DNA from: Pseudobythopirellula maris
GTDB taxonomy: Bacteria > Planctomycetota > Planctomycetia > Pirellulales > Lacipirellulaceae
NCBI RefSeq assembly: GCF_007859945.1
Contig: NZ_SJPQ01000001.1
Span: 1,302,001 to 1,366,000 of the forward strand
DNA length: 64,000 nt
Direction of reading: 5' to 3'
A program made the translations under genes and the position numbers. Below, piece by piece: positions 1 through 64,000 of the stretch (within the stretch, counting starts at the first letter, position 1; the number at the start of each line of letters is the position of its first letter). The notes beneath the pieces were generated by a model that saw only the letters and a list, made by a program, of their open reading frames with translations, was not told where the DNA came from and did no database searches.

Positions 1-1164
1 CTCGGCCGCCCCGGCGGGGTGTTTGCCGAGGGGACGCACGACTGGGAGATGTTCATTCAGCCGTGGGGGAGCCCGCTGATCTGGCTCTTCTTCGGCGGTT
101 TCTGCCTGGCGAGCAGCGCCGAGCTGACGGGCCTCGACCGGCGGCTCGCCTCGGTCGGCTTGGGGTACTTCGGCAACCGGCCCGCCACGGTCCTGTGTGG
201 GTTGATGGCGGTCACCGCCGTGCTCTCGATGTTCATGTCGAACACCGCCACCGCCACGCTCGTGATGGCGATGCTCACCCCCGTGATCGCGGCCCGGCCG
301 CCGAACGATCTCATCAGCCGCTCGCTGGTGATGGGCGTGGCGTTCGGCGCCAACCTCGGCGGCATGGGCACGATCATCGGCACGCCGCCGAACGCCATCG
401 CGGCCGGCCTGCTGAAGGGCGAGGTCAACTTCGCCCAGTGGATGGTGCTCGCCGTGCCGCCGGCGCTATTGCTGCTTGCCCTGGCGTGGGGCTACCTGGT
501 GCTCGTTTACCTGCGCGGCGAGGCGTTCCGCCACCAGACCGAGCTGTCGTTCGCCATGGCGCCGCGGGCCGATGTGGCCGTCACGAAGCAGCGGATTGTG
601 ATCGCCACGTTCGTCGCCACGATCCTGATGTGGGTCACCGGCCCGCTGCACGGCGTGCCGACCACCGTCACTTCGTTCATCCCGATCTGCGTGCTCACCG
701 CCACCGGCGTGCTCGGCGCGAACGACATCCGGCGTATCCCGTGGGACATCCTGCTGCTGATCGCCGGCGGACTGGCGCTCGGCGTGGCGATGGACCGCAC
801 CGGCTTGGCCGCCTGGGCCGTGGAGCGGATGCCGATCGAGGGGCTCGCCCCGGCGGCGATCGCCGTGGGCTTCGGCTACGCGGCGCTCGTGATGTCGAAC
901 CTGATGAGCAACACGGCCACGGCGAACCTGGTGCTGCCGATCACCGTGGCGATCTTCTCCGCCAGCGACACGCGGCTCTGCGTGCCGGTGGCGTTGTGCG
1001 CTTCGGCGGCGATGTGCCTGCCGATCTCAACGCCCCCCAACGCGATCGTCTACGGCTCCGGCCAACTCTCGACCAAAGAGCTGATCGCCGGCGGCGCCCT
1101 GGTGGGGGTCGTGGCGCCGCTGGTCACGGTCGGCTGGGTGCGGCTGGCGCTGGGGTGGATTTGA
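1..1164 (+). CDS. SLC13/DASS-type sodium:anion symporter (5' truncated)
   Basis: The frame is open from base 1, so the gene begins before the window; the GTG at 19 is only an internal candidate. The product is a polytopic inner-membrane protein. Two SNTATA motifs (about residues 75 and 300), each followed by a TPPNAI motif (GTPPNAIAAG and STPPNAIVYG), match the paired SNT hairpins that bind sodium and substrate in the DASS family (VcINDY-like). The start of the visible part carries the family signature GGFCLA..ELTGLDRRLA. Family members import dicarboxylates, citrate or sulfate with sodium; the substrate cannot be read from the sequence. The next gene is PEP carboxykinase, which would suit C4-dicarboxylate uptake, but a MITE and about 500 bp separate them. 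Confidence 0.88.
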   Translation, partial: LGRPGGVFAEGTHDWEMFIQPWGSPLIWLFFGGFCLASSAELTGLDRRLASVGLGYFGNRPATVLCGLMAVTAVLSMFMSNTATATLVMAMLTPVIAARPPNDLISRSLVMGVAFGANLGGMGTIIGTPPNAIAAGLLKGEVNFAQWMVLAVPPALLLLALAWGYLVLVYLRGEAFRHQTELSFAMAPRADVAVTKQRIVIATFVATILMWVTGPLHGVPTTVTSFIPICVLTATGVLGANDIRRIPWDILLLIAGGLALGVAMDRTGLAAWAVERMPIEGLAPAAIAVGFGYAALVMSNLMSNTATANLVLPITVAIFSASDTRLCVPVALCASAAMCLPISTPPNAIVYGSGQLSTKELIAGGALVGVVAPLVTVGWVRLALGWI

Positions 1165-1664
1165 ATTGGAATCGTTGGGTGGCGGTGAGATAAAGCCCTG
1201 CGTCATCGGCCACGATCGTCGGGGCAGCGAGCTGCTTAGAGCGGTTTTCGAATTGGTGTGGACGAGGGGGGAAGCGATTGTCGGCGTGGCGAGGAAGCCG
1301 AAGCAGGCAATGCGGTGCATTGTCGATGCAGGCTGACGAAGCCATGACGCCGATCGCGAGCCGAGCGTCTACACCAATGAGCAAACCGCTCTAGCCGACG
1401 ACGTGTGCATTGTCTTGGCAAGCACAGCCGAACGACTCGATGACCGGCAGCGCCGATCGAGTCTTCGATGGTGATCGAAGGCCCTCTCACCCTAAACCCC
1501 ATACCTCGACTGCAGTCGAGAAGTTCAGACCCGCTCGCTAAGGGCCAGCCGCCCCGCAACCGCGACGATTTGACGCCCGGTTTGGGCGTCCGCAGTGGGG
1601 CAAATTTTGGTAGGCTGCGCAGCGACGGGGCGCGTCGCCCCGGAGTTGGAAAAGGAGCCCCAAA
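1165..1664. other. intergenic region between transporter and pckA
   Basis: No convincing gene. It contains MITE-like copy 1 (1237-1393). The remaining 270 bp before pckA should hold its promoter, but I see no clear -35/-10 pair. A GGAG ribosome-binding site lies at about 1652-1655. Confidence 0.6.
1237..1393 (+). mobile_element. MITE-like element, copy 1 (157 bp)
   Basis: It starts with TAGAGCGGTT and ends with AACCGCTCTA. The terminal inverted repeats extend imperfectly to about 28-30 bp (the inner part reads ATTGGTGTGGACG on one side and ATTGGTGTAGACG on the other). Copies of exactly the same length occur at 29992-30148 (same orientation) and 37267-37423 (inverted), with only a few substitutions. 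TA at both ends suggests TA target use as in the IS630/Tc1-mariner superfamily. No transposase is encoded, so movement would need one supplied in trans (inference). Confidence 0.85.
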
Positions 1665-3308
1665 ATGTCCGCCGTCACCACCCAAAAACCTGTTCCCCCA
1701 GCCGCGAGCAAGAAGATCCAGCCCGCCAACGCCTTCGATCTCTCGGCATACGGCATCACCAAGCCGCTGGTGCTACGCAACGCCTCGGTCGCCGAGCTGT
1801 ACGAGCACGGCATCCAGCGCGATCACTCTCAGATCGCCTCGTCGGGCGCCCTGGTGGCGTACTCCGGCGAGAAGACCGGCCGCAGCCCCAAGGACAAGCG
1901 TGTGGTGCGTGAGCCGGGGAGCGAGCAGGACGTTTGGTGGGGCGATGTGAACATCCCGCTCTCGCCCGAGTCGTTCGACAAGAACCGCTCCATGGCGATC
2001 GACTTCCTCAACGCGCAAGACGTGGTCCACGTGGTCGACGGCTACGCCGGATGGTCGCCCGAGGAACGGATCAAGGTGCGGATCATCTGCTCGCGGCCGT
2101 ACCACGCGTTGTTCATGCACAACATGCTGATCCGCCCCACGGCCGAGGAGCTCGCGGACTACGGCGAGCCCGACTTCGTGGTGCTCAACGCCGGGCAGTG
2201 CCCGGCCGACACGAGTGTCGAGGGCGTGGAGAATGAGACCAGCGTGGCGCTGAACTTCGCCACGGGCGAGTTCGTTATCCTCGGCAGCGAGTACGCCGGC
2301 GAGATCAAGAAGGGGGTGTTCACCATCATGAACTACCTCTTGCCCAAACGCGGCGTGCTGTCGATGCACTGCTCGGCCAACGTCGACAGTGAAGGCCACG
2401 CGGCGCTCTTCTTCGGCCTCTCGGGCACCGGCAAGACTACGCTCTCGGCCGACCCCAAGACCAACCTCATCGGTGACGACGAGCACGGCTGGGGTCCCAA
2501 CGGCGTGTTCAACATCGAGGGGGGCTGCTACGCCAAGTGCATCAACCTCTCGCCCGAGGGCGAGCCCGAGATCTACCACGCGATCCGCTTCGGCACGGTG
2601 CTGGAGAACACGGTGCAGGACCCCGTGACCAGGGACGTCGACTACTCGGACGTCTCGCTCACGCAGAACACGCGGGCCAGCTACCCGATCGAGTTCATCC
2701 CGCACGCGGAGATCCCGTGCGTGGGCGACCACCCGCGCGACATCGTGTTTCTCACGTGCGACGCGTTCGGCGTGCTGCCGCCCGTGAGCCTGCTCACGCC
2801 CGAGCAGGCGATGTACCACTTCATCAGCGGGTACACCGCCAAGGTGGCCGGCACCGAGGTGGGCGTCACCGAGCCGTCGGCCACGTTCAGCGCGTGCTTC
2901 GGGGCGCCGTTCCTCGTGTGGCACCCTGCCAAGTACGCCGAACTGCTGGCCGGCATGATGCGGCAGCACGGCTCGCGGGCTTACCTGGTGAACACCGGCT
3001 GGAGCGGCGGGGCGTACGGCACGGGAGAGCGGATGAGCCTCAAGGTGACGCGTGCGATCATCGACGCGATCCACGACGAGCGTCTGCTCAAGGCCGAGAC
3101 CGCGTCCGACGAGTTCTTCGGGCTGAAGGTGCCGCGGCGCTGCCCGCACGTTCCCTCGGAGCTGCTGCTGCCAGAGAACGCGTGGGCCGACAAGGCGGCT
3201 TACGAGAAGACGGCCCGCAAACTAGCCGGCCTGTTCGTCGAAAACTTCAAGAAGTACGAGGCCGACACCTCGGCCGAGGTGAAGGCGGCCGGGCCCAGAG
3301 TGGGCTGA
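1665..3308 (+). CDS. pckA: phosphoenolpyruvate carboxykinase (ATP)
   Basis: Catalyses oxaloacetate + ATP to phosphoenolpyruvate + ADP + CO2, the entry step of gluconeogenesis, in the cytosol. The 547-aa protein has the usual length of the ATP-type family. It carries the kinase P-loop GLSGTGKTTLSAD near residue 250, directly followed by GDDEHGWG and the NIEGGCYAKC segment, both family signatures. The ATG at 1665 is preceded by AAAAGGAG at good spacing, which fixes the start. It stands alone on the plus strand; a palindromic repeat (3325-3442) follows immediately and may act in transcript termination. Confidence 0.97.
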   Translation: MSAVTTQKPVPPAASKKIQPANAFDLSAYGITKPLVLRNASVAELYEHGIQRDHSQIASSGALVAYSGEKTGRSPKDKRVVREPGSEQDVWWGDVNIPLSPESFDKNRSMAIDFLNAQDVVHVVDGYAGWSPEERIKVRIICSRPYHALFMHNMLIRPTAEELADYGEPDFVVLNAGQCPADTSVEGVENETSVALNFATGEFVILGSEYAGEIKKGVFTIMNYLLPKRGVLSMHCSANVDSEGHAALFFGLSGTGKTTLSADPKTNLIGDDEHGWGPNGVFNIEGGCYAKCINLSPEGEPEIYHAIRFGTVLENTVQDPVTRDVDYSDVSLTQNTRASYPIEFIPHAEIPCVGDHPRDIVFLTCDAFGVLPPVSLLTPEQAMYHFISGYTAKVAGTEVGVTEPSATFSACFGAPFLVWHPAKYAELLAGMMRQHGSRAYLVNTGWSGGAYGTGERMSLKVTRAIIDAIHDERLLKAETASDEFFGLKVPRRCPHVPSELLLPENAWADKAAYEKTARKLAGLFVENFKKYEADTSAEVKAAGPRVG

Positions 3309-3324
3309 TCAGGGTCGGCTGACG

Positions 3325-3442
3325 CTGTAGGGAACGCCCTCTGTGGCGTTCCAGCCCCGGGTACGCGCTTATCCACACCGTTTCGAGGGCTCGGCAGACT
3401 CGTCCGCCGGGGTTCGGACCGCACAGAGGGCGGTCCCTACAG
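3325..3442. repeat. hairpin repeat, CTGTAGGG family, copy A
   Basis: About 118 bp with imperfect 35-bp inverted ends. The left arm starts CTGTAGGGAACGCCCTCTG and the right arm ends CAGAGGGCGGTCCCTACAG. The arms also share a CCCCGG inner edge. A relative lies at 51856-52001. It sits just after pckA. Confidence 0.75.
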
Positions 3443-3459
3443 GGCGCCCACCGGGCCTC

Positions 3460-3563
3460 AGTCGTCCACTTCCGCCACGGCGGTCGCCGTGGCGTGGCTG
3501 CGGCAGTGGCTGATCGACAGGTGGATGCGGCTGGCTCCGGAGCGGTCGAAGATGTCGCGCGCC
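3460..3563 (-). repeat. partial duplication of the acpS 3' end
   Basis: These 104 bp match 5263-5366 in the same orientation with three mismatches, about 97% identity. They correspond to the last 34 or so codons of acpS, including the HLSISH segment. No promoter, start or N-terminal part accompanies the copy, so it is not a functional gene. Together with the intact copy it forms direct repeats around a 1.7-kb segment. Homology ends where the transglutaminase-like fragment begins, and the junction is GC-rich with short shared words. Confidence 0.85.
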
Positions 3564-3898
3564 GCGACTACGCCCACCTGGCGGTGGCGTTGTGCCGCGG
3601 CGTCGGCGTGCCGGCCCGCTACCTGGCGGACTACACGGTCAACCTGCAGCCGCCCGACTAACTCGGCGCCTTCGAGGCGTTCCTCGACGGCCACTGGTAC
3701 TTGTTCGAGGCGAAGCACTTGGCTCCGGTGAAGGACTTCGTGCGCATCGGCACGGGCCGCGACGTGGCCAACGTGGCGTTTGCCATGCTAAACGTCGGCG
3801 CGGTGCTGCAAGCCAAGACGGTCTCGGCCGTGTGGCTCGACGGCGCGCCCGCCTCGCAAGACCCGCCGCCGGCCGAAGAGCCCGTGGCGACGGCGTGA
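3563..3898 (+). pseudogene. broken transglutaminase-like gene fragment
   Basis: Reading the plus frame from 3563 gives RDYAHLAVALCRGVGVPARY, then LADYTVNLQPPD, a TAA stop at 3659-3661, then GAFEAFLDGHWYLFEAKHLA and RIGTGRDVANVAFAM. This is the C-terminal half of a bacterial transglutaminase-superfamily domain, in which RDxAHLxxALCRxxGIPARY follows the catalytic cysteine. The N-terminal part with the cysteine is missing at the junction with the acpS copy. The usual His-Ala after PPD reads Gly-Ala here, and the Asp of the FDAT motif reads Glu. The in-frame stop and these losses mark it as a decayed remnant. Confidence 0.75.
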
Positions 3899-3954
3899 GG
3901 CGGGGCGGTTTGCGAGAACGGTCGAGCTAGCCAAGACGGGTGCCGGATGCCTGC

Positions 3955-4830
3955 TCAACAGACGCGTTTTCGACATGCTCGGTTTCCGGCGCCGTCGAGT
4001 GCAGCCAGCGCAATGATTAAACTGATAGCGATCGCCTCGGGCTCCGGAACTGCAACAAAATCTCCCACTTCGGCATAGAACGTGAAAGAGTGATCTTCGA
4101 GGTCCCAAACCGTCATCCTTAAACGCCTTACGGCCTGCATGGCGTTCCAGCTGGCAAGGTCGTCAGGAATTATGGCGTGGTCAAAAACACGACCGCCAGT
4201 GAGCACCTCAAGCGGTACAACCGGTTCGTCGCCCGAGGGTTCTGCGATGGTGATCTGACTCAATTGCTCAGTTAATTGACGTTGCTGTTCGACACTCAGG
4301 CCCGCCGCTGGGCCCGGTTGAAAGTTCGTAAAGTCTTGAAGCTCAATTCGCCAGGAAGCTTTCTCGAACAAGGTCACATCGCCTGTGCTGGCGGATACAG
4401 GAGTCAATTCCCCACCAACGGTTAACTCATCATATACGCCGGGTTTCCATGGTACTCCAGGTCCGCAATCGCAGATTGAAATTGCGTCGTCTGCCGATGC
4501 GATTTGCAATCCCGGCCCGTCCTCTGGCGTATCGAGCACATGACCAGATATGGACATTGACGCGGTGTATGGTTGTTCGGTGCTGTAGTATAGAGCGCCC
4601 CCCAAACCTTCGGTCAAAGAGGGGGCATTTGAACCCATGTCACCTTCGATCGTGAATCGACCCAAGATGTGATCTCCAACCCCAAGTCCATATGGAATGG
4701 GCGTGTTAGAAGGACTCTTGGCCGAGGTGATTTCCGCCGAGAAGCTCAGCGTCAGCGTTTTGGCATGGGCCTCAGCATAAATTGAGGCAGCCACTGCCAC
4801 GCCAACAACCCCGTGAAGCAGGTATCGCAT
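3955..4830 (-). CDS. PEP-CTERM sorting domain exported protein
   Basis: 291 aa from the ATG at 4830. The frame extends to 5040 upstream, but MRYLLHGVVGVAVAASIYAE begins a normal signal peptide with a probable cut after AHA, so the later start is chosen. The C-terminus has VPEPEAIAI, a hydrophobic stretch and a basic RACRKRVC tail. That is the PEP-CTERM signal recognised by exosortases, which sort proteins to the outer surface or exopolysaccharide matrix. The middle resembles no domain I recognise. Base composition here is near half GC, visibly lower than the flanks, suggesting acquisition. It lies inside the segment bracketed by acpS direct repeats. No exosortase is in the window. Confidence 0.8.
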   Translation of the reverse strand: MRYLLHGVVGVAVAASIYAEAHAKTLTLSFSAEITSAKSPSNTPIPYGLGVGDHILGRFTIEGDMGSNAPSLTEGLGGALYYSTEQPYTASMSISGHVLDTPEDGPGLQIASADDAISICDCGPGVPWKPGVYDELTVGGELTPVSASTGDVTLFEKASWRIELQDFTNFQPGPAAGLSVEQQRQLTEQLSQITIAEPSGDEPVVPLEVLTGGRVFDHAIIPDDLASWNAMQAVRRLRMTVWDLEDHSFTFYAEVGDFVAVPEPEAIAISLIIALAALDGAGNRACRKRVC

Positions 4831-5260
4831 ATTGATCTGAGCTTGTATCGAGTTGGTTATTGCAGAATTCCGACGACAGTACTCAAGGCCGGAATCACGC
4901 GGCAATGTCACTTGGGTTCCCACGGTAAAGTTGTCCGTAAAACGCACTTTCGCTGGGTTCTGAAACCAGCTGGGCCCGAGATCCTGAAACCTTGCCGCCT
5001 CCCCCCCCCGTGACGACTTGACGCTTGTTTTCACGTCCACGGCGGGACGATTCTTTGATAAGGTACGTTTCAGTGGCGCAGCGTAGCGCCCTCCGTCAAG
5101 GGCGCGTTCCCCATTTCGTAGTAGTGCGACCCCGCCACCGAAGCCGAGTGATGACCCCCCAGGGGTCGCCCCGCACGACGACGGTTCCTGCCGCTCCCGG
5201 TTCGCCGGGAAACGTACTGACCGGAAAGGAGCCGACTGACCTTTGGGGAGGGGGAATCTG

Positions 5261-5647
5261 CTAGTCGTCCACTTCCGCCACGGCGGTCGCCGTGGCGTGG
5301 CTGCGGCAGTGGCTGATCGACAGGTGGATGCGGCTGGCGCCCGAGCGGTCGAAGATGTCGCGGGCCCCGCCGCGTAGCATGACCGATGGCGCCCCGCCCC
5401 GTTCGTTGCGCACCTCGACGTCGCGCCACGCGACGCCGCGCACGAATCCGGTGCCCAGCGCCTTCAAGACCGCTTCCTTGGCGGCCCAGCGGCCGGCGTA
5501 GTGCTGGGTGGCCGCCTTGCGCGAGGAGCAGTACTCGATCTCGTGCTCGGTGTAGACACGGGCGATAAACAGCTCGCCGTGCCGCTCGACCATCTGCGCG
5601 ATCCGCAGACACTCGATGATGTCGGTCCCGATGCCGAGAATGGCCAT
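5261..5647 (-). CDS. acpS: holo-[acyl-carrier-protein] synthase
   Basis: Transfers 4'-phosphopantetheine from CoA to the serine of acyl carrier protein. The 128-aa length is standard. Family motifs are present in order: GIGTDIIE at residues 5-12 with the magnesium-binding Asp, FIARVYTEHEIEYC, the RWAAKEAVLKALG helix near residue 53 with its metal-binding Glu, and HLSISH near the end. It is on the minus strand downstream of the trans-sulfuration enzyme gene, from which a CTAG-rich hairpin separates it. Its last 104 bp are duplicated at 3460-3563. A likely client is the ACP encoded at 46987-47247. Confidence 0.96.
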   Translation of the reverse strand: MAILGIGTDIIECLRIAQMVERHGELFIARVYTEHEIEYCSSRKAATQHYAGRWAAKEAVLKALGTGFVRGVAWRDVEVRNERGGAPSVMLRGGARDIFDRSGASRIHLSISHCRSHATATAVAEVDD

Positions 5648-5650
5648 GGT

Positions 5651-5729
5651 AGTTGCTAGGCGCTAGTTGCTAGGCGCTAGTTCGAAAGGGCAACTCCCAG
5701 TAACTAGCAACTAGCGCCTAGCAACTAGC
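5651..5729. repeat. CTAG-rich hairpin repeat
   Basis: Left arm 5651-5673 reads AGTTGCTAGGCGCTAGTTGC and continues; the right arm near 5702-5729 is its complement over 23 bp without mismatch. The unit GCTAGGCGCTAGTT is also tandemly repeated on the left side. A close relative is at 19733-19799. It fills the gap between acpS and the upstream PLP-enzyme gene. Confidence 0.8.
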
Positions 5730-5743
5730 GACTCTGAACTCCG

Positions 5744-7009
5744 TCACGCGTCGAGGGCCTGGGCCAGGTCGGCGATCAGGTCTTCGGTGTTCTCGATGCC
5801 ACACGCCAGGCGGATCATGTTGTCGTCGATGCCAAAACGCTCGCGTTCCTCGGGCGTGCACTTGTAGTAGCTCATCACGAGCGGCTGCTCGATCAGCGTT
5901 TCAACGCCGCCGAGACTCGGCGCGATCCGGCAGATCTGGGTCGAGTCGACCACGTTGGCCGTCGCACGCCAGTCGGCGTCCTTGATCAGGAACGTGACCA
6001 GCCCGCCGTAGCCGCGCATCGTGCGCTTGGCCACCTCGTGGTCGCGGTGCGACTCGAGGCCGGGGTAGTAGACCTTCTCGACGCGCGGGTGCGACTCGAG
6101 GAACTGGGCCACGGCCAGGCCGTTGTCGTTGTGGCGCTGCATGCGGAGCTCGAACGTCTTCAGGCCACGGAGCAGCAGGTAGATGTTCTGCGGGCCGTTG
6201 ACGGCGCCCATAATGCCACGCAGGTTGCGGACGCTCTCGAGTTGGGAATTGGAGCCGGCGACGACTCCTGCCAGCAGGTCGTTGTGGCCGCCGAGGTACT
6301 TGGTGGCCGAGTGCAGCACATAATCGACCCCCGCCTCGATCGGCCGCAGGTTGTAGGGCGTGGCGAGGGTCGCGTCGATGAGGGTCTCGACCTCGTTGCG
6401 GCGTCCGACCTCGACGAACCGCTCCAGGTCGATGCAGCTCTGGTGCGGGTTGGTGGGCGACTCGCTGATGAGCATCCGCGTGGCAGGCGTGATGGCCGCC
6501 TCCATCGCGGCGTAGTCGCCCGTCTTGACCTGCAGGGTCTTCACGCCGAAACGCGAGAGGTGCTTGTTGCAGAACTCGCGGCTGCGGTGATAACACTCGT
6601 CGAAGAAGATCACCTCGTCACCGGCCGACAGCTTGGCCGTGAGCAGCCCGACGAACGCCGCCATGCCGCTGGAGTAGAGCACCGACGTCTCGGCCCCTTC
6701 GAGAGCGGCGAGCTTGCGCTCGGCGACGCGCTCGCCCGGGTTGCCGTAGCGGCCGTACTCCTCGCGTTGCTCGTCGTTCTCGATAAAGTCGATGATCGAC
6801 TTCGTGTCTTCGAAGGTGTAAGTCGATGCGCAGAAGATGGCGTCGGTGATCGCGTCGCCGACCTTCTGCCGGGCCTCGCCGCCGTGCACGGCGACCGTGG
6901 AGGGGCCCGGCGAGGGGGTCAGCCCGGCCGCCGGCATGCCGGCGGCGAGGGGATCAGCGGCCGATTGGTTGCGAGCGGGTTTTGTCACGTTCGTTTCGGT
7001 CGTGGCCAT
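5744..7009 (-). CDS. Cys/Met metabolism PLP-dependent enzyme (cystathionine gamma-synthase-like)
   Basis: A trans-sulfuration family enzyme of fold-type I. The PLP lysine is in HSATKYLGGHND (Lys237 from the chosen start). Further family landmarks are YSSGMAA, ESPTNP, DATLATPYNL and LESVRNLRGIMGA. The overall sequence resembles plant-type cystathionine gamma-synthase, which joins an activated homoserine with cysteine, but lyases and sulfhydrylases share the same fold. I chose the ATG at 7009 (MATTETNV); the frame continues to a TTG at 7087, giving 26 more low-complexity residues. The N-terminal 40 residues look unstructured. It lies upstream of acpS on the same strand. Confidence 0.88.
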   Translation of the reverse strand: MATTETNVTKPARNQSAADPLAAGMPAAGLTPSPGPSTVAVHGGEARQKVGDAITDAIFCASTYTFEDTKSIIDFIENDEQREEYGRYGNPGERVAERKLAALEGAETSVLYSSGMAAFVGLLTAKLSAGDEVIFFDECYHRSREFCNKHLSRFGVKTLQVKTGDYAAMEAAITPATRMLISESPTNPHQSCIDLERFVEVGRRNEVETLIDATLATPYNLRPIEAGVDYVLHSATKYLGGHNDLLAGVVAGSNSQLESVRNLRGIMGAVNGPQNIYLLLRGLKTFELRMQRHNDNGLAVAQFLESHPRVEKVYYPGLESHRDHEVAKRTMRGYGGLVTFLIKDADWRATANVVDSTQICRIAPSLGGVETLIEQPLVMSYYKCTPEERERFGIDDNMIRLACGIENTEDLIADLAQALDA

Positions 7010-7334
7010 GGGGCTTTCGATCGCGGCGGCCAAGCTCGGTGCGAGCGGGGCTGCCTCGGGGGAAAGGACGGCGTAGGCCGGGCACAAAAAAACCGCCTAC
7101 GCAGACCTGTGTTGCGTGGCGGACGAACCGAATACGTGCTGAAGAATACAATGCCGGCCGCGGCCCATGGGTGTGGGCGGCGGCAGGCGTTGGCTCTTTA
7201 GCAGTTTCGGCTGCAAGCGGCCACAAATCACCGGTGTTTATACCACTCTAACGAGCCGCACGCGCCGAGGCAATGGCCCCGATGCGGCGTCGGGGCCATT
7301 TCGTCCAGGTGAGGCATGAAACTGGTGAGGCATG

Positions 7335-7364
7335 AAAAAGGGGCGCCCGGCATGCGGGCGCCCC
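7335..7364 (-). terminator. rho-independent terminator
   Basis: On the minus strand a perfect 10-bp GC stem (GGGGCGCCCG with its complement) around a short loop is followed by five T. It lies 33 bp past the stop of the Tyr/Asp-rich protein gene, so it should end that transcript. A second GC-rich stem at about 7268-7300 (ATGGCCCCGA and its complement) lacks a T-run. Confidence 0.8.
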
Positions 7365-7396
7365 CATCGATTTGCCGAATTGTCTTGAGCAAAGGA

Positions 7397-8620
7397 TCAG
7401 GAGTTCTGTCCCTGGTTGCCCGATTGCTCAGTGCCGCCGCCCTGCGGCTTGCTGTCGCCCGATTTTCTCGCCTGACGCTTGACCGACACTTGCTTGCCGT
7501 CTTGTGTCAGCGACTCGGCCATCACCAGCATCCGGTCGTTGGCCTTCACAGGCACGCCACGGACCGTCAGCTTGGCGTCCTCACTCAGGTCCAGCTCCGC
7601 TAGGCGGCTTGCTTGGCCGGCGTCGACAAGAATTTTCTTGTCGTCGCTGCTTGTCATGACAAGCAACCTGTGCTTCTCGCCACGCACTTGAACGTCGCGC
7701 GTGTCGGTCACGGCGCCCTCGATCGGCTTGGGCTGGCGGTCGACCTGGTGCTTGATGTCGCCTTGCTTCGCCTGCTGGGCCAGAATCACCCGCTTGTCCT
7801 TGACCTTGGTCACCGGGCCGGTGGCCGTCAACAGGCTGCCCTTCTTGAGATTGAAGTCCGGTAGGTCCGACTTCGGACCGAGGTCAACCACCGCCGTCTG
7901 GTCCTGGTTCTGCATGCCACGCACCATCACCACCGTGTGTTCCGTGCCGCGAACCTTCACGGTTTTTTGCTTGTCGATCGAGCCCGAGACGCGGAAGGCC
8001 TTGGACGACCGCTGCGATTGCTGGTTACTCGCCTGCTGGCCCGAATTCTGCTGACTCGGATCCCGCTGCGAGGCTAGCGAACCGGCTTCGTCGTCCACCC
8101 ATTCGTTGTTGAACGAGTAGTACTCAATGTCTTCGTAGAAGCCGTCGTTGTCCCAGTCGTAGTAAGAGGTGTAGGCGTCGAAAAAGCCGTCGTTGTCGTA
8201 GTCGTGGTAGTTGTGGGAATACTCGTACGTTTCGATCGTGTCGTCGTAGGCGTCCCATCCGTCGTAGTAGGTGTAGCCGGGGTCGTACGAATCATAGAAC
8301 CACGAGTCGTCGCTGGCGGTCGAATCGTAGCCGTAGTACGTGTCGTTGTCCGTGTCGTACTCAAGCGACGTCCGATCGTTGTTGCCATAGATCTCGTCGT
8401 CCCACACCCCCCAACGTTCGTCTGTGGGGTTGTAGTCGTTGCCGTCGAACATCTCGGTCACGTCGTACCAAGCGTCGTCCTCATAGTAGGGGGAGGACTG
8501 CTCCCAATCGGTCGTGGTGGCGGCGAAGGTCGGAGCAGCTACCAAGATCGCGGCGGAGCCTGCGAGCCAGCGGAACTTCGCCCCGAGCCTCGATACGGTC
8601 AATCCAAAATGGCTAAGCAT
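7397..8620 (-). CDS. exported Tyr/Asp-rich protein with EF-hand-like repeats and a duplicated C-terminal domain
   Basis: 407 aa from the ATG at 8620, which has AGGAGA at good spacing; an upstream extension in frame is ignored. The N-terminus carries a signal peptide ending about PTFAATT. Residues 35-180 are extremely rich in Tyr, Asp, Asn and Trp, with calcium-loop-like DYDNDGFFDAY and YDWDNDGFYED. Then comes a Gln/Ser linker. The C-terminal half holds two related segments of about 65 residues, each beginning V-V-RG and ending in a V-K-DR-L motif; they could be small beta-barrels (inference). I know no function. It ends at a strong terminator and is probably transcribed alone. Confidence 0.8.
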   Translation of the reverse strand: MLSHFGLTVSRLGAKFRWLAGSAAILVAAPTFAATTTDWEQSSPYYEDDAWYDVTEMFDGNDYNPTDERWGVWDDEIYGNNDRTSLEYDTDNDTYYGYDSTASDDSWFYDSYDPGYTYYDGWDAYDDTIETYEYSHNYHDYDNDGFFDAYTSYYDWDNDGFYEDIEYYSFNNEWVDDEAGSLASQRDPSQQNSGQQASNQQSQRSSKAFRVSGSIDKQKTVKVRGTEHTVVMVRGMQNQDQTAVVDLGPKSDLPDFNLKKGSLLTATGPVTKVKDKRVILAQQAKQGDIKHQVDRQPKPIEGAVTDTRDVQVRGEKHRLLVMTSSDDKKILVDAGQASRLAELDLSEDAKLTVRGVPVKANDRMLVMAESLTQDGKQVSVKRQARKSGDSKPQGGGTEQSGNQGQNS

Positions 8621-9321
8621 GATTTCTCCTGTGTGTTTGAGTGAACGGACTCGATATTCGATGACAGACGCATCGAGTGCTTCTGCGTCTTCAGCCGAGG
8701 AGAAGGGAGGTGAGGTGATAGCACTCCGTCTTCTCACCCGCCGCCTCAAGGGAGGGGGCTTGCCTCAAGGCAGGGGTTCTTAAAAGCAAGCTCCATGCCA
8801 ACTCCCGTGAACCCCACGTTCCTGACACGAGGGATGACTCGCACGGCCCCAGAGCGTTTACTGATGCGCCGCGTATTGGCCGGTCTATCCAATGGAAAAG
8901 AGGGCCCCCCAGGCACGCCTAGGCGAGGAGTGGCCGATCAAGCGGGCTAGCCTCGTCCAAAACCGGTAGCCGATCTCAAGGCGCCGGTCTCTTGCCCGTT
9001 GCGGTGGTGTGTCCGCCAAAGTGGTAAGAAAACCGGCGGGGCAGGCAACCACCCTGCTTGAGATTCCCAAAACAGGCTCCCCCCGAGCCAAAAACCCCAA
9101 ATCCGGGGCCCCATGGGCATTTGGTCGCAGGGGGACAGATTCGGCGGCGATCTTCAGAACCCCATGCCACGGCTGGGGTTATTAATTGTGGAGCGTGACG
9201 CCCGGACCAATTAGGATGGACTTTCCCGCCCGCTACGCCCGCCTGTGGTTTTCCAGCTCTCCCCCGCCTCGCCCCGCAAGGGTATAGGCCAAGATCGGTC
9301 TCCCGAACGCGAACGCCCCGC
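8621..9321. other. 700-bp intergenic region between divergent genes
   Basis: It separates the Tyr/Asp-rich protein gene (minus) from the secretin-like gene (plus) and must contain both promoters. Short frames on either strand lack ribosome-binding sites and recognisable products. I see no tRNA, repeat family or riboswitch that I can name. Confidence 0.5.
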
Positions 9322-12291
9322 ATGTGGCAGAAGCTCTATCACCATTCGCCCACACGCTTCCTCCCCCTGGCGGCGTTGGTAGCCGCGTTATTGGCTTTTT
9401 CGGCGTCTGCGCGCGCTCAGGAGCCCGATCTGCTGGGTGTGCTCGCCCTCGCCTTAGAGAGTGAGACGGCCGACGAGCTGGGGCTCAGCCAACAGCAGCG
9501 CGACCAGCTGTGGGAAGTAGCCGACGAGCGCGAGCTCGCCGGGCTCTCGCTGGCGATGAGCGTGCGAGACCTGCCGCGTGACGAGCAGCTCGCCCGGCTG
9601 GCGCCTTACCGGCGTGAGTCGGAGGAAGAAGCCTTGCGGCTCCTCACGCCCACGCAACGCGAAGCGCTCGAAGAGCTGCGCGCCTCGCAAGACAACCCGG
9701 CCTACTCGCGCGGCGAAACGCCGGCCTACGACGAACCGCTCGCCGATGAGCGTTCCGATGACCGCCCCCAACGCGGCCGCTCGGATGATCGGCGGGGTGC
9801 GGGTGATCGTCCGCAGCGTGAAGGCGCCGACCGTCGGGGTCCGCCCCGGGGGCCGTCACGCGGGCCCGCGCTCGACGGCAAGATCACGTTCAACTTCCAC
9901 AACCAGCCGTGGCGCGACGTGCTGGAGTGGTTCGCCGAGCGAGCCGATCTGTCGCTCATTCTCGACAGCTCGCCTCCCGGCGCATTCAACTACCGCGACA
10001 CCCGTGAGTACGAGATCGGCGAGGCGCTCGACGTCATCAACGGCGTCTTGCAGACCAAGGGCTACACGCTGCTGCGCAAGGACCGCATGTTGTTGCTGGT
10101 GAATCTCGAAGACGAGATCCCGCCGAACCTCGTCACCGACGTGCCCCTCTCGCAACTGGGCGAGCGGGGCGAGTACGAGCTCGTGCGGGTGCTGTTCCGC
10201 GTGCGTGGCCTCGACCCCGAGACCGCCGCCGCCGAGCTCCGCCAGCTGGTCGGCCCGCAGGGCAAGGTGCTCGTGCTCGCCGGGGCCGGCATGATCCAGG
10301 TGACCGAGACCGCCGGCCGCATCCGCACGATCCGCGGCGTGATCGAGGCGATCGACGCCGGCTCGGCCGTCGACTTCGACGCGGCCGACTTCGAGCCGAG
10401 CCTGCGGGTCTACACCGCCGTGGGGGTCGACTCGGAAACGGCGCTCAAGGTCTTGCAGACGATCCTCGCCGGCAACGACCAGACCCGCCTCGCGGTCGAC
10501 CCCGCCACCGGCAACCTCGTGGCCTTCGCCACGGCCGACGACCATCAGACGATCCGCGCCACGCTCGACGAGATGCGTCAAGAAACGCGCCGCATCGACG
10601 TCATACCGCTCTCGGGCGTCGACCCCCAGACCGCGGTGCTGGCGATCAACAAGATGTACTCGCGTCCCGGCGAGAGCGAGCCCGACCCGTCGGCGCCGCT
10701 CGTCGACGCCGACCTCACCACCCGCACGCTGCTGGTGCGAGCGAGCCCGGCGCAGCTCGAGCAGATCCAAACCTTGCTCGACAAACTCGGCGCGTCGCGC
10801 GGCTCGCGGGGCGGCATCGGGCTGGGGGGTGACGGCAACGTGCGCATCTTGCCGCTGAGCCCCAGCGCCGCAAGCGGCGCACTGGAGCAGATCGAGGGCG
10901 TGTGGGGCACGCTCCGAGCGAATCCGCTGCGGATGGTGAACCCCACCAAGCGCATCCCCAGCTACACGCCGAGCCAAGCGACCGAGCCGGCCGATGAGCG
11001 CACGGCCGAACCCGACGCTGACGACCCCAGCGCTGGCGAACCCGGCGCTGGCGAACCACCCGCCCGCGGCGCCAGCCGCCGCCAAACGCCTCCGCCCAAG
11101 ACCGACGAACGGCGCGACCGCCTGACCGGAGGCCGGAGCCGCGTTCCTGCGCGGTTTGTCGCCGAGGCGCTCGGCTCAGACCAATCAACACCCGGCGATG
11201 GCCCGGCGCCGATCTTCATCAGCCCGGGCGGCGGCGGATTGATCATCGCCTCGGAAGACATCGAGGCGCTCGACGATTTCGAGCGGCTGCTGGCGAGCTC
11301 CACGGCCGGCACGCTCACCTCCACCCGGCAGTACGCGGTCTTCTACCTCAAGTACGCCTCGGCGCCGGTCGCGGCGCAGATCTTGGCCAACGTCTTCGGC
11401 GCCTCTTCCTCCGGCGGGGGTGGGCTGATGAGTGACCTGGCCGGCGCCGCGTTGGGCGGCTCGGGCGGCGGGTTGGTGGGCGGCTTGCTCGGCATGGGGG
11501 GCGAGGGGGGCTCGAGCGGCTCTTTCTCTTCGGCCTCGGTCGACATCGTGCCCGACTTGCGGCTCAACGCCCTCATCGTGCGGGCCCGCCAAGACGACCT
11601 CGACACGATCGAGCAGTTGCTGCAAGTGATCGATCAGAAGCGTGGGCCCGCGCAGGTTGAGGCGGGCGGCAAGACGCGGCTGATCCCGGTCTACAACACG
11701 CAGGCCAAGGAAATCATCGAGGTCGTCAAGCAGGTGTTTGGCGATCGGATGCAATCGAGCGGCGGCGGTGGGGGCGGCGAGCCGAACCCCGAGGAGATCT
11801 TCCGCATGCTCCGCGGCGGCGGCGACAGCGAGGGCCCCGCCGGCGAGCCGGACAAGATGTCGCTCGGCGTCGACGATCGCAGCAACTCGATCGTGATCCG
11901 CGCGTCGGACGCCCTCTACGAAGAGGTCGAAGCGTTGGTCCGCCGGCTCGACGAGGAGGGCATCGGCGTGCCGCAGTCGACCCGCGTGGTCACCGTGCGC
12001 GGCGCCAATCCCCAGCTCGTCAAAGAGGCCCTCGCCACGCTGCTAGGCTCGCAGCCCGAGACCGCGTCGGCCTCGGAGTCGGCCACTCCCAACGGTGGCG
12101 GCAACGCCAACGGCCAGGACCGCGCCCAGCAACAACGCCGGAGCGAGTTCTTACGCCAGATGCAAAGGCAGATCCAACGCAATCAAGGGGGCGCCGGCAG
12201 AGGGGGTGACCGCGGTCGCGGCGGTGGGGGTCGCGGCGGTCGAGGAGGCCAAGGCGGCGGTGGTCGCGGCGGCGGCCCACGGGGCGGCTGA
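9322..12291 (+). CDS. secretin-like protein with repeated N0/N1-type domains but no pore domain
   Basis: 989 aa with a signal peptide ending at about ARAQEPD (residue 33). A helical, acidic region of about 100 residues and an Arg/Gly linker follow. Then come FNFHNQPWRDVLEWFAERA, the hallmark of a secretin/TonB short N-terminal domain, and several NolW/secretin-N type repeats (LRVYTAVGVDSETALKVLQT, IIEVVKQVFGDRM, VTVRGANPQLVKEALATLLG). The usual C-terminal secretin barrel is absent. Instead the protein ends in a 50-residue Gly/Arg tail. Its role may be a periplasmic scaffold of a secretion or pilus system (inference). No strong Shine-Dalgarno is seen at the ATG. Confidence 0.82.
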   Translation: MWQKLYHHSPTRFLPLAALVAALLAFSASARAQEPDLLGVLALALESETADELGLSQQQRDQLWEVADERELAGLSLAMSVRDLPRDEQLARLAPYRRESEEEALRLLTPTQREALEELRASQDNPAYSRGETPAYDEPLADERSDDRPQRGRSDDRRGAGDRPQREGADRRGPPRGPSRGPALDGKITFNFHNQPWRDVLEWFAERADLSLILDSSPPGAFNYRDTREYEIGEALDVINGVLQTKGYTLLRKDRMLLLVNLEDEIPPNLVTDVPLSQLGERGEYELVRVLFRVRGLDPETAAAELRQLVGPQGKVLVLAGAGMIQVTETAGRIRTIRGVIEAIDAGSAVDFDAADFEPSLRVYTAVGVDSETALKVLQTILAGNDQTRLAVDPATGNLVAFATADDHQTIRATLDEMRQETRRIDVIPLSGVDPQTAVLAINKMYSRPGESEPDPSAPLVDADLTTRTLLVRASPAQLEQIQTLLDKLGASRGSRGGIGLGGDGNVRILPLSPSAASGALEQIEGVWGTLRANPLRMVNPTKRIPSYTPSQATEPADERTAEPDADDPSAGEPGAGEPPARGASRRQTPPPKTDERRDRLTGGRSRVPARFVAEALGSDQSTPGDGPAPIFISPGGGGLIIASEDIEALDDFERLLASSTAGTLTSTRQYAVFYLKYASAPVAAQILANVFGASSSGGGGLMSDLAGAALGGSGGGLVGGLLGMGGEGGSSGSFSSASVDIVPDLRLNALIVRARQDDLDTIEQLLQVIDQKRGPAQVEAGGKTRLIPVYNTQAKEIIEVVKQVFGDRMQSSGGGGGGEPNPEEIFRMLRGGGDSEGPAGEPDKMSLGVDDRSNSIVIRASDALYEEVEALVRRLDEEGIGVPQSTRVVTVRGANPQLVKEALATLLGSQPETASASESATPNGGGNANGQDRAQQQRRSEFLRQMQRQIQRNQGGAGRGGDRGRGGGGRGGRGGQGGGGRGGGPRGG

Positions 12292-12377
12292 GACACCGGG
12301 CGAGCCGCACGCTCACGGCCACTGACCACAACGGTAAACCCCAGCAGCGACGCTCCCCAGGCGGGAGCCTGCAGAAT

Positions 12378-13379
12378 CTACCGCCGGGACGAATCGCTCG
12401 CCACTTCGGCCGCATCGATCACGCCGTCGCTGTTCTTGTCGTACGCGTAGAAGCGGTCGACCTCGCGGTCGCTCCACGAGCGGGCGTACTCGTGCATCGC
12501 CACTTGGCCATCGCCGTCGCGGTCCTTCTGGGTGAACCACGCCGGGGCGCCCTGCGGCAGCCTCTCGGCGGGGGACAAGAAGCGGTACGACCTCGAGGCT
12601 GTCGAAGCCTGGGAGTCAGAGCGGTTGCCGCCCCTGTCGGCTTGCTCGTCCGATCCCCGACGGCGTGAGAACCGGCCACGCTCTCTCTCGTTGCCACGGC
12701 CATCGTCGCCACGATCCTGGTTGCGATCTTGGTCCCGCGCAGCGGCAGGACGCGCGTTGTTCGTCGTGGTGGGCTCTTCGCCGAAAGCGGCCACCGTCGG
12801 CGGCCCCTCGGGTGGCGCAAAAGCCATCGGCTCGGCGCCCTCGCGCCACTCTTGCACGGCAGCCCGCGCCTCGTCACGCTCGGCTTCGCGTCGCTCACGC
12901 TCGGCGGACATGGCCGCCTCGAGTTTGGCGATCGGCCAAGGCTGGCCCGGCTTCAAGCCCGCGGAGAGGGCCGCCCCCTCGACCATGCGTTGCATGCGTC
13001 CCTGCACCTCGTCGGGGCTGAGATTGCCATCGCCGTTTTTGTCGAACCTGGAGAGGAACCCGCCCCCGGGCCCGCCGCGTCCCCCACGACCTTCGCGATC
13101 GCCGCCACGGCCGCGGCCGCCACGCTCGCCGCCGTTGTCGCCGCCGCGTCTGCGTCGCTCGCCACGGTCGGCGTCGTCACCGCCGCCCGGCGGCCCTCCC
13201 CAGGACGGCCGTCCGCCGCGACCCCTGGGTCCGCGTGGGCCGTCGTCCTGCTGGCTCTGCTCGCCGTCGCCCCCGCCACGCGGACCGCCGCGGCCGGGCG
13301 GCTGGGCGTCGACCGGAGCCGCCACAAAAGCCGCCAGCACCAGCAGGCCGAGCAGTCGGTAGAGGGAGAATTTCTTCAT
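12378..13379 (-). CDS. exported EF-hand protein with Gly/Arg-rich region
   Basis: 333 aa from the ATG at 13379, chosen because MKKFSLYRLLGLLVLAAFVA starts a signal peptide (cut near VDAQ). Residues 25-110 are low complexity, rich in Gly, Arg, Asp and Pro. Three EF-hand calcium loops are visible: DKNGDGNLSPDE in the first half, and DRDGDGQVAMHE with DKNSDGVIDAAE near the C-terminus. It is probably a periplasmic or surface calcium-binding protein. It converges on the secretin-like gene with 86 bp between stops; both proteins carry RGG-type tracts, which may mean a shared environment or partner (inference). Confidence 0.82.
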   Translation of the reverse strand: MKKFSLYRLLGLLVLAAFVAAPVDAQPPGRGGPRGGGDGEQSQQDDGPRGPRGRGGRPSWGGPPGGGDDADRGERRRRGGDNGGERGGRGRGGDREGRGGRGGPGGGFLSRFDKNGDGNLSPDEVQGRMQRMVEGAALSAGLKPGQPWPIAKLEAAMSAERERREAERDEARAAVQEWREGAEPMAFAPPEGPPTVAAFGEEPTTTNNARPAAARDQDRNQDRGDDGRGNERERGRFSRRRGSDEQADRGGNRSDSQASTASRSYRFLSPAERLPQGAPAWFTQKDRDGDGQVAMHEYARSWSDREVDRFYAYDKNSDGVIDAAEVASDSSRR

Positions 13380-13579
13380 ATCTGAGGACTCGCACACGAT
13401 TTGTTTTCCGGGTCACCTCCTTATCATACCCCGAACGGTCCCGCAGGGGCCGCTGGAGAATCGCTCTTCGCTTTTGGGCAACCGACGAAACACTCCCCCG
13501 GCCCCCCCTGCCTGGGGAGCTGTCGATCCGAGAAGATCGTGGTTCCACGACGTCCGCTCCCCCACCCCCGCAGCAAGCT

Positions 13580-14785
13580 ATGCCGCTCCGCGCTGAAATC
13601 ATCGCCATCGGCGACGAACTGACCTCCGGCCAACGGCTCGACACGAACACCCAATGGCTGAGCGAGCGGCTCGGCGAGTTGGGCGTCGAGGTGGCGTTCC
13701 ACACCACCGTGGGCGACAGCCTCGAAGACCACGTGGCGATCCTGCGCGCCGCTTTCGAGCGGGCGGACGTGGTCGTGACGACGGGCGGGCTGGGCCCCAC
13801 GGCCGACGACCTCACGCGCGACGCCCTGGCGAAGGCCGTGGGCGCCGCGCTTGTCGAGGACCCGGTCGCGCTGGCGCACATCGAACGGATGTTCGCTTCG
13901 CGCGGCCGCACGATGCCCGCGAACAACCGGCTGCAGGCCCTCTTCCCTCACGGCTCGCGGCAGATCCCCAACGCCCACGGCACGGCGCCGGGAATCGACA
14001 TGGCGGTTCGCTCGGCCGACGGCAACAAGTCGCGTGTGTTCTGCCTGCCGGGCGTGCCGGCCGAGATGCACGAGATGTGGTCCGCCACGGTGCGGGGCGC
14101 CGTCGCCGCGATGGCGCCCGAGGCGCGGGTGCTCGTGACCCGAAAACTCAAATGCTTCGGCGTGGGCGAGAGCCGGCTCGAAGAGATGCTGCCCGACCTC
14201 ATCCGCCGCGGCCGCGAGCCGCGTGTCGGCGTCACCGCCAGCGGCGCCACGCTCACGCTGCGCGTCACGGCCGGGGGCCCCGACGAGGCGGCCTGCCTGG
14301 CGGTGATCGAACCCACCCTCGACGTGATCCACCAGTCGCTCGGTATGCTGGTCTTCGGCGCGGAGGACGACGAGTTGCAGCACGCCGTGGTGCGGCTCCT
14401 GGGAGAGCGCGGCGAGACGATCGTGTCGGTCGAGGCGGCCACCTCGGGGCTGCTGTCGCACTGGCTCGCCGAGGCGGACGAGGCGGGCGCCGTCTACCGC
14501 AGTGGCGAGTTCCTCCCCACCCACGGCGACTGCACGACGGAGGAATGGGCCCTCAACGCCGCCGAAGCGAAACGCGTCGCGATGGGCGTCGACTACGCCC
14601 TGGCGATCGGCTCGCCCAACGCGGCCGACGACCCGACCGTGCCGGTCGCCATGGCCAGCGCCGCGGGCGGCAAGGCCAGGAGCGTCAGCACGCTCGGCCA
14701 ACCGGCGATCCTCAAAGCGCGTCTCGCCAAAACGGCCCTGAACCTGCTCCGCCTCCGGCTGCTCGGTTCGAGCGAGTTAGAATAG
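13580..14785 (+). CDS. cinA: CinA-like protein, amidase domain degenerate
   Basis: 401 aa from the ATG at 13580 (MPLRAEIIAIGDELTSGQ); the open frame extends far upstream but lacks similarity there. The N-terminal COG1058/MoCF-like domain is intact (GDELTSGQRLDTNTQWLSER, TTGGLGPTADDLTRDALA, CLPGVPAEM); in characterised CinA it acts as an ADP-ribose pyrophosphatase. The C-terminal part aligns in position with the NMN deamidase (PncC) domain, but the conserved ESCTGG motif reads EAATSG and the GSS and SGIAGP-type segments are missing. Deamidation is therefore doubtful. It is followed by nadE about 100 bp later on the same strand, a pyridine-nucleotide context. Confidence 0.85.
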   Translation: MPLRAEIIAIGDELTSGQRLDTNTQWLSERLGELGVEVAFHTTVGDSLEDHVAILRAAFERADVVVTTGGLGPTADDLTRDALAKAVGAALVEDPVALAHIERMFASRGRTMPANNRLQALFPHGSRQIPNAHGTAPGIDMAVRSADGNKSRVFCLPGVPAEMHEMWSATVRGAVAAMAPEARVLVTRKLKCFGVGESRLEEMLPDLIRRGREPRVGVTASGATLTLRVTAGGPDEAACLAVIEPTLDVIHQSLGMLVFGAEDDELQHAVVRLLGERGETIVSVEAATSGLLSHWLAEADEAGAVYRSGEFLPTHGDCTTEEWALNAAEAKRVAMGVDYALAIGSPNAADDPTVPVAMASAAGGKARSVSTLGQPAILKARLAKTALNLLRLRLLGSSELE

Positions 14786-14885
14786 AGATAAGCGATGACG
14801 AAGCACGTGTTATCCCGTCACTCGTCATTGCACTACAACGCCTTCGAGCGACCCGACCATTCATCCCTTCCCGCCTTCACTCCGC

Positions 14886-16901
14886 ATGAACTTACTCCGT
14901 CTCGCCGCCGCTTCGCTCAACCAGACACCGCTCGACTGGGCAGGCAACCGCCAGCGCATCGTGCAGGCGATCGAGGAGGCGCGGAGAAAGGGCGCCGGTT
15001 TGTTGGTGCTTCCTGAATTGGCCGTGACGGGCTACGGCTGCGAAGACTGGCACTTCTCGGCCGCGGTGCAGCGCGGGGCGCTCGACTCGCTGGTGGAGTT
15101 GCTGCCCGCCACGCACGGCATGGCGGTCTGCGTCGGGCTGCCGCTGTTCGTGGACGAGCGGCTCTACAACGGCGCGGCGATGATCGCCGACGGGCGGTTG
15201 CTCGGAATAACCTGCAAGCAGCACCTGGCGACCGACGGCCTGCACTACGAGCCGCGTTGGTTCCGCCCCTGGCCCGCCGGCGCCGTGGGCGCCATCAACG
15301 TGGGTGGGGGCGAAACGCCGGTGGGGGATCTGCTCTACGATCTGGACGGCGTGCGGGTCGGCGTCGAGGTTTGCCGCGACGCATGGGTCGCCGACCGGCC
15401 CGGTCGCCGGCTCGCCCAGCGCGGCGCCGACGTGATCCTCAACCCCAGCGCGAGCCACTTCTCGTTCGGCAAGCAAGACGTCCGCCGCCGCTTCGTGATT
15501 GAGGGCTCCCGGACTTTCGGCGTCGCCTACGCCTACTGCAATTTGTTGGGCAACGAGTCGGGTCAGTCGATCTTCGACGGCGGGACGCTGATCGCCTCGC
15601 AGGGCAACATGGTCGCCGCCGGGCGGCGGCTGCGCTACGACGACTTCACACTCAGCTCGGCGGCGGTCGACATCGATCAATGCCGCCGGCTCAAATCGCA
15701 GGCGTTCGAGGCGGGCCCTCGCCCCGCCGACGCGGGGGGCGCCACGATCGTCTGCGACTTCTCGCCTCGCACGAGCGAGGACGACTCCCCCAGCCCGCCG
15801 CTCGCCGCGCCGCACGCCCCCGAAGACCCGTGGGAAGGATCGGCGGACCTGAAGCACGAGGAGTTCGCCCGCGCCGTGCCGCTCGCCCTGTTCGACTACC
15901 TGCGCAAAAGCCGCACGCGCGGCTTCGTCGTGTCGCTCAGCGGCGGGGCCGATTCGGCCGCCGTGGCGCTATTGGTCTCGCTGATGGCGCGCGAGGGACT
16001 GGGGCAATTGGGCGCCGAGGGACTCGCCAAGCGGCTGCCTGCCGTGCCGGGGCTTGAGGGGGTCACCGATCCGCAGGAGTTGATCCACCGGCTGCTGGCG
16101 TGCGTCTATCAGTCGACACGCAACTCGAGCGAAACCACACGACGCGCGGCCGCGGGCCTGGCGCACGCCCTGGGCGCCGAGTTCCTCGCCTGGGACGTCG
16201 ACCCCATGGTCGACCGCTACACCACGGCCGTCGGCGAGGCCCGCGGAGCACGCCCCGACTGGGAACACGACGACGCGGCCCTGCAAAACATCCAGGCCCG
16301 CGCCCGGGGCCCCGGGGCGTGGATGCTGGCCAACCTGCGCAGCGCGCTCTTGCTGGCGACCGGCAACCGCAGCGAGGCGGCCGTGGGTTACGCCACGATG
16401 GACGGCGACACCTGCGGCGGCTTGGCGCCGATCGGAGGTGTCGACAAGGCCTACCTCCGCGAGTGGCTCGACTGGATGGAGACCACCGGTCCGGACCTCA
16501 CCTCAGGACGTTACGCCGTTGCCGAGCTGGCGGCGGTCAACGCTCAGGCGCCAACCGCCGAGCTGCGACCCGCCGACGCCGCGCAGACCGACGAGGGCGA
16601 CCTGATGCCGTACCCGGTGCTCGACGCAATCGAACGCGCGGCGCTCGTCGAGCTGCGGCCGCCGCTCGACGCGTTGCGTCTCGTGGCGCCGCTGTTTCCC
16701 GAGGTGAGCAGGGAGCAGATGGCCGAGTGGGTCGAACGCTTCTTCCGGCTCTGGAACGCGAACCAGTGGAAACGCGAACGCCTCGCCGCCGCGTTCCATG
16801 TTGACGACCACAGCGTCGACCCGCGCGGCTGGGGTCGCTTCCCGATCCTCTCGAACGGCTTCGAGCAGGAGCTCGAAGAACTGCGTCGGATCGCCAAGTA
16901 A
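14886..16901 (+). CDS. nadE: glutamine-dependent NAD+ synthetase
   Basis: Converts nicotinic acid adenine dinucleotide to NAD+ with ATP, using ammonia from glutamine. The 671-aa protein joins two domains. The N-terminal nitrilase-type glutaminase has the triad Glu44 (LPELAVTGYG), Lys111 (TCKQHLATDG) and Cys163 (VEVCRDAW). The C-terminal synthetase has the PP-loop SLSGGADSAA near residue 353, then ATGNRSEAAVGYATMDGD and a C-terminal AAFHVDDHSVDPRGW segment. Length and order fit the bacterial glutamine-dependent class. It follows the cinA-like gene, possibly in one transcript. Confidence 0.96.
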   Translation: MNLLRLAAASLNQTPLDWAGNRQRIVQAIEEARRKGAGLLVLPELAVTGYGCEDWHFSAAVQRGALDSLVELLPATHGMAVCVGLPLFVDERLYNGAAMIADGRLLGITCKQHLATDGLHYEPRWFRPWPAGAVGAINVGGGETPVGDLLYDLDGVRVGVEVCRDAWVADRPGRRLAQRGADVILNPSASHFSFGKQDVRRRFVIEGSRTFGVAYAYCNLLGNESGQSIFDGGTLIASQGNMVAAGRRLRYDDFTLSSAAVDIDQCRRLKSQAFEAGPRPADAGGATIVCDFSPRTSEDDSPSPPLAAPHAPEDPWEGSADLKHEEFARAVPLALFDYLRKSRTRGFVVSLSGGADSAAVALLVSLMAREGLGQLGAEGLAKRLPAVPGLEGVTDPQELIHRLLACVYQSTRNSSETTRRAAAGLAHALGAEFLAWDVDPMVDRYTTAVGEARGARPDWEHDDAALQNIQARARGPGAWMLANLRSALLLATGNRSEAAVGYATMDGDTCGGLAPIGGVDKAYLREWLDWMETTGPDLTSGRYAVAELAAVNAQAPTAELRPADAAQTDEGDLMPYPVLDAIERAALVELRPPLDALRLVAPLFPEVSREQMAEWVERFFRLWNANQWKRERLAAAFHVDDHSVDPRGWGRFPILSNGFEQELEELRRIAK

Positions 16902-17388
16902 TCGGCGCCGGCAGCCCTAGCGCGCACGAGGCCGTTTCTAAAACAGTCACGCGGGGTCGTGCGCGTCGCTTCCGACAAACACGACTTCCGGCATGTCCGT
17001 ACCGGTGGATAGCGGTGTCCGTTCGGATTGCCGAAAGCAGTACCCGCTGTCGTCGTGTGCGTTGCGTCTGCTCATCTACTTAGTTCTGTCACGTCGCTCG
17101 CCGCCCTCACAATTCGCAGTACACGCATGATGGATATGCTCATTCAATGGCAGAGCTTCGTCGTCAAACATCAAGTCTTTAGGCGCCATTATGAAAACAA
17201 CTAGCTAGAGTTCCCAGCTATCCAAGACGTGTCCCTACAATCGAAATTATACGTTCATCCGTAGCGTTAATTGCTGCACGATGACTGATCGCAAGACGAT
17301 ACGGTAAATACGATACAGCGCGGTTCTGGAGGAACGCGTATCTGCCGAAGCAGATCTATTCTGAGACCGAGTTCAGGGATGAAACGCC
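16902..17388. other. 487-bp intergenic region before the TonB-dependent receptor
   Basis: The region is less GC-rich than its neighbours, especially 17090-17340, and likely carries the receptor promoter and regulatory sites. I cannot identify a specific operator, and there is no supported gene. Confidence 0.5.
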
Positions 17389-19707
17389 ATGACGTCGATG
17401 CGTATTGATCGGTGGAATCAGTGCGTAGCGCGTCTGATCGGCGTCGCCCTGCTCATGGCTATGGCGAGCGCGGCGCCTGTCGGCGCGGCCGAAGACTTGC
17501 CCCCCATTCCCGGCGCCGCGGTGGCCACGGACTCCGTCGACGACTCGGAGCTCGATGAAGGCAGCGACGAAGACAGCGAAGAAGGCGACGACCTCGACAA
17601 GCTTCTCGACATGGACCTCGACCAGCTCAGCCAGGTCAAGGTGACGACGCAGGAGTTCTCGTCTGCCGCGCTCACCGAGGTCCGCACCGAGGAAGGGGGC
17701 CGCTCGGTCTCGCCGGCGGCGATCACGACGATCTCGCGTGAAGACATCTACCGCAGCGGCGCCCGCGGTCTCAACGAACTCTTGGAGATCTACGTGCCGA
17801 ACTTCCAGTGGGTGCTGCACCATTGGGAGCAGAGCCACATCGGCCTGCGTGGCGTGATCAGCGACCGGGAGGATAAGTACCTCCTCTTGGTGAACGGCCG
17901 CATCATGAACGACAAGACCCACTACGGCGCCGCCAGCGAGCGCGAGCTGCCGCAATTGGGCGACATCCATCACATCGACGTGGTCCGCGGCCCCGGCTCG
18001 GCGATCTACGGCCCCGGCGCCGTCTCGATGGTGATCGCCATCTACACCGAGACGGCCGAGACCTTCACCGGCACGCGGTTCCACGCGCGGCAGGGCTTTA
18101 TCGACGAGTACTCCACGCTGGAGCTGACGCACGCGTTCCAGTGGGACTGCGCCGAGGGGGGCATGCTGTTCTACGCCGGCGTCGGATCGCGCGATGGCGC
18201 CGACCAGGACTACGCCCCGCTGGTGTTCGGCACGAGCGACCCGGGCTGGCCGGGCGACGGCGACACTACGGTCGAGTACCAAGACTACATTGCTGAAACC
18301 AACGTCCAGAACGAGATCAACCATTACAACGAGGCGTTCGACAACCTGCTGCCGCTGAAGTTCTTCATCGACTACAAATACGAGGACCTCGAGATCTGGG
18401 CCCGCTACACCCGCGGCGGTGTGCAGTACGCGACCGCCCCCACGGCTGGCCTCTTTTCGCCGGCCGGCTATGGCAACTATGTCACCGAGTTACAGAACAG
18501 CACAGGCACGCAGCAGGCCACACTCCACTCGAAGTACGAGACCGAGATCCACGAGGACCTCAAGTTCATCGCCACGCTCGGTTTCGACCACTCCGAGTTC
18601 GCACGCACCCTGTTTGTCGGGCCCACCGAGTCGTACGCCGAAGAGGAGCTCAACGGCCGGGCGGTGTTTGTCAGCACCCTGGGCGACCATCAGATCGCCT
18701 ACGGCGGCGAGATTTACTACGACTGGTTCGGCCTGGAGTCGCACCTGCTGCCCGTGCCGCCGACCAACGGGCGGCTGGGCGCCGACTTCACGCCGTGGAG
18801 CACGCAAACATACTCCGCGTTGTTCGAGGACCAGTGGCAGATCAACGACGAGTGGACCACCTTCATGGGCGGCCGCTGGGACAAGAACACCTACACCGGG
18901 TGGATGTACTCGCCCAAGGCGGCCGTCGTGTACACGCCCGACGACAAGACCGCCTGGAAGCTGCTCCTGAACCGCTCGCAGCGGATGAACTTCGCCGAGG
19001 AGCTGCGCGCCCAGTGGCTCAGCAACCGCACGGACGGACAGCCGGAGATTCTCAGGAGCTACGAACTGCGACTCGAACGCTCTCCGACCGAGTGCTTCAA
19101 CCACGCGATGTCGATCTTCTACCTCGACCTCGACGCGATCGCCTGGAACGGCGTGACCAACAGCAGCACACTCACCGGCAACCAAACGCAGTACGGCATC
19201 GAGTACGAGACCTACTACAAGCACGGCTGCTGGACCCTCCAGGGCAGCCACTCGTTCTCGAAACTGATCAAGTTCACGCGGTTCGACCCGACCGTGACGC
19301 CGTTCATCACCGCGTCGCCCGACGGCTACGGCAACGACCTGAACAACTGGTCGAACCACATCACCAAGCTGTTCGTGCAGTGCCAGCTGACGCCGAAGCT
19401 CAGCAGCGACACCTCGCTCAGGTACTACTGGGGCTTCGCGGGCGCCAAGGACGTGCAGGACAGGGCGAACGCCGGAGGGGGCGCCTTCGGAGCGACTCGA
19501 CCCGACTGGGACAGGCCCTACCTCGACAGCGTGTTCCTGAACCACGCCCTCAACTACCGAGTCGACCGCAACATCCGCTTGCGGCTCGAGGGCTACAACC
19601 TGCTGGGCATGTTCCAAAACACGCTCAACAAGCGGATCTACGGCGGCGAGGGGAGCTACCGTGTCGACCCGGCGGCCGTGGGCCTGTCGTGCGAGATGAC
19701 GTACTGA
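17389..19707 (+). CDS. TonB-dependent outer-membrane receptor
   Basis: 772 aa. The signal peptide ends near VGAAEDL (residue 31). A very acidic linker of about 35 residues precedes LDKLLDMDLDQLSQVKVTTQ, a typical pre-plug segment of this receptor class. The plug domain shows SPAAITTISREDIYRSGARG, LNELLEIYVPNFQW, the IGLRG and LLLVNGR segments and VVRGPGSAIYGPGAVSMVI. The rest is rich in alternating aromatic beta strands of a 22-strand barrel, ending in LRLEGYNLLGMF and a C-terminal VGLSCEMTY. Substrate unknown. No TonB/ExbB genes are nearby. A CTAG hairpin follows 26 bp after the stop. Confidence 0.9.
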   Translation: MTSMRIDRWNQCVARLIGVALLMAMASAAPVGAAEDLPPIPGAAVATDSVDDSELDEGSDEDSEEGDDLDKLLDMDLDQLSQVKVTTQEFSSAALTEVRTEEGGRSVSPAAITTISREDIYRSGARGLNELLEIYVPNFQWVLHHWEQSHIGLRGVISDREDKYLLLVNGRIMNDKTHYGAASERELPQLGDIHHIDVVRGPGSAIYGPGAVSMVIAIYTETAETFTGTRFHARQGFIDEYSTLELTHAFQWDCAEGGMLFYAGVGSRDGADQDYAPLVFGTSDPGWPGDGDTTVEYQDYIAETNVQNEINHYNEAFDNLLPLKFFIDYKYEDLEIWARYTRGGVQYATAPTAGLFSPAGYGNYVTELQNSTGTQQATLHSKYETEIHEDLKFIATLGFDHSEFARTLFVGPTESYAEEELNGRAVFVSTLGDHQIAYGGEIYYDWFGLESHLLPVPPTNGRLGADFTPWSTQTYSALFEDQWQINDEWTTFMGGRWDKNTYTGWMYSPKAAVVYTPDDKTAWKLLLNRSQRMNFAEELRAQWLSNRTDGQPEILRSYELRLERSPTECFNHAMSIFYLDLDAIAWNGVTNSSTLTGNQTQYGIEYETYYKHGCWTLQGSHSFSKLIKFTRFDPTVTPFITASPDGYGNDLNNWSNHITKLFVQCQLTPKLSSDTSLRYYWGFAGAKDVQDRANAGGGAFGATRPDWDRPYLDSVFLNHALNYRVDRNIRLRLEGYNLLGMFQNTLNKRIYGGEGSYRVDPAAVGLSCEMTY

Positions 19708-19732
19708 GCGCGGCCGCTTGCGCGTGGTTGCT

Positions 19733-19799
19733 AGTTGGTAGTTGCTAGGCGTTAGTTAAAGCGGCTGCCGTAACAACTAGCGCCTAGCGACTACCAACT
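19733..19799. repeat. CTAG-rich hairpin repeat
   Basis: Left arm AGTTGGTAGTTGCTAGGCGT near 19733 pairs with the right arm at 19775-19799 (complement over 25 bp with two mismatches), loop about 15 nt. It shares the GCTAGGCGCTAG core with 5651-5729. It lies between the convergent receptor and topA genes and could act as a bidirectional terminator, although it lacks a T-run. Confidence 0.75.
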
Positions 19800-20011
19800 C
19801 GTCCCGGCTGGCACGGACAGCCGGCCTCGGGTGATCTCGCAATCTAGCAAAGACCTTTCGGCCGATTGTCCGTGTGCGAATCACAGGAGGCGACAGCGGT
19901 TCGAATGCCTCTTGTCGCTACCCGACCCCGCCAAATTGTCGAGCAAGCATCTAATGCAGGCCGGCCCCACACCGCGCCAATCTGTCGGGGCCACCCTTTA
20001 TCGCGATGCGC

Positions 20012-22726
20012 TCATTCTTCTTTCGCCGTCGTGCGTTTCTTCGTCCCCTTGGCCGCCTTCTTCTTGGCGGTGGTCTTCTTTGCCGCCTTTTTCTTAGTGG
20101 TCTTCTTGGCGGCCTTCTTCTTGGTCGTCTTCTTCTTTTTCTTCGACCCTCCCGCCGCGGCGCGGGCCGCCAGCAGATTGAGCGCCTCGTTGAACGTCAG
20201 CTCGTCGGGCGCCTGCCCCTTGGGCAGCGACGCGTTTGTCTCGCCGTCGGTGACGTACGGCCCGTAGCGGCCGTCGAGCATCTGCACCTGCGTGTCGGTG
20301 ACCGGCGACTTCTCCTCGAAGATCTTCAGCGGCGGCTTCGCCTGGCCGCGGCCGCGTTGTTGCTTGGGCTGGTTGAGCAACTCGATCGCCTGTTCGAGCG
20401 TCACGTCGAGCGGCGACACGTCGGCCGGCAGCGATCGGGTCTCCGTGCCGCACTTCACGTACGGCCCGTAGCGGCCGTTGTAGGCGGTGATCGTGTCCTC
20501 GAGCTTGGGGTGGACGCCCAGCTCGCGGGGGATCGAGAGCAGCTTGAGCGCCGTCTCGAAGGTGATGTCCTCGGGCGACATGCCCTTCAGGAGCGAGGCG
20601 TTCTTAGGCTTCTCGTCGTCGTCGGTCTCGCCGCGTTGGATGTACGGGCCGAAGCGGCCGACCTTCAGGTAGACCGGCTTGCCGGTCTCGGGGCACGTTC
20701 CTAGCGGCTCCTCGGCCTTGGCCGCTTGGGCCAGCAGGTCGAGGGCGTACTCGAGCTTCACCTCGTCCGGCGGCAGCTCTTCGGGGAGCGACGCGGTCTT
20801 CTCCCCCTTCTCGACGAACGGCGAGTAGCGGCCTACGCGGACGAACACGTCCTCGCCGTCTTCGGCCGTGCCGACGTGGATACGGCTGATCGAACGGGCG
20901 TCGATCTCGTCGACCTTGTTCTCGAGTTGCTTCTTGAGCCCCGGCTTGCCGTTGCCGAAGTAGAAGTTCTTGAGGTACTCGAGTTGCTGCTGCTCGCCGC
21001 GGCTGATCGCGTCGAGGTCGTCTTCCATCTGGGCGGTGAACTGGTAATCGACCAGGCCGGTGAGGTGATCCTCGAGCAGCTTCACGACGCTGAACGCCAC
21101 CCAAGTGGGCACGAGCGCGCCGCCCTTCTTGAAGACGTAATTGCGGAGCAGGATCGTGTCGATGATCGAGGCGTACGTGCTCGGCCGGCCGATGCCGCGC
21201 TCTTCGAGCGCCTTAGTCAGGGCGGCCTCGCTGAACCGGCTCGGCGCCTGGGTCGTGTGGTCCTTGGCCAACAGGTCGAGGCAGCGGAGCTGCTCACCCA
21301 CTTCGACCGAGGGCAACGACTTCTCTTGGTCGGCCAGCTCGGCCGAGGGGTCGTCGGAGCCCTCCACATAGGCCCGCAGGTAGCCGGGGAAGTCGATCGT
21401 CTTGCCGCTCACGGTGAAGACGCAGCCGCCCCCCTCGATGGTGACCACGATCCGCCGGCCGCGCGAGTCCTGCATCTGGCTGGCGATCGTGCGCTTCCAG
21501 ATCAGGTCGAAGATCTTGAACTCGTCCGAGTTGAGTGAGCTCTGCAGCACGCCCGGCACGGCGAACGGGGTGCCGGCGGGGCGGACCGCCTCGTGAGCCT
21601 CTTGGGCGTTCTTTACCTTGCCGGTGTAGGTGCGCGCTTCGCTGGGGAGATAGTCGTCGCCGTACTCGCTCTTGACCAAGTTGCGCGCTTCCTCGACCGC
21701 CACTTTGGCCAGGTTGGTCGAGTCGGTACGCATGTAAGTGATGTGTCCGTTCTCGTAGAGCGCCTGGGCCACCTGCATCGTCCGCCGGGCGGTGAAGCCG
21801 AGTTTGCGGTTCGCCTCCTGTTGCAGCGTGCTCGTCGTGAACGGGGCGGACGGCTTGGTCGTGTACGGCTTCTCCTCGACGCTCGCGACACGGAACTCGC
21901 CCGAGGCGATGCGGTCGGCGAGCGCCTGAGCGGCCGGGCCGTCCATCAGCAAGAGGGCGTCGTTCTTCAGCTTGCCGGTGTGCTGGTCGAAGTCTTTGCC
22001 GCTGGGCAGCTTCTTGCCGTCGACCGAGACCAGTGTCGTCTCGAGACGCTGCTTCTCGTCGTCCGTTTTGCAGAACGTGCCGATCAGGTCCCACCAGGTG
22101 GCCGAGACGAACTTCATCCGCTCGCGTTCGCGGTCGACGATCATCCGCACGGCGACGCTCTGCACGCGACCGGCCGAGAGCTTGGGACGCACCTTTCGCC
22201 ACAGCAGCGGCGACACCTCGTAGCCGTACAGCCGGTCCAAGATGCGGCGGGTCTCTTGCGCGCGGACCAGGCCGTCGTCGATGTCGCGCGGGTTGGCGAT
22301 CGCCTCTTGGATCGCGTCTTTGGTGATCTCGTGGAACACGAGGCGGTGGACCGGCACCTTGGGCTTGAGCAGCTCGAGCAAGTGCCAGCTGATCGCTTCC
22401 CCTTCGCGGTCTTCGTCCGTCGCGAGGTAGAGCGCGTCGGCCTTCTTGAGCTGGTCTTTGAGCAGCTTGATCTGCTTGCTCTTGCCCGGCGAGGTGACGT
22501 AGATCGGCGTGAAGTTATCGTTGACGTTCACGCCGAGGTTCGACCACGGCTCCTTCTTGTACTTGGCGGGGATCTGCGCGGCGCCTTTCGGCAAGTCACG
22601 CACGTGGCCCACCGAGGCCTCGACCGTGAAGCCGGGGCCCAAGTACTTGCCGATGGTTTTCGCCTTTGCGGGGGATTCGACAATCACGAGTGAGTTGCCG
22701 CCGCCTGCCGCCTTCTTCTTCGCCAT
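20012..22726 (-). CDS. topA: DNA topoisomerase I
   Basis: A type IA topoisomerase that relaxes negative supercoils through a 5'-phosphotyrosine intermediate. 904 aa. The TOPRIM domain starts VIVESPAKAKTIGKYLG and has ATDEDREGEAISWHL. The catalytic tyrosine is Tyr331 in HITYMRTDSTN, and LSAGRVQSVAVRMIV is also typical. Instead of tetra-cysteine zinc fingers the C-terminus carries four topoisomerase I C-terminal repeats, recognisable by GRYSPFV, GRFGPYI, GRYGPYV and GRYGPYV, each followed by a LP-DE-A-LL element. It ends in a 45-residue Lys/Ala/Thr tail reminiscent of histone H1, likely for DNA binding. Confidence 0.97.
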   Translation of the reverse strand: MAKKKAAGGGNSLVIVESPAKAKTIGKYLGPGFTVEASVGHVRDLPKGAAQIPAKYKKEPWSNLGVNVNDNFTPIYVTSPGKSKQIKLLKDQLKKADALYLATDEDREGEAISWHLLELLKPKVPVHRLVFHEITKDAIQEAIANPRDIDDGLVRAQETRRILDRLYGYEVSPLLWRKVRPKLSAGRVQSVAVRMIVDRERERMKFVSATWWDLIGTFCKTDDEKQRLETTLVSVDGKKLPSGKDFDQHTGKLKNDALLLMDGPAAQALADRIASGEFRVASVEEKPYTTKPSAPFTTSTLQQEANRKLGFTARRTMQVAQALYENGHITYMRTDSTNLAKVAVEEARNLVKSEYGDDYLPSEARTYTGKVKNAQEAHEAVRPAGTPFAVPGVLQSSLNSDEFKIFDLIWKRTIASQMQDSRGRRIVVTIEGGGCVFTVSGKTIDFPGYLRAYVEGSDDPSAELADQEKSLPSVEVGEQLRCLDLLAKDHTTQAPSRFSEAALTKALEERGIGRPSTYASIIDTILLRNYVFKKGGALVPTWVAFSVVKLLEDHLTGLVDYQFTAQMEDDLDAISRGEQQQLEYLKNFYFGNGKPGLKKQLENKVDEIDARSISRIHVGTAEDGEDVFVRVGRYSPFVEKGEKTASLPEELPPDEVKLEYALDLLAQAAKAEEPLGTCPETGKPVYLKVGRFGPYIQRGETDDDEKPKNASLLKGMSPEDITFETALKLLSIPRELGVHPKLEDTITAYNGRYGPYVKCGTETRSLPADVSPLDVTLEQAIELLNQPKQQRGRGQAKPPLKIFEEKSPVTDTQVQMLDGRYGPYVTDGETNASLPKGQAPDELTFNEALNLLAARAAAGGSKKKKKTTKKKAAKKTTKKKAAKKTTAKKKAAKGTKKRTTAKEE

Positions 22727-23272
22727 AGCCCGACCGGAGTTTGGTATGTCCGAGTGTAATGAAGAGATAAAGCCCTGGGCTCTTCTTCGCGCATCGTTCG
22801 CTCGGCGCCCGGGAGCGGCAAGCGGTTGGTTTCGCTACTATCAGCGCCTCGCCGTACTTTTCCGCAGTCTCTTCCCGAGGGGTGGCGTCGCACTAACCGT
22901 CCGGGTCGCCCGGTCTCGAACGGCCGCCTCAGGGCCGTTGCGACCGTTCTGACCCGCGGTTGGACTCCTCCCACAGGCTCTGCGGCGGTCGGCCGCAGGC
23001 AGCCCTGGGGAGCATGCCGCTTCCGTCCGCCCACGCCGTGAAGCGGCCCACCGAATCGCTTGGGCTGTCGTCGACACTGCCGACTGGGATTGCATTTACG
23101 TCGATCTGCAATAGAATCGGCGGCCTTCGCGTTCGCTCCGGCCTGCAAACATGGGGTCTTGCCGGAGGTAGTGTCAAGAGCCATCGCCCAAGGCGGTGGG
23201 GGCCGGCACGTGTCTCGTCTCCCCTTGCGATCACCACGCCCGCGGGCGTTTTCCTTACGATTTCCGACCGAT
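22727..23272. other. 546-bp region between divergent topA and the SurA-like gene
   Basis: It must hold promoters for both genes. Apart from the promoter candidate at 23090-23117 I see no defined element. Frames here lack recognisable products. Confidence 0.5.
23090..23117 (+). promoter_or_regulatory. candidate sigma-70-like promoter
   Basis: TTGCAT (23090-23095) and TAGAAT (23112-23117) are separated by 16 bp. The SurA/PpiD-like start codon lies about 155 bp downstream. This is pattern matching only; planctomycete promoters are poorly defined. Confidence 0.3.
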
Positions 23273-25711
23273 ATGGCCACTCCCTTTACCGTTTTCCGCA
23301 AGAACACCGGCCTGATGATGGCCATTTTGTGCGCCTTGCTGATGTTCTCGTTCGTCCTCGCCGACCCCCTGGCGCAGTACGCCGCAGGCGGCCGCGACGG
23401 CGCCGGCCCCGACCGCTCGCTCGAAGTGGTCGCCACCTGGGATGGGGGCAGGGTCACCGAGCGGCAGCTCTCGGAGCTGGTGATGCACCGCCGCATCTTA
23501 GCCTTGTTCCAGCAGCGGGTCCTCCAGATCGGCTACCAGAGCGCGCTCGCCGCGGGGGTCCAAGACCCCCGGCTCACGATCCGCCCGCTCGATCTGCCGG
23601 AAAGCAACGAGCAAGGCGTCGAACGCGACGTGGTCCAAACCAAGGTGTTCGCCGAACGGGCCGCCGAGGCGGGCATGGTGGTGAGCAACGAGATGATCGT
23701 TGATTACCTCCGCGCTTTGGGCTTCAGCCGCGTGAGCAACCAGCAGATGCGCGAAATCCTCTCGGGCATGAACTCTCGCTCGGGCCGCAAGGCGACGATC
23801 GAGTTCGTCTTCGACCTGCTGCGCGAGGCGATGCTCGCCAGAAACTACACCGCGAGCCATCAGTACCAGTTCGAGACCGTGCTCCCCGAGCAGCGGTGGA
23901 CCGACTGGCTCAAGGTGAACAACCGCGTGGCGGTCGAGGCGGCGGGGCTCAAGGCCTCGGACTTCGTCGACCAGGTCGACGAACCGAGCGACTCGGAATT
24001 GGCGGCCTATTTCGAAGAGTATCGCGAACGGGTCCCCCAGCCCGATTTCCTGCGGGAGTATGGGGTCGAGTTGCCCTCCCCGACACCGGCGTTTTGCACA
24101 CCCAAGAGGGTGACGCTGCAGTACGTGAAGGCGGACTTCAATCAATTCGCCGACCGCGTGTCCGACGGAATCACCGACGCTCAAATCGCCGCTTACTACG
24201 AGGAAAACAAAGAGAGCTTCGTCCGAGCCGATCTTGGACTCTTCGGCGAAGCGGGCCTGCTGGACGACACGGACGACGCCCCGAGCGACGCCACTGCCGA
24301 ACAGGAACCGGGCGCTGACGAAGAGACCGTCGACGACGAAATCGCCTCGGAAGAGGAGCCCGCTACCGACTCCGCCACAGAGCAGGCGCCCGAAGAGGAG
24401 CAGGCAACTGAGCCGCAAACTACAGAGCCGCAGAGCGACACCGAAGGCGACACCGCCGACAGCGAGCTCCAGGAAGCAGCCGAGCAAAGCGACACGCCGG
24501 AGACGGAGCAGTCGGGCGCCGTGCGGCGGCGTTCGCCTTTCCGCCTGGTCGCCGCTCAGCTGGAGGACGACGCTGCGCCGAGCGCCGACTCGCCAGCCGG
24601 TTCTGACGGAGACAGCGCGGGTGACAACAACGCCACCGATGAGAGCGACACAGACGAAGACGAAGCCGGCAGCGAATCGGCCTCCGAAGAGCAAGAAGAA
24701 GCGAGCAACAGCTACCAATCGCTCGACGAAGTCCGCGACGAGATCCGCCGCCGGCTCGCCGAGGAACTGGCGATGCAGCGGATGGCCGAGGTGATTTCGG
24801 AACTCTACAACAAGCTCGACACGTCGTACAACGAGTACTTCAGCGCTCAGCTCGACGCTGAGGACGACGGCGTCGAGAAGCCCGAGCCGCCGGCGGAATT
24901 GGCCGACCTGACGGCTGTCGCCAAGGAGCACGGCCTGATCTACGAGACCACCACCCCTCTCTCTGTGCAAGAGCTTCGCGAAACCGAAGTCGGCCGCTCT
25001 GGCGACGCCGACCAGTCGGCGTCGCAGCCCACGCCGCTGTGGCTGGTGATGATGCACCCCGAATTTAACAAGGACATTTTCGAGCCGGTCTCGACGTACG
25101 ACCTGGCAGGCAACCGTTACCTCGTGATGAAGATCGAAGAGACCGAGCGTTCGGTTCCCGAGCTCGAGGACGTGCGCGACGAGGTCGTTCGCGCCTGGAA
25201 GCTCGACAAGGCGGCCGACCTGGCTCTCGCCAAGGCCGAAGAGCTGGCCAAAGAGGCGCAGGACTCGGGCAAGCCGCTCGCCAACTTCTTCGCCGACTCG
25301 GCGGAAGCCCCGGCGGGCGTCGAGGTGGTCGACACCGACCCGTTCAGCTTCCTGACGTTCGGCAACGTGTCGCAGACCACCGGCGAAGCGACACTCCGGC
25401 TGAGCACCCCCGAGCCGCTCGTGGCCGCCGGGCCGGACCTGCTGGAGAAGGTGTTCGACCTGGGCGAGGGCGAGATCGGCGCCGCGCTCAACCACGACCA
25501 TTCGATCGCTTACGTGCTGCGAGTCTCGCAGCGGATGGAGCCGCTCGAGCAGATGCGTTCGTCGTTCCTCGTCGAGGGCGACCGCTGGTTCGGCCTGCCC
25601 GCGACGATCCGCAGTCGCTACCGCGAGGCCCGCATCGCCCTGCTGACCGACCTGCTGGAGAACTCCGGCCTGGAGTGGAACCGCGACCCGGACACGTTCG
25701 ACGAAGGTTGA
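23273..25711 (+). CDS. SurA/PpiD-like membrane-anchored protein with acidic insert
   Basis: 812 aa from the ATG at 23273 (MATPFTVFRKNTGLMM); the frame is open upstream but the membrane anchor marks the start. A single transmembrane helix at residues 13-31 (LMMAILCALLMFSFVLADPL) is followed by helical SurA-N type sequence and a segment DAQIAAYYEENKESFVRADL as in PpiD. Residues about 325-480 are an acidic Glu/Asp/Ser/Thr tract. The C-terminal third repeats chaperone-like helices. A parvulin isomerase core is not obvious. Likely role: periplasmic folding of outer-membrane or secreted proteins (inference). Confidence 0.75.
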   Translation: MATPFTVFRKNTGLMMAILCALLMFSFVLADPLAQYAAGGRDGAGPDRSLEVVATWDGGRVTERQLSELVMHRRILALFQQRVLQIGYQSALAAGVQDPRLTIRPLDLPESNEQGVERDVVQTKVFAERAAEAGMVVSNEMIVDYLRALGFSRVSNQQMREILSGMNSRSGRKATIEFVFDLLREAMLARNYTASHQYQFETVLPEQRWTDWLKVNNRVAVEAAGLKASDFVDQVDEPSDSELAAYFEEYRERVPQPDFLREYGVELPSPTPAFCTPKRVTLQYVKADFNQFADRVSDGITDAQIAAYYEENKESFVRADLGLFGEAGLLDDTDDAPSDATAEQEPGADEETVDDEIASEEEPATDSATEQAPEEEQATEPQTTEPQSDTEGDTADSELQEAAEQSDTPETEQSGAVRRRSPFRLVAAQLEDDAAPSADSPAGSDGDSAGDNNATDESDTDEDEAGSESASEEQEEASNSYQSLDEVRDEIRRRLAEELAMQRMAEVISELYNKLDTSYNEYFSAQLDAEDDGVEKPEPPAELADLTAVAKEHGLIYETTTPLSVQELRETEVGRSGDADQSASQPTPLWLVMMHPEFNKDIFEPVSTYDLAGNRYLVMKIEETERSVPELEDVRDEVVRAWKLDKAADLALAKAEELAKEAQDSGKPLANFFADSAEAPAGVEVVDTDPFSFLTFGNVSQTTGEATLRLSTPEPLVAAGPDLLEKVFDLGEGEIGAALNHDHSIAYVLRVSQRMEPLEQMRSSFLVEGDRWFGLPATIRSRYREARIALLTDLLENSGLEWNRDPDTFDEG

Positions 25712-25753
25712 GCCGTGCAGCGCCAAATCGGTGCAGCGCTGAGCTGGTGCAAC

Positions 25754-25830
25754 TGTGGGAGGCGTCTCCGACGCCGATAACGCGAGGCTAGCTTGAAACT
25801 GCTGGCATATCGTTATCGGCGCCTCCCACA
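25754..25830. repeat. hairpin repeat between convergent genes
   Basis: Left arm 25754-25782 (TGTGGGAGGCGTCTCCGACG and on) pairs with the right arm 25811-25830 (CGTTATCGGCGCCTCCCACA), with a 9-nt bulge in the left arm. It lies in the 147-bp gap between the SurA-like gene and glgB stops and may terminate both. Confidence 0.75.
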
Positions 25831-25858
25831 ATCAACCCGCTTTTATCGGGCCGGGCTC

Positions 25859-28093
25859 CTAACCCCTCTGCGGCTTGAAGACCACGGCGCCCAGCGGCGG
25901 GAGCGTGATCTCGATCGAGTACTCGCGTCCCTGGGCGGGGACCGGCTTGGCCTGCACGCCGCCGCCGTTGCCCACGTCGCTGCCGCCGAAGTAGCTCGAG
26001 TCGCTGTTCGAGATCTCCTCGAACCAGCAGCCCTCCGGCACGCCGATCTTGTAGCCCGCCCGCGGCACGGGGGTGAAATTGAAGACGCTCAGCAGGTAAT
26101 CATCCGATTGCTTGCTGCGCCGCAGGTAGGCGAGCACGCTGTCTTCGTGGTTGTGGCAGTCGACCCACTCGAAGCCGGCCGGATCGAAATCGACCTCGTG
26201 CAGCGCGGGCTGCTCCTGCAGCATGTGGTTGAGGTGGGCCGTGTAGTTTTGTAGGCCCTGGTGGCTCTCCCACTCTAAGAGGTGCCACTGCAGCGACTCG
26301 TCGTGGTTCCACTCGGTCCACTGGCCGAACTCGCAGCCCATGAACGTGAGCTTCTTGCCCGGGTGGGTCCACATGTAGCCGTACAGCAGCCGCAGGTTGG
26401 CGAACTTCTGCCACGTGTCGCCCGGCATCTGGTCGAGCAGCGAGCCCTTGCCGTGCACCACCTCGTCGTGCGAGAAGGGCAGGCAGAAGTTCTCGGTGAA
26501 GGCGTAGATCAGAGAGAACGTCAGCTCGTCGTGGTGGTACTTGCGGTGGATCGGCTCGTGCCGCATGTAGCGGAGCGTGTCGTTCATCCAGCCCATGTTC
26601 CACTTGAGGCTAAACCCGAGCCCGCCCAGGTAGGTCGGCTTCGACACACCGCCCCAGGCCGTCGATTCCTCGGCCACGGTCAGCACGCCGGGGTGCTGGA
26701 GGTGGACCTCCTCGTTGAACTTCTTGAAGAAGTCGATCGCCTCGAGGTTCTCGCGGCCGCCGAAGCGGTTGGGGATCCAGTCGTCCCCCTCGCGGCTGTA
26801 GTCGAGGTAGAGCATCGAAGCCACGGCGTCGACCCGCAGGCCGTCGATGTGGTACTTGTCCAACCAGAACAGCGCGTTGCTGATCAGGAAGTTCTGCACC
26901 TCGGTGCGGCCGTAGTTGAAGATCAGCGTGCCCCAGTCGGGGTGCTCGCCCTGGCGTGGGTCGGCGTGCTCGTACAGGGCCGAGCCGTCGAACCGCCGCA
27001 GGCCGTGGTCGTCTTTCGGGAAGTGGGCCGGCACCCAGTCGATCAGAACGCCCAGGCCCGCCTGGTGCAGCTGATCGATGAAGAACATCAGGTCCTGGGG
27101 GCTTCCGTAGCGGCTCGTGGCGCCGAAGTAGCCAACCGTCTGGTAGCCCCAACTGCCGGTGAAGGGGTGCTCGCTCACCGGCATCAGCTCGACGTGCGTG
27201 TAGCCCATCCGCAGGCAGTACTCGATGACCATCGGCGTGAGCTCGCGGTAGCTGAGCCAACGGTCCGGGTCGGCCGGGTCGCGTTTCCAGCTGCCGAGGT
27301 GCATCTCGTAGATCGACATCGGCGCGTCGAGCGCGTTGCGGTCCTCGCGTTGGGCGGCCCAGTCCGAGTCGCCCCACTCGTACGAGTCGAGGTCCGTGAC
27401 GATGTTCGCCGTCTTGGGCGGCACCTCGGCGGCGAAGCCGTACGGGTCGCACTTCTCCACAACACGGCCGCCGAGCTGCTTGACGGCGAACTTGTACAGC
27501 GTGCCGAGCTTCATGCCGGGGACGAACAACTCCCACACCCCGCTGGGGACGTGCTTCTTCATCGCGTGCGACTTCTGACTCCAAGAGTTGAAGTCGCCGA
27601 TGACGCTCACCCCCTCCGCGTTCGGGGCCCAGACCGCGAAGTTCACGCCCTCCACGCCGTCCACCTCACGCAGGTGGGCGCCGAGCCGGTCGTAGCTCCG
27701 CCAGTGCGAGCCCTCGGCCAGCAGGTGCAGATCGTACTCGGTGAGCAGCGGGTCAAAGGCGTAGGGATCGTGGATCATCTTCTCTTTGCCTTGCTCGTCG
27801 GAGACGCGGAGCTGATAGGGACTGGGGAGCTTGGGTGACATGGGTTCCGCTTCATCATTAACCGGACAGATCGCCTCGTACAGGCCCGCCGGGTGGATCC
27901 GACGCATCGGTCGCGAGCGGCCCTCCGCAGGATCGACCACCCACACCCGCGACGAGCCCGGCAAGAACGCCCGCACCGCCAACGCCCGGCGCCCGTTGTC
28001 CACCACCTCGTGGGGGCCAAGGAGCTCGTAGGGGTTCTCGTGACGGCCCTCGACGACGGCGCCGATGGAATCGAGTAAGGCTTGGCTACGCAC
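25859..28093 (-). CDS. glgB: 1,4-alpha-glucan branching enzyme
   Basis: Forms alpha-1,6 branches in glycogen. 744 aa, GTG start at 28093. The N-terminal carbohydrate-binding modules ([31 protein letters not shown]) precede the GH13 barrel. Its motifs are [22 protein letters not shown] with nucleophile Asp422, [10 protein letters not shown] with the catalytic Glu near 475, and [16 protein letters not shown]. The C-terminal all-beta domain ends [13 protein letters not shown]. All family landmarks are intact. It is preceded by a degenerate RNase H-like gene on the same strand. No other glg gene is in the window. Confidence 0.96.
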
Positions 28094-28219
28094 GGGATGG
28101 CTCTTCTAAGCTGGGGTCAGGTCGTTGGGTGGATGTTGTTCGCGGGCGGGCCGCGGGTTGTTCGTCGGCTGGGCGCCGGCGGGCCAGGCTGGTCGGCGGC
28201 CGTTCAGCCGGAGATCGCT

Positions 28220-28912
28220 TCAGCCGGCGATCGATTCGAGCTGGCGGGCCGAGTCGTCGGTGAGCGTGTCGCGTTCTCGCAGCCGGAAGCGGCTGCGGCG
28301 CCGCTCGCGTTGGGGCCGCACGATCAAGATCGCCGGCGCGTCGAAGCGGCCCGGCTCTTCGATCGGCTCGGCGACCGCAGGGTGGGCCGCCGTCGTGTGG
28401 GCCGCCGCGATCGCCTCGGTCGTGCGAGCGGCCGTCGTGCGTGTGAACGAAACGCGACTCGGGGCGGCCTTACGACGGGCGCCGTCGAACGCCTCGTCCA
28501 CGCCGGCCTGTCGACCCGGCTCGACCCGCCACAAGCGGCAGGTGACCCTGTGGAACGCCAACGCCCGGTCGATGCGCCGCCAGAGGTCGCAGTCGCGGAT
28601 CGGCACAACCCGGCCGAACCTCTCCCACCGCCAGTGGTTGTTGCGCCACTCCCGCAGGCCGCGTCGCACGCCGCGCACCACGTGGCCGCTCGCCGACAGC
28701 AGCGTGACATCGGAGGGCTGCCCCAGGGCCTCGAGGCCGCGCACCGCGGCCAGCAACTCGAGCCGCCCACGGTCGGCGCCTTGCTCGGCGTCGCCGGCCG
28801 TGACCGTCTCGCCGCCGGCAACGCCGTGCAGCGCAAAACGCCAGTGGCGCGCGCCGTCTTCGGCGGCTGACGTGTCAGCAAACAGTAAATAGCGGGGGCG
28901 GGGAGCGTGCAT
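28220..28912 (-). CDS. degenerate RNase HI-like protein
   Basis: 230 aa. Residues 7-130 follow the RNase HI fold pattern: a first strand with LLFADTSA, RLELLAAVRGLEAL (the Glu helix), TLLSASGHVVRGVRRGLREW where the usual DS-Y-V motif stands, and DLWRRIDRAL. The third acidic residue (normally Asp in the DS motif) is missing, so catalysis is doubtful. The C-terminal 90 residues are Arg/Ala-rich and look unstructured. It lies 126 bp upstream of glgB on the same strand. It could instead be an RNA- or DNA-binding descendant of RNase H. Confidence 0.6.
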   Translation of the reverse strand: MHAPRPRYLLFADTSAAEDGARHWRFALHGVAGGETVTAGDAEQGADRGRLELLAAVRGLEALGQPSDVTLLSASGHVVRGVRRGLREWRNNHWRWERFGRVVPIRDCDLWRRIDRALAFHRVTCRLWRVEPGRQAGVDEAFDGARRKAAPSRVSFTRTTAARTTEAIAAAHTTAAHPAVAEPIEEPGRFDAPAILIVRPQRERRRSRFRLRERDTLTDDSARQLESIAG

Positions 28913-29518
28913 GCCGGCGGCTTCGCAGCGGGGGGAGGGCGTTGCTTGGAGACCGCGTGCGGCCTCACTGCCGAGTTCTCGCCAACAACTAGTGCTAGCT
29001 ACCCCTTGCTATCGGCGCATCGGCAAGTTTTCTCCATCCTTCCTATGCTGCATTTCTTAACAGCACGGACACGCCGCAGTTTGGCCCAGGCGCCTGGATT
29101 CGATCGCCTTGTCCCCCTGCCCCCCCCGCTCCTGCTAGCCGCAGCTAGCTGCGGACTCATCAGCAGCCCATTTGCCCAGTTGCACGCCGAAAGCGAGCGA
29201 CTGCCGGCAGGTGGCTGCCGCTGCGAGGCCGTGCCCCTAAGCAGCCTGCGTGAAGTCCCTGCGATAGGGGCGCCCCTACAGAGGGATTTCGCCGAAACCG
29301 CACACGCATTCTTACCGTCACAACCCGCTCGCCCGCTTTCGATTCACACGGGGATTGCCGCGAACGGCGCGGCTCAAGCCACACCGGGTGGCAAGTGAAA
29401 CTACTTTTTTCTAGTGGTCTTGCTGCGGGGCCACGCACTTCATTCTCACCGCACCACACTAGTCCAGACGGTATCGCGCCATCCCAAGCCCCGCACGCGG
29501 GCAAGGAAAAACCAGAAG
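28913..29518. other. 606-bp intergenic region
   Basis: No supported gene. It includes a 14-bp perfect palindrome TAGGGGCGCCCCTA near 29265, which resembles the edge of the CTGTAGGG hairpin family, and several C-runs. A plus-strand frame starting with ATG at 29045 is open to 29398 but has no family resemblance. Confidence 0.5.
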
Positions 29519-29980
29519 ATGAAATTCGGAATCTACCTGATGCACCGCGGTTTGATCACGGCCCAACAGTTGGTCGAAGCGATCGAAGAGCAACAAGACC
29601 TCCAGGTTCCACTCGGTCAGTTGGCGATCGAGGAAGAGAAGCTCAGCGTGCGTCAAGTGTTCCGCATCCTCCGCACTCAGCTGGACGACCTCCGCGAGCC
29701 GTTTGGCGAAACCGCCATCTCGCAAGGCTTGCTCACCCGCACCGACCTGGCCGAATTGATGCTGGTGCAGATGTCGAGGCGTATGCCGATCGACCAGATC
29801 TTGGTCCGCCAGGGATCGATCACCCAAGACGAACTCGAGAAGGCCCTGCACGCCTTCCGGCTCGAACGCCGGGGAATGGCGGTCGAGTGCGCCGAGCACG
29901 CAGGTTCGTGCGACCGACTCAGCGAGCAATCGGTCCGCGTGATGCACGCTCTCGAGCCGGATATCGCCGGCTCGCTCTGA
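29519..29980 (+). CDS. small GspE/PilB N-terminal-domain-like protein
   Basis: 153 aa from the ATG at 29519; AAGGA lies about 12 bp upstream. Two similar halves are visible: RGLITAQQLVEAIEEQQ followed by PLGQLAIEEEKLS, and QGLLTRTDLAELMLVQM followed by PIDQILVRQGSITQDELEKA. This G-L-IT-xQL-xA-xxQ plus LG-xLV-xG-I pattern is that of MshEN/GspE-N domains at the front of type II secretion and pilus ATPases, which can bind c-di-GMP. No ATPase domain follows, so it may be a stand-alone regulator (inference). MITE copy 2 starts 11 bp after the stop. Confidence 0.7.
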   Translation: MKFGIYLMHRGLITAQQLVEAIEEQQDLQVPLGQLAIEEEKLSVRQVFRILRTQLDDLREPFGETAISQGLLTRTDLAELMLVQMSRRMPIDQILVRQGSITQDELEKALHAFRLERRGMAVECAEHAGSCDRLSEQSVRVMHALEPDIAGSL

Positions 29981-29991
29981 GACGCCCCCGC

Positions 29992-30148
29992 TAGAGCGGT
30001 ATTCGAATTGGTGTGGACGAGCGGGGAAGCGATTGGCGGCGTGGCGAGGAAGCCGAAGCAGGCAATGCGGTGCATTGTCGATGCAGGCTGACGTAGCCAT
30101 GACGCCGATCGCGAGCCGAGCGTCTACACCAATGAGCAAACCGCTCTA
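29992..30148 (+). mobile_element. MITE-like element, copy 2 (157 bp)
   Basis: Same length and orientation as copy 1, with TAGAGCGGT and ACCGCTCTA type ends. Its last three bases (CTA, read TAG on the minus strand) are the stop codon of the neighbouring HD-domain gene, so insertion probably set that gene's present 3' end. Confidence 0.85.
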
Positions 30149-31477
30149 ACCGACGCGGTCGATCGCCTCGGCCAGCAGCACGGGCAACGAGCGGAGCTCG
30201 CGCATCGGCCCGGCCAGCGAGGGGTGGACAAAGATCCGCACCCGTTTGACGTAGTCGTCGAACTGCTCACGCGCGAGCGTGCGGACCATCGGCGAGATGT
30301 CGCCCAACGCGCGGTAGACCCCCTGCTTCGGGAAGCAGACCTCGACGTTGAACTCCACCTCCAACTCGGCGGGCGGCGCGTCGAAAAGCACCTCGTGCGG
30401 CGCCACGACGCGCGAGAGCGCCTTGCTCGACACGGCGGCGAACTCCTCGGCGCAACGAGCGAGCCAAGCGTAAGGCCGGCGGGCCAGCCGCCCGTACAGC
30501 TGCGGGTCTTCGAAATAGCTGTACTGCGCGAGCCGCTTGTAGAGACGCCTGGAGGGCCCGAACAAGCCGCCCAACAGCTCCGCCGCCGGGCCGTCGCCGG
30601 CCGCCTCGTTCATCATCGCCACAAACGGCGCTTCGTCGGTGCGGAACAAGGCGTCGAGGTCGAGGTTCGCCCGGGTCAGGAAGAACGCCCGCTGCAGCAT
30701 CGCCGTGGCCGACCGCACCGCGTGGTGCCAGTAAACCTCGCTGAACATCACGTAGCGGGCGAACACCATCATCTCGGCGGCGGTCTTGCCCTTGTCGGTG
30801 ATCGCCAAGCCGTCGCCCGCCTCGTTCACGCACAGGCTGCCGATCAGCCGCGAGCGGTCGAAGTTCTGCCCGTACGGCACGCCCGAGTGCAGCGAGTCAC
30901 GCATCAGGTAGTCGACTTTGTCGACGTCGATCGGCCCGGACAAGATCGACCGCAGCAGCCTGCCGGTGCGGTCCGACGGCTTGCCGGAGAGCATCGCCAG
31001 CACGTCGCGGGGCTGCACGCCCCAGTCGTCGCGCAGCGTGTCGGCCACCTCGCCCTCCAGCAAGAAGCTGTTGGCGAACATCTCGTGCTCCGGCACGCCG
31101 GGCAGGCCCATGTCCTCGATCGCGTGGCAAAACGGCCAGTGCCCCAGGTCGTGCAGCAGCGAGGCCACGAGCAGCAGTTCGGCGTCCTCGGGACCCACCA
31201 CGGCCGCAAACCGCTCGTCTCCGGCGAGCTGCCGGAGGTACTCGATCGCAACGTTGTAGACGCCCAGCGAGTGTTCGAAACGGGTGTGCCGTGCGCCCGG
31301 GTAGATGAGGCCCACCAGGCCGAGCTGGCTGATGCTCGCCAGGCGGCGGAACTCGGCCGTGTCGATCAACTGCCGCACACGCGGCGTCACCGGAGCGTCG
31401 ACCCCCGGCGGCAGGCGGACCAAGCCGCCCGTCGAGCCGCTCAGCGAGAGTTCGGGGATGTCGAGGATCGAAGGCAT
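30146..31477 (-). CDS. HD superfamily phosphohydrolase (COG1078 type)
   Basis: 443 aa from the ATG at 31477 (MPSILDIPELSLSG); an upstream extension of 49 residues is low complexity and ignored. HD motif residues are HTRFEHSLGV and LLHDLGHWPFCHAIED, as in dGTPase/SAMHD1-like triphosphohydrolases. Further signatures are VDKVDYLMRDSLHSG and VYWHHAVRSA. Known relatives hydrolyse deoxynucleoside triphosphates or other phosphoesters; the substrate is unknown here. Its TAG stop is provided by the end of MITE copy 2. It is third in a possible minus-strand group after the ACT and zinc-ribbon genes. Confidence 0.88.
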   Translation of the reverse strand: MPSILDIPELSLSGSTGGLVRLPPGVDAPVTPRVRQLIDTAEFRRLASISQLGLVGLIYPGARHTRFEHSLGVYNVAIEYLRQLAGDERFAAVVGPEDAELLLVASLLHDLGHWPFCHAIEDMGLPGVPEHEMFANSFLLEGEVADTLRDDWGVQPRDVLAMLSGKPSDRTGRLLRSILSGPIDVDKVDYLMRDSLHSGVPYGQNFDRSRLIGSLCVNEAGDGLAITDKGKTAAEMMVFARYVMFSEVYWHHAVRSATAMLQRAFFLTRANLDLDALFRTDEAPFVAMMNEAAGDGPAAELLGGLFGPSRRLYKRLAQYSYFEDPQLYGRLARRPYAWLARCAEEFAAVSSKALSRVVAPHEVLFDAPPAELEVEFNVEVCFPKQGVYRALGDISPMVRTLAREQFDDYVKRVRIFVHPSLAGPMRELRSLPVLLAEAIDRVG

Positions 31478-31580
31478 AAAATCCTTTGCAAGCGAGCCGC
31501 AAGCGTCGGCGCCGGAGCGGCGTGGAGAACGCGGCGCGCGAGCCGCTCGGGTCGCTGACGCTTGCGGCTCGCCACGGCTA

Positions 31581-32285
31581 TTAGCCGTCGACAACCAACC
31601 CCGGCACCGCCGGCAACGCGGCAAGCAGCCGCAGGCCGACCGTGGCGACGAAGTAGAGCGCGCAGTTCGAGAAGGCCATCAGCGGCTCGAGGTCGAACGC
31701 CACGACGCCGGCGAACGTGGCCACGCCGACCGCCACCGCGGCCGGCACGAGCATCTGCCAGATCTCCAGTCCCTCGGCCTGCCACTCCGCGCCGCCCAGC
31801 TGGCCGGCGATCGTCATGTAGGCGAGCCACGAAAGGGCGTAGACCGCCCCGCAACCGAAGGACCGCAGCCAGAGCTCGCCGCCGCTGTACGGCTCGAGCT
31901 CGGCGTCTCGCAAGAACTGGTAGCCGGACCAAGCGAGCAACGGGCCCATCACCAACGCCCCGGCGGCGAGCACCGTGGTGCTCTCCTCGAGCAACGTGCT
32001 GCCGCGAAGCAGCAGAGCCGCCAGCACAGCCAGGAGCGCCACGCCCCCGGCGGCGGCCGCCACCACGGGGTTGAACTTGCCGTCCTTCCGCTTGGCGGTC
32101 TTCAGGACCTGCCGCCCCTTGGCGTCGGTCGGGCCGTCGGGCGTCTCGTGGATGACCACGCCCTCGTCGGCCTCGGGGATCGTGATCGGCCCCTTGCACT
32201 TGGGGCACGCCCCTTGCTTGCCGGCGTGCTGGTCCCCCACGGTGAACCGGCTGAAACATTTCGGGCAGGTTACATTGATCGCCAT
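31581..32285 (-). CDS. zinc-ribbon integral membrane protein
   Basis: 234 aa. The N-terminus VTCPKCFSRFTVGDQHAGKQ continues with ACPKC, giving a four-cysteine zinc ribbon of the MJ0042/planctomycete type. A polar linker follows, then four or five transmembrane helices (residues about 75-95, 100-125, 140-165, 180-200, 205-225). Proteins of this design are abundant in Planctomycetes and have no known function. It lies between the ACT-domain and HD-phosphohydrolase genes on the same strand. Confidence 0.75.
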   Translation of the reverse strand: MAINVTCPKCFSRFTVGDQHAGKQGACPKCKGPITIPEADEGVVIHETPDGPTDAKGRQVLKTAKRKDGKFNPVVAAAAGGVALLAVLAALLLRGSTLLEESTTVLAAGALVMGPLLAWSGYQFLRDAELEPYSGGELWLRSFGCGAVYALSWLAYMTIAGQLGGAEWQAEGLEIWQMLVPAAVAVGVATFAGVVAFDLEPLMAFSNCALYFVATVGLRLLAALPAVPGLVVDG

Positions 32286-32342
32286 GGGCGTCGTCGGCGT
32301 CGCTTCGAGGAGGCTGGGGGGCGGGAGCTGCGGCGTGGGCTC

Positions 32343-32840
32343 TCAGTTCTGGTCGTACTGCTTGAGGTCTTCCTCGCCGATGGCCGCGAAACCCTTCGTG
32401 GCGAGCGTGTCGAGCGCGTGCTCGATGTTGTCAACCATGAGCGCCACCGCCGGCCGGCCGGTCGGCCTCACCAGCAGCGGGTAGACCTGTGTGATGTTGA
32501 TCTCGGCCCGCAGCAAGGCGGTGCAGACCTCAAGAATCGGCTGCGGAGCGGCGGGCAGTTCGACGCCTATCAGGTCGCTCTCGACGATCGCTAGGCCGGC
32601 CCGCTCGAGGATCTCGCGACCCGCCTCGGGGTCGCTCAGCAGGAACCGCACCAAGGCGCACTCGGTCGAGTCCGAGATCGTCAGCGCCACGATCCGCACC
32701 GGCGTGCCCTCGAAACGGCGGACCACCTCCATCAGCTGGCCGACTCGGTTCTCGAGGAAGACCGTAAACTGACGGATTGACGGGTAATCGCGGCCCCGCA
32801 TCGTGAGCGTGTCGATGCCATCACCCTCGCCGATACTCAT
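32343..32840 (-). CDS. tandem ACT-domain protein
   Basis: 165 aa from the ATG at 32838-32840, with AAGG upstream; the frame further upstream is unrelated. Two ACT-like halves are visible: QFTVFLENRVGQLMEVVRRF with VRIVALTISDSTECALVRFL, and LEVCTALLRAEINITQVYPL with VALMVDNIEHALDTLATKGF. ACT domains bind amino acids and regulate metabolic enzymes, as in acetolactate synthase small subunits. No catalytic domain is attached, so it is probably a regulatory protein; the partner is unknown. Confidence 0.8.
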   Translation of the reverse strand: MSIGEGDGIDTLTMRGRDYPSIRQFTVFLENRVGQLMEVVRRFEGTPVRIVALTISDSTECALVRFLLSDPEAGREILERAGLAIVESDLIGVELPAAPQPILEVCTALLRAEINITQVYPLLVRPTGRPAVALMVDNIEHALDTLATKGFAAIGEEDLKQYDQN

Positions 32841-33144
32841 GCGTAGCCTTGCCGATTGTTTGGGGGTGAAACCCAAGTGGATTGAGCGGGAAAGCCAAGC
32901 GAAAGGGGACCTACGAGCGGCGCCCCCGCGCCGGGCGGTAGGACGTAACGATAAAGCCTGAAACGCCTTGTTGCAACGGTCCCGGCGACAGCCCCCCGGG
33001 ACGGCGGCGCCGTCGCCTGCGGGGCGCCGGGGTCGTTGCCCGGCGCCCGACGGGGGCGTTAAGTTGGCTGATTCGGCCGACACCCCTTCTGCCCGGGCAA
33101 GCCCCGCCGCCCGGCGCCCCTCCCTTCCCGCCTACCAACGCCGC

Positions 33145-33537
33145 ATGCCGCAAGAACACACTTTCGACCTCGAGGTCCGCTACTACGAGACCGACGGCCA
33201 AGGCGTCGTCCACCACTCGAATTACTTCCGCTACTTCGAGCTGGCGCGGGTCGAGCTGCTCAAGCAGGTGGGCCACGACTACGCCGACCTGGAGCGCGAC
33301 GGCTACATGCTGGTGGTGAGCAAGATCGACTGCCGCTACCGCTCGCCGGCCCGCTACGGCGACCTGCTCCGCATCCACATCCGCACCACCCGCGCCCGCG
33401 GCGCGCGGATCGACCACGAGTACCGCATCGCCTGCGGCGAGCGGCTCATCGCCGAGGGCCACAGCACGATCGCCTGCATCGGTCGCGACGGCCTCGTGCA
33501 GCGTATCCCGGAGATCCTCGAACTCGACGAAAAGTAA
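33145..33537 (+). CDS. acyl-CoA thioesterase, YbgC/4-hydroxybenzoyl-CoA type
   Basis: 130 aa, standard HotDog-fold length, from the ATG at 33145 (MPQEHTFDLEVRYYETDG). The signature VRYYETDGQGVVHHSNYFRY contains the catalytic Asp, followed by FELARVELL. The family hydrolyses short acyl- or aryl-CoA thioesters, and in proteobacteria is linked to the Tol-Pal system; no tol genes are seen here. A perfect 26-bp palindrome with a T-run follows the stop. Confidence 0.88.
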   Translation: MPQEHTFDLEVRYYETDGQGVVHHSNYFRYFELARVELLKQVGHDYADLERDGYMLVVSKIDCRYRSPARYGDLLRIHIRTTRARGARIDHEYRIACGERLIAEGHSTIACIGRDGLVQRIPEILELDEK

Positions 33538-33561
33538 CGAGAGGCCACCCTGCTGAAGGAT

Positions 33562-33592
33562 TGCAAATTGCAAATTTGCAATTTGCATTTTT
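33562..33592 (+). terminator. AT-rich perfect palindrome with T-run
   Basis: 33562-33587 is a perfect 26-bp palindrome made of alternating GCAAATT and AATTTGC words, followed by TTTTTC. It lies 25 bp after the thioesterase stop and 45 bp before the DJ-1-like start. It could be a terminator or a binding site for a symmetric repressor. Confidence 0.5.
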
Positions 33593-33631
33593 CAATCCGC
33601 CCCTTCTCTGCCTCCAACCGAAGCTGATCCC

Positions 33632-34216
33632 ATGCCCAAAAAAGTCTTGCTCATCGTTGGCGACTTCGTCGAGGACTACGAGGTGATGGCGCCCTTCCAG
33701 ATGCTCGGCATGGTCGGCCTCGAGCCGCTGGCCGTTTGTCCCGACAAGCGGGCGGGCGACTTCGTGACGACGGCGATCCACGACTTCGAGGGCCACCAGA
33801 CGTACAGCGAGAAGCGAGGACACAACTTCCGGCTCAACGCCACGTTCGCCGACATCAGCGCCGACGACTTCGCCGGCCTGCTGATCCCCGGCGGCCGGGC
33901 GCCGGAGTACCTGCGTGTCGACGAGCGGGTGCTCGCCTTGGTGCGGGCGTTCTTCGCCGCCGGCAAGCCGGTCGCCGCCACCTGCCACGCCGCCCAGCTG
34001 CTGGCCGCGGCGGGAGTGATCGAGGGCCGCCGCCTGCAGGCCTACCCGGCGTGCAGGCCAGACGTGGAGCTGGCGGGCGGCGTGTGGGACGAACCTTCCG
34101 AGGGCCTCGACAGCGTCTGTGTCGATGGCAATCTCGTTACCGCGCCGGCGTGGCCGGCGAATGGGCCATGGGTGCGGGCGTTTGTTGAGCAGCTCGGCGT
34201 GACGATTAGCTGTTAG
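33632..34216 (+). CDS. DJ-1/PfpI family protein
   Basis: 194 aa. The glutamine-amidotransferase-like fold is shown by [27 protein letters not shown] and the nucleophile elbow [10 protein letters not shown] with Cys118-His119. The motif AxxCHG/A is that of the PfpI/YhbO/DJ-1 superfamily (glyoxalase III-like, deglycase or chaperone activities have been reported; the function here is open). It follows the thioesterase after an AT-rich palindrome and is probably transcribed separately. Confidence 0.87.
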
Positions 34217-34384
34217 CCAGCGTCGCAAGCGAGCCGCGGATGTGAATCCGCAGGCGGCGTGGGCCACTCGTGGTTTTGTTCTAAGTCGTTGCCATCAGGT
34301 CGAGTAGCGGAGCACGGCGGAGTCCGCCGAAGGCGGACAAGTCGCGCAAAGAAATTCTTGGCCGCCAGTTTCACCGCCCTCGCA

Positions 34385-34487
34385 TGGGGTGGCGGGGGCG
34401 CACCGCGCTAGCGGAAGCCCCCGAGCGCCACCGACCCGCTCTCGCTGGCCCGGGGGCTTCCCTGACGGGAGCGCCCCCGCCACCCCA
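34385..34487. repeat. inverted-repeat element, TGGGGTGGCGGGGGCGC family
   Basis: 103 bp. Both ends read TGGGGTGGCGGGGGCGC inward (right end as complement), and a second matching block AAGCCCCCG follows 11-13 bp inside each arm. The whole could fold into one long hairpin. Confidence 0.75.
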
Positions 34488-34506
34488 ACTCGAAGCATAG
34501 GTAGTC

Positions 34507-34655
34507 GGGTAGCCCAGGTTTTCAAACCTGGGTCGCCGCAGGCGACAGGAAGCACCAGGGCAGACGCCGTTTGGCGAGCGGCGCAACGGATTTGGCCACG
34601 CCCAACGGCGGCTTCTTGTGGCTTCGCCACCCAGGTTCAAGAACCTGGGCTACCC
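34507..34655. repeat. inverted-repeat element, GGGTAGCCCAGG family
   Basis: 149 bp. Arms of about 45 bp start GGGTAGCCCAGGTT on both sides (right side as complement). Each arm itself contains a small CCCAGGTT/AACCTGGG hairpin, so a cruciform or a nested RNA structure is possible. Confidence 0.8.
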
Positions 34656-34709
34656 GCTGGGCGATCCGTTAGAGGCGCTGCGTCGCGATGCTGTATGCGC
34701 AACGGACGC

Positions 34710-34744
34710 AAAAAAAGGCCGGTGGGCTTGCGCCCACCGGCCTT
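34710..34744 (-). terminator. rho-independent terminator of the amidotransferase-like gene
   Basis: On the minus strand a perfect 13-bp stem (AAGGCCGGTGGGC and its complement, loop GCAA) is followed by a run of T. It lies 36 bp after the stop of the gene ending at 34780. Confidence 0.9.
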
Positions 34745-34779
34745 ACGGCTTCCGTGCTCGATCTTGCGGCTTGCTTGCC

Positions 34780-35526
34780 TCAGGCGACGAGCTTCACTTC
34801 GGCGGGCTCTTCGCCCTTCACGCCGGAGAGGAACTCCTCGAAGATCCGCAGGTCGAGCGCCGAGGCGGTGCCGGCCTCGGGGTGGAACTGGGTGCCCATG
34901 GCGAACCAGCCCGGGATGCGGCTCTCGATCGCTTCGACCACGCCGTCCGGGCAGCGGGCCGTCACCTCGAAGCCGGGGGCCAGCGAGTCGATCGCCATGT
35001 GGTGCCAGCTGTTGACGCGGAGCTCGCCGTCGCCGTACACGCGGTCCATGATCGAGTCGGGAGTGAGCTCGAGCGTGTGGCGGTGCGACGGGTCGAGGGG
35101 GTCCTTGTGCGGCAGCGCGTTGGGCAGGTCCTCGGGGATGTGGAGGAACAGGTTGCCGCCCATCGTCACGTTCAAGAGCTGCATGCCGAGCCCGATGCCG
35201 AACACCGGCACGCGGCGCTCGCTCACCACGCGGGCGAGCATGCGGTCGAACGACTCGCGGCGGGGATCGAGCGGGCGGACCGTGGGGTGCAGCATCCAGC
35301 CGTCACGCCGCGGGTCGAGGTCCGAACCGCCGACCATCAGCACGCCGTCGACGCGGTCGAGGATGAGGTGCAGGTCCTCCTCCTCGGCGAGCGGGGGGAG
35401 GATCATCGGCACGGCGCCGGCCTCGATCAGGGCGTCGTAGTAGCCGGCTGTCACGAAGCTGAAGGCGGGCTTGTCGTTTGTCTCGGAACGGAAATCGGCG
35501 TTGATAGCGATGATCGGCTTGACCAT
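34780..35526 (-). CDS. class-I amidotransferase-like protein (peptidase C26/PuuD type) lacking the catalytic cysteine
   Basis: 248 aa, the usual length of gamma-glutamyl-GABA hydrolase relatives. It keeps PIIAINADFRSET, VDGVLMVGGSDLDPRR, NSWHHMAIDSL and the GTQFHPEA histidine-glutamate motif. At the nucleophile elbow, where the family reads GICRG, it has FGIGLGMQLLNV: Gly112 replaces Cys and Leu replaces Arg. Hydrolysis by the normal mechanism is impossible, so a binding or regulatory role is more likely. A strong terminator follows, suggesting a well-expressed single-gene transcript. Confidence 0.85.
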   Translation of the reverse strand: MVKPIIAINADFRSETNDKPAFSFVTAGYYDALIEAGAVPMILPPLAEEEDLHLILDRVDGVLMVGGSDLDPRRDGWMLHPTVRPLDPRRESFDRMLARVVSERRVPVFGIGLGMQLLNVTMGGNLFLHIPEDLPNALPHKDPLDPSHRHTLELTPDSIMDRVYGDGELRVNSWHHMAIDSLAPGFEVTARCPDGVVEAIESRIPGWFAMGTQFHPEAGTASALDLRIFEEFLSGVKGEEPAEVKLVA

Positions 35527-36163
35527 GACTTGTCACTCCCTTGTTGAGAGCGGCGTCATCCCGACGCCGCTGGGTGGAAATAAGAGTTTCCCTCTTGGCG
35601 GGGGCGAAGCTCAGGCAGAAACCCAACACGTGCGGGCGTGTGGGAGGGGGTGAGCCCGAAGCGGCTGCAGAGAGAGACCCGTGTGCGCGAGGCACACGGG
35701 GGAGTTCCCACCTGCTGATAGGCGTGTTGCCGCGTGGTGGGAGAACGCTAGCAGCGTCTCCGTGCCCACGACACGTGTCGTCCCTAACACGCCGAATGGT
35801 TCGAGCTCGGACGCCGGCAAAGGCGTCCTGTTGATTCTGTCCTAGAATTCGCCTTGGGCGGGAATCTCCGGGGGAAGCGACCGTTGTCAGGCGGTCTCGT
35901 TTGCAGGGGGTGCAAGTCGCCGGGAAATCTAGCCGGTTGTCACGCCGAGTGCGAGGAAAAAGCGTATTTAGCGCCGACCGCTTGGCGATAGCACAACATG
36001 GGGCGTCTGCGCTTCACAAACCGCGGCTTTCCGCCCGCGGCGAAAGCCTTACCGCTCGCCGCTGGGGGCGGTATCTTGGAGGCTCGCCCGCGGGCCCGGC
36101 CGAATGGTACGAGCCGTGGCCCTCGCTACTCCAGTAACTCCCCCCCTGTCAGCCCCCCACGCC
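35527..36163. other. 637-bp region between divergent genes
   Basis: It contains short hairpins (stem CCCGTGTGC at 35676-35699; palindrome CGACACGTGTCG near 35770; stem GGCGTGTT/AACACGCC spanning about 35717-35791), but no element I can name. Promoters for the amidotransferase-like and FabH-like genes must lie here. Confidence 0.45.
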
Positions 36164-37255
36164 ATGCGTTTCCGCCACGTCTGCCTCGAAAGCGTCGCCC
36201 ACGTCTTGCCCGAGGAGGCGGTCACGACGGCCCAGATCGAGGAGCGTCTTGCGCCGCTTTACGAGCGGCTGCGGCTGCCGGCCGGGCGGCTGGAGCTGAT
36301 GTCGGGCATCCGCGAGCGGCGGTTCTTCCCGGCCGGCACGCGGCCGGGCGACGTGAGCATCCGCACCGCGAACCTGGCGATCGAGAAGAGCGGCCTCAGC
36401 CGTGAGCACTTTGGCGCGTTGGTGCACGGCTCGGTCTGCCGAGACCACTTGGAGCCCGCCACCGCTTGCCGCGTGCACCACGAGACCGGCCTGCCGAGCC
36501 GCTGCGACGTGTTCGACGTGTCGAACGCCTGCCTCGGCGTGCTCACGGGCGCGGTGCAGATCGCCGGCATGATCGAGCTGGGGCACATCGACGCCGGCGT
36601 GGTGGTCGGCACGGAGTGCGGTCGCTCGCTGGTCGAGGACACGATCGCGAGCCTCAACGCCGACGAGTCGCTCACCCGCTCGGCGGTCAAAGACTCGATC
36701 GCCTCGCTGACGATCGGCTCGGCGAGCGCGGCGATGGTGCTCTGCCACGAGCGGCTCAGCCAGACCGGCAACCGGCTCGAGACGGCCTGGAGGCTGGCCG
36801 ACACGTCGCACCACACGCTCTGCCGCAGCGAGGGCCTTTCCCAAGCGATGCGGACCGACAGCGAGCGGCTGATGCGGGCCGGCGTGGCGCTCGGCGCCGA
36901 GGCGTTCGAGGGGTTCCTTCAGGAGAGCGGCTGGGACCGCCAGCAGATCGACCGCACGGTCTGCCATCAGGTCGGCGCCGCACACCGCAAGATGATGCTC
37001 GCCGAGATGTCGCTCGACCCGGCCAAAGACTTCGCCACGCTCGAGTGGCTCGGCAACACGGGCGCAGCGGCGCTGCCGTCGGCCGTGTCGATCGCCGAGG
37101 AGTCGGGCGCGATCGAGGCGGGCGACCGGGTCGCGCTGCTTGGCATCGGCTCGGGGGTGAACTGCCTGATGATCGGCGTCGATTGGCGGACCGTCCGCAC
37201 GGCGTCTCCTACCTCGGTGAAGCAGCAGACCGGCGTTTTGGGCGCCGCACCGTGA
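36164..37255 (+). CDS. FabH/OleA-like 3-oxoacyl-ACP synthase III family protein
   Basis: 363 aa from the ATG at 36164 (MRFRHVCLESV); the frame opens at 36104 but those residues look non-coding. The thiolase-fold triad of the KAS III family is intact: Cys123 (SNACLGVLTG), His268 (VCHQVGAAH) and Asn298 (LGNTGAAALPSA). It condenses an acyl starter with malonyl-ACP, or two acyl chains in OleA-type enzymes; which one cannot be decided. It lies 2.4 kb from the minus-strand FabI/FabZ/FabF group and could supply its primer step (inference). MITE copy 3 follows 11 bp after the stop. Confidence 0.87.
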   Translation: MRFRHVCLESVAHVLPEEAVTTAQIEERLAPLYERLRLPAGRLELMSGIRERRFFPAGTRPGDVSIRTANLAIEKSGLSREHFGALVHGSVCRDHLEPATACRVHHETGLPSRCDVFDVSNACLGVLTGAVQIAGMIELGHIDAGVVVGTECGRSLVEDTIASLNADESLTRSAVKDSIASLTIGSASAAMVLCHERLSQTGNRLETAWRLADTSHHTLCRSEGLSQAMRTDSERLMRAGVALGAEAFEGFLQESGWDRQQIDRTVCHQVGAAHRKMMLAEMSLDPAKDFATLEWLGNTGAAALPSAVSIAEESGAIEAGDRVALLGIGSGVNCLMIGVDWRTVRTASPTSVKQQTGVLGAAP

Positions 37256-37266
37256 ATCGACACCGC

Positions 37267-37423
37267 TAGAGCGGTTTGCTCATAGGTGTAGACGCTCGGC
37301 TCGCGATCGGCGTCATGGCTTCGTCAGCCTGCATCGACAATGCACCGCATTGCCTGCTTCGGCTTCCTCGCCACGCCGCCAATCGCTTCCCCGCTCGTCC
37401 ACACCTATTCGAAAACCGCTCTA
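37267..37423 (-). mobile_element. MITE-like element, copy 3 (157 bp, inverted)
   Basis: Reverse orientation relative to copies 1 and 2, same length and ends (TAGAGCGGTTT and AAACCGCTCTA). The flanks read CTAG on both sides, compatible with a duplicated TA inside a CTAG target. Confidence 0.85.
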
Positions 37424-37425
37424 GT

Positions 37426-37497
37426 CGATTGGCGTCTCGGAGGCCCAGCCGATTGGCGTCTCAAGGGCCCAGCCGATTGGCTACTCAAAAGCCCAGA
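37426..37497 (+). repeat. three tandem 24-bp units
   Basis: Units at 37426-37449, 37450-37473 and 37474-37497. Each begins CGATTGGC and ends GCCCAG followed by C or A; the middle varies. The array starts two bases after MITE copy 3. Confidence 0.8.
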
Positions 37498-37555
37498 GTG
37501 GCCTTTGCTCGAGTGAATCGCTCCCGCGCCGCGGGTGACGCGTGTCGCGAAGCGA

Positions 37556-39208
37556 TCAGTTGTTCATCGCGATGAACAGACCGATCACAACGACCGCGGC
37601 CACGCCCGCCAAGACCCACACCCAAGCGGGCGTTCTGTTGTATGGGTTCACGTAGCCGGGCGGGTGGAGCGGGTCGTACTCCGAGGCGCGGGCCGCGCGA
37701 CGGGCGATCGGGTCGTCCTCTTCCTCGTGGTAGACCTCCTCGAAGATCGACCGCGGCGGGCCCGATTGGCCCGCCTTGCTGCTGTCGCCGCCTGGCTTGT
37801 CGGTGAGCGACGGTCGGCTGTCACCCAACACGCCGGACGAGGGCGATGACTTGGTCTTCGAGGGACTGGGCCCCTTCGAGGGGCTCGACGCCGGGGCGGG
37901 CTTCTTGCCCGGCTTGTTCAGCTCCTCGTCCTCGATCGGGGCGAGGCCGATGTCTTCGTCGAGCGTGTCGGCGCCGCTGCCGTCGAGCCGCTTCGTGTCG
38001 CGGTCACCGGTCATCGATCCGCTGCCGGCGCTCGAACCCTGCGACCCGGCGGGCCCGATCTTGCTCGAGCCACCGCTGCTGGCGCCGTGGGACGACGGCG
38101 CCGAAAAACGCCCGAGGATGCCGCTGCCGACCCCGGGCTCGTCGTCGCGGACCGTGGCTCCGCCGACCGAGCGGCCGCGCTCGGAGAGCCACTTCTTGAG
38201 CTCGCTGGCAACCTCGCCGGACGTGGCGGGACGGTTGAACGCCTTCTTCGACATCATCCGCTTGATGAGGTCGACGAGCGACAAAGGGCAGTCGGGCCTT
38301 CTCGAGAGGATCCCCTCGGGCTCCTCGGTTTGGTGCTTGAGCAGCCGCTCGGTGATCGTCCCCTCGGGGAACGGCGGCTTGCCGACCAGCAGGAAGTAGA
38401 ACGTGCAGCCGAGGCTGTAGATGTCGCTGCGGGCGTCGGCCTCGTGGCTGTTGACGGCCTGCTCCGGGGCGAGGTAATCGGCCGTGCCGAGCACGGTCTC
38501 TTCGTTCGCGAGGGTGAGCGAGCCCTCGTCGCCGGTCACCTTGGCTAGGCCCATGTCGAGCAGCTTGACCGTGCCGTGGTTGTCGACCAGGCAGTTGGCC
38601 GGCTTGATGTCGCGGTGCACGAGGCCCATCTGGTGGGCGTGTTCCAGCCCACCGGCGACTTGGGCGATGTAGTCGGCCGCCGTCTCGAACGGCAGCTGGC
38701 CGTCTTGCGCCACGATCTGGTGCAGGTCGCGGCCCTCGACGTACTCCATGACGATGTAGTGCGTGTCGCCCTCGTTGTCGATGTCGTACGCCCGCACGAT
38801 GTTCGGGTCGTCGAGCTTCGCAACGGCGCGGGCCTCGAGCTGGAAACGCTCGAGGTACGACTTGTCGGCCACCCGGTTCTTGGGCAGCACCTTGATCGCC
38901 ACCCGGCGGCGCATCATGATGTGCTCGGCCAAGTAAACCGCGCTCATGCCGCCCTTGCCGATTTGGCCGAGCAGCTTGTACTTGCCGAGCATGAAGCCGC
39001 GGTGCTTGCCGGCCAGCAGCTTGTCGGCCTGCCACTGCGTGAGGAGCCCCTCGTCGATGAAGAGCTGGGCGAACTCTTTGTCGCCCTGAGGCACGACGCC
39101 GCCCGATTGCTCCGCAGCCTTCTCGAGAAATTTCTCGAGCCGGTCGGCCTCGATCAAACCGCTGCGTTTGATCAGGTCGAGCAATTTGTCCATGGTCAAC
39201 GCAGCCAT
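37556..39208 (-). CDS. membrane-anchored Ser/Thr protein kinase
   Basis: 550 aa. The N-terminal 70 residues (SGLIEADRLEKFL, LLTQWQADKLLAGK) are a helical pre-kinase region common in planctomycete kinases. The kinase domain (about 75-340) has GKGGMSAVYLAEH, VAIKVLP with the ATP lysine, HRDIKPANCLVD with the catalytic Asp, LLDMGLAK in place of DFG, and GTADYLAPEQ. Then comes a Ser/Gly/Pro-rich linker of about 150 residues and a C-terminal helix TPAWVWVLAGVAAVVVIGLF. The kinase is therefore cytoplasmic and tail-anchored, with no large sensor domain outside. Targets unknown. Confidence 0.93.
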   Translation of the reverse strand: MAALTMDKLLDLIKRSGLIEADRLEKFLEKAAEQSGGVVPQGDKEFAQLFIDEGLLTQWQADKLLAGKHRGFMLGKYKLLGQIGKGGMSAVYLAEHIMMRRRVAIKVLPKNRVADKSYLERFQLEARAVAKLDDPNIVRAYDIDNEGDTHYIVMEYVEGRDLHQIVAQDGQLPFETAADYIAQVAGGLEHAHQMGLVHRDIKPANCLVDNHGTVKLLDMGLAKVTGDEGSLTLANEETVLGTADYLAPEQAVNSHEADARSDIYSLGCTFYFLLVGKPPFPEGTITERLLKHQTEEPEGILSRRPDCPLSLVDLIKRMMSKKAFNRPATSGEVASELKKWLSERGRSVGGATVRDDEPGVGSGILGRFSAPSSHGASSGGSSKIGPAGSQGSSAGSGSMTGDRDTKRLDGSGADTLDEDIGLAPIEDEELNKPGKKPAPASSPSKGPSPSKTKSSPSSGVLGDSRPSLTDKPGGDSSKAGQSGPPRSIFEEVYHEEEDDPIARRAARASEYDPLHPPGYVNPYNRTPAWVWVLAGVAAVVVIGLFIAMNN

Positions 39209-39703
39209 TTGCAGGCAGTCAGCAAATAGTTTCCCTCATCGACAGGAACGCCAACCGGGCGCCGTCGGACGGGAAGGGAAATATAGGGCCTATGTTCTCT
39301 GATTAGTTACGCAGAAAGACGCCGCTTGCATCGCAAACGGACGCGCAACGTTTGGCGTTTGCGCGAAACGGTCTTCCTGACGCTCTCGCTTCTCCCCCCA
39401 GCCAAGGTTCCGGGCTTGAGCAGGGGGCCGCCGGTGACGAGTGCTAGGCACACCAAGCGGAGCACTCGCGACAAACCCGCGAAAACCCGCCCAGATACCT
39501 ACTGACAGGCTATCACGGCGCCGCTGGCCACGCCAGCACTTTATCCCCTGGCGCAAGGGTTATCGGCGATCCGCTCGGGCCCATTTCAGCCCTGAAATAC
39601 CGATTATTTGCGTTCTAATGCCTGTATCGGCGCAACTCGCCCAGCAGTCCCCTCTCAAGGCGACACCTCGTCTCGGCGGGAGGCAAACCGCAGGCGCTGG
39701 GCG
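39209..39703. other. 495-bp intergenic region
   Basis: Between the start of the kinase gene and the stop of fabI, both minus strand. No supported gene. A short inverted repeat of CAAACG/CGTTTG words lies around 39335-39360. The kinase promoter should be near 39220-39330. Confidence 0.45.
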
Positions 39704-40546
39704 TCAATTCTCCGCGGCGTCGGAACCGCGTTCCACCACCGCCCTGACGAGCGATTCGTCGAAGTAATTGGCGCCCATTCCCGCGTCGACGACCAGCTTC
39801 TGGCCGTTGATCCCGGACGACCGCGGGCTGAGCAAAAAGACCGCCGTTGAGGCCGCCTCGTCGGTCCTCAAAGCTTCGCCCCGCAGTGTGGCCTGCTCGG
39901 CGTACAGGTACGAGTCGACGTAGCCGGGGATGCCGGCCGAGGCGCTCGTCTTCAGCAGGCTCGGCCCCACCGCGTTGAACCGCACCCGGCTGTCGCGGCT
40001 GAAGCTCTTGGCGAGGAACACCACGGACGAGTCCAAGGCCGCTTTCACTGGGGCCATGTAGCCGTAGTTCTCGCTCGCCATGGTGGTGGTCGAGATCGAC
40101 ACCGTGACGACCGAGGCGTCGTCCGAGAAAGACGGCTTCAGGGCGCTCGCCAGCGCCATGAGCGAGTGGCAAGAGATCTCCACCGTGCGGAGGAAGGCCC
40201 GCTTGCTCGTCTCGTGGAACGGCCTGAGGCCGTCCTCGTAGTCGGCCATCGCGATCGAGTGCAGCAGCCCGTCGAGCTTCACGCCGCGTGCGGCGATCTC
40301 ATCGGCGAGCCGGGTGATCTGGTCCTCGTGCTCCACATCGCACACCAGCACGTCGTCGGCCGAGCCGCCCGCCTTGGCGACGAGTTTGCCAACCTGCTCC
40401 TGCCGCTCGGGGCTGCGCACCGAGAAGAGCACCCGGCAGTCGGCCTCCATGAGCTGGCGGGCGACGTGCCAGGCGACGCTCTTGCGGTTGGCGACCCCGG
40501 CCACGAGGACGGTTTTGCCGGCGAGTTGCAGAAAATCGTTGGGCAT
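39704..40546 (-). CDS. fabI: enoyl-[acyl-carrier-protein] reductase, FabI type
   Basis: Reduces trans-2-enoyl-ACP with NAD(P)H in fatty acid elongation. 280 aa from the ATG at 40546; GGAGGGGG upstream supports this start over a GTG at 40564. SDR fold: nucleotide-binding [20 protein letters not shown] and the active pair Tyr161-x6-Lys168 in [12 protein letters not shown], the FabI spacing. It continues [19 protein letters not shown]-like sequence (here [20 protein letters not shown]). It follows FabZ on the same strand, with an inverted-repeat element between them. It may be the genome's only enoyl reductase or a paralogue devoted to the adjacent cluster. Confidence 0.92.
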
Positions 40547-40553
40547 CGAGAAA

Positions 40554-40676
40554 TCCCCCTCCACCTTTAGGGGGAGGGGCTAGGGGAGGGGGGAAGTCGT
40601 GGGTACAGCTACGCCATTACAAACCGGGTACCCGGGTTCGTCACCCCTCCCCAGCCCTCCCCATCAAGGGGAGGGA
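40554..40676. repeat. inverted-repeat element, GGGGAGGG family
   Basis: About 123 bp with arms of about 35 bp made of CCCTCC/GGAGGG words (left TAGGGGGAGGGGCTAGGGGA, right complement). It overlaps the purine-rich ribosome-binding site of fabI, so its insertion may have shaped that gene's translation start. Confidence 0.7.
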
Positions 40677-40698
40677 GCTTACGACTCGCTGCGCTCGC

Positions 40699-41133
40699 CT
40701 ATGTCTTCGCCGCCAGCGTGCAAGCAAAATCAAACCGGCAAGCCAACTTGCCGCGAGTCTCGTTCGTCACCTTGGCCTTCATGAAGAACGCCTCGCTGAG
40801 CCGTTCGGTGAGCTCCACCTCGATGCGCACCGTGTCGCCCGGCTGGACCATGTCGCGGAACTGCACGTTGTTAGCCCGCGTGGCGACGGGGACTTTGCCG
40901 TCGGCGTCTTCGACCATCCCCGAGAGCAGCACGGCGCCCGCCTGCATGCTCGCCTCGCAGAGGATCACGCCCGGCGTGATCGGGAAGTCGGGGTAATGGC
41001 CCGCGTACCAGAACTCCTCGCCGGTGAACCGCTTGCGGCAGGTGATCGAGGATTCGCCCTGCTCGACAACCTCGTCGATCAAGAGGAACGGCTCGCGGTG
41101 CGGGATGGCGGCTTTGATCGCTTCTAGAGACAT
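40699..41133 (-). CDS. fabZ: FabZ-like 3-hydroxyacyl-ACP dehydratase
   Basis: Dehydrates 3-hydroxyacyl-ACP to the 2-enoyl form. 144 aa from the ATG at 41133 (MSLEAIKAAIPHREPF). HotDog fold with PHREPFLLID and the active-site pair His46 (AGHYPDFPITPG) and Glu60 (LCEASMQAG), at the same 14-residue spacing as canonical FabZ. LCEA instead of LIEA and the rest of the sequence suggest a divergent paralogue. It is located between the fabI gene and a toxin-antitoxin module. Confidence 0.88.
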   Translation of the reverse strand: MSLEAIKAAIPHREPFLLIDEVVEQGESSITCRKRFTGEEFWYAGHYPDFPITPGVILCEASMQAGAVLLSGMVEDADGKVPVATRANNVQFRDMVQPGDTVRIEVELTERLSEAFFMKAKVTNETRGKLACRFDFACTLAAKT

Positions 41134-41137
41134 GGAA

Positions 41138-41167
41138 CCACAGATAAACACGGATGGACACGGATAC
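41138..41167. repeat. CCACAGATAAACACGGAT repeat
   Basis: Reads CCACAGATAAACACGGATGG then ACACGGATAC. It is located just upstream of fabZ. Relatives are at 41814-41845, at 42198-42220 (complement) and inside 47265-47437. Confidence 0.7.
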
Positions 41168-41187
41168 GAATAGTAAGAACAGTAGCC

Positions 41188-41565
41188 TTACCTAGGCTTG
41201 GCGCCTATCGGGAGAGTGCGGACACGAATCTGGCTTTCGGTCACCGACGCCACCGCACCTCGCTCAAGCTCTTCAGCGATCGCCGCAAGCACACGCAGCA
41301 GGTGCTCTGCCAACTCGGGCGATTTCAACCCTTCGATGCGAATGCGTATCACGCTTGGTCTTGTAGCGCTACTGAGAGCGAGCAGCGTATGAAAATCCGA
41401 ATCAAGCGACACCACGACCGCGTCTCGAACGATCGCTGCTTCGAGGATTTCCGCATCGCTCGCGGCCGCCATCCCCAGCTCGCCAACGTGCTCGGCATCG
41501 ACGCCACACTCGGCAAGCACAGCGACCGTCGAACGCGGCAAACCTTGGTCGAGCAGCAACTTCAT
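41188..41565 (-). CDS. DUF5615-type PIN-like toxin
   Basis: 125 aa. Starts MKLLLDQGLPRSTVAVLAEC and has VVVSLDSDFHTLLALS, the D-x(n)-D-x-D pattern of DUF5615 PIN-like nucleases, with PSVIRIRIEGLKSPELAEHL in the second half. Predicted to be an RNase-type toxin. The start is 5 bp after the stop of the DUF433 partner, a tight operon as expected for a type II toxin-antitoxin pair. Activity is inferred from family and pairing only. Confidence 0.83.
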   Translation of the reverse strand: MKLLLDQGLPRSTVAVLAECGVDAEHVGELGMAAASDAEILEAAIVRDAVVVSLDSDFHTLLALSSATRPSVIRIRIEGLKSPELAEHLLRVLAAIAEELERGAVASVTESQIRVRTLPIGAKPR

Positions 41566-41570
41566 GGCGA

Positions 41571-41792
41571 TCAGCCGAGCTCCACCACGCGGTCGGCCAA
41601 GTTGGAAGCGGCGTACTCCAACGCCTGACGGATGTCTTCGTCTTCGAGCTCGGGGTACTCCTTGCGCAACTCAGCACGGTCCGTGCAAACAGCCAAGGCC
41701 TCAAGCACCCGCCGCACCGTGAGCCGCTGGCCACGGATACAGGGCTGCCCGTCCAGCACGGCCGGGTCGCTGGCAATACGATTGAAGGTCAT
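41571..41792 (-). CDS. DUF433-type antitoxin
   Basis: 73 aa, a usual length. The signature RIASDPAVLDGQPCIRGQRL with VRRVLEAL defines DUF433, the common partner of DUF5615 toxins. The second half EDIRQALEYAASNLADRV is helical. GAGGAG lies about 10 bp upstream of the ATG at 41792, fixing the start. It is transcribed first, followed by the toxin. Confidence 0.88.
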   Translation of the reverse strand: MTFNRIASDPAVLDGQPCIRGQRLTVRRVLEALAVCTDRAELRKEYPELEDEDIRQALEYAASNLADRVVELG

Positions 41793-41813
41793 CGGCTTAG
41801 ACTCCTCTAGGAA

Positions 41814-41845
41814 TTAGCCACAGATAAGCACAGATGAACGCGGAT
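41814..41845. repeat. left arm of a 400-bp inverted-repeat cassette
   Basis: TTAGCCACAGATAAGCACAG followed by ATGAACGCGGAT. The complement, without the inner 10 bp, is at 42198-42220. The two arms enclose the 89-aa ORF. Confidence 0.7.
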
Positions 41846-41848
41846 GCG

Positions 41849-41911
41849 GTAGGGTGCATGGAATACACACTGCTAGGCAGATCAACTGACGGTGCATTTC
41901 AAGCACCCTAC
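41849..41911. repeat. hairpin repeat, GTAGGGTGCATGGAA family
   Basis: The outer GTAGGGTGC pairs with GCACCCTAC at the right end, and the inner TGCATGGAATACAC partly with GGTGCATTTCA. It is just after the stop of the 89-aa ORF and could end its transcript. Confidence 0.65.
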
Positions 41912-42181
41912 TTACTCGAGGCCTCGCAAGAACGCATGGAACTCGGCTTTGGCATCTGCGGCGTCAACAGAATTGCCAAACTCGATGTCTCCATCCAGAA
42001 AGTGAGCTTGAACGAGTTGTGAAGTCAACACTCTAACGCGGTGAATCGTCGTAGTGTCGATTCCCTCCAAGGCGTCCATATGAAATTCGATGGCCCGTTC
42101 GAATGCGCCATTGCCACTCGAAGCAATATCACAGCCGTCAATCAAAGCATGCAACCGACTGAAGACGCTAGGGTTTGACAT
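41912..42181 (-). CDS. hypothetical 89-aa protein
   Basis: I do not recognise this protein. It is acidic and helical (SRLHALIDGCDIASSGNGAF, TIHRVRVLTSQLVQAHFLDG), with no signal peptide or membrane helix. The ATG at 42181 has no strong ribosome-binding site. It lies between a toxin-antitoxin pair and a FAD oxidoreductase, enclosed by inverted CCACAGAT-type repeats, which suggests a small mobile cassette. It may be another antitoxin-like or orphan gene. Confidence 0.5.
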   Translation of the reverse strand: MSNPSVFSRLHALIDGCDIASSGNGAFERAIEFHMDALEGIDTTTIHRVRVLTSQLVQAHFLDGDIEFGNSVDAADAKAEFHAFLRGLE

Positions 42182-42197
42182 CGGTCTACCGATAGAA

Positions 42198-42220
42198 ATC
42201 CGCGTTCATCCGTGGCTAAT
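42198..42220. repeat. right arm of the 400-bp inverted-repeat cassette
   Basis: ATCCGCGTTCATCCGTGGCT followed by AAT; complement of 41814-41845. It overlaps the last codons (from 42216) of the FAD oxidoreductase gene. Confidence 0.7.
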
Positions 42221-43688
42221 TCGTCGAAGCATCCGCCACGACCGCCCGCTCCGCGGCGTCGGTGCTCGCCGAGCCGCCGGTCATCAGCGTGCTGTCGACC
42301 TCGTTCGCGACGATCACGCCGTAGTTCATCGCTCCCAACCAGCCCGACATGATGATGCCCACGCTGCCGGCGTGGTACAGGCCGTGGATCTGCTGCGGCA
42401 GGGCGCGGCTCACGGCGAGGCCCTCGAACTTCGTGCCGAAGCTCGCCCCGTGCATGTGCTGCGTGTAGTGGTTGAACGTGCGCGGCGTGGAGGCCTCCAC
42501 GTGCACGGCCCGCTCGCGGACGCCCGGCACGTAGTGGTCGAGGGCGTCGAGCGTGGTCTCGCAGAGGTCTTGCTTGCTCGCCTCGTACTCGGCCTCGGGC
42601 AGGTCCCAGTCCTCCCAACGGGCGTTCGTGCTGCTGACGATCAGCTTCTGCGGCCGGCCCTCGGGGCGGGTCTTGGGGTAGTACATCGAGTAGGTGCGGC
42701 TAGTGATGTCGCGCGACAGCAGCGCGTCCGTGTTGAACGTCGGCGCCGTGCTGGTGAAGAACAGGTCGCCCATCGACTCGTCGAGCGGGTCGTCCGGCTT
42801 GAGCGCAATGTAGACCTGCGTGCTGGAGTTGTTCACGCGCACGTTCTTGGCGTCGTCGATAAACCCACGGTCGAACTTCTCCTCGCCCACGAGCTTGAAG
42901 ATCGTCGACATCAGGTTGGAGTTCGACACCACGGCGTCGCACTTGATCGTCCGGCCGTTCACCACGACGCCCTTGACCTTGTCCCCTTCAACGAGAACCT
43001 GCTCACAGTCGCTGCGGATGCGGATGTCGACGCCGCTCTTCTTGAGCTCTTGCTCCATCGCGCCGACGAGCTTGTCGGTCCCCCCCTCGAACGTGTAGAC
43101 GCCCTTCGACATGAAGTTCGAGAAGACGATGCCGTAGCTGATCGCCGGGTCTTCGAGCGTGCTGCCGTTGGCGTAGGTGATCGGCTCCATCAAGAGCCGG
43201 ATCACGTCCTCACGGCCGGGGAAGAAGCGGTCGAACAGCTCGCGGGCGGTCGTGGTCTGGTCGTCGTAAAAGTTCATCCCGCGCGCGGTGTCGAAGAACT
43301 CCTTCACCGTGTTCGGGTCGAGCTGGAACTGGTCGATCAGCAGCTTGGTGAAATCGTCGCGGTTGAAGCTCGTGGTGAGCGAGAACATCGGGTTGTCGAA
43401 CCGGATGCCGGTGAGCTGGACGATCGACTCGGCGATCTCGGGCGACCAGTAGCGGCGGCAGCTCTTGACCATGCCGTACGGGAAGCCGTGCAGAGAGATG
43501 TCGAAGGTGTGGTGCCCGGGGCGCTTGAACCAGGTGGCCAAGCCGCCGAGCTTGTAGTGCTGCTCGAGCAGCAGGACGGAGCGTCCCTGGCGGGCGAGGA
43601 TGTTGGCCGAGGTGAGCCCGGCCAGCCCGGCGCCGATGACGACGACGTCGTAGTGGTCCTGGGCGCCGGCGAGATGGTCTTTGGGCAT
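42216..43688 (-). CDS. phytoene desaturase/CRTISO-like FAD oxidoreductase (second in cluster)
   Basis: 490 aa. The N-terminal dinucleotide-binding fold [20 protein letters not shown] is followed by [20 protein letters not shown], the FAD motif of the CrtI/carotenoid isomerase/retinol saturase group. Further landmarks are [37 protein letters not shown] and a C-terminal [20 protein letters not shown] for FAD binding. No signal peptide. In this family substrates are carotenoids or long hydrophobic chains; in the context of FabF, ACP, FabZ and FabI, an acyl chain is plausible. It is a distant paralogue of 45481-46875. Confidence 0.88.
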
Positions 43689-43999
43689 GGCTCAGATAGC
43701 ACGGGAGTCGGGGGCTGAGGGCGACCCGGTATCTTAGCCGAGCGGGGCCGGATCGGTAAGCCGCAGGGCGGCCGTATGAGGCCCGAAGGGCCGGCCGTAG
43801 CCAGCCCAGGGCGGCGCCCTGGGTGCGAATCGACATGCAGGCCAAGCCCTGAAAGGGCGTGATAGATAGCCGCAGTGCGCCCTTTCAGGGCTCATGCAAA
43901 TTCATGGCCTGAATTCCCAGGGCGTTGCCCTGGGCTGGCATATCAGCGCCCCTTCGGGGCTGACACCCCGCAAGCGGATTGTAGGTCGCGCTTCTCCGC
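43689..43999. other. 311-bp gap dominated by a long inverted repeat
   Basis: Contains the 180-bp inverted repeat at 43781-43960; the rest shows no gene. Confidence 0.6.
43781..43960. repeat. 180-bp inverted-repeat element with about 80-bp arms
   Basis: Left half: GCCCGAAGGGC, then AGCCAGCCCAGGGC, GCCCTGGG, GCAGGCC and GCCCTGAAAGGGCG. Right half: the complements of the same blocks in reverse order, ending CCCTTCGGGGC. It also contains local hairpins (CCCAGGGC/GCCCTGGG and CCCTGAAAGGG). This is the longest arm length among the window's repeat families. Confidence 0.8.
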
Positions 44000-44635
44000 T
44001 CACGGCTTCATCTCCAGCCAGATCATCACCCCGTCGGCCGGGTTAGGAATCATGCGAACGTTGGTCGTCTCGGCGGCGCGCAGACGCAAGAGCTCGACCG
44101 GCTTACCGGGAGCGAACGATTGGGTCTTCTCCGTCACGCCCCCGCGCAAGAAGACCTTCGGACTGAACTCGGGCCAGGCAAGGTCATCACCCACCTCGAT
44201 CGCCACGCGCCCCTCGGCCGACAGCGTGCCGTAGAGCCAGTTGTCGACCGGGTCACGGTGGATCCGGTAGCTGACAACGAGCGGCTCTTGCGTCGTGCGG
44301 ATCGGCAACTCGTCATCGGCCTCGGCCGGCAAGCCCGTGATGGGGACGCCGCCGTTGGCCACCCTCACGACGGCGCCGCTGCTTTCGGGAAGCCAGACGA
44401 GCCACCTCCACTCGAACGGGCTGTCGGACTTGAGCATCAGGGCGTGCGGTCTGGTGCGGTCGTCGACTGTGATCAGGCCAGACTGCTCGCGGAGCCGGCG
44501 GACCTCACGCCTTAGCGGCCCGACCTCACGCAATTCAACCCACAAGACGGCGACAAGCACGGTGATCGCGGTGAGCACGAGCAGGCTCAGCAGCGAGAAC
44601 CGCGGGCCTGTGCGGGGCTTGGGCGTGTCGCTCAT
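44000..44635 (-). CDS. membrane-anchored hypothetical protein, paralogue A
   Basis: 211 aa. A short basic N-terminus, then one membrane helix (FSLLSLLVLTAITVLVAVLW, residues 13-32), a coiled-coil stretch GPLRREVRRLREQSG and a beta-rich outer domain. Planctomycetes have many proteins with this SLLxLLLL anchor. Its start overlaps the stop of 44632-45363 by 4 bp (ATGA), so the two are translationally coupled. They share design and presumably arose by duplication. Function unknown; the position between two FAD oxidoreductases suggests a link with that pathway. Confidence 0.72.
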   Translation of the reverse strand: MSDTPKPRTGPRFSLLSLLVLTAITVLVAVLWVELREVGPLRREVRRLREQSGLITVDDRTRPHALMLKSDSPFEWRWLVWLPESSGAVVRVANGGVPITGLPAEADDELPIRTTQEPLVVSYRIHRDPVDNWLYGTLSAEGRVAIEVGDDLAWPEFSPKVFLRGGVTEKTQSFAPGKPVELLRLRAAETTNVRMIPNPADGVMIWLEMKP

Positions 44636-45363
44636 GGCATCGGCTCCAGCCAGACCCGGAAACCGCGGGTTTCAACCTGCTCGGGACCGGCGTCGGGAAC
44701 CCGCTCCGAGTAGTCAGTGACGTCGACCTCGTAGTCGTACAACGTAATCGACTCCTCGGGCGGGAAAGTGGAGACGTTGGAGACGCTCCGGATGTTAGCC
44801 GTCTCCTTTCTCTGGCCCCACCCATCGACGTGCGACTCAAGCCAGTCGGCGCCGCCACCGTCGATCACGAGCGTGCTGTTGTCGATTGTCCAGCCTCGCA
44901 GCCAGGGCTCAGTCTCACCCGGCGCCGGGTGCTTGCGGAAGTAGTAGACGCTCACCGTGTGGGTCCCCGGCGCGAGGACCTTCGAGAACGTGCCCGCGGC
45001 TCTCCCCTTGGTCTCTCGGGCGCCGCTGAGGTAGGAGAGCCGAAGGCCCGGACCCTCGGGCACGTAGACGCGCCACCCCCACTCCCAAGGCTGCACCAAC
45101 GAAGCAAGCGGTTTCTCACGGGGAAGCGGGGCGACGTACACTAGCTTCGGGTCCTCGACGACGAAAGCCCCGTACTCCAACTGCATGGCCCTCATCTGTT
45201 CGCGCACTGCGATGGTCTCGAGCCGCATCCGGTCGTTTTCGCGCATCGCGCACCACACCGCCAACAGCGCCGCGACCACCGTCATGAGCAGCAGCAGGTT
45301 CAGCAACGATACCCGTGGGCGGCGTTTGCGTGTGGGCGTTGTGTCGGTTTCAGTCATCGCCAA
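44632..45363 (-). CDS. membrane-anchored hypothetical protein, paralogue B
   Basis: 243 aa. N-terminal anchor VSLLNLLLLMTVVAALLAVW (about residues 18-37), a helical linker (RMRLETIAVREQMRAMQLEY) and an extracytoplasmic domain with Trp-rich strands (VQPWEWGWRVYVPEG) and a C-terminal ETRGFRVWLEPMP that parallels the MIWLEMKP end of its partner. No known domain. It is transcribed first of the pair, 118 bp after the FAD oxidoreductase at 45481-46875. Confidence 0.72.
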   Translation of the reverse strand: MAMTETDTTPTRKRRPRVSLLNLLLLMTVVAALLAVWCAMRENDRMRLETIAVREQMRAMQLEYGAFVVEDPKLVYVAPLPREKPLASLVQPWEWGWRVYVPEGPGLRLSYLSGARETKGRAAGTFSKVLAPGTHTVSVYYFRKHPAPGETEPWLRGWTIDNSTLVIDGGGADWLESHVDGWGQRKETANIRSVSNVSTFPPEESITLYDYEVDVTDYSERVPDAGPEQVETRGFRVWLEPMP

Positions 45364-45480
45364 AGACCCCAGAAAAGCCGACGTCCTACGCGCCGTCGGG
45401 AACAGGACATCTTAACCGAAAACGCTCCGCCGACCGTAGGTCGGCGGCTATTCCTTCCCTGACCTCCGACCTCTCGCCTC

Positions 45481-46875
45481 TCACCCCTCACGCAAACAGT
45501 GCATGTTCGCCATGCCGATGCCGCTCGTGATCGAGCCCACAATGCCGACAAACCCTTGGTCCGTGCCGCAAACGAACAGGTTCTCCAGATGCGTGGCGCC
45601 GTCCAACTGCTTCTCGGGGGCGCCGTAGACCGCGCCGTTGTCGTGGCCGGTGAAGCGGACGATGGTGGTCGGCGTGAACATGTCCGTGTCGATCACCCGG
45701 CCGCGGTAGTCGGGCGTGAACCGCACGGCCGAGTCGACGATGCGGTCGTACCACCTCAGCTTCTCGAGCTGGTAGTCGCGCTCGTTGAGTTGGGCCCAGT
45801 AGTCGTAGTTGGCCAGGACCGTCACGCGCATCACTCCCTCGCCGAGCCCCTCGTCGTAAGCGAAGTTGTTGGGGCTGCAGATCACGCCGCTCCGCAGGTC
45901 GCAGGGGACCGTGGGGACGGTCCACTCGAACTCGTCTTGGTCGTTGAAGAACGTGATCGTGCGGTCGTAGTCGAGCCGCTTGGGGTCGACGTCCAAGGTG
46001 GAGATCGACTCGCAGAAGCTCAGCCGACCGGCCGAGCGGGTGGGCGAGCCGGCCACCTCGACCGGCTGGCCGTCGTCGCAGAGGCGCATCGTCTCGACCC
46101 AGCCGGCGGACGAGAGGACGCGTTTGCCCTCGAGCACCTCGCCGCTCTCGAGTTCGACGCCCGTCACGCGGCCGCCGTCGGTGAGGATGCGGCTCACGCC
46201 CGCGCGGAGCTTGAGCTCGCCCCCCATGCCGCGGAACTTACGGACCAGGTTCTTGAGGATCAGCCTAACCCCCGCATGGGGGCGCCCCAGCCCTTCGAGG
46301 AAGATGCTGCGGAACATGATGCAGAATTGGCCCCAGTCCATGTCGTGCTCGCGCGCCGAGCCGTAGAACATCAGCGGGCAGAACAGCATCTCGACGAGCT
46401 TCGGCTCGGTGAGGTAGCCGGCGACCACCTCGCGGGCCGACAGACGCTGGTGCTCTTCGGTCAGGTCGTCGTAATCGACGATGTCGCCCACCAGACGGCG
46501 GTAGCCGTCTGCCTGGGCGGGGAACTCACGGGCGACTTCTTCGAGCAAGAGCGCGGGGTCGTTGTCGAACGCCAGCCGGGCGCCGGGGAACACGACCTGC
46601 GAGCCGATCTGCGGCGAGATCTGGAAGTCGTCCCAGCTGAACCGCAGCTGCCGCAGCAGCCGCGCTAGCGGCCCTTTGCGGGTCCCCTTGGGCGTGATGT
46701 TCGTCAGCGCGTGCAGCCCGACGTCGTAGTCGCGCCGCCGCAGGCGGTAGAACGAGTTGAGCCCGCCGATCGTGGTGTGCTTCTCGAGCACGCAGACACG
46801 CTGGTCGTACATCGCCAGCCGGATGCCGGCCGCGAGCCCGCTCATGCCGGCGCCGATGATGATCGTGTCGTACAT
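45481..46875 (-). CDS. phytoene desaturase-like FAD oxidoreductase (first in cluster)
   Basis: 464 aa starting MYDTIIIGAGMSGLAAGIRL, the FAD/NAD-binding motif at the very N-terminus, followed by VCVLEKHTTIGGLNSFYRLR. The middle has REVVAGYLTEPKLVEMLFCP and the C-terminus ENLFVCGTDQGFVGIVGSIT. It belongs to the broad phytoene dehydrogenase/COG1233 group, but is only distantly similar to 42216-43688. Being directly downstream of an acyl carrier protein suggests a desaturase or isomerase acting on ACP-bound chains (inference). Confidence 0.88.
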   Translation of the reverse strand: MYDTIIIGAGMSGLAAGIRLAMYDQRVCVLEKHTTIGGLNSFYRLRRRDYDVGLHALTNITPKGTRKGPLARLLRQLRFSWDDFQISPQIGSQVVFPGARLAFDNDPALLLEEVAREFPAQADGYRRLVGDIVDYDDLTEEHQRLSAREVVAGYLTEPKLVEMLFCPLMFYGSAREHDMDWGQFCIMFRSIFLEGLGRPHAGVRLILKNLVRKFRGMGGELKLRAGVSRILTDGGRVTGVELESGEVLEGKRVLSSAGWVETMRLCDDGQPVEVAGSPTRSAGRLSFCESISTLDVDPKRLDYDRTITFFNDQDEFEWTVPTVPCDLRSGVICSPNNFAYDEGLGEGVMRVTVLANYDYWAQLNERDYQLEKLRWYDRIVDSAVRFTPDYRGRVIDTDMFTPTTIVRFTGHDNGAVYGAPEKQLDGATHLENLFVCGTDQGFVGIVGSITSGIGMANMHCLREG

Positions 46876-46880
46876 GGTGG

Positions 46881-46982
46881 GGAGGGGCTAGGGGCTAGGA
46901 TCTAGGGGTTAGAGCAAAGGGACGTCGCGGAGCGACGGCGAGACTGTTTTCTAGTCCCTAGCCCCTAACTCCTAGCCCCTCC
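46881..46982. repeat. CTAG-rich inverted repeat between FAD oxidoreductase and ACP genes
   Basis: Left arm GGAGGGGCTAGGGGCTAGGA, right arm the complement with slight changes (CTAACTCCTAGCCCCTCC), arms about 32 bp. Same CTAGGGG word as at 58608-58637. Confidence 0.8.
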
Positions 46983-46986
46983 CTCA

Positions 46987-47247
46987 TCAAACCCGCTCGA
47001 TGTCCTTCATCCGCGGCTCGAGGTACGCGCAAGTGCTCTGCATCGAGGCTAGCTCGGTGTAGTCCTCCTCGGGAACCTGCACCTTGTGACGCTTGCGCAG
47101 CTCCATGACGATGTCCAGGAAGTCCATCGAATCGAGTTCCATCTGCTCGCGGAACGACACGTCGTCCTTCAGGTCCGACAGGTCTTCGTCCGGGGCGATG
47201 TCGTTGAGGATGTCGATGATCTCTTCACGGATCTCGTCGCGGGTCAT
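46987..47247 (-). CDS. acyl carrier protein (dedicated)
   Basis: 86 aa from the ATG at 47247, with AAGGA 8 bp upstream; a longer in-frame start at 47280 falls in a repeat and is rejected. Ser40 in MELDSMDFLDIVMELRK is the phosphopantetheine site; housekeeping ACPs read DSLD, so DSMD and the C-terminal KVQVPEEDYTELASMQSTCA mark a specialised carrier. It is flanked by fabF and a FAD oxidoreductase gene on the same strand and is probably charged by AcpS (5261-5647). Confidence 0.9.
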   Translation of the reverse strand: MTRDEIREEIIDILNDIAPDEDLSDLKDDVSFREQMELDSMDFLDIVMELRKRHKVQVPEEDYTELASMQSTCAYLEPRMKDIERV

Positions 47248-47264
47248 AGCGGGTTCCTTTGAAT

Positions 47265-47437
47265 GGCCACGAAGAGGCACAAGAAAGCACGAAAACTGGT
47301 CTGACCACGGATCGCACGGATGGTCACGGATGAAAGCTTGTACGCAGGCGGCTCAGCCGCCGTTCAATATCCGTGCCTATCCGTGCAATCCGTGGTCCAA
47401 CTTCTCTGCGTGCGTTTTCGTGCCTCTTCGTGGCTAA
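47265..47437. repeat. inverted-repeat element with about 70-bp arms
   Basis: Left arm starts GGCCACGAAGAGGCACAAGA and ends CACGGATGGTCACGGAT. The right arm is its complement with scattered changes, ending TCTTCGTGGCTA. The centre has a small GCGGCTCAGCCGC hairpin. The CACGGAT words link it to the repeats around 41138-42220. It spans the gap between fabF and the ACP gene. Confidence 0.8.
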
Positions 47438-47445
47438 ATAAACAA

Positions 47446-48702
47446 TCAAACTTTGGTGATGACGACCGCCGAGTTGATGCCCAGCATGCCGAACGAGTTG
47501 TTGAGGATCGACGACACGCCGCCCGTCTCACGCGGCTCGCCGAGCGTGAGGCCCGGCAGGTCGCACTGCGGGTCGAGGTCGTCGACGTTGATCGTGGGGT
47601 GGACCACACCGTCGTCGAACGACGGCAGGTTGCCGGCCAGCTCCAGGGCGCCGGCGGCGCCCATCGCGTGGCCGATGAAGCTTTTGGTGTTGTTGATCAG
47701 CGTCTGCTCGCAGTCGCCGAACACGCGACGCAAGGCGTCGCACTCCTGGATGTCGCCGCTGGCAGTCGCCGTGGCGTGCGTGCTGACGATGCCCACCTGG
47801 TCTGCGTTCATGCCCGCTTTGCCGAGCGCCATCCGCATGCAGCGCGACTGCTCGGTCGGGTTGGGCAGCACGAAGTCGCTCGCGTCGCTGTTCATCGCGT
47901 AGCCCGAGAGCTCGCCGTAGATCTTGGCGCCGCGCGCCTTGGCGTCCTCGTACCGCTCGAGCGTGTAGAGGCAGCCCCCCTCGGAGACAACGATGCCGTT
48001 GCGGCTCGTGTCGAACGGGCGCGACGCTTTGGTCGGGTCGGCGTGCGTGGCCAAGGCGCCCTGGCTGGCGAAGCCGGCGAAGATGCCGAACGTGTGGATG
48101 CTTTCCGACACGCCGCCGCAGAGCGCCAGGTCGCACTCGCCCAGGCGCAGCATCTGGGCGCCCTGGATCATGCCGGCGTTGCCCGCCGCACACGCCGCGC
48201 CGATCGTGTAGTGCGGGCCGGTGATGCCGAGGTTCAGCGTGATCTCGCCGGCCGGGTTGTTGGCCACGGTGCGTGGGTTGTGGTGGTGCGACCAGACCTT
48301 CGTGTCGTAGTCGTAGCCCTTGATCTCGTTGATCTCGTTCTCGGTCTCGACGTTGCCGTGCTCGGTGACGCCGACGTACACGCCGACGCGCTCGCGGTCG
48401 GTGTTCTCCCAGTCGAGGCCCGAGTCCTCGAGAGCCTCGTTCGCGCAGTAGATGCCAACACTGCCCGCCCGGGTGCCGCGGCGGACTTCTTTGCGCTTTT
48501 GGTACTTCAGCTCGTCGAAGTCGCAAACGCCGGCCAGCGTCTTGCCGACGTAGCGGATCTCGTACTCGCTCACGCCGCTGCGGCCCGCGAGCAGCGCGTC
48601 GCGGTACTCGGCGAGCGTGTTGCCGTTGGGGCTGGTGAGCCCGATGCCGGTGATCACGACGCGGCAGGTCGGGTCGATGCTCGGTTGGCCGGTGGGGGTC
48701 AC
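47446..48702 (-). CDS. fabF: beta-ketoacyl-ACP synthase II-like (FabF)
   Basis: 418 aa, GTG start at 48702. KAS I/II fold with the intact catalytic triad Cys171 (IGAACAAGNAG), His309 (STHATATASGD) and His345 (SFIGHAMGAAGALE). Condenses acyl-ACP with malonyl-ACP. It begins VVITGIGLTSPNGNTLAEYR. Compared with housekeeping FabF it has an unusual segment VTEHGNVETENEINEIKGYD. It heads the co-oriented group FabF-ACP-oxidoreductase, so it is likely specialised for that pathway. Confidence 0.93.
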   Translation of the reverse strand: MTPTGQPSIDPTCRVVITGIGLTSPNGNTLAEYRDALLAGRSGVSEYEIRYVGKTLAGVCDFDELKYQKRKEVRRGTRAGSVGIYCANEALEDSGLDWENTDRERVGVYVGVTEHGNVETENEINEIKGYDYDTKVWSHHHNPRTVANNPAGEITLNLGITGPHYTIGAACAAGNAGMIQGAQMLRLGECDLALCGGVSESIHTFGIFAGFASQGALATHADPTKASRPFDTSRNGIVVSEGGCLYTLERYEDAKARGAKIYGELSGYAMNSDASDFVLPNPTEQSRCMRMALGKAGMNADQVGIVSTHATATASGDIQECDALRRVFGDCEQTLINNTKSFIGHAMGAAGALELAGNLPSFDDGVVHPTINVDDLDPQCDLPGLTLGEPRETGGVSSILNNSFGMLGINSAVVITKV

Positions 48703-48871
48703 GGCGGTGGAGGGGGGCGATGGGGGAGACCGGTGAGCCGCTCGCCTTGCGTCCTAAAGTCGGGCGTCCGGGCGAGTTGGGGAAACCTATGAGGCTACCG
48801 CTTGCCCGCTCGATTGGCAAGCCGTTCGAGCCGCTGCGCGGCGTTCCGCAATGCTTTGTAGCGGTCGGCGT

Positions 48872-50215
48872 TCAATCCGCTAGTCCCAAGCTCCTCTGGT
48901 AGACACGCCGCTGCCGCTCGCGGCCGACTCGGTCGGTGATCGCCTCCCAGGCGGCCGTGGCGGCGTCCAGGGCGGCGGTCGGCTCGGCCTCGCCCGCGAG
49001 CGAGCGGCGGACCTCGGCGCCGAGCGCCGCCAAGTAGCTGTCGATCTCGACCAGCCGCGGCGTGATGAGCCGCCGGCCGGAGCGGAGCGTCTCGACGCTG
49101 GCGGCGGCGAACTGCCCCCCCCGGTCGCGGTCGCCGTGGCCGAGCCAATCGTCGGCCCCCCGGGCGAGCGAGCCGCGCGGGTTGGCCGTCGAGTCGCTCG
49201 ACGTGGCGAGCATCCGCGTGTTCTCCGGCCCCGCCAGCCAAGCGGCAAGCCGGAAAGCCTCGGCCGCGTTGCGGCTGCTCGATGTGACGGCGATCAGCCG
49301 ACCGCTCGAAGCGATCAAAGAGGCCCGCTGTGGCCCACCCTCAAACGGGTCCCACACCTCGGGGATCGGATTGAACGCCTGCGTGGCGCCCGGCAGCGGG
49401 GCGACTTGCCAGCCGCCCGAGACGTGCGCGGCAACGGGGTTCCTAGCGCCCGCCTCGCGCTCGGGCCACACGACCCGCACGCGCGGCCGGCCCTCGGCGC
49501 CAGCCGCTTCGACCATCTGCCCCAAGGCCCGCACAAACGGCGGCGCCGTGAGGCGGGGCGTCATGTCTTTCGAGTCGAACAGCGTCGCCTCGAAGCTGCG
49601 GTGCACTGCCGACGGGGCGGCCCAAGCCAAGTAGGCGAGCGCCAGCTCGTGGTCCGACTCGGGCGGCGTCCAGGAGTATCGCTGGGCGACCTCTTCCCAA
49701 GAGGCGGGCGGCGGGGCGTCGTTGTCGCCGCCATAGAGCAGCAGCGGCGGCGGGCACCCCAAGGGGAGCGCCCAAGGCTTTGTGCCGTAAGCGATCTCGT
49801 CCTCACGCACCCGGGGTAAGAAGTCGTTGAACCGAAGCGTCTCGTCACCCACAACGCTCGACCGCAACGGCCGCAACAGGCCCGCCTCGCTGAGTTGACC
49901 TAAATGGCGTGAAGCAAAAACACAGAGATCGGCCTCGGGCGGCTCTTCCGAGAGTAGCGATCCGGCTTCGACCTCGACCACTTCCAACTCGCCGCCCCCT
50001 TGGGCGTTCCACTCGCCTCGTAGCCGCCGGATGGCCGCGGCGAGCGAGGCGTCGTTTTCGACCGCCACCCGTAGTGTTACACTCGCGGCGCCGCGGGGAG
50101 TCGATTCCTTGGGCTCGGGCGGCGAGTTGGGCGCCGGGCAGCCGGCGAACGCGACCGCTGCGAGGGCGATGGCTGCCTGGGCGATTCGTGCGTGTCGGGC
50201 TCCGCGGCGCGTCAT
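48872..50215 (-). CDS. extracellular solute-binding lipoprotein-like
   Basis: 447 aa from the ATG at 50215 (MTRRGARHARIAQAA), preceded by GAAGAG; the longer frame to 50263 is less likely. Signal peptide with lipobox AFAGC at about residue 26. The mature part has the two-lobe layout of family-1 sugar-binding proteins (EADLCVFASRHLGQLSEAG, a hinge, and ASLIASSGRLIAVTSSSRN with AAEAFRLAAWLAGPENTRML near the C-terminus). No ABC permease genes adjoin it. It is divergent from xylulokinase with 79 bp between, so a sugar context is possible. Confidence 0.75.
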   Translation of the reverse strand: MTRRGARHARIAQAAIALAAVAFAGCPAPNSPPEPKESTPRGAASVTLRVAVENDASLAAAIRRLRGEWNAQGGGELEVVEVEAGSLLSEEPPEADLCVFASRHLGQLSEAGLLRPLRSSVVGDETLRFNDFLPRVREDEIAYGTKPWALPLGCPPPLLLYGGDNDAPPPASWEEVAQRYSWTPPESDHELALAYLAWAAPSAVHRSFEATLFDSKDMTPRLTAPPFVRALGQMVEAAGAEGRPRVRVVWPEREAGARNPVAAHVSGGWQVAPLPGATQAFNPIPEVWDPFEGGPQRASLIASSGRLIAVTSSSRNAAEAFRLAAWLAGPENTRMLATSSDSTANPRGSLARGADDWLGHGDRDRGGQFAAASVETLRSGRRLITPRLVEIDSYLAALGAEVRRSLAGEAEPTAALDAATAAWEAITDRVGRERQRRVYQRSLGLAD

Positions 50216-50294
50216 CTCTTCGTCCCACAATTGATCGATCGGCTCCGAGACCCGGCGCCGCACTCAGCAAACTACTCTTCGAAGGCGATTCAGC

Positions 50295-51830
50295 ATGAGC
50301 GTCATCCTCGGCGTCGACATCGGAACGAGCGGCACGAAGACCATCGCGGTCCGTTTCCCCACGGGGGAAGTGATCGCCGAGGCGTCGGCCTCCTACCCTT
50401 GCCACCATCCCAAACCGCTCTGGAGCGAACAAGACCCGGCCGACTGGTGGCGGGCGACGCTCAAGACGATCCGCCAGGCGGTCAAAAAGGCGGGGTGCAA
50501 GCCGGCCGACGTGAAAGCGATCGGCCTGTCGGGTCAGATGCACGGCTCGGTCTTCCTGGACAAGAAAGACGAAGTCGTCCGCCCCGCCCTGCTGTGGAAC
50601 GACCAGCGCACCGCGGCCGAGTGCGAGGAGATCGAACAGCGGGCCGGCGGCCGCAAGCGGCTCATCAAGATGGTCGCCAACCCGGCGCTCACCGGCTTCC
50701 AGGCGCCCAAAATCCTTTGGCTCAGGAACAATGAGCCGAAGAATTTCGACAAGACCGCCAGTGTGCTGCTGCCGAAGGACTACATCCGCCTCAAGCTCAC
50801 CGGCGAGAGGGCGAGCGAGGTGAGCGACGCCAGCGGCACGCTTCTGTTGGACGTGGCCAAACGGCGCTGGTCGAAGCCACTGCTCTCGAAGCTCGAGCTC
50901 GACCCCGGTCTGCTGCCGCCCGTCGTCGAGTCGCACGAGGTCACCGGCCATCTCACCGCCGAGGTGGCCAAGAAGGTCGGCCTGACAACCGACTGCGTGG
51001 TGGTCGGCGGCGCCGGCGACTGCGCCGCCGGGGCGGTGGGCAACGGCGTCGTGAAGCGCGGCGTCGTGGCGACGTCGCTCGGCACGTCGGGCGTGGTGTT
51101 CTGCCACAGCGACGCGCCCGAGGTCGACCCCGAGGGCCGGCTGCACACGTTCTGCCACGCCGTGGACGGCAAGTGGCACATGATGGGCGTCACGCTGTCG
51201 GCAGCCGGCTCGTTCCAGTGGTTCGCCGACACGCTGTGCGAGACGGAGAAGAAGGCTGCGAAGAAATCGGGCAAGAGCGTGTTCGAGACACTCGTGGCCG
51301 AGGCGGCGACCACGGCGGCCGGCGCCCAGGGGCTGTTCTTCCTGCCCTACCTCACCGGTGAGCGCACCCCACACGCCGACCCGCTGGCCCGCGGCGCATT
51401 CGTCGGACTCACGCTCAGCCACGGCCGGGGCGAGATGGTCCGCTCCGTGCTGGAGGGCGTCACCTACTCGCTGCGTGATTGCCTGGACATCATGCAGGAG
51501 CTGGGCGTCGGCGTCCGCGAGGTCCGCGCCACCGGCGGCGGCGCCAAGAGCCCCTTCTGGCGCCAACTGCAAGCCGACGTGTTCGGCAAGAAGGTCTGCA
51601 ACATGGCCGCCGACGAGGGCCCGGCCTACGGTGTCGCCCTGCTTGGCGCGGTGGGCGCGGGCGAGTTCAAGAACGTCACCGAGGCGTGCGACGCCACGGT
51701 GAGCACCGTCGCCGAGACCAAACCGACAGCCAAGACCAAGAAGTTCTACGACCGGGCGATGCCGGTCTACCAAGGGCTCTATCGGTCGCTCAAAGAAGAC
51801 TACCGGGCGATCGCCGCGCTGGCGGAGTGA
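50295..51830 (+). CDS. xylB: xylulokinase
   Basis: Phosphorylates D-xylulose to xylulose 5-phosphate for the pentose phosphate pathway. 511 aa, FGGY family. N-terminal VILGVDIGTSGTKTIAVRF, then GLSGQMHGSVFLD and ALLWNDQRTAAEC as in XylB. The second domain has VVGGAGDCAAGAVGNGVV with the catalytic Asp, LGTSGVVF, and the C-terminal ATGGGAKSPFWRQLQADVFG. These residues favour xylulokinase over glycerol kinase. No xylose isomerase is in the window. Its upstream region is shared with the divergent lipoprotein gene. Confidence 0.93.
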   Translation: MSVILGVDIGTSGTKTIAVRFPTGEVIAEASASYPCHHPKPLWSEQDPADWWRATLKTIRQAVKKAGCKPADVKAIGLSGQMHGSVFLDKKDEVVRPALLWNDQRTAAECEEIEQRAGGRKRLIKMVANPALTGFQAPKILWLRNNEPKNFDKTASVLLPKDYIRLKLTGERASEVSDASGTLLLDVAKRRWSKPLLSKLELDPGLLPPVVESHEVTGHLTAEVAKKVGLTTDCVVVGGAGDCAAGAVGNGVVKRGVVATSLGTSGVVFCHSDAPEVDPEGRLHTFCHAVDGKWHMMGVTLSAAGSFQWFADTLCETEKKAAKKSGKSVFETLVAEAATTAAGAQGLFFLPYLTGERTPHADPLARGAFVGLTLSHGRGEMVRSVLEGVTYSLRDCLDIMQELGVGVREVRATGGGAKSPFWRQLQADVFGKKVCNMAADEGPAYGVALLGAVGAGEFKNVTEACDATVSTVAETKPTAKTKKFYDRAMPVYQGLYRSLKEDYRAIAALAE

Positions 51831-51855
51831 CCCGTGTCAGACAATGGGAATGCGA

Positions 51856-52001
51856 CTGTAGGGGCCGCCCACTGTGGCGGCCCAGACCCGGCGAGCGGGC
51901 GCGTAGCTGCAGTTCGTGCTGCCGAGACGATCACGAGGCGCAGATCCCAAAGGCACAGTCGGCGCCCGGGGCCCGAACGCCACGGAGGGCGTTCCCTACA
52001 G
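51856..52001. repeat. hairpin repeat, CTGTAGGG family, copy B
   Basis: About 146 bp. Left end CTGTAGGGGCCGCCCACTG, right end GGAGGGCGTTCCCTACAG; the inner edges are CCCGG-rich as in copy A (3325-3442). It sits between converging xylB and a small minus-strand gene. Confidence 0.75.
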
Positions 52002-52027
52002 GCCTCGATGGTTTGGCGCTAACTTGT

Positions 52028-52357
52028 TTAGATACCGGCGTGCGACCCGCTCGCGCCGAAGTCGTTTGGCAGGAACAGCCCGGTGAGCGGTTCGGCGGTT
52101 CCCTCACGCGACCCGGTGGGCGGCATCGTTGACGGCTTGCTGAAGTGACGCGACAGGTCGGTGTGTAGCGCCGCCAAGCCGATCCAGACCTTGCGGGCCT
52201 CGGGGCTTTCGGCCAGCAGCGTGTCGAGCTCCGCCGCCTCGGCGTCGGACAGGCCGCCATCGAGGCAGAGGTTCATCAGCAGCTCGGCCCGGTCGGCCGG
52301 GCTCGTCGATGCCTCGCCGAACGATTCGTTAGGCAAAGGTTTCTTGGGCGTGCTCAT
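52028..52357 (-). CDS. short FecR/anti-sigma N-terminal-like protein
   Basis: 109 aa, ATG at 52357 with GGAG 6 bp upstream. Residues 20-75 (ADRAELLMNLCLDGGLSDAE, AELDTLLAESPEARKVW, LAALHTDLSRHF) match the N-terminal cytoplasmic helix bundle of planctomycete FecR-type anti-sigma factors. Those proteins continue with a membrane helix, a FecR domain and often a LamG domain; all of these are absent. It is either a truncated remnant or a small stand-alone sigma-factor binder. No ECF sigma factor gene is adjacent. Confidence 0.6.
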   Translation of the reverse strand: MSTPKKPLPNESFGEASTSPADRAELLMNLCLDGGLSDAEAAELDTLLAESPEARKVWIGLAALHTDLSRHFSKPSTMPPTGSREGTAEPLTGLFLPNDFGASGSHAGI

Positions 52358-52593
52358 CCGCGGCTCCGTTGGGGCTTGCTAGCAGGTGGGAACGGTCGGG
52401 GCGGCTAAGGGCTGCATTAGGCAAATCCGCCCTCCGGCGCCAGTTCGTTATCGGCGCCGGCCGTGGCGTGTCGCCAGAGGGTTCTTTAGGCTGGCGTCTT
52501 CGCGCCGGTGAAACGCCGGGACCACTGGCTGAACCGAGGGACTCGGTCCCTTCTGAACTCTAGCTCACGACAAGCCGTAAATTGCCGCCGACT

Positions 52594-54213
52594 ATGCCCC
52601 TCGCCGATGAACCCGTCGACGCCCCCGCCGGCCCCCCCACAACGGGTGAGGCTGGCGCCCGTTGGCGGCCGTGGCTCGAGACGCTGCTCGTGCTGACGGT
52701 CTTCTTCGTCGCCTCGGGCAACCCCGCCCCGGCGGTGAACGAGGCCCATTACCTGACCCGGCTGAAGCACTACTGGGACCCGGCGTGGTGCGCGGGCGAC
52801 CTGTTCCTCGAGTCGCCCGAGGCGCACCTGACAATCGTATGGCTGGTGGGCTGGGCGACCTGGTTCGTCTCGCTCGAGACGGTGGCCTGGCTGGGGCGGC
52901 TCGTCACCTGGGCCCTGCTGGCGTGGGGCTGGCAAAGGCTCTCATGGCGGGTGCTGCCGCGCGCTTGGCTGTCGGTGCTGTCGGCGGCGCTGCTGGTCGT
53001 GGCGGTGCGCGAGGGCAACTTCGCCGGCGAGTGGATCGTCGGCGGCTTCGAGGCCAAGGGCCCGGCGTGGGCCTGCGTGCTCTTTGCGCTGGAAAGGGCG
53101 ATCGCCGGCAAGTGGAATCTCGTGTGGCTCCTGCTCGGACTCGCCACGGCGATGCACGCGCTCGTCGGCTTTTGGACAACGCTCGTCTTGCTGGGCGTGT
53201 GGGCCATCTACTACCGCCGCGAGCAACCGCTCCGCGGCATGCTGCCGGGCCTCGTCGCGGGGGGCGTCCTCGGTTTGGCGGGCGTGGCGCCGGCGCTGAT
53301 GCTCACCGCGGGCGCCGAGCCGGCGGTCGTTGGCGAGGCGAACCAGATCTACGTCTTCGTGCGTCTGCCGCACCACCTGGCGCCGCTCCACAAAGACGCC
53401 GACTGGATCGTGAACCGCGGCGCGCGACACGCTGTGGTGCTCGTCGTGCTGGCGCTCGGTTGGAGCGGCCTCGATCGCAAACGGCCCGACTCGCTCCGCG
53501 CGCCGCTCCTGTTGGGCCGCGTCGCTTGGGGCGGTCTGGCGATCGCCGTGACGGGGCTGGTGATCGAGCTGCTCCTGTGGAGCCAGCCCGAACTCGCCGC
53601 CAAGCTGCTTCGCTACTACTGGTTCCGGCTGAACGACATCACCGCGGCGATCGCCGCGAGCCAATTGGCCGCCGTCTGGCTGGCGGGCGCCGGCGCCCGG
53701 CGGTCCCAGTCTCTCCACGGATTGCGAGCAGTCGCCACGCTCGGCGTGATGGCGATTTGCCTGTGGCACTTCGGCCCGGTCCTCAGCCAACGCCTGCTCG
53801 AGCCGCCCCGCCCGCCGGCCGATGGCGTGATGCGCGATCCGATCGCTTGGATCGACGCTTGCGAATGGGTCGCCGAGAACACGCCCGAAGACACGCTCTG
53901 GATCACGCCGCGGCGCGCCACAACGTTCAAATGGCGCACCGGGCGGCCGGAGGTCGTCAACCACAAGGACATCCCCCAAGACGCCCCGAGCATGGTCGAG
54001 TGGCGGCGCCGGCTGCACAACGTTTTCGCCATAGGCCAATGGCCCGATGGCTCCACGCGTTGGTCCCGCAGCGTCGGCCAACTCGGAGCGATGCGGCTGC
54101 GGGAACTCGCCGAGGAGTACGGCGCCGAGTTCGCCCTCTCCAGCAACCGCTACCCCGCGAGCCTGCCGGTGCTCTATCGCAACCGGGGCTACGTGGTTTA
54201 CGACTTACGCTAG
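52594..54213 (+). CDS. polytopic membrane protein (DUF6798-like)
   Basis: 539 aa from the ATG at 52594. About ten transmembrane helices between residues 25 and 405, for example LETLLVLTVFFVASG, WLSVLSAALLVVAVR and LVWLLLGLATAMHALVGFW. The early loop NPAPAVNEAHYLTRLKHYWD and the C-terminal soluble part (DACEWVAENTPEDTLWITPR, FKWRTGRPEVVNHKDIPQD) resemble planctomycete proteins I associate with DUF6798; this is from memory and uncertain. A glycosyltransferase-like or polysaccharide-related membrane role is possible. Confidence 0.7.
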   Translation: MPLADEPVDAPAGPPTTGEAGARWRPWLETLLVLTVFFVASGNPAPAVNEAHYLTRLKHYWDPAWCAGDLFLESPEAHLTIVWLVGWATWFVSLETVAWLGRLVTWALLAWGWQRLSWRVLPRAWLSVLSAALLVVAVREGNFAGEWIVGGFEAKGPAWACVLFALERAIAGKWNLVWLLLGLATAMHALVGFWTTLVLLGVWAIYYRREQPLRGMLPGLVAGGVLGLAGVAPALMLTAGAEPAVVGEANQIYVFVRLPHHLAPLHKDADWIVNRGARHAVVLVVLALGWSGLDRKRPDSLRAPLLLGRVAWGGLAIAVTGLVIELLLWSQPELAAKLLRYYWFRLNDITAAIAASQLAAVWLAGAGARRSQSLHGLRAVATLGVMAICLWHFGPVLSQRLLEPPRPPADGVMRDPIAWIDACEWVAENTPEDTLWITPRRATTFKWRTGRPEVVNHKDIPQDAPSMVEWRRRLHNVFAIGQWPDGSTRWSRSVGQLGAMRLRELAEEYGAEFALSSNRYPASLPVLYRNRGYVVYDLR

Positions 54214-54282
54214 CAACGCCCGAGGTTCGCCCTCCGTTCCGCTACGCTTTCAACTTCCGCCAAGCAGATTCACCAACCGCTG

Positions 54283-54957
54283 ATGACGTATCCCGCCCCT
54301 GAAAAACCGATCCGCGCCGTCGCCTTCGACATGGACGGCGTGCTCGCGAGCAGCGAGGACGTTTACGAGCTGACCGGCGCCGAAACGCTCAAGCGTCGCG
54401 GGCGCACGTTCGAAGACGACCTGCGGCACAAGATGATGGGCCTGCCGGCCGCCAAGGCGCTGGGGGTGATGATCGAGCACCACGGCCTCGACGACACGGT
54501 CGAGGCGCTCGAGATCGAATCGGAAGAGATCTTCTGGAGCCTGGCCGGCGGTTTGCTAACGCCGATGCCGCACGTCGTGGAGACCCTCGACCTGCTCGAC
54601 AGAGTCAGGATGCCGCGCGGCGTTGTGACCAGCGGCTCGCGACGCTACGCCGAGCGGATCCTCGCCACGATCGGCGTGCTCGACCGGATGGCGTTCCTGA
54701 TCACGGCCGACGACATCCGCATCGGCAAGCCCGACCCGGAGCCGTACCTGATGGCGGCCGAGCGGCACGGCGTCGAGCCGGCCGAGATGCTCGTGTTCGA
54801 GGACAGCCGCAACGGCAGTCGGGCGGGCGTGGCCGCGGGGGCTTACACCGTGGCCGTGCCGAGCCCGCACACCACGCACCACGACTTCACCGGAGTGAAG
54901 TTCGTGGCCGACACGCTCGGCGACCCGCGCATCGCCACGGTGCTGGGCCTGGCCTGA
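54283..54957 (+). CDS. HAD superfamily phosphatase, beta-phosphoglucomutase-like
   Basis: 224 aa. Motif I AFDMDGVLASSEDVY with nucleophile and acid Asp, motif II VVTSGSRRY, motif III Lys in RIGKPDPEPYLMAAER, and motif IV MLVFEDSRNGSRAGVAAGA. A helical cap lies between residues 25 and 90. This is the HAD IA group that includes beta-phosphoglucomutase and small sugar-phosphate phosphatases; the substrate is unknown. It follows the membrane-protein gene by 69 bp on the same strand and may share its transcript. Confidence 0.88.
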   Translation: MTYPAPEKPIRAVAFDMDGVLASSEDVYELTGAETLKRRGRTFEDDLRHKMMGLPAAKALGVMIEHHGLDDTVEALEIESEEIFWSLAGGLLTPMPHVVETLDLLDRVRMPRGVVTSGSRRYAERILATIGVLDRMAFLITADDIRIGKPDPEPYLMAAERHGVEPAEMLVFEDSRNGSRAGVAAGAYTVAVPSPHTTHHDFTGVKFVADTLGDPRIATVLGLA

Positions 54958-55119
54958 CCCCGCGGCTTGGGGCGGCGCGTGGCTAGCAGTGCTGCGAACC
55001 GCGTAATCCTCCCAATCGGACTCATCGCGCCGGCCCCGGGCGACCGATACGTCAACGGCGGCGCCGCGCCTGCGCGCCGACTTTTTGACCTGTCGTCCAA
55101 CGTCGGGAGACCCCCTGCC

Positions 55120-55386
55120 ATGCGTGCCGCCGCCCTGTTGCTCCTTCTTTCGGTGAGCGCCTGCCAGATCGGCTGCAACGCTTGCGGCACGTGCCACGAC
55201 TACAGCTCGCCGGTGGCCAACTGTTCGTGCGACAGCTGCGGCTCGGGCCGGGCCGGCTCGGGGGTTGTTGGCGGCTCGCCCTGCGGACCGGGAGGCTGTG
55301 CGCCGCACGCCTACATGAGCGAGCCGATGGAGATGCCGGCCCCAATGCCCGAAGCGGCGCCCGCGGCGCCGGTGATGATCAACTGA
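55120..55386 (+). CDS. small Cys-rich lipoprotein-like protein
   Basis: 88 aa from the ATG at 55120, GGGAGA upstream. The hydrophobic N-terminus AALLLLLSVSACQIGC contains a lipobox-like LSVSAC. The mature part has ten more cysteines in short loops (CNACGTCHDY, NCSCDSCGSG) followed by a Met/Pro/Ala tail. The CxxC pairs suggest disulfides or metal binding. Small Gly/Cys/Pro lipoproteins of this kind are common in planctomycetes; no function is known. Confidence 0.65.
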   Translation: MRAAALLLLLSVSACQIGCNACGTCHDYSSPVANCSCDSCGSGRAGSGVVGGSPCGPGGCAPHAYMSEPMEMPAPMPEAAPAAPVMIN

Positions 55387-55440
55387 GCGGGCGCCGTTTT
55401 CGCACCCGCAGTATTCCTGCTTAGCAGGTACGAAGAGCGA

Positions 55441-56649
55441 TCAGTCGTCCGCCGCTTCTCGGAAGCGACGGTTGAACAGATCGGGGTCGAACTCGTCACG
55501 CGGCTCGACCGGTTTGAGCACGCCGCCGCGCTGGATCTTGGGCGCCGCCGGCTCGGCGGTCGCCATCTCGCTCGCCCAACGCTCGACGCGGGCCGCGATC
55601 TCGTCGTCGCTTTGACTGTCGGCCGCTGGCCCTGCGCTTAGCCCAGCGTTCTTCCCATCGGCGCCCTGCTGGTGGTCCGCTTGGCGCACCTGGGCGTCGA
55701 CCAGCCGCGTCAGCAACGCGGCGACGGCGTTGGGGTCGTATTCTTCGGGCGATTCTGCGGCGGGCGACTGCGGCGCCAGGCTCGCCACCCACTCTTCGAC
55801 GCGGGCGATCATCTCGCCGCGGCGGGCGCCCACCAGCGGCGGAGCATTGGCGTGGGGGCCCCTGAGTGCGACGAGCAACGCGCTGTCGTGTGGGTTCTGT
55901 CGATCGACCGCCGCCAGCGCCGCCCGCAGGTTGGCCGAGGTCGACCGCGCGCCGGCGCCGCCGAACAGCACGCCGCGGTCGAGCGCGAAACCGCTCGGGT
56001 CTCCCGCCGCATGGCAGCCGCTGGCGGTGCAGTTGTTCACGAGGATCGGCTGCACGCGGCGGGTGAACTCGACGAGCACACCGGCCGGGATCCGAGGCGT
56101 CGGTTCTTCGTGTGAAACGAGCGACACCGGCTCGCGATCGGCGTTCCCATTGGTTTCACCACCACGGGCTAATCCGTTGGCCGGCTCGGCCGGCGGAGCC
56201 GCCACCGCCTTGCTCACCAGGGTGAGCCGGCGCTCGACGAACGCCACGCGGCCGTACTTCGGCTCGAGGCGACGGGCGACCAAGATTTCTTGGGCGGCTT
56301 GCGGCCACAGCTCGTGGCGGATGCACCACTCGGCCAGGTCGAGGTGGCCGTCGGCCAGCTCGGCGGGCGAGTCGGTCAGCCGCTCGCGCAGCCAGTCGTA
56401 GGCCGCCCGTTTCGACGCCACGACGGCCCGAACCGTTTCGGCCCGGAGTCGCAACTCGGTGTTCGGTGAGGTGAGAAACCAATGCTCGCCGCGGAGCGTG
56501 GCGTTTCCTTCGAGCAGCGACCCGTTCTCGAGGAGCACCACGTCGGCCTGGACCGCGGCGGCGACGGCCGTCAGGAGCACGCCGCACAATACGCCCATCA
56601 AGGCGTTTGGGGCGGATCGGACGGTTCGGCGGAGTGTGAGGAAACCCAT
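55441..56649 (-). CDS. exported cytochrome-c-like protein with CX4CH motif
   Basis: 402 aa from the ATG at 56649 (MGFLTLRRTVRSAPNALMG); upstream frame ignored. Signal peptide ending about AVQADVV. A first domain (VVLLENGSLLEGNATLRGEH) looks like a small SH3-type barrel, followed by a helical repeat (LAEWCIRHELWPQAAQEI). Then RRVQPILVNNCTASGCHAAG shows a heme-type motif with four residues between the cysteines rather than two, and GFALDRG after it, as in planctomycete cytochrome-like domains. The last 100 residues are low complexity. Heme attachment is uncertain. Confidence 0.72.
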   Translation of the reverse strand: MGFLTLRRTVRSAPNALMGVLCGVLLTAVAAAVQADVVLLENGSLLEGNATLRGEHWFLTSPNTELRLRAETVRAVVASKRAAYDWLRERLTDSPAELADGHLDLAEWCIRHELWPQAAQEILVARRLEPKYGRVAFVERRLTLVSKAVAAPPAEPANGLARGGETNGNADREPVSLVSHEEPTPRIPAGVLVEFTRRVQPILVNNCTASGCHAAGDPSGFALDRGVLFGGAGARSTSANLRAALAAVDRQNPHDSALLVALRGPHANAPPLVGARRGEMIARVEEWVASLAPQSPAAESPEEYDPNAVAALLTRLVDAQVRQADHQQGADGKNAGLSAGPAADSQSDDEIAARVERWASEMATAEPAAPKIQRGGVLKPVEPRDEFDPDLFNRRFREAADD

Positions 56650-56790
56650 AGCGTCGCGGAGGTTAGGGCTTCGCCCCGGGGGGGTCAACCCTGGCGATCC
56701 GTCGTGGGCCAAGATAGACTGAATCACTTGTCCGCCGGCTGCCGCCGGCGGGGACGACCCTGCTTGCCAGCACGCTAGCGAGCCGACGCC

Positions 56791-57072
56791 GTGGCCTCCG
56801 ATCCGAAGCAATTCCGCGTGCTCTACACGGGCCGTGTGCAAGGGGTCGGCTTCCGCTGGACGACGCAGCAGATTGCCGGCCGGCACGACGTGAAAGGCAC
56901 GGTCCGCAACCTCGACGACGGCCGGGTCGAGCTGGTCGTCGAGGCGACGCCGCGTGAGGCGCGGGCGATGCTGGCGGCGATCCGCGGACAGTTCGCCTCG
57001 AACCTCACCGACGAGACCATCGACGAAACACCCGCCACCGGCCGGCACACCCGATTCGAGATCCTCCGCTAG
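56791..57072 (+). CDS. acylphosphatase
   Basis: 93 aa, GTG start at 56791, no strong Shine-Dalgarno. Hydrolyses acyl phosphates. Signature 1 [18 protein letters not shown] contains the phosphate-binding loop and catalytic Arg; signature 2 [16 protein letters not shown] contains the catalytic Asn. The full domain is present and of normal length. It is divergent from the cytochrome-like gene and 55 bp before the ABC permease. Confidence 0.93.
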
Positions 57073-57127
57073 CGCAGCGGCCAAACGGTTTCCCCTGGCT
57101 CCCCCCTCCTCGCGACAACGAAGCGAC

Positions 57128-58594
57128 ATGTTCGAGAACGTCGACCTGTGGTTAACGCCCATCTGGCTGCTCAGCGTCGGAACGACGCTCGGAGCACTCG
57201 TGCTCGCCGTCCTGTACGGCCTGCTGTGGCTGGTGAACCGCAAGGCCGCCTCCGCGGCCGTCACGCTGGTGAGCGAAGGCGTGCTGATGCCGATCGTTTA
57301 CCTGATCGGTCTGATGGCGGTGCTCGCGGTGCTGCTGGCGCCTAGGATGCCCTTGGAGAGCGTGACCGACGCCCTCGGCCGACTCCCGGCCGTGGGGACG
57401 ACCGAGACCAGCGTGACGGTGCCAGCACGGGAGGTCGACTACGCGCTGCCCGTGTCGTTCGTGTCCGAGGAGATGCTCAACTACTCGCTGAGCAGCGACC
57501 AAGACGTGCGTGTCACCGCCGCCGAGGGCGAGGCGTACTCCAACGCCATCGCCGTGGTGCAGGGCGACGTGCCTTACGACTGGAACACCAAGAGCAAGAC
57601 CCGCCGCGGTTTCGCCGGGCCGGTCGAGACGATCTACCTGACCAACGAAGGCGACGCCCCCGCCGAGGTAACCTTCACGTACAAGACCGAGGTCCGGCTG
57701 CCGCAAGTCCGTCGCGTCCCGCTCGTGGCGGCCTCGGTGGTGGGGCTCGCGCTCGTCTACCTGGGCCTGCAGTGGCTGCTGCCCGGCATCGCCAACATCG
57801 CCGTGGCCACGTCGAAAGAGGCGATCGGCCAGCCGATGTTCTTGCTGTTCACCATCGGCGGCGCCGTGGCGCTCATCGCCTTTATCTTCGTGCCGTACAA
57901 CACGTTCGGTGAAGACGTGAAGATGCTCAAGGACTCGGGCCTGAGCACGGTCATGGTGCTGGCGATCTTGTTCGCCGTGTGGACCGCCAGTGTGTCGATC
58001 GCCGACGAGATCGAGGGGAAAACGGCCCTCACCCTGCTCTCGAAGCCGATCAGCCGCCGTCAATTCATCCTCGGCAAGTACGTCGGCATCCTCTGGTCGG
58101 TGCTCGTGATCTTCGTCCTGCTGGGCGCGCTGCTGATGGCCACGATCTCGGTCAAAGTGGTCTACGACGCCCGCGAGTCCTCCAACCCCACCCCCGATTG
58201 GCAGCTCTGCCACTCCGAGATGATCGGCATCGTGCCCGGACTGGTGCTGTCGTTCTTCGAAGCGGCCGTGCTGACGGCGATCAGCGTGGCGATCTCGACC
58301 CGCCTGCCGATGCTGCCGAACCTGATCATCTGCGGCTCGATCTACGTGCTGGGGCACCTGACGCCGCTCTTGGTGCAGTCCTCGGTGGGGCAGAACGAGT
58401 TCGTGGCGTTCTTCGGCCGGCTCGTGTCGATCGTGCTGCCGATGCTCGATCACCTGAACATCCAAGCGGCGATCGCGGGCGGCCAACCGGTGCCGTTCGT
58501 CTACCTCGCCTGGACCGGCCTCTACACCGTGATCTACGTCACGGTGGCGATGCTCCTAGCGCTGATCCTCTTCGAGGACCGCGACCTCGCCTGA
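57128..58594 (+). CDS. ABC-2 type transporter permease
   Basis: 488 aa from the ATG at 57128 (MFENVDLWLTPIWLLSVG). Two N-terminal transmembrane helices (to residue 75), an extracytoplasmic beta region, then at least six helices. The ABC-2 signature ADEIEGKTALTLLSKPISRR with QFILGKYVGILWSVLVIF is typical of permeases exporting polymers, lipids or proteins, or of gliding/Nos-type systems. The ATPase partner is not adjacent in the window. It converges with the lipid A operon. Confidence 0.88.
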   Translation: MFENVDLWLTPIWLLSVGTTLGALVLAVLYGLLWLVNRKAASAAVTLVSEGVLMPIVYLIGLMAVLAVLLAPRMPLESVTDALGRLPAVGTTETSVTVPAREVDYALPVSFVSEEMLNYSLSSDQDVRVTAAEGEAYSNAIAVVQGDVPYDWNTKSKTRRGFAGPVETIYLTNEGDAPAEVTFTYKTEVRLPQVRRVPLVAASVVGLALVYLGLQWLLPGIANIAVATSKEAIGQPMFLLFTIGGAVALIAFIFVPYNTFGEDVKMLKDSGLSTVMVLAILFAVWTASVSIADEIEGKTALTLLSKPISRRQFILGKYVGILWSVLVIFVLLGALLMATISVKVVYDARESSNPTPDWQLCHSEMIGIVPGLVLSFFEAAVLTAISVAISTRLPMLPNLIICGSIYVLGHLTPLLVQSSVGQNEFVAFFGRLVSIVLPMLDHLNIQAAIAGGQPVPFVYLAWTGLYTVIYVTVAMLLALILFEDRDLA

Positions 58595-58607
58595 GCGAGA
58601 GGGGTTA

Positions 58608-58675
58608 GGAACTAGGGGCTAGGGGCTAGGGGCTAGCAAGCAAGAGGGCTGTAGCCGACGACCTACGGTCGTCGG
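58608..58675. repeat. CTAGGGG tandem repeat and adjacent hairpin
   Basis: 58608-58637 repeats AGGGGCTAGGGGCTAGGGGC in tandem. 58655-58675 is a hairpin with stem CCGACGACC/GGTCGTCGG and loop TAC. Both lie between converging permease and oxidoreductase genes; the hairpin may terminate transcripts. Confidence 0.7.
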
Positions 58676-58692
58676 ACCAGCGCCACAGGCGA

Positions 58693-59817
58693 CTAACCCG
58701 CCCGACGCCGCTCGCCCTCAAGCGGTAGCCCCATCGGCAGCACCGCCGCGGCGGGCGACGCGAACATGCCCCGACGTCCCGCGTCGGCCCCATCCCAGCG
58801 GTGCGCCTCGACGCACTCGAGAATCCGCTCGGCCACGGCCACCGCGTCGCGGCCCGCCTCGCCCGAGACCCGTGGCGACCGGCCTTCGCGGATCGCGGCG
58901 TAGAAGTCTTTTTGTTCCTCTTCGATCGCGTTGACGGCGGGCGTCTCGCTCTCGCTGCGAACGAGCAGCTCGTCGAACAAGCCGGCCATCAGCTCCGATT
59001 TGCGCTCCGATGAGAGCGCCGCGACGTTGAACCGCCGCTCGAGCACCTCGTCGGTCGGCCGCACGACGGTCGACTTGCGGGTGTTCAGATCGACCGCCAC
59101 GAAAGCGCGGTCGGTGAACACCTGCACGCGCCGCTCGAGCTCGTAGCTCACGCGCGAAGCGGTGAGTTGCGCCACGCAGCCGCTCTCGAACTTCAGCTGG
59201 GCGGTGACCATGTCTTCGTGGTCGCCGAGCACGGAGAAGCCCATCGCCTCGACGCCCACGACCGGCGAACCGGCGAGGTCCAGGGCGAGGTCGATGTCGT
59301 GGATCATCAGGTCCAAGACGGCCCCGATGTCGGTCGAACGGAACGTGTAGCCGCTCGTGCGGGTGGCTTGGATGAAACGCGGGTCGGCGAGGTCCTCGCG
59401 CACCGCGTCGAGAGCCGGATTGAACCGCTCGACGTGGCCCACTTGGAGCGTGACGCCGGCCTGGCGGGCCGCCCGGACCAGCTTGTCGGCTTCGGCCAAC
59501 GACGGCGCGAGTGGCTTCTCGACGAGTGTGTGCTTGCCGGCGGCGAGCAGCTCGCCCGCCACGTCGAGGTGCGTCACGGTCGGGGTGGCCACCACGGCGG
59601 CGTCGATCCGAGAGATCGCCTCGCGGTAGTCGGCAACCGGCTCGGCGCCGGTTTTTTCCGCCAACGCGGCGCGGGCCTCGGCCGAGGGGTCGGCCACTGC
59701 CACGAGCTCAACACCGTCGAGCTGCGAGGCGATGTTGGCGTGGTAGCCGCCGAGCTTGCCGGCGCCGATCACCAGCAGCCGCAGGGGTTGTTCGCTATTG
59801 GAAGTGGGGTTGCTCAC
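58693..59817 (-). CDS. Gfo/Idh/MocA family oxidoreductase, GnnA-like candidate
   Basis: 374 aa, GTG start at 59817 chosen because it overlaps the lpxA stop (GTGA) and MSNPTSNSEQPLRLLVIGAG leads straight into the Rossmann motif GAGKLGGYHA. Other family landmarks are VVATPTVTHLDVAGELLAAG, HTLVEKPLAPS with the catalytic Lys, GHVERFNPA and DLMIHDIDLALDL. In bacteria such as Acidithiobacillus, GnnA next to lpxA oxidises UDP-GlcNAc so that GnnB can form a 3-amino sugar for lipid A. The tight coupling to lpxA suggests that role, but no GnnB aminotransferase is in the window. Confidence 0.82.
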   Translation of the reverse strand: MSNPTSNSEQPLRLLVIGAGKLGGYHANIASQLDGVELVAVADPSAEARAALAEKTGAEPVADYREAISRIDAAVVATPTVTHLDVAGELLAAGKHTLVEKPLAPSLAEADKLVRAARQAGVTLQVGHVERFNPALDAVREDLADPRFIQATRTSGYTFRSTDIGAVLDLMIHDIDLALDLAGSPVVGVEAMGFSVLGDHEDMVTAQLKFESGCVAQLTASRVSYELERRVQVFTDRAFVAVDLNTRKSTVVRPTDEVLERRFNVAALSSERKSELMAGLFDELLVRSESETPAVNAIEEEQKDFYAAIREGRSPRVSGEAGRDAVAVAERILECVEAHRWDGADAGRRGMFASPAAAVLPMGLPLEGERRRAG

Positions 59818-60623
59818 GCCGCTCTCCTGACTGCTTCGCGTCCGCGTCCGTGACGGCCCTCGGCCTGGTTGCCGATAAAGGCCAACAGCCGGGAGACCGG
59901 CTCGACGATCTGATCGGCGCCGCGCAGCACCTCGGTGGCCGGCTGCACGCCCACCTTCGCCCGGTAGAGCAGCCGGTGAGCCTCGGCGAGACAGTCGATC
60001 TCGCGTGGCGAGAAGTTGTTGCGCTTCAGCGCGACGATGTTGATGCACCGCGGCCGCGCCGGGGTCCCCTCGCTGAGCATGTAGGGGGGCACGTCGTGCA
60101 GCACGCGGGAGAGTCCCCCCACGAAGCTGAAGCTGCCGATCGTCGAGTAGTGGTGCACCGCCACGGCGCCCGAGATCGAGGCGTGGTCCATCACGTGGAC
60201 GTGGCCGCCGAGCATCGTGCCATTGGCGATGATGATGTGGTCGCCGAGCTTGCAGTCGTGCGCCACGTGGCTCGTGGCCATCAGGAAGTTGTGGTTCCCG
60301 AGCCGGGTGACGCCGTCTTCCTTCTCGCTGGCGCGGTTGATCGTGACCCCTTCGCGGATCACGTTGCCGTCGCCGATCTCCACGAGCGTGGGGGCGCCGC
60401 CGTAGCTGACGTCCTGGGGCTCGCCGCCGATCACGCTGTTCGCGTAAACGGTGTTCTCACGGCCTAGGGTCACTCGGCCCATGAGCGTGACGGAATTCAG
60501 CAGCCGCGTGCCGCGGCCGATTTTTGCGCCCGGCCCGACGGTGCAGAAGGGTCCGATCTCGACGTCCTCGTCGATCTCGGCCTTGGGGTCGACCCAGGCG
60601 TTCGCTGCGATCTTGGTCGCCAT
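59814..60623 (-). CDS. lpxA: acyl-ACP--UDP-N-acetylglucosamine O-acyltransferase
   Basis: First step of lipid A synthesis: transfers a 3-hydroxyacyl chain from ACP to UDP-GlcNAc. 269 aa with hexapeptide-repeat left-handed beta helix (VEIGPFCTVGPGAKIGRGTR) and C-terminal helices. Catalytic His122 lies in SHVAHDCKLGDH, equivalent to E. coli His125. VIGGEPQDVSYGG is a family loop. It is third in the minus-strand operon after skp and lpxC, 49 bp after lpxC. The acyl or amino-sugar specificity cannot be deduced with confidence. Confidence 0.95.
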   Translation of the reverse strand: MATKIAANAWVDPKAEIDEDVEIGPFCTVGPGAKIGRGTRLLNSVTLMGRVTLGRENTVYANSVIGGEPQDVSYGGAPTLVEIGDGNVIREGVTINRASEKEDGVTRLGNHNFLMATSHVAHDCKLGDHIIIANGTMLGGHVHVMDHASISGAVAVHHYSTIGSFSFVGGLSRVLHDVPPYMLSEGTPARPRCINIVALKRNNFSPREIDCLAEAHRLLYRAKVGVQPATEVLRGADQIVEPVSRLLAFIGNQAEGRHGRGREAVRRAA

Positions 60624-60672
60624 CCCACGTTCTCCTCGGCGGGAAGGGAGGGTCCGTACTGTGCCAATTGGC

Positions 60673-61560
60673 TCAGGCCGACATCCTGTCGGACTGTGTG
60701 TCTTGGTGCGAGGCGAGCAGCGTCTCGACCAGGTCGCCGTTGAGGCGGTGGCCGCTGCAGCACGCGACGATGTGACCAGCGATCGGCCGGCCCGCGAGGG
60801 CGAGGTCGCCCACCACGTCGAGGATCTTGTGCCTCACGCACTCGTCCTCGTAGCGCAACGTGTTCTCGATGGGCCCCTCGGCGCCAAAGATCAGCAGGTC
60901 TTGGGGCGTCACGTGGGCGCCCACTCCCTGCTCGACCATCGCGTCGGCTTCCTCGCTGAGCAGGAAGGTGCGGGCCGGAGCGATCTCGCTCTGGAAGGCC
61001 TGGGGCGTGATCTCTTCGACGCGCCACTGGCGGGCGATCGCCGAGCCGGCGCCGTAATCCAAGCGGTACTCGATCGACAGACCCGATCCGATGGGCGGGC
61101 GGGCCTCGATCCAAACGTGGTCGTCGCCGCAGCGGATCGGCCGTCGCACGACGAGCGTGTCGGCCACGGCCGCCTGCACCTGCAAGCCGGCCGCGGCGAG
61201 GGCCAAGACAAAGGGCGCCGCCGATCCGTCGCAGCCGGGCATCTCCGCCGCCGTGACGCCGACCTCGCAGTTGTCGATCTGCTGGCCCGATAGAGCGGCC
61301 AGCACGTGCTCGACCATCGCCACCTCGGCCCCGCCTTCGGGGCCGCGCTCGGCGAGCACCGTGCGGCGGGCCATGGGGCGGCGGCTCTCGGGCCTCACCG
61401 CGATACGCGGGGCTCCGGGCAAGTCGTCGCGAACGAACACCACGCCGTGGTTGGGCGGGGCGGGCCGGAACTCGACCCGGCACTCGGCGCCCGACCAGTA
61501 CCCGCGGCCCGAGGCCGACGCGGCGCTGCCGATTGTGTTTTGTAGACGCGGTGGCGTCAT
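60673..61560 (-). CDS. lpxC: UDP-3-O-acyl-N-acetylglucosamine deacetylase
   Basis: Committed step of lipid A synthesis, a zinc hydrolase. 295 aa from the ATG at 61560 (MTPPRLQNTIGSAAS). Zinc ligands His85 (MVEHVLAAL), His244 and Asp248 (RHKILDVVGD) and catalytic His271 (SGHRLNGDL) keep exactly the spacings known from E. coli (159, 4 and 23 residues). It is not fused to FabZ, unlike in some Bacteroidetes. Second gene of the operon. Confidence 0.95.
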   Translation of the reverse strand: MTPPRLQNTIGSAASASGRGYWSGAECRVEFRPAPPNHGVVFVRDDLPGAPRIAVRPESRRPMARRTVLAERGPEGGAEVAMVEHVLAALSGQQIDNCEVGVTAAEMPGCDGSAAPFVLALAAAGLQVQAAVADTLVVRRPIRCGDDHVWIEARPPIGSGLSIEYRLDYGAGSAIARQWRVEEITPQAFQSEIAPARTFLLSEEADAMVEQGVGAHVTPQDLLIFGAEGPIENTLRYEDECVRHKILDVVGDLALAGRPIAGHIVACCSGHRLNGDLVETLLASHQDTQSDRMSA

Positions 61561-61717
61561 CCGAAATAACTCCCAAGCGGGGAAGAACGTCCGCGGCGGA
61601 CGATGGGTATCCAGAGACTCCGCCCAGCGGCGCGGGCGGAAGCACGCGGCGACCGGCTCGACCGGGGGGAGGTGGTCGAGCCGGCGCCGCGCAAAAGTCT
61701 CCCGTGCGACAGGCCGA

Positions 61718-62362
61718 TCAGCGCGGACGGGTCGCCCCGGGGCGGCTGCCGACCGACGTGTTCGACGCGGCCGCGCCGCCCGAGTTGCGGTTGAGCATCG
61801 CCAAGATGTCCGGCGTGATATCGATCTGGTTCTGGAAGTGAACCGGCCGATTGATCGTTTGCAGGATGCTCTCACGATTGTTCGGGTCGATCTCGTCGCC
61901 GCTGAAGCGGAATACGATGCCGATCTCGTAGTGCTTGGCGTACGAATCGATCGCCTGGTCGACCTCGCGGTAGGTCTTGTAGAAGATGGCGGCTTCCTGC
62001 TCGGCGAGCGCCTTGCGGCGACGCGTAACGGTCAGCTGCAGCTGGGCCTTCATCTGAACGATCTCGTCGTCCAGCTTGTTGTACTCGGGCGTGCCCGCGT
62101 TGTAGCCCTGCTTCTGCTTCTCGGCTTGAACGATCTTCTGCTGCTCGCCCTTCAGCTCGGTCTCGACCGACTGGAAGTTGGTCTTCATGCCGTCCATCGC
62201 GGCGCGGAAGCCGGCGTGCTGCTTGAAGATGTAGTTGATATCAACAACCCCGATGCCAAACTTCTTGGCGTTGGCGCCGGCCGGGTTTTGGGCCTGGGCC
62301 TGGGGGGCGAAAGAGACGGCGAACAGGGCGAACGCAGCCGCGGCGGCTAGCATAGTCTTCAC
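61718..62362 (-). CDS. OmpH/Skp family periplasmic chaperone
   Basis: 214 aa. The GTG at 62362 has AAGGAG at ideal spacing and gives VKTMLAAAAAFALFAVSFAP, a signal peptide cut near AQAQ; an ATG nine bases later is possible. The mature part starts FGIGVVDINYIFKQH, the OmpH signature, followed by a long coiled coil with many Lys/Gln/Glu (QSVETELKGEQQKIVQAEKQ) and ALAEQEAAIFYKTYREVDQA. The C-terminal tail is Ser/Gly-rich. Skp chaperones outer-membrane proteins; it stands first in the lpx operon, as in proteobacteria. Confidence 0.88.
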   Translation of the reverse strand: MKTMLAAAAAFALFAVSFAPQAQAQNPAGANAKKFGIGVVDINYIFKQHAGFRAAMDGMKTNFQSVETELKGEQQKIVQAEKQKQGYNAGTPEYNKLDDEIVQMKAQLQLTVTRRRKALAEQEAAIFYKTYREVDQAIDSYAKHYEIGIVFRFSGDEIDPNNRESILQTINRPVHFQNQIDITPDILAMLNRNSGGAAASNTSVGSRPGATRPR

Positions 62363-62996
62363 GTCAGCACTCCTTGCTGAGGGTCGGTCGTCCATGACCT
62401 TGCGGGAAAGGCGCCCCATCGGGGCGGCGAGCTCGGTAAGTCTCGCCGCCGCGCGGGGCTCGAAAGCGGGCGGCATTCTGTCGATAAGGCCGATCGGCGT
62501 AAAGTCCAATCTCGCGGCTCTTCACACTTCTGCTAAGTCGTTGCGGGAACCGCACTTCCCAAGCACTAATCGCCCTCGCTCCGGAGAGCACGCCGCTGCG
62601 ACGCCCCGAGAACCGTGCGGGGCGTGGCCCCCCCGTCCGCCGGTAATCCGCCTCCCCTGTGCTGCGGATTGTGCCGCAGGCAGCGAAAAGGAAAGCGTCT
62701 CCGCCCACACGCATTAGGCAAGTTGGCGGCAAAAAAAAGGGAACCCGCCCCACGGTGAGACTCTCCAAACCCTACCGCGTATGGGTTCGAAGCCGTAAAA
62801 TCGGGGCATCGCACCTCGGCTGTCGGGCGGACGCTCCCTAGGAGCGGCGGCGGCCAAGTGCGTCACCAACCAACGATTCGCTGCCCCCCAGCGGCCCACC
62901 GGCCGTCGGGTGCAGCGACCCCGCGTCATCTTTTCACGACTACCCGCCCCACCCGCTTAAACCAGGTCCGCCCAACGTGCGGACGGAGCCCCAACC
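62363..62996. other. 634-bp region between divergent genes
   Basis: It holds the operon promoter (minus strand) and that of the FHA gene (plus). No gene supported. A run of eight A lies near 62731. No tRNA or repeat family recognised. Confidence 0.5.
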
Positions 62997-64000
62997 TTGC
63001 CGTCGTTGTTTGTCATCCAGGGCCGCAATCGCGGGCAGCGGTTCCAGCTCGACGAGCCCCAGCTGTCGATCGGCCGTGTGGCCGAGAACGGCGTGCAGCT
63101 GCACGACACGGAGGTGTCTCGCAAGCACGCCGAGCTCACACTCAGCGGCAAGTCGTACTTCATCCGCGACCTGAACAGCTCGAACGGCACGTACGTCAAC
63201 GGCAAGCCGGTCAGGCAGCACGAGCTGGCCAGCGGCGATCAGTTGCAGATGGGCCGCACGCTGCTGCTCTACACCGGCCAAAACGCCGAGATGGGCGACC
63301 CCGACTCGCACGTGGCGATCGTCGCCCCGCGCAGCGACGCCGAGGGCTCGCGCATCCTCCACGCGATGAGCCAGTCCGAGGGGAGCGAGCTCCTCTCCAC
63401 GCCGATCAACCAGACGCAGAGCCCCTGGCTCGCCCGGGCGCGCAGCAACCTGCAGCTGATGTACCGCACCGCGATCGCGGCGAGCCACACGCTCGACCTC
63501 GACGAGCTGCTCTCGCGGATCATGGACATGATCTTCGAGTGGGTCGACGCCGACCGCGGTTGCATCATGCTCAAGAACCCCGAGACCGGCGAGCTCGAGC
63601 CGCGCGTGCGGCGCCAACGCCGGGGCCTCGCCGAGCGCCGGGGCGCCGGCGAAGCGGTGCGCGAGACGGTCGTCGCGGACGGCGACTCGTCGCACGGCGA
63701 GAGCATCTTCGACAACGCGCCGTCGGACGAAGCCGCCAAAGAGCCCCCGGCCGGCCAGCGCGAGCGGATCACGATTTCTAAGACGATCCTCGACTACGTC
63801 GTCGAGAAGCGCGAGGGCGTGCTCACCAGCGACGCCGGCGACGACAGCCGCTGGGACTCGGCCAAGAGCATCATCAGCTTCGGCGTCCGCGAGGCGATTT
63901 GCGTGCCGATGCAGGGCCGCCACGACGTGGTCGGCGTGATCTACATCGACACGTCGATCTCTCCGCAGCAGATGCTCAAGCAGAAGTCGGCCAACAAGTT
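62997..64000 (+). CDS. FHA-GAF domain signalling protein (3' truncated)
   Basis: The frame is closed by a TAA at 62958-62960 and the first usable start is TTG at 62997, with GGAG at 62985-62988 eight bases before it; translation continues past the window end. The FHA domain (residues 1-85) shows PSLFVIQGRNRGQRFQLDEP, LSIGRVAENGVQL, VSRKHAEL and DLNSSNGTYVNG, with phosphothreonine-binding Arg, Ser and Asn. A GAF domain follows from about residue 155 (TLDLDELLSRIMDMIFEWVD, RGCIMLKNP, REAICVPMQGRHDVVGVIYI). Such proteins continue with sigma-54 AAA, kinase or cyclase modules; which one lies outside. Confidence 0.88.
   Translation, partial: MPSLFVIQGRNRGQRFQLDEPQLSIGRVAENGVQLHDTEVSRKHAELTLSGKSYFIRDLNSSNGTYVNGKPVRQHELASGDQLQMGRTLLLYTGQNAEMGDPDSHVAIVAPRSDAEGSRILHAMSQSEGSELLSTPINQTQSPWLARARSNLQLMYRTAIAASHTLDLDELLSRIMDMIFEWVDADRGCIMLKNPETGELEPRVRRQRRGLAERRGAGEAVRETVVADGDSSHGESIFDNAPSDEAAKEPPAGQRERITISKTILDYVVEKREGVLTSDAGDDSRWDSAKSIISFGVREAICVPMQGRHDVVGVIYIDTSISPQQMLKQKSANK

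Follow-up and report, generated by a model that had tools for sequence, protein, structure and literature searches.

A 157-bp MITE-like element of Pseudobythopirellula maris with a candidate structured core that recurs among Planctomycetota

The window analysed here is a stretch of 64,000 nucleotides (64 kb) from the genome of Pseudobythopirellula maris. It contains three copies of a short repeat, which an earlier note on this DNA had reported to be of equal length and bounded by TA. The alignment agrees: each copy is exactly 157 bp long, all three begin and end with TA, and they align without gaps. The positions of the copies, of their cores and of the ends of copy 1 are the following.

1237 to 1393, plus strand: copy 1, 157 bp from TA to TA; the plus strand is the better-folding, CGAAGCAG strand (from folding of the consensus)
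1237 to 1264, plus strand: terminal inverted repeat of copy 1, TTCGAA-type end, 28 bp
1285 to 1347, plus strand: conserved structured core of copy 1, 63 nt, element positions 49-111 (placed by analogy with copy 2)
1366 to 1393, minus strand: terminal inverted repeat of copy 1, GCTCA-type end, 28 bp
29992 to 30148, plus strand: copy 2, 157 bp (sequence read and alignment)
30040 to 30102, plus strand: conserved structured core of copy 2, row 1 of alignment A3
37267 to 37423, minus strand: copy 3, 157 bp, in the orientation opposite to that of copies 1 and 2 (sequence read and alignment)
37313 to 37375, minus strand: conserved structured core of copy 3 (placed by analogy)

The copies end in imperfect inverted repeats, about 28 bp long where 30 bp had been claimed, with TAGAGCGGTTT....ATTGGTGTNGACG on both sides and single changes. 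As also described before, the copies lie close behind the stop of a gene, at distances of 72, 11 and 11 nt for copies 1, 2 and 3, respectively, according to our own gene caller (a simple codon score trained on 29 window ORFs). On the minus strand, the last three bases of copy 2 form the TAG stop codon of an ORF encoded there (30146-31624). Two other features of the window were recorded in passing. At positions 37424-37500, directly adjoining copy 3, a unit of about 24 bp (cgattggcgtctc.. ggcccag) occurs three times in an imperfect tandem array, and positions 43779-43823 on the minus strand match the Acido-Lenti-1 RNA with 37.5 bits at a gathering score of 37; a table from 2010 gives Acidobacteria and Lentisphaerae as the range of this RNA.

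A search of the 5.07-Mb genome with a 35-bp core pattern at up to three mismatches gave 85 matches, while the reversed control pattern gave none. Counted over contigs, 42 of these core copies were on the forward and 43 on the reverse strand. At most three ungapped substitutions separate 66 of the 85 copies from the consensus, and this near-identity speaks for a recent burst. The three window copies are thereby confirmed as members of a near-identical family of about 85 copies. With its 157 bp and 85 core copies the family is short and abundant in the manner of MITEs, and by eye it is non-coding: one open frame crosses the element into the flank, and a coding element was rejected by eye from the bases that vary among the copies. 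In the literature searched, which included few subscription papers, no description of the element family was found.

The surroundings of the 85 copies were assessed with the same gene caller. The copies are intergenic in 82 cases, and the nearest neighbour is a gene 3' end in 60. The adjoining gene ends comprise 104 3' ends at a median distance of 69.5 nt and 64 5' ends at 229.5 nt, and the neighbour genes are convergent around 31 copies versus divergent around 11 (p 0.003). Between co-directional genes there was no clear sense preference, with 24 copies in sense and 17 in antisense orientation (p 0.35). The terminal TAG of the element coincides with the stop codon of the neighbour at 22 of the 104 3' ends; 21 of these overlaps have the expected offset and one, in a copy that is 1 bp shorter, is off by one base. 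Insertion into YTAR at a stop codon keeps the stop intact, and the neighbour gene may be truncated at such shared TAG stops. The hairpin is not followed by a T-run in the copies read, and an intrinsic terminator was rejected on this ground.

The insertion target was deduced from the 79 copies in which both TA ends are present, the other 6 of the 85 being left out. Immediately to the left of the first TA there is a pyrimidine (C or T) in 79 of 79 copies, and immediately to the right of the last TA a purine (G or A) in 75 of 79, so the target is YTAR. The same holds in other genomes: of the 32 elements retrieved there with intact TA ends, several of them near copies per genome, 30 were located at YTAR. 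Two copies, L004 and L020, provide direct evidence for insertion with TA duplication, because empty paralogous sites carry a single TA. When the flanks of L004 were joined with a single TA, they aligned without a gap at the junction to four uninterrupted paralogues (L058, L056, L002 and L089; 83-91% identity), and two weaker paralogous stretches (L040 and L053) were found as well. The joined flanks of L020 match a duplicated stretch in its own locus with 84% identity over 95 bp. The earlier note's idea of a non-autonomous MITE-like mobile element is thus borne out, the element having no transposase of its own. With MITEs the element shares terminal inverted repeats and a target duplication, with IS5/IS427-type elements the 2-bp TA duplication at YTAR, and with IS630/Tc1-mariner elements the TA duplication.

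The flanks of some copies showed features of their own. Copy L063 (G000:C1, about 1476687) lies exactly between the arms of a perfect, terminator-like inverted repeat of 12/12 bp. Insertion into hairpins as a rule was rejected, the mean over 79 copies being 3.37 versus 3.46 for shuffled flanks. This genome also has a second interspersed repeat, about 90 bp in length (TACCGCTAGCCGTAGCG...GATTCGCACTAG), at L002, L004, L056, L058 and L089; the copies L002, L004 and L058 are inserted into it. This repeat may be another small mobile family.

BLAST detected relatives of the element in 7 of 59 near genomes, including that of the window. The relatives read are mostly 156-162 bp long and mostly have TAGAGC-type ends; their arms differ in sequence yet stay complementary, and the centre is better conserved. 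A covariance model built on 14 whole elements (model R1, alignment A2) matched 32 of 396 genomes of the order, in 20 of 144 genera; it scored seven candidates per genome, so that copy numbers are lower bounds. A core-only model built on 25 sequences (model R2, alignment A3, core about 63 nt), with 13 candidates scored per genome, matched 39 of 392 genomes of the phylum, in 30 of 267 genera and at least two classes. The weakest R2 matches are uncertain and need care: 4 of the 24 R2 loci read were without the pair of both loop motifs at two or fewer mismatches each, and among the others some motif matches were weak or off the place given by the model. The exact core pattern occurred in 41 stretches of GTDB genomes, the carriers being Botrimarina colliarenosi, Aeoliella straminimaris and three MAGs titled Planctomycetota or Phycisphaerae. 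The core pattern had no match in viral contigs, nor had the element in plasmids and phages. In two distant relatives (L265 and L269) the loop motifs CGAAGCAG and CGATGCAG seem swapped between the loop strands, as if the internal loop were functionally symmetric. In G058, a genome without an R1 match, a 143-bp stretch between two TAGGCTCTGTCTGAAAA-type ends (L293/L297, G058:C2 125735-125877) is perhaps a shorter relative.

The whole element folds as one end-to-end hairpin, in which the core hairpin contains two conserved internal-loop motifs, CGAAGCAG and CGATGCAG. In alignment A2, 93.6% of the cells pair and changes on both sides occur in 37 of 55 pairs; shuffled alignments had a mean of 18.2 such pairs and none of 500 reached 37. 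The cores of alignment A3 gave 95.1% pairing and both-side changes in 13 of 18 pairs, compared with a mean of 7.5 in the shuffles, none of 500 reaching 13; as a caveat to both comparisons, kin sequences may exceed shuffles even without structure. When the partner was slid by 1-3 columns, pairing fell to 18-42% in A2 and A3, bearing in mind that a structure derived from an alignment tends to exceed its slid versions. Several pair types are found per position, which argues against chance covariation. The outer pairs could be kept by a transposase; helices 2-4, where A2 has both-side changes in 12 of 15 pairs, are internal to the ends, as is the core. The compensatory changes point to selection on the fold of the core.

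Whether the folded molecule is RNA was approached through strand and G-U pairs. Of 23 elements, taken from 22 genomes, 22 folded better on the CGAAGCAG strand than on its complement; the number was 19 when the core was taken out and 17 when the core was folded by itself. DNA parameters likewise gave 22 of 23 for the whole element, and the G-U totals were about equal (72 vs 77), so these results point to a preferred strand and not to RNA as such, and a G-U bias was discarded as proof of RNA. At one pair of the core, 18 of 25 sequences have G-U, which mildly favours RNA. No Rfam family was matched at its gathering score by the whole window, by copy 2 or by the element of G128; the best score for copy 2 was 16.4 bits (E 1.2), for a family with a gathering score of 90.

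The transposases of the genome were searched for a possible partner. There were no matches to DDE_3 (PF13358), the IS630 domain looked for, and five matches to DDE_Tnp_1, one of them below the cut-off. One of the five, at locus L112, belongs to a broken element of IS5 type whose TAGAGCGTATCTCA ends differ from those of the window subfamily. Among 100 listed of the 117 matches to the window's end pattern in the genome, 98 lie beside a core copy; the other two (C2:333866 and C3:458534) are one-ended remnants, so no autonomous partner with the window's ends was found among those listed. The end pattern was found in no other of the 396 genomes of the order. The earlier note would have seen a structural repeat of another kind if there were neither a transposase with matching ends nor polymorphic sites. 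For the window subfamily the first part holds as far as searched; the second does not, filled and empty paralogous sites being present in the genome.

In the wider set of genomes, DUF4096 (IS5-type) transposases were found in 13 of 15 that carry the element and in 5 of 13 further ones (12 with the element, plus G058). The remaining 8 comprise seven carriers and G058, which has no model match. In these genomes the DUF4096/DDE_Tnp_1 elements are bounded by TAGAGC-type ends and located at YTAR. In those with inverted TA ends, the neighbours fit YTAR in 14 of 14 cases on the left and 12 of 14 on the right. The search itself demanded TA, and one element is present among the 14 in several copies; L113 (below the PF01609 cut-off, neighbours G and C) was left out, and with it the counts are 14/15 and 12/15. 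Target and end type therefore fit IS5-family (IS427-like, DUF4096) elements better than IS630/Tc1, the group name IS427 being applied here by resemblance.

Closer matches between the ends were found for some lineages. The end of L251 (G229) agrees in 15 of 16 bp with that of an IS5-type element in another family of the order (L215, G040), and the ends of L249 (G049) and L260 (G094) agree in 14 of 16 bp each with IS5-type elements of the same genus (L216 in G122 and L210 in G065, respectively). All three IS5-type partners are in genomes other than that of the element. At up to one mismatch, TAGGCTCTGTCTGAAAA bounds two core elements of 165 bp in G229 and one in G211, both genomes without a DUF4096 match, and also 944-bp transposase-bearing elements in G040. 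When 14 end groups were compared with IS5-type ends, five gave p<0.01, two p=0.022 and seven were no better than shuffled (p 0.13 to 1.0); the ends of the window subfamily were no better than shuffled (p=0.42). The link to IS5 thus looks good for some lineages, and for that of the window it rests on the target, the duplication and the first bases. A scan of 35 transposase loci gave the core motif pair in two chance-like matches only. Of 274 pairs compared between genomes, 250 had a higher identity in the core than in the ends (means 0.72 vs 0.57; shuffled ends 0.43); those elements whose ends were placed by the model and not by TA add some misalignment.

The family, its ends, its target and the TA duplication are observed, and we infer the type of the transposase and its action in trans. 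We regard it as probable that the repeat is a non-autonomous MITE-like element moved in trans by IS5-family (IS427-like) transposases and carrying a selected folded core, most likely an RNA. Such a transposase would recognise the TAGAGC-type ends and insert the element into YTAR, duplicating the TA. Between the ends sits the phylum-wide conserved hairpin core with its putatively selected fold, which most likely works as RNA once transcribed, often from the gene ending just upstream. It could, for example, bind a protein or a nuclease and so keep the element harmless or useful, and it may have been retained while the ends changed as transposases came and went. Our best guess is an RNA site acting after read-through from the upstream gene, although the missing orientation preference weakens it. 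The core is a candidate RNA and probably is one, single-stranded DNA fitting the strand preference and the G-U totals equally.

Taken with the end matches, the greater likeness of the cores compared with the ends suggests a single folded core that became joined to IS5-type ends of different kinds. This may have come about by capture of ends; gradual divergence of the ends along with the transposase is an alternative for most lineages. A bolder version, which we consider possible and put forward tentatively, takes the folded core as what is inherited: the element would be a mobile structured RNA, selfish or domesticated, that occurs as a hairpin throughout the phylum and has repeatedly captured the ends of different IS5-type transposons, comparable to a bacterial counterpart of SINEs parasitising several DNA transposons. 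A conserved folded core with differing ends across the phylum is not visible from one window. Bacterial MITEs are usually recognised by their ends, with the inside free to decay, and here, contrary to this picture, the inside is better conserved than the ends. If this holds, the selected unit would be a small folded RNA (or DNA) and the transposon ends its interchangeable vehicles, and the contribution of the inside of a MITE to its success would become testable. Planctomycete genomics would also gain a described repeat family where there are now unexplained hairpins between genes.

An ordinary MITE, a dead IS5-type derivative whose core is alike through recent horizontal spread and whose pairing is a by-product of inverted-repeat ends, would explain the near-identical copies per genome, the TA duplication and the IS5-type ends of some lineages, and pairing of the outer 27 bp is to be expected if one transposase reads both ends. 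This explanation is strained by the covariation well inside the ends (12/15 pairs in helices 2-4 of A2, 13/18 in A3), by the loss of the covarying pairing when the partner is slid by 1-3 columns and by the greater likeness of the core in 250 of 274 pairs, and we think it unlikely. Less likely still is a single-stranded DNA element whose hairpin is extruded at replication forks or after excision, the folded DNA being the substrate of transposition or recombination. REPIN/RAYT systems and attC hairpins are models for such substrates, and the whole-length hairpin, the palindromic ends and the strand preference (22/23 with DNA parameters also) would suit it. However, the TA duplication and the YTAR target point to a DDE enzyme acting on double-stranded DNA, and the copies are evenly distributed between forward (42) and reverse (43) when counted over contigs. 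The IS630/Tc1-mariner assignment made in the earlier note agrees with the TA duplication, but it is very improbable: IS630 was rejected on the lack of PF13358 matches in the genome, and the YTAR preference and GAGC-type ends are common to IS5-type elements. We give the least credence to a host structural repeat (a terminator, nucleoid or mRNA-stability signal) spread by recombination and not by transposition, which would account for the intergenic position (82/85) near gene 3' ends (60/85) but not for precise insertion of two copies into empty paralogous sites with TA duplication, nor for hairpins without a following T-run in the copies read.

We compared the element to known systems. Like the IS427 group of IS5 and its MITEs, for which a Paracoccus table gives mostly 2-bp duplications and one of 4 (PMC3281130), the element has a 2-bp duplication at YTAR, where the IS5-type elements with TAGAGC-type ends are located too; unlike that group it contains no transposase, and the ends of the window subfamily are unmatched beyond GAGC. 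For the core, the one published candidate that we met is the Rhodopirellula-1 motif (Weinberg 2010), a candidate structured RNA from Planctomycetes too, found also in Proteobacteria and given as a cis-regulatory candidate with no Rfam number (PMC2864571). The CIR repeats of alphaproteobacteria likewise have a phylogenetically conserved RNA fold, but this is two-armed with GANTC, and the mobility of CIR is described as unclear (PMC2229807). QMITE1 and QMITE2 of Coxiella, with long palindromic folds, are transcribed as small RNAs, so MITEs can be transcribed in this way; unlike the planctomycete element, QMITE1 is reported there without orthologues elsewhere and there is no phylum-wide core (PMC5896051).

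Among the classical small repeats, RUP of Streptococcus pneumoniae is a 107-bp MITE with a TA target, assigned to IS630-Spn1 by common ends, for which no further structure or function signature is reported there (PMC2229807); the present genome differs in having no IS630 DDE_3. The Correia/NEMIS elements (107 and 155 bp) have an inserted length, judged from empty sites, of 2 bp under the repeat, and their hairpin RNA is linked to RNase III; their extra internal part is an IHF site and not, as in the planctomycete element, a covarying fold (PMC2229807). ERIC, or RU-1, is a 127-bp repeat that is usually intergenic, reaches up to hundreds of copies in Enterobacteriaceae and Vibrionaceae and acts on mRNA (PMC2229807, PMC10969869). 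The likeness to ERIC is one of description, and the present element differs in that its ends vary by lineage while its core is kept across the phylum. By analogy, the planctomycete element might work like the ERIC, RUP and Correia elements.
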